A DNA stretch of 27,409 nucleotides from a virus, in IMG/VR virus record IMGVR_UViG_3300035232_001497, positions 1-27,409 of that record, one strand, 5' to 3'. The number at the start of each line of letters is the position of its first letter. Positions within the stretch are counted from its first letter, which is position 1. This document shows positions 1 to 27,409 of this stretch, in pieces. The notes under the pieces are model-generated. The model saw nothing but the letters and a program-made list of their open reading frames with translations, was not told the origin of the DNA and did not search any database. The position numbers and the translations under genes were made by a program.

Positions 1-954
1 ATTTTCCACTTATAAAGAATTCCCCATCAAGGTATAAACCACTCCCACCAGTAATGTAAACACCGCTTTGGAAAGCTAGAGAAAGGCTTTCATCTGGACC
101 CTCGAACAGTGCAGGGTCTCTACCATCCGTAAGAACCATTGCGCCAGACTCACCAACTATGGAGTCTAGAGATTCGATTTCGTCTGCGAAAATCCTACCT
201 TCTACATGCAAGTCTGCGCCACCAGTAATGTAAACCCCACTCTGGAAAGCTAAAGAAAGGCTTTCGTCTGGGCCTTGAAATAATCCAGTAGGTCTTCCAT
301 CGGTTATAATTAACCCTGTTTCAGAAACGATTCCTTTTACGCCAGTTATTTCGTAAAAGTTTAAGTCTTCGGTGGAAGCATCGGAGTTTGTGGGAAAATA
401 GGATTCTACGGATTTTCCACTTATAAAGAATTCCCCATCAAGGTATAAACCACTCCCACCAGTAATGTAAACACCGCTTTGGAAAGCTAGAGAAAGGCTT
501 TCATCTGGACCCTCGAACAGTGCAGGGTCTCTACCATCTGTAAGAACCATTGCGCCAGACTCACCAACTATGGAATCTAGAGATTCGATTTCGTCTGCGA
601 AAATCCTACCTTCTACATGCAAGTCTGCGCCACCAGTAATGTAAACCCCACTTTGGAAAGCTAAAGAAAGGCTTTCATCTGGACCCTCGAACAGCGCAGG
701 GTCTCTACCGTCTGTAAGAACCATTGCGCCAGACTCACCAACTATCGAGTCTAAAGCCTCGATTTCGTCTACGAAAATCTTGCCCTCTACATGTAAGTCT
801 GCGCCACCAGTAATGTAAACCCCACTCTGGAAAGCTAAAGAAAGGCTTTCGTCTGGGCCCTGAAATAATCCAGTAGGTCTTCCATCGGTTATAATTAACC
901 CTGTTTCAGAAACGATTCCTTTTACGCCAGTTATTTCGTAAAAGTTTAAGTCTT
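1..954 (-). repeat. Nested 411-bp / 174-bp coding repeats in the fibre gene
   Basis: The sequence at 1 recurs almost unchanged at 412, a period of 411 bp (137 codons). Inside each copy is a smaller unit that can be anchored on ACCAGTAATGTAAAC, found at 47, 221, 458, 632 and 806. Successive anchors are 174 bp (58 codons) apart, except 221 to 458, which spans a 237-bp linker-containing unit. The left copy has one 174-bp step before the linker type and the right copy has two, so unit number varies within one gene. Bases 221-369 and 806-954 match closely. Each unit encodes GPDESLSLAFQSGVYITGG with variable flanks. Confidence 0.93.
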
Positions 955-2182
955 GAACTCCTACATGCTCATCGATGTATTCAGTCCAAGGTATTCCACT
1001 AACGAATAAGTCACCAATAAAATCTTTCTTGCCTGTGATTAATTGATTTCCAGTGGTATAAACACCGCTTACTACTCTTAAAGCCTCTCCCGAAAGATTA
1101 CCTGTGATGGGCTCAAGAAACTTCTTGCCTCCCAGTATGGTTTGCTCACCAGTGAGGTAAACTCCATCTTGTACATACCTTGCGGTTCCCGAAAGATTAC
1201 CCGTGATGGGCTCAAGAAACTTCTTGCCTCCCAGTATGGTTTGCTCACCAGTGAGGTAAACTCCATCTTGTACATACCTTGCGGTTCCCGAAAGATTACC
1301 TGTGATGGGTTCAAGAAACTTCTTGCCTCCCAGTATGGTTTGCTCACCAGTGAGGTAAACTCCATCTTGTACATACCTTGCGGTTCCCGAAAGATTACCA
1401 CTGACATTTCCTGAAATAAAAGAGTCAAAAGATTTTATTCCGCTTATATACTGATCGCCAGTAATATAAACTGCATAATCTCTAACATTGCCAATGGCAT
1501 CTTCTATATGTCTTGCTATAGGAGATCCGCTCAGATAAATATCATCACGAAAGTCTTTTATTCCGCTAATTCCAAAATTTAAACCAGTTTGATTACCCGT
1601 TACATAAACGCCGTCCTGCACATATCTTGCTGTGCCAGAAAGGTTTCCACTAACATTCGCTTTTACGAAATTTTGAAAGGTTTTAATTCCGTCAATTAAC
1701 TGGTCTCCAGTTACATAGACTCCATCTTGTACATATCTAGCTGTACCAGACAAATTTCCGCTGACATTCGCTTTTACAAAATCATCAAAGGTTTTTACTC
1801 CATATATACTTTGATCACCTGTTGTATATACTCCGTCTACTACATATCTTGCTGTCCCCGAAAGGTTTCCGCTAACATTTCCTTCGATGAATTCTTCAAA
1901 AGTTTTTATTCCTCCAATAGCCTGATCCCCAGTAGTATAAACACCATCTTGTACGTACCTAGCTATACCCGAAAGATTCCCACTTACATTTCCAACAATA
2001 AAAGATGTAAAGGTCTTTATTCCGTTTATCGTTTGATCACCAGTAACATAAACTACATCGCCAAATAGAGTCGAAAAATCTACTTTGTAATTATTAAAAT
2101 CTTCTCTAGCTATTAAAAAGTAATCAGTACCTTTAAGGTAAGGAACACTATCTAAGTCCGAAATTTTTCTATCTACAGCCAT
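1..2182 (-). CDS. Repetitive phage tail fibre protein, C-terminus beyond the left edge
   Basis: An open frame starts at the ATG complementary to 2182-2180 and stays open for at least 727 codons to the window edge, so the C-terminus is missing. The N-terminal 50 or so residues are unique (starts MAVDRKISDLDSVPYLKGTD). They are followed by tandem units built on the pattern TGDQ-x-I-x-G-x-KTF, then GNVSGNLSGTARYVQDGVY. These resemble the short beta-rich repeats of phage tail fibres. Later come three near-identical 33-residue units (GEQTILGGKKFLEPIT core), then 58- and 79-residue units ending LSLAFQSGVYITGG. All repeat periods are multiples of three, so the frame survives. No Shine-Dalgarno sequence is evident; GTGTAAGATAATATA precedes the ATG. 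The stop of the upstream gene lies 20 bp away. The likely role is a trimeric distal fibre or adhesin; host binding is inferred, not shown. Confidence 0.8.
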   Translation of the reverse strand, partial: MAVDRKISDLDSVPYLKGTDYFLIAREDFNNYKVDFSTLFGDVVYVTGDQTINGIKTFTSFIVGNVSGNLSGIARYVQDGVYTTGDQAIGGIKTFEEFIEGNVSGNLSGTARYVVDGVYTTGDQSIYGVKTFDDFVKANVSGNLSGTARYVQDGVYVTGDQLIDGIKTFQNFVKANVSGNLSGTARYVQDGVYVTGNQTGLNFGISGIKDFRDDIYLSGSPIARHIEDAIGNVRDYAVYITGDQYISGIKSFDSFISGNVSGNLSGTARYVQDGVYLTGEQTILGGKKFLEPITGNLSGTARYVQDGVYLTGEQTILGGKKFLEPITGNLSGTARYVQDGVYLTGEQTILGGKKFLEPITGNLSGEALRVVSGVYTTGNQLITGKKDFIGDLFVSGIPWTEYIDEHVGVQDLNFYEITGVKGIVSETGLIITDGRPTGLFQGPDESLSLAFQSGVYITGGADLHVEGKIFVDEIEALDSIVGESGAMVLTDGRDPALFEGPDESLSLAFQSGVYITGGADLHVEGRIFADEIESLDSIVGESGAMVLTDGRDPALFEGPDESLSLAFQSGVYITGGSGLYLDGEFFISGKSVESYFPTNSDASTEDLNFYEITGVKGIVSETGLIITDGRPTGLFQGPDESLSLAFQSGVYITGGADLHVEGRIFADEIESLDSIVGESGAMVLTDGRDPALFEGPDESLSLAFQSGVYITGGSGLYLDGEFFISGK
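1088..1384 (-). repeat. Three tandem 99-bp near-identical units in the fibre gene
   Basis: The unit beginning TCCCGAAAGATTACC (plus-strand reading) occurs at 1088, 1187 and 1286, exactly 99 bp apart, and its first bases recur at 1385. The three copies differ at only a couple of third-position bases, such as GGGCTC versus GGGTTC. On the coding strand each encodes 33 residues: GNLSGTARYVQDGVYLTGEQ followed by TILGGKKFLEPIT. The near-identity suggests recent expansion or ongoing homogenisation. Confidence 0.95.
1385..2050 (-). repeat. Diverged 111-bp tandem units in the fibre gene
   Basis: At least four 37-codon units can be aligned at 111-bp spacing, with equivalent points near 1643, 1754, 1865 and 1976. 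Each encodes a TGDQ-I-G-KTF strand followed by GNVSGNLSGTARYVQDGVY. One interrupted unit (about 1470-1640) carries DIYLSGSPIARHIED-type sequence instead. They differ from the 99-bp units mainly by four extra residues (GNVS) and by much greater divergence between copies. Confidence 0.85.
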
Positions 2183-2202
2183 TATATTATCTTACACTGA
2201 TT

Positions 2203-3402
2203 TTACCCACCTTGTAGATCTCTTAATGATTGGATCATATCCAAAGCTGTTTCTAGTAATAACTTTCCACCACTACCATCTTCAAGTAAAATATCCAGAA
2301 CATTACCAGTTCCTCTTTTTGACCTTCTTCCCCCCGCTCCATCGGACTCACTATCCTCTGATGTTACAATACTATTTAATTGTGTTATGTGCTGACTTAT
2401 AAATGCACCAGCTTTTCCTGTAAAAACTTTGGGTATATCTAATGAAAAATTTAAAGATGTAGTAAGGTAGTCTCCTCTGGACACTGAAGTTTCATATTGC
2501 TGAGACTGTAATCTTGTACCAATAAATGCCATTCCAGATTTATCGTCATTAATTTTCGGATTTTCGCATGTAGCTCTTGAGTTTGATATTAAGAAATCGG
2601 TTGAATTATTTTCGCAAAGTATATTTTTTAATCTTCCAGATATTTGATTACTAACGAAAGCGTCTAAGCTAATAGAAGCCTTAACTGGAAACATTATTTC
2701 TCTTTGATGGGCATGTTGACCAAAGTCATAAAGCACTTTTCTTGATATATCCGCAGAGAAAGAAAAAGATTGAACTCTTCCTTGGGTCTCAAAACCTCCT
2801 ATTCCTAAATTAATTTCTTTCTCCCCGTCATTTATTTGAAAGATATTTCTATTTGTTATTTGTAAATCTTCTCTATCATAATCTAAGAAACTATAATCCG
2901 ATATACTTTCAAATGTATCATACAAGACATCCTCTGCTTCAAAACCTACACTCACTTTTATTAAGCCAGACGGTAATATCTCAAAAGAATAGCTACTTAA
3001 ATTTGCATTAATAAATGCACATGCCGATAATTCCCCTTCAGATGCAAAATCTTTAAAATCTTGCCCTTCTGTATTAGAAAGAAAAAACAAATCAAAAGAC
3101 TCTAATCCAGTAAATAGAGGTATTTTGTCTAATAATGCAGCTTCAGACGTAACAGGCATTCTGAATAATTTCTCATTATCTACATCCGATAAGAAGTATG
3201 AAAAATTTAAATAAGGTCTTTGGTTTGATACAACTGGTTTTAAAATTTCTTCATATCCTATAGATTTTATTTCTTCTCTTTGGACACTAAATCCAAAACT
3301 AAATTCCTGTATTAATGATATTGCCTGTATTTGATCGGGCACAGTTCTTGATGCAGCAAACAATCTAGCTGAATTATACCTTAATATATCATTACCCTTC
3401 AC
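2203..3402 (-). CDS. Two-lobed beta-rich structural protein, tail-tube-like (putative)
   Basis: This is a 399-residue protein with a GTG start; an in-frame TAA lies four codons upstream, so no earlier start is possible. An AAAGG sequence sits about 14 nt upstream, longer than ideal. No catalytic motif is visible. The sequence looks like two similar halves. The C-terminal half has QSFSFSADISRKVLYDFGQH followed by a strand-rich stretch. This resembles LSFSFSMNLDHSPVYKIGS in the 276-residue protein at 21556-22386, and more weakly the 253-residue protein next to it. The N-terminal half (EFSFGFSVQREEIKSIGYEE) repeats the same pattern. The C-terminal 60 residues are acidic then basic and glycine-rich (SDGAGGRRSKRGTG) and probably flexible. 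I infer a virion protein, perhaps an adaptor for the fibre encoded just downstream. Confidence 0.6.
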   Translation of the reverse strand: MKGNDILRYNSARLFAASRTVPDQIQAISLIQEFSFGFSVQREEIKSIGYEEILKPVVSNQRPYLNFSYFLSDVDNEKLFRMPVTSEAALLDKIPLFTGLESFDLFFLSNTEGQDFKDFASEGELSACAFINANLSSYSFEILPSGLIKVSVGFEAEDVLYDTFESISDYSFLDYDREDLQITNRNIFQINDGEKEINLGIGGFETQGRVQSFSFSADISRKVLYDFGQHAHQREIMFPVKASISLDAFVSNQISGRLKNILCENNSTDFLISNSRATCENPKINDDKSGMAFIGTRLQSQQYETSVSRGDYLTTSLNFSLDIPKVFTGKAGAFISQHITQLNSIVTSEDSESDGAGGRRSKRGTGNVLDILLEDGSGGKLLLETALDMIQSLRDLQGG

Positions 3403-3457
3403 AAATAAATATTACACCTTTACATGGATTTTACCTAGATATTGTGTATAATAAGTT
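3403..3457. promoter_or_regulatory. Divergent intergenic region, candidate promoters
   Basis: This 55-bp gap separates the minus-strand 399-residue gene from the plus-strand cassette, so transcription must diverge here. A perfect TATAAT lies at 3447-3452, only 5 nt before the ATG at 3458. That gene has no Shine-Dalgarno sequence. If TATAAT acts as a -10 box, the transcript would start at or next to the ATG and be nearly leaderless. No well-spaced -35 box is seen: TTTACA at 3419 is 22 bp away. On the minus strand GGTAAAATCCATGTAA lies upstream of the GTG start and resembles a sequence upstream of the fibre gene. Confidence 0.35.
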
Positions 3458-5278
3458 ATGGGTAAAGTGTCAAATGTCAAAATAGGCGGTGGGTCGCTAA
3501 AAGTAGGCCACAGTATTCTGGCTAATCAATTAAAGAAATGGCACGGAACAGGAACTGCTGTAACATACACTGATCTTATAGACAGACCTGATTATTACAT
3601 AAGGGAAGTTTCTGAGCATTTTGGAATACCTTATAATAAAAACACAATCAAGAAAGAGGATTATTGGGATATTAAAGACCCCAAAGTCATTAAAAACCCA
3701 AATGAAGGCACTCCAGAAAGAATTTTTGTGGACAGACTTCCTAGATATCCAAAATTTGAGGTTAATTTTGATTCCACATATCAAAAACAATTTTTAGATG
3801 CTAGTTATAAACTATCATTCAACCACCCACAAGAAGGGTTGAAGAACTCTAGATCATTGAAATATTATTTTACATGCGAAGAATTGCAAACCGCAATAAA
3901 TGAAGATTTAATATCTGGGTATTCTGGATATAGCGTATCTAATGCTGGTGATATAGAACATGGTAGTTTCGGCCCTTATATGCTTCAATCTAATTGGACT
4001 GGAATAAATAGTAACCCAATTTATGTAAGCGAAAATACCAGTAAAGAGTTAATAAGCGGTGTTATTGATGGTTACGGCGGAGGGGTAAACTCTCACAGTC
4101 ATTATACTTTAAATTTTCTTAAAACTGGATCTGGAGATTACACTCACACATATTCTGGTTACAATTTTGAACCAGGTGTAGAAATAAGAGTAGAGACAGT
4201 TTTTCAAAATTATGATATTAGTGCAGGGTGTTATGCTATAGATTCTTCTTCGATGATTCCTACTAATATGGGGATTAGTGGGGTAGATTCGGAAGAATCC
4301 ACATTTTATAATGTAGCTACGACTACTGATAGTGCAGGCATGCTTACTAGGCCAGCTCATTCAAGAATTATTCAATGGACTACGGGTTTAAGTTTTGTTT
4401 TTAGTGATCATGTTGACCCTAATGATTCAGATAAAAAACTTTATATAACTGGAGCGATACCAAAACCTCACGGACAAGTTATCTTTCGATCAAATCAAAC
4501 TCCATGGAATCAATACAACCTTAATCTAGAAGTTGATGGAGACGGGGCAAATGGTTACACTGAAAACAATTATTGGTACTTAGGAGCTCCAGATGGTTAT
4601 TTAGGCCATAGGCATTTTCATTATACAGGAATAAAGATCACAAATTCAAACAAAATAAAAGGATTTAGAATATCTAACCAAAATAGCCCAACAGTAAATG
4701 ACTCTTTGTCGAAAATCGTCATAACCGATTGCCCTAACTTTGAACATTTTAGAGCTCATCAGATGGAATTAAAAGCTGTTTCTCATGTTGATCTATCAGG
4801 GTGCTCTTTATTAACACAGAACGATTTACATTCAGCTCATCCTCCAGAGTTTTACAGCAGCACGGGAGTTTTTCCGCACAATGTATTTAGGACCGTTCCA
4901 GATTACTTAAGAAGCCCTTACTATAATGGAATTGATGTTGACGAACCTCATGACCAGGCAGTCCCGCCTGGAGCAGACCCATCTCCAATCAACTCTTTCC
5001 GATTGAGACATGTAAATGTTGCAGGTAATAGCCTTAATCAAACTGGAGTTTACTTCTGGATAAGAGCTGCTCAAATATCTTTTCTTAAAAGTGGGTACTT
5101 AAATATTTCTAATCAAGACCCAAGGGTTGGTCCTGAATCCCCAGTTTTCGATGGTTTGAGAGCTAATGCATACAACGGACTATTCCCTGACATTAATAAC
5201 CAATGCATTAGCGGTCTTGAGGCATTAAAACGGAATGAATGGACTGTTATTCATGACGGCTCTTTCGATAGACTATAA
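3458..5278 (+). CDS. Unrecognised 606-residue protein with leucine-rich-like C-terminus
   Basis: This is the first gene of a two-gene cassette on the plus strand, opposite to all its neighbours. It starts at ATG 3458 without a Shine-Dalgarno sequence, preceded by TATAATAAGTT. The N-terminal 400 residues are rich in Asn, Ser, Tyr and Gly, with no motif I recognise and no signal peptide or membrane segment. Residues about 402-452 and 514-554 look like irregular leucine-rich repeats (KIVITDCPNFEHF, VSHVDLSGCSLL, RHVNVAGNSLN, YLNISNQ). The end (GLEALKRNEWTVIHDG) resembles capping sequences of such repeats. Leucine-rich repeats usually mediate protein binding, so an adhesin or virion appendage is plausible. 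The position among tail genes supports this, but the function is inferred. Confidence 0.6.
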   Translation: MGKVSNVKIGGGSLKVGHSILANQLKKWHGTGTAVTYTDLIDRPDYYIREVSEHFGIPYNKNTIKKEDYWDIKDPKVIKNPNEGTPERIFVDRLPRYPKFEVNFDSTYQKQFLDASYKLSFNHPQEGLKNSRSLKYYFTCEELQTAINEDLISGYSGYSVSNAGDIEHGSFGPYMLQSNWTGINSNPIYVSENTSKELISGVIDGYGGGVNSHSHYTLNFLKTGSGDYTHTYSGYNFEPGVEIRVETVFQNYDISAGCYAIDSSSMIPTNMGISGVDSEESTFYNVATTTDSAGMLTRPAHSRIIQWTTGLSFVFSDHVDPNDSDKKLYITGAIPKPHGQVIFRSNQTPWNQYNLNLEVDGDGANGYTENNYWYLGAPDGYLGHRHFHYTGIKITNSNKIKGFRISNQNSPTVNDSLSKIVITDCPNFEHFRAHQMELKAVSHVDLSGCSLLTQNDLHSAHPPEFYSSTGVFPHNVFRTVPDYLRSPYYNGIDVDEPHDQAVPPGADPSPINSFRLRHVNVAGNSLNQTGVYFWIRAAQISFLKSGYLNISNQDPRVGPESPVFDGLRANAYNGLFPDINNQCISGLEALKRNEWTVIHDGSFDRL

Positions 5279-5280
5279 AA

Positions 5281-5287
5281 AAAAGGA
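5281..5287 (+). promoter_or_regulatory. Shine-Dalgarno site of the 373-residue gene
   Basis: AAAAGGA lies 5 nt before the ATG at 5293 and directly follows the upstream stop codon. It fixes the start of the second cassette gene. It also shows that this phage uses canonical ribosome-binding sites at some genes, unlike the first gene of the same cassette. Confidence 0.8.
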
Positions 5288-5292
5288 TTAAT

Positions 5293-6414
5293 ATGTTTTA
5301 TGCGACAATAGATAGCTCTTTATATAAAACCTGCAAAGATAAAGATGGAGAAAGTGAAAATAAAGTAATAATAACTCCTACTCTAAATATGGCTCAAGGT
5401 GATGCGTCTAGAGCGTCTGACGGGACTTTATTAAACATTGATACTTATTATTGGGAAGTTTTAAAAGTGAATAGTAATTATAAAAATGCTATCAACAAGC
5501 AAACTTTTGCTACAGTAAATGCTTTAACATCAATTAATCAAAAATTTGTAGCTTATGAAGTTTCAAATATTCAAGACGGAGAGGTTGTCTATATTCAAAT
5601 AGCATGTTCCATAAAGGATTCTGCAAATCCTTCATACCTTATTGATTTAGACTACGAGTACGGAAGTAAAGTCATATCAAACCAAACAGTTTACAGAGGT
5701 GACCCAGTAAATACTGCGTTTAGAATATTTACAACCAAAAACGGTAAGATTGAACAAGAGAACATATACGACAATGCTATAGAAAGAACTATTAAGATCG
5801 CAAATAAAGCTGATAGAGCTTTTTTCTCTTCGATAGAAAATACGACAAACGGATCAAAAGAAAACATATCAGAATTTTTAACGAGATGGGAAAGTAAAAA
5901 TTCTATTGGCAATGAAACGTATACAACCCAAAATACCTCCATTGGGTCGGGAGGTTATGGTTTAAAAACCAGGGGTAGTGTAACTTTTGCAAAAGATGAA
6001 AAAGTGCTTTATGCACATGGTAGATCTTTAGATCTTGATTCAATAGAAAGTTTGCTTTATCAAAACCCTAAAAATTCAATCCCTGAGGGGACCCCAGAAG
6101 AAGCAGATAGAGGAATTTATTTACAAGCAATGCATAACAGAAGAAGCCAGGACTCTGGATACAACTCTTTTTTAATGCCCATGTTCAACCCAGGATTTAC
6201 CTCAAAAGGAATTCAGCCAAGGTTCTACTTCCCCGAAAGGAGCAGTCACCCCGCAGGAAATAACAATCCTAATCAGAAATGTGGTACTGCATATGCGGAT
6301 GTTACATGGACGCCTCCATCTTATCCTGTATGCCCTAGCAATAAACCAGTTTGTGCTGGTCACAAACAAATTACAGTCCCGTTTTGCGTTGATCTTCCTT
6401 GCCAGAATTGTTAG
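5293..6414 (+). CDS. Unrecognised 373-residue protein with cysteine-rich C-terminal tail
   Basis: This is the second gene of the plus-strand cassette, 14 bp after the first and with a strong Shine-Dalgarno sequence, so the two are probably co-transcribed. No known family is recognised. Residues 1-320 are mixed alpha/beta in character, without signal peptide or membrane segment. The last 44 residues hold six cysteines (330, 347, 354, 365, 370, 373), one histidine and several prolines, and the final residue is Cys. Spacings include C-x6-C, C-x4-C and C-x2-C. Such a tail could bind a metal or form disulphides; neither can be decided here. The gene converges on the 891-residue gene with only 4 bp between stop codons. 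Confidence 0.6.
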   Translation: MFYATIDSSLYKTCKDKDGESENKVIITPTLNMAQGDASRASDGTLLNIDTYYWEVLKVNSNYKNAINKQTFATVNALTSINQKFVAYEVSNIQDGEVVYIQIACSIKDSANPSYLIDLDYEYGSKVISNQTVYRGDPVNTAFRIFTTKNGKIEQENIYDNAIERTIKIANKADRAFFSSIENTTNGSKENISEFLTRWESKNSIGNETYTTQNTSIGSGGYGLKTRGSVTFAKDEKVLYAHGRSLDLDSIESLLYQNPKNSIPEGTPEEADRGIYLQAMHNRRSQDSGYNSFLMPMFNPGFTSKGIQPRFYFPERSSHPAGNNNPNQKCGTAYADVTWTPPSYPVCPSNKPVCAGHKQITVPFCVDLPCQNC

Positions 6415-6427
6415 CAAATTATTTTGC
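6414..6427. other. Small inverted repeat at convergent gene ends
   Basis: GCAAA (6414-6418) and TTTGC (6423-6427) form a perfect 5-bp stem with a 4-nt loop. It spans the stop codons of the two convergent genes. Only short T runs flank it, so a bidirectional terminator is possible but weakly supported. Confidence 0.25.
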
Positions 6428-9094
6428 AACTATAAATAGTTGATAATTATCTATAGGTTTTGTTCCTTGACCATCACCTAAAAACGGGCCCTCTTCTTGA
6501 AGGTTGCCCAAATCATCCTCAAGCTCCCTGCTAAATGCATTAGATGCTTGTTGTAGAGATACTTCTATATCAGTTCCAGTTGACAATATAGCATCACTAT
6601 CATATATTGTAAATGTATGGAAAGGCCATCTTCTACTTTGTTTTCCAGCTAAATAACCGTTCCAACCAAGCATATCAGTTTCAAAACCATATTGAGCTAG
6701 AGTCCATGGATGCAATAAAGTTTTTTCGCATTTATGTTTAATTTCTTTCGCCCATTGATTTCCATTATTTGTGACATTGTTGGTATATCCTGCGCCGCAC
6801 ATGCTTAATAATAAACATACATCAAAACCTTGTAGACTTGAACCAAAACGAGAGCTCATTTGATAAAATGCCCTTATTGATGGGTCTACCTTTATCGCGC
6901 AGCCTGAAAAAAAACATTTATCAAGTTGTTCAGCTTTGCTAACTTTAGACCCATATGCTTCCTCAAACTCTTTTGCCCAGCTCGCCCAAGTAGTTGTAAA
7001 AGTTCCGTTGTTTAAATATTTGCCATTTAATGATGCTATATTATTTTTATAGGAAGGCCACAAAGAACCAGTTGCTTCATCTAAACCACCATGATGAAAT
7101 TCTTTAATATTAAAAGTAAGGTCATCATCTTGAAGATCTGTATCACCAAATATTGATACATATATTTCTGATGTTTTTAAATTACTATATCCACTTCCTT
7201 TATATTCTGCAGTTGAGTCTGTGGTATCATTTGTATGTTCTTGTTCCCAATACTTTACCCAATTACATTTACTCCAACTTACATTTGTTGTGGCAGAATT
7301 TACCTTAGAAGAAATATGCATAAAATGCCCAGTATTGGAATGCCAATATATATGTGTCCAGTAAGCTAAACATGAAAAATCGTTTTTAATATGAAGAGCT
7401 TCTGATAATTCATTAGACCAATAAGGATGTCTTATTGGTACTTTTTGCTTACCACCGCCAGTTCCTTCTTGATTACTATTCATTACTGTATGAAAAGTAC
7501 TTCCGCTCCCAGTGTTAACTGTTGGAGTGTTTCTGATTAAATCACTTACTACTGAGGAAGGCGGATTAAAATTTACTCTTATTTTATCGCATACTGTGGT
7601 ATCATAAGTATCTCCATCAAAATTTGTTAATTTATAATTTCCCCATGTATAATCTGAATTAGTTGAGCCTCTGGGAATTAATAATGTAAATGCCGAATTA
7701 ATTTTTGCTGAACCTAAATTACTAGACAATGTGATTTTATTTCCGCCTGCGGCAACAGATGATATTGCATATTCAGTAGCATCTCCTGCAAATTTTATTT
7801 TAAAATCCTTTGATATATACCTTTCAATTATAGTTGTTTTATTACTGTATAAGTTTGAAAAAGTTATTGTTTTATTACCTGCTCCACTGCTGGTTGCTTT
7901 TATGGCGGTTCCTCTATCTGTATATATATTAGAGCTTGACATTTCTGCATACTGTCCTTTTATGTCGTTTTGAGCAGAGAGTACTGTTCCTCCAGCTTTA
8001 ATTGTTATATTTTTTAAATATACTGATCCAGTATGAGTTTCCAGTCTTGTATTATAATCATTATGAATAACAGCATCCTGAACTGAAATTTCATCGTCCC
8101 AATCGTATCCATTTTCTTCTTCTAAAAAAGGGTTATTAGATCTGCTTGGACAACACGGATAAACTTCTTCACCGTTTAATTTTCCTAGCCAACTTGGCTT
8201 TGTAGTGAGAACCATTCTATCTACACCTTTTGCAGATGTTGTTCTTGGTATTTTTGATCTAAATAATTTTTTTAAATCAGCAACACTTGATAAAGAATTA
8301 GCAACGCTTTCTCTATTGTATGTGAGAGGATACTTCACCGAACCTCCACCACTGACACTAGTTCCATCGATAGCATTAGCTATCCAACTCATTGGAGCGG
8401 CTCCATTTGGATGATTTGCATCCCATGAATCTATAAATTGATTATGACCTCTAGTACTACCAATATGTATTAATCTAACGCCAAGATTATTTCCCCCAGC
8501 CCCACATTCATTATAATAAAACCTTCTTCTTTTTAATATTAATCTGTATCCTTTATAGCTCTTAGTGGTTGTTAGTTTTAACGGATTATCTTTATGTATT
8601 CCAACAAAAGGATGTGATATATTATTAGATAATGCTGAATTTGAAAGGTGATGACAGCTCTCTCTATTTTGCGCTTGAAATAAATCATCTGTACTGGTAG
8701 AATGTTCAGTTGTTCCACTTTTATCTCTTTTACTGGAGTATACTGATGCGATGTCATCCACTGTCATCTTAGAAACCTTAGTTCCGTAAGTACTTACCCC
8801 AGGCCACCCATAAACCATTGGGGAATTAAAAGTTGTCCAATACTCTACACTTATTCCGTTTTCCTTGCTAGCAATATCAAAAAAATTAAACGGATGTCTA
8901 TCGTCTCTAATTAATAGTTGAAAAAAATCTTGAATATATTTTCTCCTTTTCCCAGCAAAAGAAAAACCTGAATGGCTATCTTCGGTTGCAGTTTCTCCAT
9001 ATCTTACATCATGAGCATTCGAAAATTCAGTAAAACCGCTAGCGGCAAAAGAAGAGCCTCCGTAGCTGTTCCAATATATTTGATCGTATGGCAT
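6419..9094 (-). CDS. Unrecognised 891-residue phage structural protein
   Basis: It starts at ATG 9094, with AAAGG at 9108-9104 nine nt upstream and the stop of the 61-residue gene 2 bp before it. I recognise no family over the full length. The protein is unusually rich in Trp, His, Asn, Ser and Cys (more than ten cysteines, including YPCCPSRS and KCFFSGC) and has no signal peptide. Residues about 355-475 form a beta-rich section (SVYLKNITIKAGGTVL, TEYAISSVAAGGNKITLSS), the style of small beta domains in phage tail and decoration proteins. The N-terminal 50 residues include a basic patch (AGKRRKYIQDFFQLLIRDD). Its place after the J-like gene and before the fibre region suggests a virion component such as a tip accessory or receptor-binding protein. 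An enzymatic role cannot be excluded. Confidence 0.6.
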   Translation of the reverse strand: MPYDQIYWNSYGGSSFAASGFTEFSNAHDVRYGETATEDSHSGFSFAGKRRKYIQDFFQLLIRDDRHPFNFFDIASKENGISVEYWTTFNSPMVYGWPGVSTYGTKVSKMTVDDIASVYSSKRDKSGTTEHSTSTDDLFQAQNRESCHHLSNSALSNNISHPFVGIHKDNPLKLTTTKSYKGYRLILKRRRFYYNECGAGGNNLGVRLIHIGSTRGHNQFIDSWDANHPNGAAPMSWIANAIDGTSVSGGGSVKYPLTYNRESVANSLSSVADLKKLFRSKIPRTTSAKGVDRMVLTTKPSWLGKLNGEEVYPCCPSRSNNPFLEEENGYDWDDEISVQDAVIHNDYNTRLETHTGSVYLKNITIKAGGTVLSAQNDIKGQYAEMSSSNIYTDRGTAIKATSSGAGNKTITFSNLYSNKTTIIERYISKDFKIKFAGDATEYAISSVAAGGNKITLSSNLGSAKINSAFTLLIPRGSTNSDYTWGNYKLTNFDGDTYDTTVCDKIRVNFNPPSSVVSDLIRNTPTVNTGSGSTFHTVMNSNQEGTGGGKQKVPIRHPYWSNELSEALHIKNDFSCLAYWTHIYWHSNTGHFMHISSKVNSATTNVSWSKCNWVKYWEQEHTNDTTDSTAEYKGSGYSNLKTSEIYVSIFGDTDLQDDDLTFNIKEFHHGGLDEATGSLWPSYKNNIASLNGKYLNNGTFTTTWASWAKEFEEAYGSKVSKAEQLDKCFFSGCAIKVDPSIRAFYQMSSRFGSSLQGFDVCLLLSMCGAGYTNNVTNNGNQWAKEIKHKCEKTLLHPWTLAQYGFETDMLGWNGYLAGKQSRRWPFHTFTIYDSDAILSTGTDIEVSLQQASNAFSRELEDDLGNLQEEGPFLGDGQGTKPIDNYQLFIVAK

Positions 9095-9096
9095 TT

Positions 9097-9282
9097 TTAA
9101 GTGCCTTTATTTTTTAACTTATTTTGTTTTTCTCTTTCTTCTAATTTTTGCTGTTTATCAGCCTCTCTTCTTGCTAGTTCATCCCTCATAACTTTAATAC
9201 TTTCTTCAATTCTTTCTTTTTCTGTAATAAAATCATAAAGTAATGCTTTTATATTTACTTCATCAAGATCTTTAATATTCAT
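9097..9282 (-). CDS. Small 61-residue charged coiled-coil protein
   Basis: This short gene lies 15 bp after the J-like gene and 2 bp before the 891-residue gene. Residues about 15-58 are almost all charged or helical (Glu, Lys, Arg, Gln), including ERIEESIKVMRDELARREAD, typical of a single coiled coil. The N-terminus is acidic and hydrophobic (MNIKDLDEVNIKALLYDFI). There is no Shine-Dalgarno sequence; TTTATTATAAGTT precedes the ATG. It may be a small assembly chaperone or oligomerisation factor for one of the large neighbours. That is only inference. Confidence 0.65.
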   Translation of the reverse strand: MNIKDLDEVNIKALLYDFITEKERIEESIKVMRDELARREADKQQKLEEREKQNKLKNKGT

Positions 9283-9297
9283 AACTTATAATAAATC

Positions 9298-12200
9298 TTA
9301 ATGCTTATCTTTAAAGCTATTATCTCTTTGTAAATCAATTCTGAATCTCAAGCTTGTTGTGGAACTATTAACCGCAGTTGGCTTTACTACTAAATAGTTA
9401 TCCGCTCCATTTGGATTAATATTATTAGTACCTAAACCTATAAAACTCTGATGTTTTCCTGCTACTGTAGCATTCATAGGGGCCCCTGCTACACTGTTTG
9501 CAGCTTTGTTTTTATACCATTGACATTGGCATGTGCCAATATCTGTTTCCATATATATTCCATGTATATTGTAACCAATTTCTGAATTATTTAATACATA
9601 ATATAATTCATTCTTTACTGGGTTTTTAATGTCTCCATTGATTGATGTTTGAACATCAGCAGCTATACCGCTCGCGCTATATGGATCCGTGTCAAAATTT
9701 GATATCCAGCTTCCTCCTCCGTCTCCCTGGAGGTAGAACCCTTTGCCTCTGCCGTTACTGTCAAGGGCTCTAGTGAAAACTGCATTTTGGGTATCGCTTG
9801 ATGCTATACCAGTTGCTGTAATATATTTATTACTTCCATTCCAGCTTAGTACTAATCCCGCTTTATTTGCTATGGAAAATTCCCCATTCTTGCCAAGATA
9901 CAATCCAGTTCTTCCTGCTTGATGGGTGTTGCTAGTTCTTATACTGTTAGTATCCGCATCATATGTTGAAAGAAAATTTGGATTTAAATAAAGAGATCCT
10001 ATCTTTCCATACTGACCTGTTATCGTTCCTTTTATGTATGCATTCTGTGCATGCAAATCACCTTTTCTTGATACATAAAACGGGTGTCCTGCTTGTGGTG
10101 CTGAACTAGGAGAATCAAATGATCCTATACTCATTTCTCCATTATTAAATACTTTAAAAAATGGATCGGTTGAATCTCCCTTACCAGCTATTATGGCAAC
10201 CCCACTAAGAAATCCTCCAGTAACAAAAACATCATGAAACACACTCCTTCCGTCATTTCTGATTTGGAAACCACCATTACCTCTTGATACAAAATCTGTT
10301 GGAAAGTTAAATGATGTATTCGTGAAGTTGCTAGATCTGATAGAATCGCTATCAATAAAAATCCCTTTTGTTTTGTCTACATTAGTAACATTTCCAAAAG
10401 CATCTCTTGTTATGTCTGTGCATAGTCTTATTCCTTCGCCAACATCGATAGTTCCTGTTACTGCAAGATCTCCAGATATAGTAGCGTTTCTGGCTTTTAA
10501 ATCTCCATACCTACTAACATAAAAATTATTTTGATCAGCTACTAGATAAGGGCCTATAGACATATCCCCTTTTCCATTTACTCTAAAATGATTAGGCTCG
10601 TTACACTTACCTACCGCTAGCCCCAGGGACCCGCTTATTACTCCAGACCTTATATCTATACTTTTGAAATAGGCACTACCGTCTCCCCTAATAGACCAGC
10701 CTCTAGCATCAACTGCTGGATCATCACAAGGAAGAGCTGTCTGAAACCCATAACTTTGCATTATTGTATTATTTGTATTAAATTGATCTCCTAAAACTAT
10801 AGTTTGACCTACTTCAAGAGCAGCTGCTTTTATAGTTCCCATTATTTGAGCATCTGCTGCGAATAAAGTACCATCGTTCAATACTTTAAATTTTGCATTA
10901 TGAACCCTGAACCAGTCTCTGTATTTTGGCGTATTATAATAAGGGCTAAGAGTGCTTGTTTCGATTTGTTCTGTTCCAGTTGTTACCGCTCCATACAAGT
11001 TGTAGTTATTTCCAAATTTTGTTGAGAAATCAAAACCCATATTAACTGCAAATGGAATACCTAGTCTAGCTACCCCAAATCCAGCATTATAGTTTCCGTA
11101 AGGAGTTAATTGTATACTTTCAATTTGCCTGTTTTCTATTCCCCTATAATTATCTCCTCGCATCCAATGAGTTTCTAAAAACATTCCTCCGCCCACTAAT
11201 TCACTTAACTGAGCTGCAGTATATTGATCTAAATTTAATTGAACCAAAGCTTTCCCTGCATTAAAACCAATAGGTGGAATGTTAGAGGGGGGGTCTGATT
11301 GCCCAAAGTCATCTCTCAATAATCCACTATAGCCTAATGTACCATCGAAAAACCCTGTTATATTTTTTCTTTGATCCCCTATAGTTAAATTACCTTGATT
11401 ATCTACGTCTAATGCAGCTTCATCAGAGTTTCCGATTCTTATAGAACCAGCAGTCATATTCCCTCTAATTTCTAAGGTATTAGGGTTTATATCTATAGAA
11501 TGAAACCCATCTCCATCTTTATTAAATCTAGGTTTTTTGTAATTGCCTAAAAGCCCATGCTTCTCTCCCGTCCAAAACAAACCAAAACCTCCAGGATCAG
11601 GATCCCCTATTCTGAACATTTTGTGATCCATATAAATACCACTGCCATTTATATAATCATAATTATGATCATTAGAACCTCTTGCATGAATATTATCACT
11701 TAATACCCTTCCGCTTGGATGAGCGAGTATGAAATCTGTTGCAGTGATTCTATCTGTTAATATGTTGCCAGCATAAACATTGCTTATATAATCAGCGCTA
11801 ACACCCCCTCCAGTTACATAGCCTTGATTGTGAGGCACATTGCCGTAAAGAGAATTTACATAATTAGAAACTTCTGTCTTTGCCTTATTTGTATAATAAA
11901 AATTATGAGAATCTCTAGCGACTCCAGAAACAAAATTCTTACTTCTGTTTTGCGACCTGTCTTCTGGTTGAAGGAAGTAAAAGTAATAAGGTTCATGTCT
12001 AACTGTTCCTGGGTCAATATCAACCCCTTGTCCTGAGAGCATTCCAGTTACAATCTCATTATCTGTGTAAGAGGTTGATGCGCTTAGTTTGTAATAGTAT
12101 TCGTCTGGATTGTCCTTAAAGTAACCGCTTATATCAGACATCTTCCAACAGTATTTTTCCTTAGAAGATTCTTCGTTCAATCTACCTGTAGGTATACCAG

Positions 12201-15200
12201 TCCTATAAACATATATATGAGATATATCTCTTGATATCCCGTTGCTCCAATCCCATTCTAAAAATACTTGCTTAGGCCCAGAAGTGATATGGAAATTCTC
12301 CATTTCTGTTGGTAAGGTATTGTCTCTAGGTGTCTTTATTGGGTTTTGCCAAGCATCGCTATATTCACTATGCCTACCATCATGTTCATGCACTCTAGCT
12401 CTCAAGTAATATTCTTTATTGCATAAAAGACCATTGAACACTCCGCTGCCTGTCATGCTATTGGTTAGTGGTCCATGCTCTATCTCCGAAGTTTGTGTTG
12501 CAACTAGAGGGTTATACATGGGTTTTCTTGCGAGATCTACCTTGTAATATGATTGTTGGTAGTCGAGAACCCCAGTTATTTGATATTCTATAAATGCTGT
12601 AGCCGCTCCATCTCCATCTTCATCTAAATTGATTCCACTATTGACAATGATGTGTTTTCTATGTAAAGGTTCTGGGACTCCTATAGAAGCTCTCTGACCG
12701 CTATTATGAGGAAGAACATCAAACTGAGCATTGCCCGCACTAAAGTCCCCAGTATTATTTGACGTATCAACTGCTCTAAGCCAAAAATACAGATCACTAT
12801 TTGCATTTTTAGCAAAATCTTTTAAAGGGATAAGGTCTGATATGGCTAGAGATTTCTGATGAATTTTTGTTCCATATTCTGCTCCAGTAAAATTTTGATA
12901 ACCAGTATATAAATTTATATGAGAGAGATCTTTATCTTGCGGGTTATTCCAAGATAAAAATATGTTACTTCCATTCTTTTGAGATGCAATCCAAGTACAT
13001 GGGCCTGGAGGAATTTCATCAGGTGGAGCATAAACATCTTGACTAGTTATTCCATACAAATAATTTGTAAGTATTGTGTCTTTTGAATAGTTTGACTCAA
13101 AGGAATCAAACAAAGCTCTAACTTTTACATCATAAAAATGACTACCTACAGCCTCAAAAGCGAAATGACCAGAACCCAGACCTTGGGCAGATGTATCGTA
13201 TGATGCTTTTACTGGGTGATTAAAGTTTTGTATTTCAAATTGAGAAGTGTCTTGATACTCCGTTTCGTATGACTTGAATGATTCATCGTTTTGAGCTATT
13301 CCAGAGTAGAATACATGAATCATAGACCTTCCATCTTCAGCCAAAGATCCGCTAGTATGAACTTCTGGTCCCGCTAAATTAATATACTTATAAGTGAAAT
13401 CAGAATAAATTCCTGTATTATTGGATGTGTCAACTGGAACAGCATGGAATGGAAATTTTGTTTTTTCCCATGATTCTTTTCCTAGGTCTCTAAATTTATC
13501 AATCCTATAAATTGGACTATCCATTGGATCGACAGCTCCAAACATTTCAAAGACAGGGGCCTGATTGGCGGGCTGTTCTAGCTTAGTTACAGTATTTTCT
13601 GTAGCCTTGTTTATTCCGAAGTTCTGGTAACCGCTTCCAGTAAAAAGTAAAACTCTCGCTATGTCGTAATCTTCAGGTTTGTCCCATGAAAATTTAAAGT
13701 TAGACCATTGTTTTCTTACTAAAAAATTCTTTAGTTTTGCTGGTGGGAAATCGTCTTTACCTATTATAGCTGTATCTGTTCCTTCTGGCGATTCCCTGTC
13801 ATCATTTGTTACCGCAACTAATTGTCCGAAATATTCAGATTCTGGCAACACTGTTCTTATCTCAAAATGACCAGAGGCTCCAGCATTATATATACTTGGA
13901 GCTGTTTTTATCTCATCCTTTGTAATACTAAATCTTTGAGGAACTCCAAATCCATTTGTCTGGTCGTGGATTTTTAATAAATATTTTTTAAATGCGTCGA
14001 AATTGTGAAAATTGCCAGAATAAAAAGCATGAAGTATCGGGTATGCCCCATAAGTATCGGTACCCACCCCTTCTTCTCTTATTTCCCCAGAAAGAATTAA
14101 ATCAGGGGCATTTGCAAACCCAAATAGAGTTAAAGCATTACTGTTTACAGGATCGCTTAGATTTTGTGAGAAATCAAAAGCTCTAAGGTGGAAAGCTCCA
14201 GTTTCTCCGAAACTTATCTGATCTCCCGCATCGTTCTTAATTGTTCCATCCTTAGTATTTGCTTCGTATGTATAGTACCTCGAATTAGGCCCCATTATTT
14301 CACCGAAAGAAGATCCAGGGATAGGGTCATTGTACGTATTGTTTTGGTTTTTTTCTGCGGAAAAATCCGTAAACTCCATATCTGAGTTTGATCCGCCTAC
14401 ATGACCAGTATAAATTCTAAAACCAGCTAAATCTGAATCTACTTCTGCTTGATGTTTCCAATTAAAATTTAAAACATTTGGAAAAATATTATTAATACTT
14501 AATTTGAATTCAGTAGGTACGGCTGGGGGAATTTTATCTTTAGAGCCTTTGAATACCATTATTTTTTCAGGGCTTTCTCCTAGACTGTTAGCTTCACTCC
14601 ATCTTAATTCATAATATGCATCTGGATCTGGCAGTTCAAATTCACCAGACAACACATTACCAGTAAGTACATCATCGTATTTTTTAGCAAAAACAGTACA
14701 ACCCTCTACCTTTAAGTCGTCAAATTCATTTTTATTCCTTGGGCGTTCTATTTGAAGGAAGGGGTTAAATTTTGCTTCGTTGTAATTTGGTATGGATAAT
14801 TGAACATTTTGAGTTCCTGCCACTAATGCTTTCCCACTTGGGGTAAATCTTTTATTAAGATCTGGATTAGCATTGTCATATATAACATTGTAATCACCGC
14901 AGTCTTGGACTCCAGAGACTATATATTGACCTTGCTGTAATACATTTTTTGCATTTTGTACGGTTCCCAAAATAGAACCATAATACTCTTCCGTTATTTG
15001 CTGTACCCTTATTTGGTATCTATCTCCTACGGAAAGTCCATTTTGATAATACTTTGCATTTTCCATTGTGTTATGGAAATAGTAAAATGCTTTTGATATA
15101 CTCTCTCCTTGGGAGTTTATAACTCCAGAAGTTCTAACAATTAAATCTACAGTGTTTTCTTTTGGGTATCCATAGTTTATTATTTGAGGGGGCCCAGGAG

Positions 15201-17763
15201 GACCTACAACTAAACCAGGAGGCTCATCCCCAGGGCCTGATGGTTTCTTGGTCTCACTTAAATCATAATCAAATGTTGAGTCGGTATAAATAGTAGACAG
15301 ATCATCTGTTTGATCAAATTTACCAGAGTCATACTCTAACCCAACTAAAGAATATGTGCCGTCTCCATTGTCTGACTTAGATAATAATTGAAAATCTTTA
15401 TGCTTAAACTCTTTTGTTTCTCCAGCTTTAGATTCTCCATGAAGTAGAAAAATAGCACCTTCTCTTATTTTTTGGGTTCCTGTGCATCTATCAGCCCCGT
15501 TTCTGATGTTTTTTAAAACTCCACTCTGAAGAGTATAATCATTAAAAGTTTTGTATTTCGCTAAATTGCTGATAAAAGAATCTTGATTAACAAGAGGGTT
15601 TTTTAAAAGCAAATCTTCATCTTCGTCGGTCAATATCTTTGTTCCAGAAACTGTGTTTTCAAAATAGTTATTGAGCGTTGTGTTGTTGGATACATTAGAA
15701 TTAATAGGTGTTTTCGCCCAAGATCTGTCTCCATTATCTTGCCCTCCTATTTGATGCCCATTCCTGTGTATAAATTCTTTGTATTGATCATTGTCTGTAT
15801 TGAAATCTTCGCCAGGTATCAGAAAACTCATACTGGTATAATTATAGTTCCCAGTATCTATTTGTTGATCTAATAAAATAAAATTTTTACTTACATTGTT
15901 TTTTGACCCTTGTACGAATTTTACTTTACCACCTACTCTAAAACCGCTTCTATTTTCATCATACACCGAAAAAACTTCTCCTGGTTCTATGTATTCCGCC
16001 TGTCTGTCGGTCACAAAGTTGACTGTTTCTTCTTCTAAGTTTGATGTTAGTAAAATCCATCTCCCTAACCTTAAAGCTTGGTCTCTAGACGTACACCCTA
16101 TAGCACTGGTTTCTTTTAGAAGTATCCCATATCTTATAATTCCTTCTGGATCTTCTATATATTCGTATTTCGGCAAAAACGAATCATCTTTATCCTTATA
16201 AGCAACTTTTACAGCTGTAAATTTTGTGTGGTTCGGAGTTCCGCTATATCTAAATGAACCGTCTGCTACATTTTCATTAGTGAAATTTAAAACAGATTCT
16301 TTTAAACTATTTATAGATACAAAAATTTCTAAATTATTAAAATAAGTCATCCCCCTGAATATGGAAGATATTTCATTTATTGTTTGATATGCATCAGCTG
16401 CATTTTGTAATAGTATGTTACAAGAGAACCTTCTTTCTTTTACAAAATCAACCCCGCTACTGTCGGACATTGAAGTGCTTACTAATTCATCGCAATATTT
16501 TGCTATTTTAAACAATTCCCATTTATCTATATTTACATCTTTTATGTATTCACCCAACCCATACCTATCATTAGTAATTAAATCATAAAGTATCCATGCA
16601 GGATTATCTGTCCATTCTAGCTCCGCTTTAAAGTTGCCGTCCCATATTCCCTCGTGCCTTTCTGCGCTGGTATGCTTACTGCCTTTAGGTCCGTAAGTAG
16701 AGTGGTAAGCTCTTTTTCTTGTAGGACCATCTTCCCCTATTTCTTTTTCTATATAGTTACTGGGGACCTTTACTTTTTTTAATTTTAAATGAAATGATCT
16801 TTGAGGTGGACTGCCAAAAGATTCTGCACTCACTTCTGAGGCGATTAATGCTGATGAAGGGTATTTAAAATTTTGATCTATTATTTCAGTTACAGACTCT
16901 AATGCTCCAGCAAATTTTGATTTAAATGAAGTCGATGCTTGAGTTATGTTTCTTATATAAACTTGTCTAGGTCTATTTTTCTTAAGATCTTTAACATCTT
17001 TTAGTTTTAAAAAAACATCTTCCCTGTAATTTGATAAAGCTAAACCTTCTACATCTACAAATAAATTGTGTTCATTTACTCCATCGTCTATGATTGCCCC
17101 TGTTGTGCCAGCAGGAAGGCTCCTATGCACATATCCAGTTATATCTCCCCATATATGGAAAGCTCCTTTATTTGGTTTTTGCTCTCCTTCGGAATCAATA
17201 CTGTAACATTGACTTATACCTAAAGTAACACCAAGCCAATCTACATCCTGGTCTATAACTGAATGAGTGCCTTGAGATAAAAGCTTTAAAGCTTGTCCGT
17301 TCGGTTGTCTTTCAACAATAGTTTGATTGTCTAAATTTACATTTTTAGGTATCGTTTGAGATGCATAAGAAAAATCCTGTAGCCAATAAAAATTATCTAC
17401 TTGAGTGGAGCCGCAGCCACACCCTTGTCCCGTAAAAAATGGTTGCTGGTGTGCATCGCCTTTTTTATATGCCAACTGTATGTTTCTGAAATTATACTGA
17501 CCAAACGGATCAAAATCATTAGTTTGTTTTATCGGCACTTCGTTCAGGTATACTGCTTCGAGTATATTTTGCCCTGAAACTAGTTTTCCAGTTTGGTTGC
17601 AAAACCCCTCGATTGGACCTTCGCATATAAGGTCTAATGCTTTTAAGAAAGAAGTGGATTGCAACTTTTCTCTATCTTCTGCTGATGGATTAAACTGACC
17701 AGTGATTGTTCTAAAAAACAATCTTGGTTCAGTGTTAGATGCATTAGCGTCAATAGTAGCCAT
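9298..17763 (-). CDS. J: Giant J-like tail hub / host-specificity protein
   Basis: With 2821 residues this is about 2.5 times the length of lambda J (1132). The N-terminal part has J-family hallmarks: LDLICEGPIEGF at about residue 45, NPAWILYDLITNDRYGLGEY at about 383-403, and a hub region continuing to about 640. In the family this part caps the tail tube and forms the tip. A proline-rich linker is at about 845-860. From about 1078 to 1900, fibronectin-III-like domains recur (near 1078, 1336, 1584 and 1816), apparently alternating with a second beta domain. From about 2000 on are fibre-like beta repeats with GDMSIG and FYVSRYGDL motifs, in at least two copies. A CGCGS cluster lies near residue 114. 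The ATG is 3 bp after the stop of the I-like gene without a clear Shine-Dalgarno sequence, suggesting translational coupling. It probably contacts the receptor with its distal part. Confidence 0.92.
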   Translation of the reverse strand: MATIDANASNTEPRLFFRTITGQFNPSAEDREKLQSTSFLKALDLICEGPIEGFCNQTGKLVSGQNILEAVYLNEVPIKQTNDFDPFGQYNFRNIQLAYKKGDAHQQPFFTGQGCGCGSTQVDNFYWLQDFSYASQTIPKNVNLDNQTIVERQPNGQALKLLSQGTHSVIDQDVDWLGVTLGISQCYSIDSEGEQKPNKGAFHIWGDITGYVHRSLPAGTTGAIIDDGVNEHNLFVDVEGLALSNYREDVFLKLKDVKDLKKNRPRQVYIRNITQASTSFKSKFAGALESVTEIIDQNFKYPSSALIASEVSAESFGSPPQRSFHLKLKKVKVPSNYIEKEIGEDGPTRKRAYHSTYGPKGSKHTSAERHEGIWDGNFKAELEWTDNPAWILYDLITNDRYGLGEYIKDVNIDKWELFKIAKYCDELVSTSMSDSSGVDFVKERRFSCNILLQNAADAYQTINEISSIFRGMTYFNNLEIFVSINSLKESVLNFTNENVADGSFRYSGTPNHTKFTAVKVAYKDKDDSFLPKYEYIEDPEGIIRYGILLKETSAIGCTSRDQALRLGRWILLTSNLEEETVNFVTDRQAEYIEPGEVFSVYDENRSGFRVGGKVKFVQGSKNNVSKNFILLDQQIDTGNYNYTSMSFLIPGEDFNTDNDQYKEFIHRNGHQIGGQDNGDRSWAKTPINSNVSNNTTLNNYFENTVSGTKILTDEDEDLLLKNPLVNQDSFISNLAKYKTFNDYTLQSGVLKNIRNGADRCTGTQKIREGAIFLLHGESKAGETKEFKHKDFQLLSKSDNGDGTYSLVGLEYDSGKFDQTDDLSTIYTDSTFDYDLSETKKPSGPGDEPPGLVVGPPGPPQIINYGYPKENTVDLIVRTSGVINSQGESISKAFYYFHNTMENAKYYQNGLSVGDRYQIRVQQITEEYYGSILGTVQNAKNVLQQGQYIVSGVQDCGDYNVIYDNANPDLNKRFTPSGKALVAGTQNVQLSIPNYNEAKFNPFLQIERPRNKNEFDDLKVEGCTVFAKKYDDVLTGNVLSGEFELPDPDAYYELRWSEANSLGESPEKIMVFKGSKDKIPPAVPTEFKLSINNIFPNVLNFNWKHQAEVDSDLAGFRIYTGHVGGSNSDMEFTDFSAEKNQNNTYNDPIPGSSFGEIMGPNSRYYTYEANTKDGTIKNDAGDQISFGETGAFHLRAFDFSQNLSDPVNSNALTLFGFANAPDLILSGEIREEGVGTDTYGAYPILHAFYSGNFHNFDAFKKYLLKIHDQTNGFGVPQRFSITKDEIKTAPSIYNAGASGHFEIRTVLPESEYFGQLVAVTNDDRESPEGTDTAIIGKDDFPPAKLKNFLVRKQWSNFKFSWDKPEDYDIARVLLFTGSGYQNFGINKATENTVTKLEQPANQAPVFEMFGAVDPMDSPIYRIDKFRDLGKESWEKTKFPFHAVPVDTSNNTGIYSDFTYKYINLAGPEVHTSGSLAEDGRSMIHVFYSGIAQNDESFKSYETEYQDTSQFEIQNFNHPVKASYDTSAQGLGSGHFAFEAVGSHFYDVKVRALFDSFESNYSKDTILTNYLYGITSQDVYAPPDEIPPGPCTWIASQKNGSNIFLSWNNPQDKDLSHINLYTGYQNFTGAEYGTKIHQKSLAISDLIPLKDFAKNANSDLYFWLRAVDTSNNTGDFSAGNAQFDVLPHNSGQRASIGVPEPLHRKHIIVNSGINLDEDGDGAATAFIEYQITGVLDYQQSYYKVDLARKPMYNPLVATQTSEIEHGPLTNSMTGSGVFNGLLCNKEYYLRARVHEHDGRHSEYSDAWQNPIKTPRDNTLPTEMENFHITSGPKQVFLEWDWSNGISRDISHIYVYRTGIPTGRLNEESSKEKYCWKMSDISGYFKDNPDEYYYKLSASTSYTDNEIVTGMLSGQGVDIDPGTVRHEPYYFYFLQPEDRSQNRSKNFVSGVARDSHNFYYTNKAKTEVSNYVNSLYGNVPHNQGYVTGGGVSADYISNVYAGNILTDRITATDFILAHPSGRVLSDNIHARGSNDHNYDYINGSGIYMDHKMFRIGDPDPGGFGLFWTGEKHGLLGNYKKPRFNKDGDGFHSIDINPNTLEIRGNMTAGSIRIGNSDEAALDVDNQGNLTIGDQRKNITGFFDGTLGYSGLLRDDFGQSDPPSNIPPIGFNAGKALVQLNLDQYTAAQLSELVGGGMFLETHWMRGDNYRGIENRQIESIQLTPYGNYNAGFGVARLGIPFAVNMGFDFSTKFGNNYNLYGAVTTGTEQIETSTLSPYYNTPKYRDWFRVHNAKFKVLNDGTLFAADAQIMGTIKAAALEVGQTIVLGDQFNTNNTIMQSYGFQTALPCDDPAVDARGWSIRGDGSAYFKSIDIRSGVISGSLGLAVGKCNEPNHFRVNGKGDMSIGPYLVADQNNFYVSRYGDLKARNATISGDLAVTGTIDVGEGIRLCTDITRDAFGNVTNVDKTKGIFIDSDSIRSSNFTNTSFNFPTDFVSRGNGGFQIRNDGRSVFHDVFVTGGFLSGVAIIAGKGDSTDPFFKVFNNGEMSIGSFDSPSSAPQAGHPFYVSRKGDLHAQNAYIKGTITGQYGKIGSLYLNPNFLSTYDADTNSIRTSNTHQAGRTGLYLGKNGEFSIANKAGLVLSWNGSNKYITATGIASSDTQNAVFTRALDSNGRGKGFYLQGDGGGSWISNFDTDPYSASGIAADVQTSINGDIKNPVKNELYYVLNNSEIGYNIHGIYMETDIGTCQCQWYKNKAANSVAGAPMNATVAGKHQSFIGLGTNNINPNGADNYLVVKPTAVNSSTTSLRFRIDLQRDNSFKDKH

Positions 17764-17766
17764 AAT

Positions 17767-18471
17767 TTATATTTCTGAATATTGATCGATGCTTATTGCA
17801 CCAACTGTATTGCCGCTTTCATCAACAGTTTGACCCGCAACACTATCAAATGCATTCAACCTGCAATTCATTATCGATGAAGATATTACATGACTCCCTA
17901 CCCTTAATCTTCCATAACCCAAAGGTACTGGGGCTCCTTGAATTGTATTATTAAGAGGTCTTGAAAATATATAAGAACTGGTGTTTTTTGCTGATGGCCC
18001 TTGTGGTTCCGTAGGAGGCGGTGGGGGGTCCTCCATCAATCCCCCTATAGCTCCTTGAAGAAAAACAGCAGCACCAATTTCAAAAAGCACGTCTCCAGTC
18101 CAGGATATCAGATTACCGTACCATGTATCACCCATTGATTCCCCCCAAGCGCTTAACCCTGCACCCACACCCATACCCGCTGCGCCGTACATCATGTAGT
18201 CTCCGTTTTGGTCTTTTCCTTTTATTCTGGGAAAAAAATGCAAATCTTTTTTATTTTGAATGTTAACTCCCATTTCTTCGGAGCACATAACTGGAACTTT
18301 ATCTATATAAACCCTGTATTTTATATTTTGATTTTCTTTATCTGCAATGTATTTGAAAAAACCATTAGTGTTCGCGTCTATTGCCCTCAAGGCTTCGTTT
18401 GGAGTTTTTATATTTAAACTCCACTCCTTGCCAAACTTCTCTCCTAACTTGCCATGCAAAAAAACATTCAT
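17767..18471 (-). CDS. I: Lambda I-like tail tip assembly protein
   Basis: This 234-residue protein has the layout of lambda gpI. An N-terminal ubiquitin-like beta-grasp domain (residues 1-85, starting MNVFLHGKLGEKFG) is followed by a glycine/alanine-rich, partly hydrophobic segment (about 93-145), a proline run (DPPPPPTEPQGP) and a C-terminal domain. The latter has the family signature NNTIQGAPVPLGYGRLRVGS. gpI-type proteins act in tail-tip assembly together with K, L and J. The gene sits between K-like and J-like genes as in lambda. Its start is firmly placed by a strong ribosome-binding site. Confidence 0.88.
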   Translation of the reverse strand: MNVFLHGKLGEKFGKEWSLNIKTPNEALRAIDANTNGFFKYIADKENQNIKYRVYIDKVPVMCSEEMGVNIQNKKDLHFFPRIKGKDQNGDYMMYGAAGMGVGAGLSAWGESMGDTWYGNLISWTGDVLFEIGAAVFLQGAIGGLMEDPPPPPTEPQGPSAKNTSSYIFSRPLNNTIQGAPVPLGYGRLRVGSHVISSSIMNCRLNAFDSVAGQTVDESGNTVGAISIDQYSEI

Positions 18472-18484
18472 ATCCTTATTCCTT
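18472..18484 (-). promoter_or_regulatory. Double Shine-Dalgarno site of the I-like gene
   Basis: On the coding strand AAGGAATAAGGAT directly precedes the ATG. The first AAGGA is 8 nt from the start codon, close to the usual optimum. The second is only 1 nt away and probably not used. This is the strongest ribosome-binding site seen on the minus strand. Confidence 0.75.
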
Positions 18485-18492
18485 AATATAAT

Positions 18493-18879
18493 TTACACTA
18501 CAACAGCCTTTTCTTTTTGAAAAAAAGAATTAATTTTGTTATGTCTTTTTTTTGACGGGTTGTAAAAGTTTATATTATTTGTTTTTAAACTGTAAACTAT
18601 CATAGGTATATCCAGCTCGTCAGAGATGCCTAAATCTTCTTTTGAGAAAGTCTCGTCCCCCAAAACATGAGAATGAAAAATAGATATTATTTCGTAATTC
18701 TTGAAAGCGAATAGATATTCTTTATTTGATATTTCAAAATTAGTTTCTTGATTATCGGAAACATTTTCACATTCTACTGTTAAATATTTTTTATTTTTTT
18801 TTAAAATAAAACCGCAAGCTTCAAAAGGTTTCTTTCTTTCAGATATCAGCTTTATTTGATCGATATTTTTTTTTGTCAT
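18493..18879 (-). CDS. K-like JAMM (JAB/MPN) metalloprotease domain protein
   Basis: This is a 128-residue single-domain protein with a complete JAMM zinc-protease motif: Glu20 (FEACGF), His69-x-His71, Ser79 and Asp82 in the order H-x-H-x7-S-x2-D. In lambda gpK this domain is followed by an NlpC/P60 peptidoglycan hydrolase domain. Here the protein ends soon after the JAMM domain, so the hydrolase half is absent. The start codon overlaps the L-like stop (TAATG), implying coupled translation. The next gene encodes an I-like protein with a ubiquitin-like domain, a pairing known from tail modules. A role in tail-tip maturation is inferred; the substrate is unknown. Confidence 0.87.
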   Translation of the reverse strand: MTKKNIDQIKLISERKKPFEACGFILKKNKKYLTVECENVSDNQETNFEISNKEYLFAFKNYEIISIFHSHVLGDETFSKEDLGISDELDIPMIVYSLKTNNINFYNPSKKRHNKINSFFQKEKAVVV

Positions 18880-19790
18880 TAAAAAATTCTACTACCTGGG
18901 AAACCTCCAAAAGGAATACCTTCCCCCCAGGAGGTTGGAAACCTTAATTTACACCCAGTTAAAGTTTTTGAGCAAGCATCTGTTACCCACTTTTTAGTAT
19001 TGACCGAGGGTTTTGTTTCTGTAGTTGACGCGTGATCCTCTGTGCATATATATACAACATTCCTAGTGCCATTGCCCTCTTGTGTAACTAGATAGACCAC
19101 ATCTTGCTTAACATAGTTTTGACCTTCTTGCCATTTTCCTTGTGGTGTTAAGGAAGTTTTATCAAATTTAACATTATTGTAATCCGCACAAGGGTTGCCG
19201 TTATAACCACAATTTTTTCCCCTATATTTCCATGTGCAATAGTTGTTTATAATTTGCCTTCTTGGCAAGGTTGCACCTTCTAAATCTAAAGCATTTGACA
19301 GTTCAAATTCAACAAAATATTTATTCTCTTCAATTTTTTGATTTATATACCAAATATCAGGTCTTAATGTAGAAGTTGGATCTGGATTAACTCCAGCCTG
19401 AGACCAATAATCCCTTTCGTTATCGTAGTCTAGGAAATTTTCTTTATCAAGAAATCTTAAGAAAGTTCTTTTTCTTACCACTTTAGCTTTAAGCATATCA
19501 TCTTTTCCTATTATGTATCTAGATAAAAACCCCGAAAAATTTATTATTTTTATCTTTGGCCTCTGAAGTCCTCCGTCAGACCTAGTACTGAAATCGGAAC
19601 CTTCGTGCGGTATATAAAAATACTCTTTACTATCAAAGAATAAGGAATAGAACATATTATTAACTCCTCCATGAAACCTTATAACTTCATCAGTATTTGC
19701 TATTTGAGATATTTCCCAAAAAGTAACCATTAAACTTTTACTATTTGCAAAAATTTCTTGATTTATGCTTTGTGTTTTTTTGAAAGACAT
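18879..19790 (-). CDS. L: Lambda L-like iron-sulphur tail tip protein with inserted module
   Basis: This 303-residue protein matches the gpL family. The C-terminal part has four cysteines in the gpL spacing: Cys185-x8-Cys194 (CTWKYRGKNC) and Cys273-x6-Cys280 (CSKTLTGC). It ends IPFGGFPGSRIF. gpL-type proteins are known to bind an iron-sulphur cluster through these residues. About 70 residues separate the two pairs (a further Cys is at 201). This section contains GKWQEGQNYVKQDVVYLV, an aromatic-rich stretch with YICTEDH, and a closing KKWV. It looks like a small carbohydrate-binding module of the CBM5/12 (chitin-binding type 3) kind. The start lies 36 bp after the previous gene with no clear Shine-Dalgarno sequence; ATTTATTATAA lies just upstream. 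Confidence 0.87.
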   Translation of the reverse strand: MSFKKTQSINQEIFANSKSLMVTFWEISQIANTDEVIRFHGGVNNMFYSLFFDSKEYFYIPHEGSDFSTRSDGGLQRPKIKIINFSGFLSRYIIGKDDMLKAKVVRKRTFLRFLDKENFLDYDNERDYWSQAGVNPDPTSTLRPDIWYINQKIEENKYFVEFELSNALDLEGATLPRRQIINNYCTWKYRGKNCGYNGNPCADYNNVKFDKTSLTPQGKWQEGQNYVKQDVVYLVTQEGNGTRNVVYICTEDHASTTETKPSVNTKKWVTDACSKTLTGCKLRFPTSWGEGIPFGGFPGSRIF

Positions 19791-19826
19791 GCTTTGTTAT
19801 AATAAATTGTTATTAGTTATTTTCGA

Positions 19827-20798
19827 TTAATATCCCCAATTATATCTTCTTCTGATATAATCTTCTTCTATTCTTACTGTTAAGTCGTTTGAGTTTTTAT
19901 ATAAATACGTATGCTCAATATTAACACAGAAAAAGTTTAATGTTTTTTCTTCTGGTTTTTTTAGGGTGAATGTGAATGTTTCATGCCCTTGTTTTGAAAA
20001 AAAGAATGATAATAGTTTTAATAATATTTCATCAGTAATTCCGTTGTAGCTTAATTCTAAATTTGTTACCGACCTATTTACTCCACCCTTATCGTCAAAA
20101 GCTCTTGAACTTGCAAAATTAAACCTTGTTAAATGAAGGGGCTCGTCCCTCGTTATGGCATAAGAAGGCTCTATGTCTAAATGATATTTAGAAGAGTATT
20201 CATCTATTATATCTTTTTTGTGTTGCGGCATACTGTTTATTTTTAATAAATTTTTAACAGAAAACTGTGAATAATCTTGATTTATAAAATTTAAACTAAT
20301 GTTATTATGATCTATGTATTGATGCTCTATATCTATGTTATTACAAGAAAATTCTTGAGAAAAATACGGCTCAATAGAATATAAAGATTTGTATGAATTT
20401 TGTTGGGAAAGTCCTGCATTAGCAGTTGGTTGAAATATAAATTTTTGCCCACCTTCTTTAGATTTTATATAATTTATAATATTTTCTGATTCTAAATCCC
20501 CCCTGCTTGAGAAATTCAAATTAAGACTAATAGCTATCCTATTTAAGACGCCGCCTTGATTTGAGTTTGTGTAATTATCTCCGAACTCCTGCATGTTAGA
20601 ATAAAAACCAACAGATACCGAAGAGCCATACGAAGGTATGAAATTAAAAGGATCTTCGTATTCAAAATTTTTCAACACATTATCGACCTTAGAGCCCGTA
20701 ACGAATTCTTTATATGTATTATAATTTGCAGGGCTAGCGTTTGTGGGTTCGCTATAAAAATCTTTTTCTAGATTCCAAAATTTACCGCTATTAAACAT
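19827..20798 (-). CDS. M-like minor tail protein with probable tandem domain
   Basis: The frame is open back to 20888, but the likely start is the internal ATG at 20798, giving 323 residues. Its A overlaps the TAA of the preceding gene (TAATG) and GGAG lies 11 nt upstream; the longer start would overlap that gene by 91 bp. The C-terminal part (VTNLELSYNGITDEILLKLL, then an FFSKQGHETFTF strand and NFFCVNIEHTYLY) has the pattern of M-type minor tail proteins. An earlier section repeats it (RIAISLNLNFSSRGDLESEN, KEGGQKFIF, EFSCNNIDIEHQYI), so the protein seems to be two M-like domains in a row. M-type proteins act at the tip between tape measure and hub. The position just before the L-like gene agrees with lambda. 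Confidence 0.75.
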   Translation of the reverse strand: MFNSGKFWNLEKDFYSEPTNASPANYNTYKEFVTGSKVDNVLKNFEYEDPFNFIPSYGSSVSVGFYSNMQEFGDNYTNSNQGGVLNRIAISLNLNFSSRGDLESENIINYIKSKEGGQKFIFQPTANAGLSQQNSYKSLYSIEPYFSQEFSCNNIDIEHQYIDHNNISLNFINQDYSQFSVKNLLKINSMPQHKKDIIDEYSSKYHLDIEPSYAITRDEPLHLTRFNFASSRAFDDKGGVNRSVTNLELSYNGITDEILLKLLSFFFSKQGHETFTFTLKKPEEKTLNFFCVNIEHTYLYKNSNDLTVRIEEDYIRRRYNWGY

Positions 20799-21559
20799 TA
20801 TCTTAAGCTCTCCATAACTTCCACCGACCCAGCTAGTAAACCATTTGATGAGATAGATAAATTTTGAGAATTTATTATTCCTTTGCACTTTAAGGTTTGA
20901 CCTCTTGCTGCATAATCTATATTTCTTGGTGATACTGTTATTTCACCGAAATCTCTACCTGAAAAATTTATAACAGAACCAATGTTTTCTCCTCCTACGG
21001 ACATCTTTCTTCTCACGGTTCCATATCTCACATCTTCAGGAAACTCTGAACCTATTACATAATTAGGTGTTCTTTCGCACTCAACATCATAGTTTATTGT
21101 TTGAGGGAAATCTATTCCAATACTATTTTGGTTGAAGTTTAATAATTCTGTATAAGCTCCATTAGGCAGCCCAGTAGATGCTCCCCCAAACGATCCAGTC
21201 TGTGTTAACCCCCTGTACCCGCTATATATAGAAAAGCTAGCGTTAAACTCAACAGGTTTATAGGCTTCTATTTTTATGGAATAATTGGATAGATATGCTC
21301 CAGAAAATTCTATACCACAAAACCTGCCAGAGCACGAAAAATCTCCAGTTAGATTTCCTATAAAATCTTCTTTTCCTGTTATGTAATAATTAAAATCAAC
21401 AGAAGCTGAAAGTGGAGATGATGCGGCATAATACCTCAACTCTCCACCGTAAACTCTTTCTTCCGTTGAATTAGATGAAGCCGAAAGCCTAGCGCTTTTT
21501 GCAAATATTTTTTGTTGATTGATTTCAACTTCACATTCTTGATGTCTTATGTATTTCAT
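20798..21559 (-). CDS. Two-lobed minor tail protein (253 residues)
   Basis: The start codon overlaps the stop of the preceding gene by four bases (ATGA), and the end overlaps the M-like gene, so this is the middle of a coupled set. The protein is beta-rich without membrane segments or catalytic motifs. It has a first lobe (VEINQQKIFAKSARLSAS, then LSASVDFNYYITGKEDFIG and SGAYLSNYSIKIEAY) and a second lobe (TINYDVECERTPNYVIGSEF and following strands). Both mirror the 276-residue neighbour upstream. It probably forms part of the tail-tip ring structure between the tape-measure and M/L proteins. No family name can be assigned by eye. Confidence 0.68.
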   Translation of the reverse strand: MKYIRHQECEVEINQQKIFAKSARLSASSNSTEERVYGGELRYYAASSPLSASVDFNYYITGKEDFIGNLTGDFSCSGRFCGIEFSGAYLSNYSIKIEAYKPVEFNASFSIYSGYRGLTQTGSFGGASTGLPNGAYTELLNFNQNSIGIDFPQTINYDVECERTPNYVIGSEFPEDVRYGTVRRKMSVGGENIGSVINFSGRDFGEITVSPRNIDYAARGQTLKCKGIINSQNLSISSNGLLAGSVEVMESLR

Positions 21560-22386
21560 CTGTATATTATACTTGGCTTATGTCTTGAAACTGTAGAGTA
21601 ATTTAACTTTACCTTAGTATTGTTATCTGCATCTGTTGAAAATTGTTCTGATAAAAGGTGAGCATCATTGAAATTGTATTCTATTTGTCGGTCTTGGCTA
21701 CATTGATCCCTTAAAATAACTTTAATATCTTCGAAATGTATTCCTGTCTTCATGTAATCATATACGGATCTAGTTTGATAATCATCAACCTCTATTTCTA
21801 TAGAAAAATTTTGTCTAATAGGAGTTCCTAGAACTACCTCACACGGAAAAATAGACCCTATTTTATAAACAGGACTATGATCTAAGTTCATAGAAAAAGA
21901 AAAACTTAAAACCCTATTAGTTTCTCTGCCATCAAAATCAATACTTATTCCACTGCTTGTTGGGGTAAAAAGCTCTCTTTGATTGACTGGGTTTTTTTGT
22001 TTAACAACAAATGGTCCGACCTCTCCATATGCAGATATTGATACTGTTGACTGGGGTAAACTATCTACAGAAAACGAACATTCATAAGAGTTTATATATC
22101 CGCTTTGAAAATTTATTTCTTGAGAATTAAATTCGACCCCTCCGTCAAAACCTTCTTCCATTAAAAGAAGTTCTGTTATAGGTTCATCGCTAGACATCAT
22201 AACTCTCTGGAAGGAGAAATTACCTACTCCAGGAGCATTCTGTATTAAGTCAGCTGGGCCTACATATCCTAAAAAATTATTTTCTTCTGCTGGTATTGAG
22301 TAACTGGCATCCAAAGAAGAGACTCCTGACATTTGCAGACCATTTATGTAAAAAGATTGTTCTGCATTATGAACAAATCCCTTCAT
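21556..22386 (-). CDS. Two-lobed minor tail protein (276 residues)
   Basis: The ATG follows the tape-measure stop codon directly, with GAGG 3 nt before it in the end of that gene. The protein is all-beta in character. Lobe one runs from FYINGLQMSGVSSLDASYSI through SGYINSYECSFSVDSLPQ to about residue 128. Lobe two begins with VLSFSFSMNLDHSPVYKIGS and continues through IRQNFSIEIEVDDY. The two lobes share the order strand, turn with Tyr/Gly/Pro, strand, which suggests an internal duplication of a tail-tube-like fold. Location immediately after the tape measure fits a distal tail or tip protein. Related proteins in this window are the 253- and 399-residue products. Confidence 0.68.
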   Translation of the reverse strand: MKGFVHNAEQSFYINGLQMSGVSSLDASYSIPAEENNFLGYVGPADLIQNAPGVGNFSFQRVMMSSDEPITELLLMEEGFDGGVEFNSQEINFQSGYINSYECSFSVDSLPQSTVSISAYGEVGPFVVKQKNPVNQRELFTPTSSGISIDFDGRETNRVLSFSFSMNLDHSPVYKIGSIFPCEVVLGTPIRQNFSIEIEVDDYQTRSVYDYMKTGIHFEDIKVILRDQCSQDRQIEYNFNDAHLLSEQFSTDADNNTKVKLNYSTVSRHKPSIIYR

Positions 22387-25300
22387 CTACCTCAACGATC
22401 CCCCTACCCTTTTCTCTTTTCCTATGATTTCTACTACAGCATTTTTTACTTTACTTGCAAACTCTTTTGTGTTCAATGGGTTGCTGGCTGTAGTTGTAGT
22501 GCTTCCATTGCCCGAAACATTTATGGAAATATTCACGTCCCCATGAGTTACGGTGCTTTGAGATTGATTAGTAGATCCTCCTGATGAACCCAAAGAACCA
22601 TCATTTATACTTTTCATCATTGAGGATCCGTATGTTTTTACTGCAGATGGATTCATTACATATTCTCCTCCTGTAAGTAACGAAGGCACTCCACCCCCTT
22701 TATTTCTTCTCAATTCCACCTTGTTAGCATCTAGAGATCCTCCTTGGTTATTCTGCCACATTGTTCTTGCTGTGACTACAGGTCCTGCTACCTGTCCGTT
22801 CTGGTCAGGCTTAGTCAACATGTTTTGGTAGAATTTTTGCACACTACTTCTGTCTGACGGAGATTCGAATTTATCTGTTAAACTTCCTCCTTTAACACTA
22901 GTTGTGCCTTTCGTAGCTAAATCTTTTGCGGTTTTTTTATCAAAACGTTTTTGACCAAAAGAAGATTGTTTATATTTGTCTTTTGCGAAATCAATACCTT
23001 TGCTCAATAGAGCCCCTCCGATTATTCCGTAAACAAGACCTAATAGAGCATTTTTTTCTGCTTTTTTCCTTCTTTCCTTATTTTTCCCGCGCATTTCTTC
23101 TTGTCTTTTTGTTGACAAGTCTTCGTTGAATTGAGTCTCTTGATCTCTATAGAATTCTTGTATTTTTCTATCATTAGCCATTGCATAACCAGTTAATCCA
23201 CGGTTAATTCCCACTTCTCCTTTTTTAACTTTGTATCTAGTTACATTCCCGTCTTTATTCTCTTCTGTAAATTCTTCTCTTTCAGCAGCCCTAGGAGCTC
23301 CTATAGCTAAGTTTACCCCTCCTCCATTCTTATATCCAGTCAAGCTTCCACTATTTAATCTTTCCAGGAAGTTGACTCCGTATTTATCAACAGATGACTT
23401 TTTGATAACGTATTCACCTCCCATTAGCATTGCAGGGACATCATCCTTGACCCCACTACCTCCACTAACCATACCTCCGCTATTTCCTTCGACTCGATCC
23501 AAGCCAGTAACAGAGCCAATCGCGCCAACCACCCTACTCGCAGCACTTTCAAGAAATGCTCTTTGTATCATTTGCAAGAAAGATATTCCTATTGCCGATA
23601 ATTTTCCTTCTAAATCGTCTGCTCCACTAAGGGCGGCTTGCATAGCATCAACCATTCCGTTCTTCATGGCAAATGGCATGTCTTGACCCAGTCTTGTATA
23701 TATACCTTCAGCAGAATTTTCTACTCCAGCAAATCCGCTTTGTAGACCGTTCCCTAGATTTGTTTTAATTTCATTAACGACTCCGCCTTCTCCTCTTGGC
23801 GTCGATCTCTGCATAGCAAGAGCAAGAAGTTGAGCGTTTTTATTAAGCGTTTTTAGTTGAGATTCAAGGCCCGCAATATTCGCGTCTGCTTTTTTTATCG
23901 CTTCCTTGTCTCCCGAATCAACAAGTTCTGTTCTGTTAAATCTCGCCGTGGTTAGGCTGGCTGCTAAATCAGCTTCCTGAGTGCTCATTTGTGCGAACCT
24001 ATCCCTTTGACCTTGAGTTCCTATTGTTTGAGACTCCAAAGCTATTCTAGCTTCTGCTTTTTGTAAATTGGTTGCTGTCGGGTCTCCAGATATTATCTCA
24101 AATTCTTTTTGTCTTTGAATTTGACCAGTTGCACCCCTCAATGCTGAGCTAGCTGATTGAGCATTAACATCGAGATTTGTTAAAGCATTTATTTCCGAAA
24201 ATGAACCTTTGCTATAATCAAAAAATTTCAATGTTTTACTAAAATTCTCAACAGCCATTTTTGCTTCGCGCAAATTAAATCTTCTTTCCATCTCCTTAAT
24301 ACCTCGATTCATTTGCTCTGATATTTCTTTCAAAGAGTTTGCTTTTTCTCTTAAAATGCCTTTCGGATCATTATTCCCAGCAATCGCTACAGCTTGATTA
24401 ATTAAGTCTAGGGATTCATTTATACCTTCCGCTTTATCTACGGAATTTAACATCATATTAGTTAATCCAAGGTCAATGTTTTCCAGACTTACAACTTGAC
24501 CTTTTAGTTTTTGAGCTATATCATTTTTAGATGCCCCTTGCCGCGCCTCACTTCTTGCGCTTACTGCCTTTCCTTGCTCATCCTTTAATGATAATAATTG
24601 AGATTCAAGTGTTTTTTGTTCTTTCTCTGCTCCAGATAAACCTGTTTCCTGTTTTTCTATTCTTAAGGATGATTTCAGATTTTCTAAATATTCCCCCAAC
24701 AATTGCACACTTCCTTTTCCTGCTCCAGTTGCGGGGTCAAGCACTTGCCCAGATTTTCTTTGTTCGCTCGACTCAAATGGGCGAAGGTAACCATTTTTAT
24801 CAAAAAGAAGATCAGCTCTTCCAGTATCTTTAGCTATTTGATCTGCATACTTTTCAGCGAATTCTTGCTGAGCATTAAACATTTCATCATCAAAAAAGAA
24901 ACCTGCTCCAGAATGAGTCCCAGAAGAACCAGATTTACCACTATTTGCAACAGCGTTTAGGCGGAGAATGTGCTTCTCCACGGGCTCTAATCTGGCCTTT
25001 GAAAAATCTAAATCTGCTCTTTTTTTCTTTACTTCATTCTTCTTACTGGTTAATTTTTCTTGAAGTGTATCTATAGATTTAGTCCTTGCTTTTATATCAG
25101 ATAAACCATTTCCCGCAAGAGCATTTGCAACAGTTGCACCTCCTTTGTTATTGTTCACAATTACAGTTGCTCCATTGCCAGCCCCAGAAGGCGAACTGGC
25201 AGGTGATCCAGGAGAGCTTTGTGCGGTAGAGGTTTTTGGGCCTCCACTTTCAGATGCTGCATTATCTAGTATTGGAGAAATAGAGTCTTTAAGATTGTTT

Positions 25301-27409
25301 AATGCATCTATTAAGTTTTTTTCAGACATTAATCTTTCTGCTTCTTTTTTAAATGTCTCAAGATTTTCCGCCTTCTGAATTTTCAATTCTTCCTGAAATA
25401 TTTTCTTTCTTAATCCTGTTTGCCTAGCAGCTTCAGATTCATCATCTCGTGAACCCCTAAACCTTTCATTGGTTAGAGTCTTGAAATTGCTTACCTTGCC
25501 TGAGCTGATTCCTTTTTGTTTTATTAATGCTGTATCTCTTTCAATGTTTCTAGTTCTCAATCGTGCTTGATATAGTTCAAGCTCTTCTTGTATTTTGGAT
25601 TGTATTCTATTTTGTGCTATTTGAATGCTAGCGCTTTTTCTCATTGCTGTTATTTGAGCTTCCATCAATTTCTTTTGCCTAGCTCTGTCGTCTAGTAGCT
25701 CTTCTGCTGCTTTAGCATCTTCTTTATTAAATTGCGCTAAGTAATCATATGAAACTCCTCCGCCTTGACCGATTACTGAATCTTCAAAATTTACCCGTCG
25801 GGTCGTACTTGAGTCAGGGTTTCTAGTGGAAACTGAGCTGGCTAAATCAATCTTTTTTAATGCATTGGATATATCGTCATCAGAGGTTACTCCTAAAAGC
25901 ATACCGAGCCTACTTCTGGATTCGTCTTTCTTCTCTGCATCCAATGCATTAAATGAGCTAAATAAAGGAGATGTTCGAACTCCGCCTATAGTATTGAATG
26001 CCATACCGCGCATTCTATCAACTCGATCCCCATTTGTTGGATCTTCTATCCCAACAGCTCCAGCGAGTTGGTTGATTTGATCCCTAGTAAAACTTTGATC
26101 TTTTATTGTTCCTCTGAAAGCTCTAGAAGCAATGGAATCTTCAGCAATACCAATCCCTCTTTCTTCTACCGCACCTATTAAATCTTGCTTTTGTCTAGGA
26201 GTGACGGATTTTAAGTTCATACTACTGGAGTTTAATTTTCTGAGAAAATCTATGTCTGCCTGACCCGAAAATTCACTCATTTTAAATCCTATTTCTTTTT
26301 CAAGCAGACGTCCTTGCTGGTTAGACATAAACTCAGAAGAACGGCTTGGAGACATGAATTGAGACAGAAATTGAGTATTAGAATTTTCAGCTTGAAGATC
26401 AGAAGAGTTTTCTATTTTTTGAACTTCAAGTTTTAATGTCATTCTTGACAAAGCTAATTTTAATTTTTTATCTAGGTTGAACAATGCATTAGATGCACTC
26501 TCAGTTGCTTTTCTAACATTATTAAAGTCTCTTACCGCCCCCTCTGCCTCTTTAGCGATTTCCTCTATCCCTACTTCACCCTCTTTGAATGCAGCTACCA
26601 TGGCATTCATTGATGATTCGGTAAGAACTCCAGCTTGAACTAACTTGTCAAACTGCATGAGTTCGTCCATACCCATAGATTGTGCCCCCCTGAGTTGAGT
26701 CTCAGCGGTCATTGATTCAGCCTGACGCCCACCATACGCACCAGCTGCTGCTCCAAGAGCAGTCAGAACTAAGCCAGCAGGGAGACCAACACCAGTAAAA
26801 GCAGCGAGCGCCCCCGCCGTCATAAGCCCTGCCCCAATCCCTCCTGCAAGAGTTCCAGTGCTTGTCATATCCTGCCTACCTTCGGCCCTGGTCCTGAGAT
26901 CATTCATTTTTTCAGTGCTCAACATTTGCCCAGACATTTTTCGAGAGTCTACATTTTTTCTTATATCATTTAATAAACGAAGAGAGTCATCTTCATCAAC
27001 ATCTCCATTCCTAATCCCCTGTGCTATAATTGAACCCATTGCAACACCAGCATTTCTGGAGTTTTTATTTTTAATGGCCATTCCGAAATTTTGTGCGCTT
27101 GTGGCTACGGTCATTTGATCCTGTAAATCTTTTTGTAAGGCAGCCATCGCATCGTCATCTCCAGCCGCTAAAGATAATTTGGAAAGAATATCCTTGTCGG
27201 TAATGCCAGATAAGGTTCTGTTTACCATAGCATCAAGCTTAGCAATTTGACTTTTATCTCCTTTTTCAAAAGCTGATTTTCTTGCGTTTTGTAGGTTTTG
27301 TATATTTTGTGTGGCTTGAACATTTTGGCCTATTACTGCAATTTCTTTTTCCCTCATTCTTATTTGCTCATCAATAGTTAAAGTGGCTTTCTTCATAGAG
27401 GCAAAGAAT
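22387..27409 (-). CDS. Tape-measure protein, N-terminus possibly beyond the right edge
   Basis: The frame covers 1669 residues from the ATG at 27396, but no stop codon lies between it and the window edge and no Shine-Dalgarno sequence is seen in the available 13 bases. The true start may therefore be outside. The protein is mostly alpha-helical, Gln/Lys/Glu/Ser-rich and lacks conserved catalytic motifs. A hydrophobic Gly/Ala segment lies at about 183-220 (AGLMTAGALAAFTGVGLPAG) and a shorter one near 1450 (LLGLVYGIIGGALLSKGI). Two copies of a tape-measure C-terminal motif occur: VPAMLMGGEYVIKKSSVDKYG at about 1320 and VPSLLTGGEYVMNPSAVKTYG at about 1570. Tape-measure proteins set tail length and help DNA entry; at least 1669 residues implies a tail of roughly 250 nm at 1.5 angstrom per residue. 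Confidence 0.9.
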   Translation of the reverse strand, partial: FFASMKKATLTIDEQIRMREKEIAVIGQNVQATQNIQNLQNARKSAFEKGDKSQIAKLDAMVNRTLSGITDKDILSKLSLAAGDDDAMAALQKDLQDQMTVATSAQNFGMAIKNKNSRNAGVAMGSIIAQGIRNGDVDEDDSLRLLNDIRKNVDSRKMSGQMLSTEKMNDLRTRAEGRQDMTSTGTLAGGIGAGLMTAGALAAFTGVGLPAGLVLTALGAAAGAYGGRQAESMTAETQLRGAQSMGMDELMQFDKLVQAGVLTESSMNAMVAAFKEGEVGIEEIAKEAEGAVRDFNNVRKATESASNALFNLDKKLKLALSRMTLKLEVQKIENSSDLQAENSNTQFLSQFMSPSRSSEFMSNQQGRLLEKEIGFKMSEFSGQADIDFLRKLNSSSMNLKSVTPRQKQDLIGAVEERGIGIAEDSIASRAFRGTIKDQSFTRDQINQLAGAVGIEDPTNGDRVDRMRGMAFNTIGGVRTSPLFSSFNALDAEKKDESRSRLGMLLGVTSDDDISNALKKIDLASSVSTRNPDSSTTRRVNFEDSVIGQGGGVSYDYLAQFNKEDAKAAEELLDDRARQKKLMEAQITAMRKSASIQIAQNRIQSKIQEELELYQARLRTRNIERDTALIKQKGISSGKVSNFKTLTNERFRGSRDDESEAARQTGLRKKIFQEELKIQKAENLETFKKEAERLMSEKNLIDALNNLKDSISPILDNAASESGGPKTSTAQSSPGSPASSPSGAGNGATVIVNNNKGGATVANALAGNGLSDIKARTKSIDTLQEKLTSKKNEVKKKRADLDFSKARLEPVEKHILRLNAVANSGKSGSSGTHSGAGFFFDDEMFNAQQEFAEKYADQIAKDTGRADLLFDKNGYLRPFESSEQRKSGQVLDPATGAGKGSVQLLGEYLENLKSSLRIEKQETGLSGAEKEQKTLESQLLSLKDEQGKAVSARSEARQGASKNDIAQKLKGQVVSLENIDLGLTNMMLNSVDKAEGINESLDLINQAVAIAGNNDPKGILREKANSLKEISEQMNRGIKEMERRFNLREAKMAVENFSKTLKFFDYSKGSFSEINALTNLDVNAQSASSALRGATGQIQRQKEFEIISGDPTATNLQKAEARIALESQTIGTQGQRDRFAQMSTQEADLAASLTTARFNRTELVDSGDKEAIKKADANIAGLESQLKTLNKNAQLLALAMQRSTPRGEGGVVNEIKTNLGNGLQSGFAGVENSAEGIYTRLGQDMPFAMKNGMVDAMQAALSGADDLEGKLSAIGISFLQMIQRAFLESAASRVVGAIGSVTGLDRVEGNSGGMVSGGSGVKDDVPAMLMGGEYVIKKSSVDKYGVNFLERLNSGSLTGYKNGGGVNLAIGAPRAAEREEFTEENKDGNVTRYKVKKGEVGINRGLTGYAMANDRKIQEFYRDQETQFNEDLSTKRQEEMRGKNKERRKKAEKNALLGLVYGIIGGALLSKGIDFAKDKYKQSSFGQKRFDKKTAKDLATKGTTSVKGGSLTDKFESPSDRSSVQKFYQNMLTKPDQNGQVAGPVVTARTMWQNNQGGSLDANKVELRRNKGGGVPSLLTGGEYVMNPSAVKTYGSSMMKSINDGSLGSSGGSTNQSQSTVTHGDVNISINVSGNGSTTTTASNPLNTKEFASKVKNAVVEIIGKEKRVGGSLR

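Follow-up and report, generated by a model that had tools for sequence, protein, structure and literature searches.

Tandem modules in the tail-fibre gene of an uncultured lambda-tailed phage: probable gain and loss by recombination between units, and contig ends within the gene

Here, we describe an incomplete tail-fibre gene at the left end of a linear virus fragment of 27,409 bases (the window, which is the entire record) from an uncultured lambda-tailed phage. With a probability of roughly 0.77, the gene encodes a shaft of tandem modules, recombination between units adds or removes whole modules, and in the window the duplication of a three-unit block was followed by the loss of one unit from the copy. 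Near-identical units, a mosaic hybrid unit, units homogenised by lineage, and differing arrays in the assemblies of near-identical viruses all point this way at the level of sequence. The gene was compared with 13 further contigs carrying it, taken from IMG/VR and one genome collection; most of these are cut within the fibre gene, and their unit counts are minima. The source phage is probably large, since an intact relative sits on a 163-kb record.

Positions 1-954 hold what is present of the 3' part of a single ORF, which runs on the minus strand from 2182 to 2 and is identified as a tail-fibre gene because of its profile matches and its position. The ORF matches Pfam BppL_N at 91.6 bits in 8 stretches (cut-off 25.8), and PHROG 7911 (tail protein, E = 1.2e-10) and 16641 (tail fiber, E = 3e-6). 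Its neighbours, namely a 2821-aa J-like tip protein, a tail assembly protein (PHROG 32) and a minor tail protein (PHROG 18), are a setting of lambda-type tail genes, so that the fibre gene lies within the tail module. As to a possible trimeric, beta-rich fold, the Gp34_trimer profile scores 24.8 in the window, below its cut-off of 27, and 27.9, just above it, in the related contig L035. A DNA search of an annotated phage collection for the closest relatives gave no match, and a protein search returned Streptomyces phages only (27-31% identity); the hypothetical protein of gene 33 in Streptomyces phage Dryad shows 27% identity across 50% of the protein. A sequence search of solved structures found none with the window fibre and one match, at chance level, with the L018 stretch. 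AlphaFold models reached a mean pLDDT of 40 for the C-terminal domain of the family and 30 for the B array, too low for use, and were discarded; a fold search with the low-confidence C-terminal model (pLDDT 40) gave nothing below E 0.001. The gene was also considered as the target of a diversity-generating retroelement and this was rejected, with reverse transcriptase (PF00078) found in 0 of 10 records, most of them fragments, in a search in which the controls gave their signals.

Beside the fibre gene, two plus-strand genes (3458-6414; 606 and 373 aa) lie within the minus-strand tail operon, and the same opposed pair adjoins the fibre gene in contigs L002, L003, L004 and L070. The 606-aa gene has no Pfam or PHROG match and the 373-aa gene has a weak tail-fibre match (E = 0.009). 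The tail module also holds an 891-aa minus-strand ORF (6419-9094) without a PHROG match.

From the N terminus, the module order read from the sequence appears to be an anchor, A units of 33/37 aa, B units of 57/58 aa and a C-terminal head domain, which is seen in relatives and missing from the window. The features of the gene are as follows.

2..2182, minus strand: tail-fibre ORF; 727 codons present, 3' end missing where it runs off the contig (Pfam and PHROG matches).
2057..2182, minus strand: N-terminal segment (MAVDRKISDLD...DYFLIAREDFNNYKV), conserved in the window and three relatives.
1590..1990, minus strand: array A1, 111-bp (37-aa) units, about 3.6 copies, 72% alike (repeat search; A-motif spacings of 37 aa).
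1088..1399, minus strand: array A2, 99-bp (33-aa) units, 3.2 copies, 98% alike (repeat search).
755..928, minus strand: B unit 1, block 1, preceded by DLNFYEITG to about 954 (unit anchors).
581..754, minus strand: B unit 2, block 1, the extra 58-codon unit (unit anchors).
407..580, minus strand: B unit 3, block 1, with a linker to about 370 that then leads directly into block 2 (unit anchors).
170..343, minus strand: B unit 4, first of block 2, a hybrid with a unit-1 head and a unit-2 tail (unit anchors, mosaic test).
2..169, minus strand: B unit 5, a copy of unit 3 cut by the contig end (unit anchors).

The N-terminal segment is probably the virion-anchoring end. Ten A motifs lie 33-46 aa apart, the last in three near-identical 99-bp copies, and array A2 contains an exact 98-bp repeat (1104-1201 and 1203-1300). 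Judged by these identities, array A1 would be old and array A2 recent, and the contrast between the A2 units and the neighbouring 111-bp A units indicates a second, separate recent expansion in the fibre gene. This second array (111-bp and 99-bp units, 1088-1990) was absent from the earlier note, which had been made from the letters of the window. The B units are ordered as a first unit, middle unit(s) and a last unit. Units 1-3 make up block 1 (370-954, 585 bp) and units 4-5 block 2 (1-369); the blocks are set apart by the linker, and both begin with the DLNFYEITG sequence. Unit 5 is 99% identical to unit 3, with 2 synonymous codon changes and 0 nonsynonymous.

The earlier note had described nested in-frame repeats of 411 and 174 bp at 1-954. 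Direct repeats at both offsets are present there, together with a further offset of 585, and all are in frame within the minus-strand ORF 2182-2. The 58-codon unit (LDSIVGESG-type) does occur twice in the right region and once in the left, as the note had counted, and unit anchors place three units on the right and two on the left. Exact matches join 1-127 with 412-538 (127 bases), 276-369 with 861-954 (94 bases), and 165-241 with 576-652 (77 bases). No 24-mer is repeated in the window outside 1-2200, so the repeats at 1-954 go far beyond chance.

Block 2 reads as a mosaic of block 1. Positions 210-369 equal unit 1 at +585 with one mismatch, positions 1-241 equal units 2-3 at +411 with two mismatches, and these three differences from the mosaic parents in 369 bp are all synonymous by codon check. 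A one-breakpoint mosaic leaves 3 mismatches, against 16 or 68 under single-parent models; in the mosaic test, 1 of the 80 informative sites was a misfit and 10,000 permutations never fell below 8 (P = 1e-4). The breakpoint falls in one shared tract.

210..241, minus strand: inferred crossover tract of 32 bases, identical in the hybrid, unit 1 (795-826) and unit 2 (621-652).

Block 2 has the form expected if recombination between units had removed one 174-bp unit in frame. L018, an independent contig, has the same succession, with counterparts of units 1 and 2 (96-97% identical) and then a last-type unit; given this three-unit order, the three-unit block is probably ancestral and block 2 lost one unit. 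In the window, the tail of unit 1 carries about 5 substitutions of its own, where unit 1 of L018 has the unit-2 state. The crossover tract may therefore exceed 32 bp, and some of the mosaic signal could reflect changes that unit 1 underwent later, instead of exchange.

Across the family, DNA identity between middle B units is 95-97% within a gene and 67-79% (mean 73%) between genes, a range that leaves out the close pair of the window and L018. As identity within a gene far exceeds that between genes, the arrays have been remade or homogenised in each lineage. The earlier note had proposed recombination or slippage as the origin of the repeats. Unequal or intragenic recombination is supported, by the one-breakpoint mosaic and by units that are more alike within a gene than between genes, while replication slippage alone is possible but fits the 174-bp unit less well. 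In the comparison with related phage genomes that the note had suggested, middle-unit numbers differ among relatives, as do the versions of the units, and two near-identical viruses differ in their arrays, in agreement with its expectation that unit number varies between relatives. Variation of unit number within a population is likely.

Those two viruses are L034 and L035, each from a metagenome of its own. Over 11,373 bases, a stretch that takes in the first 1.37 kb of the fibre gene, they do not differ at all; beyond it they diverge. L034 runs on through more B units to its contig end, and L035 jumps from GPDESL to IMGDSG (at about 11,434 of L035) and then enters the sequence that opens contig L069. 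That contig shares its metagenome with L034, and past the jump it matches L035 without a difference for 2,632 bases. L035 is without at least 31 aa, plus further unit sequence, that are present in L034 and its apparent partner contig L069, a difference that compares assemblies and not reads. The jump is in frame, shares 2 bp at the junction and splits a unit; the junction would be either a real (possibly illegitimate) deletion or an assembly error. The start of the 163-kb relative, searched for in the L069 and L034 contigs, gave no match.

The fibre gene is complete in L035 (809 aa) and L070 (1095 aa), in both of which the conserved N terminus, the repeats and a distinct C-terminal head are found together, with the array followed by the C-terminal domain. 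This domain also closes L018 and L019, and is 42% identical between L018 and L035. In the fibre gene of L070 (L070:4987-8274), a large segment is inserted in the C-terminal domain and has a weak sialidase N-terminal (lectin-like) match below the cut-off; the L070 contig was binned as Candidatus Neomarinimicrobiota, a weak clue to the host. Contig L020 (3300031851_000186) matches the right part of the window at 100% identity. L019 (3300031851_000004), a 99-kb contig from the same metagenome as L020, begins in the same kind of array; the two may be parts of one genome, but a search for a shared end found none. L019 was also tried as the missing 3' end of the window's gene; its first 127 bases are absent from the window, so a link is not supported. 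Downstream of the fibre gene in L019 (2184-3269 and 5761-10062), a run of ORFs resembles glycosyltransferases, as seen from translations only.

The left end of the window is a repeat boundary at which the gene is cut, a point absent from the earlier note.

1..127, no strand assigned: 127-bp perfect repeat at the contig end, a probable break in a de Bruijn graph with k=127 (exact match to 412-538).
412..538, no strand assigned: internal copy of the 127-bp contig-end repeat (exact match).

The match between these copies stops at base 128, and the gene continues past the contig end, so the window shows a minimum of unit number only. In documented JGI metaSPAdes runs the k list is 33,55,77,99,127, with 127 as the largest k (PMC11584781, PMC7171226), and the 127-bp match suggests that the assembly of the window used k up to 127; with a 127-bp repeat in a k=127 graph, a contig must end at such a place. 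Exact repeats within 128-2182 reach 98 bp at most, and the internal unit order should accordingly be sound. Contig ends fall inside the fibre gene in 12 of the 14 contigs, against about 2 expected from their lengths (P ~1e-9, assuming independent ends and a 3.3-kb gene), and in 9 of 10 when near-identical contigs are collapsed (P ~1e-7). For some of these ends the visible part of the gene shows no exact repeat, which implies a contribution from repeats out of sight or from length polymorphism in the population. Short-read assembly is known to fail at repeat-bearing or variable fibre-type places (PMC6487183), and here the repeats prevent standard short-read sequencing from covering the whole fibre gene. 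The earlier note had warned that assembly could have collapsed or duplicated units. This concern is borne out at the contig end, which breaks at exactly 127 bp, and by the many contigs that break in the gene; within 128-954, where exact repeats do not exceed 94 bp, collapse or duplication is unlikely.

In the mechanism that we propose, recombination between identical tracts of tens of bases in adjacent units, during phage replication, would lead to gain or loss of whole 99-, 174- or 585-bp modules. Each unit is a whole number of codons and equivalent in structure to the others, which would keep the protein in frame and let it change mainly in length. The 585-bp three-unit block would have been duplicated first, and the downstream copy would then have lost a unit by exchange between unit 1 and unit 2. 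Fibre reach, and possibly receptor access, would then vary within the population.

The same product would result from a gain, if a two-unit block had been duplicated and its upstream copy had acquired a 174-bp unit by unequal crossover between the unit 3 and unit 4 types, and unit 2 can be described as a unit-3 head with the hybrid tail; but the sister array of L018 already has three units, including close counterparts of units 1 and 2, and the tail of unit 1 alone would have to diverge after the event, which makes a gain unlikely. It is distinctly improbable that the nested pattern is mainly an artefact, with short reads of co-existing strains misjoined or units collapsed or duplicated. An artefact would agree with a contig that ends exactly with a perfect repeat as long as the top k of documented JGI metaSPAdes runs, and with the excess of contigs ending in the gene, yet the k=127 path is unambiguous through 128-2182 for want of any longer exact repeat, the linker that joins the blocks (344-411) is unique sequence, and the independent contig L018 has the same unit order.

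The repeats could instead be fixed, with fibre architecture setting the unit number, no functional variation of the array, and within-gene similarity arising from gene conversion without change of length. Repetitive shafts are normal in phage fibres (a T7-type example is given in PMC3909814) and total counts are not readable for most relatives, but the hybrid unit and a block one unit shorter are changes of length, and L034 and L035, whose genomes are otherwise near-identical, are of unequal length; we regard fixed repeats as quite unlikely. A stronger form of the recombination reading, in which the array is a length-switching locus, frequent recombination keeps many fibre lengths in each population, and this polymorphism, beyond the exact repeats, breaks nearly every assembly, is put forward tentatively, as possible but somewhat doubtful.

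Module copying and deletion by recombination is an already known route of phage evolution. The closest precedents that have been tested are in phages EfV12-phi1 and T4. In the Enterococcus phage EfV12-phi1, in-frame tail-fibre tandem duplications of varying number occurred in all four coevolved populations and in none of the controls (PMC6365445). As in the window, these lie inside a tail-fibre gene, there upstream of a predicted carbohydrate-binding end; however, the EfV12-phi1 unit is 1.8 kb, whereas the window's modules are 99-585 bp, and EfV12-phi1 is a cultured myovirus in which the link to infectivity was followed, whereas the window's phage is uncultured and is likened to it by description. 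Duplication of a small domain of the T4 gp37 adhesin was linked to expanded host range (Tetart et al. 1996, as cited in PMC6365445 and PMC9603124), a likeness in the duplication of a small fibre-adhesin domain, though, going by those citations, in another protein and another domain. Tail fibres of marine phages in metaviromic islands, which under-recruit in metaviromes, are alike in having an N terminus that is conserved, a stretch of repeats particular to the protein and a C-terminal end that varies (PMC3909814); those are T7-type pelagiphage fibres, whereas the window's family keeps a C-terminal domain that is recognisable between L018 and L035. The A units match BppL_N (Pfam PF18338) well above the cut-off, but in Pfam this is the N-terminal domain of a baseplate protein, whereas the window repeats it along the shaft, with the B units outside it.

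The array is presumably the shaft and the missing C-terminal domain the head, with unit number setting the reach of the fibre, and by analogy unit number may tune host or receptor range. The window would be a natural, uncultured counterpart of the fibre duplication seen in a coevolution experiment, in which the footprint of recombination can be read and units are homogenised by lineage. Short-read contigs of this phage group end in the host-recognition gene, a bias by which the probable receptor-binding head is often parted from the remaining genome in public collections of viruses.
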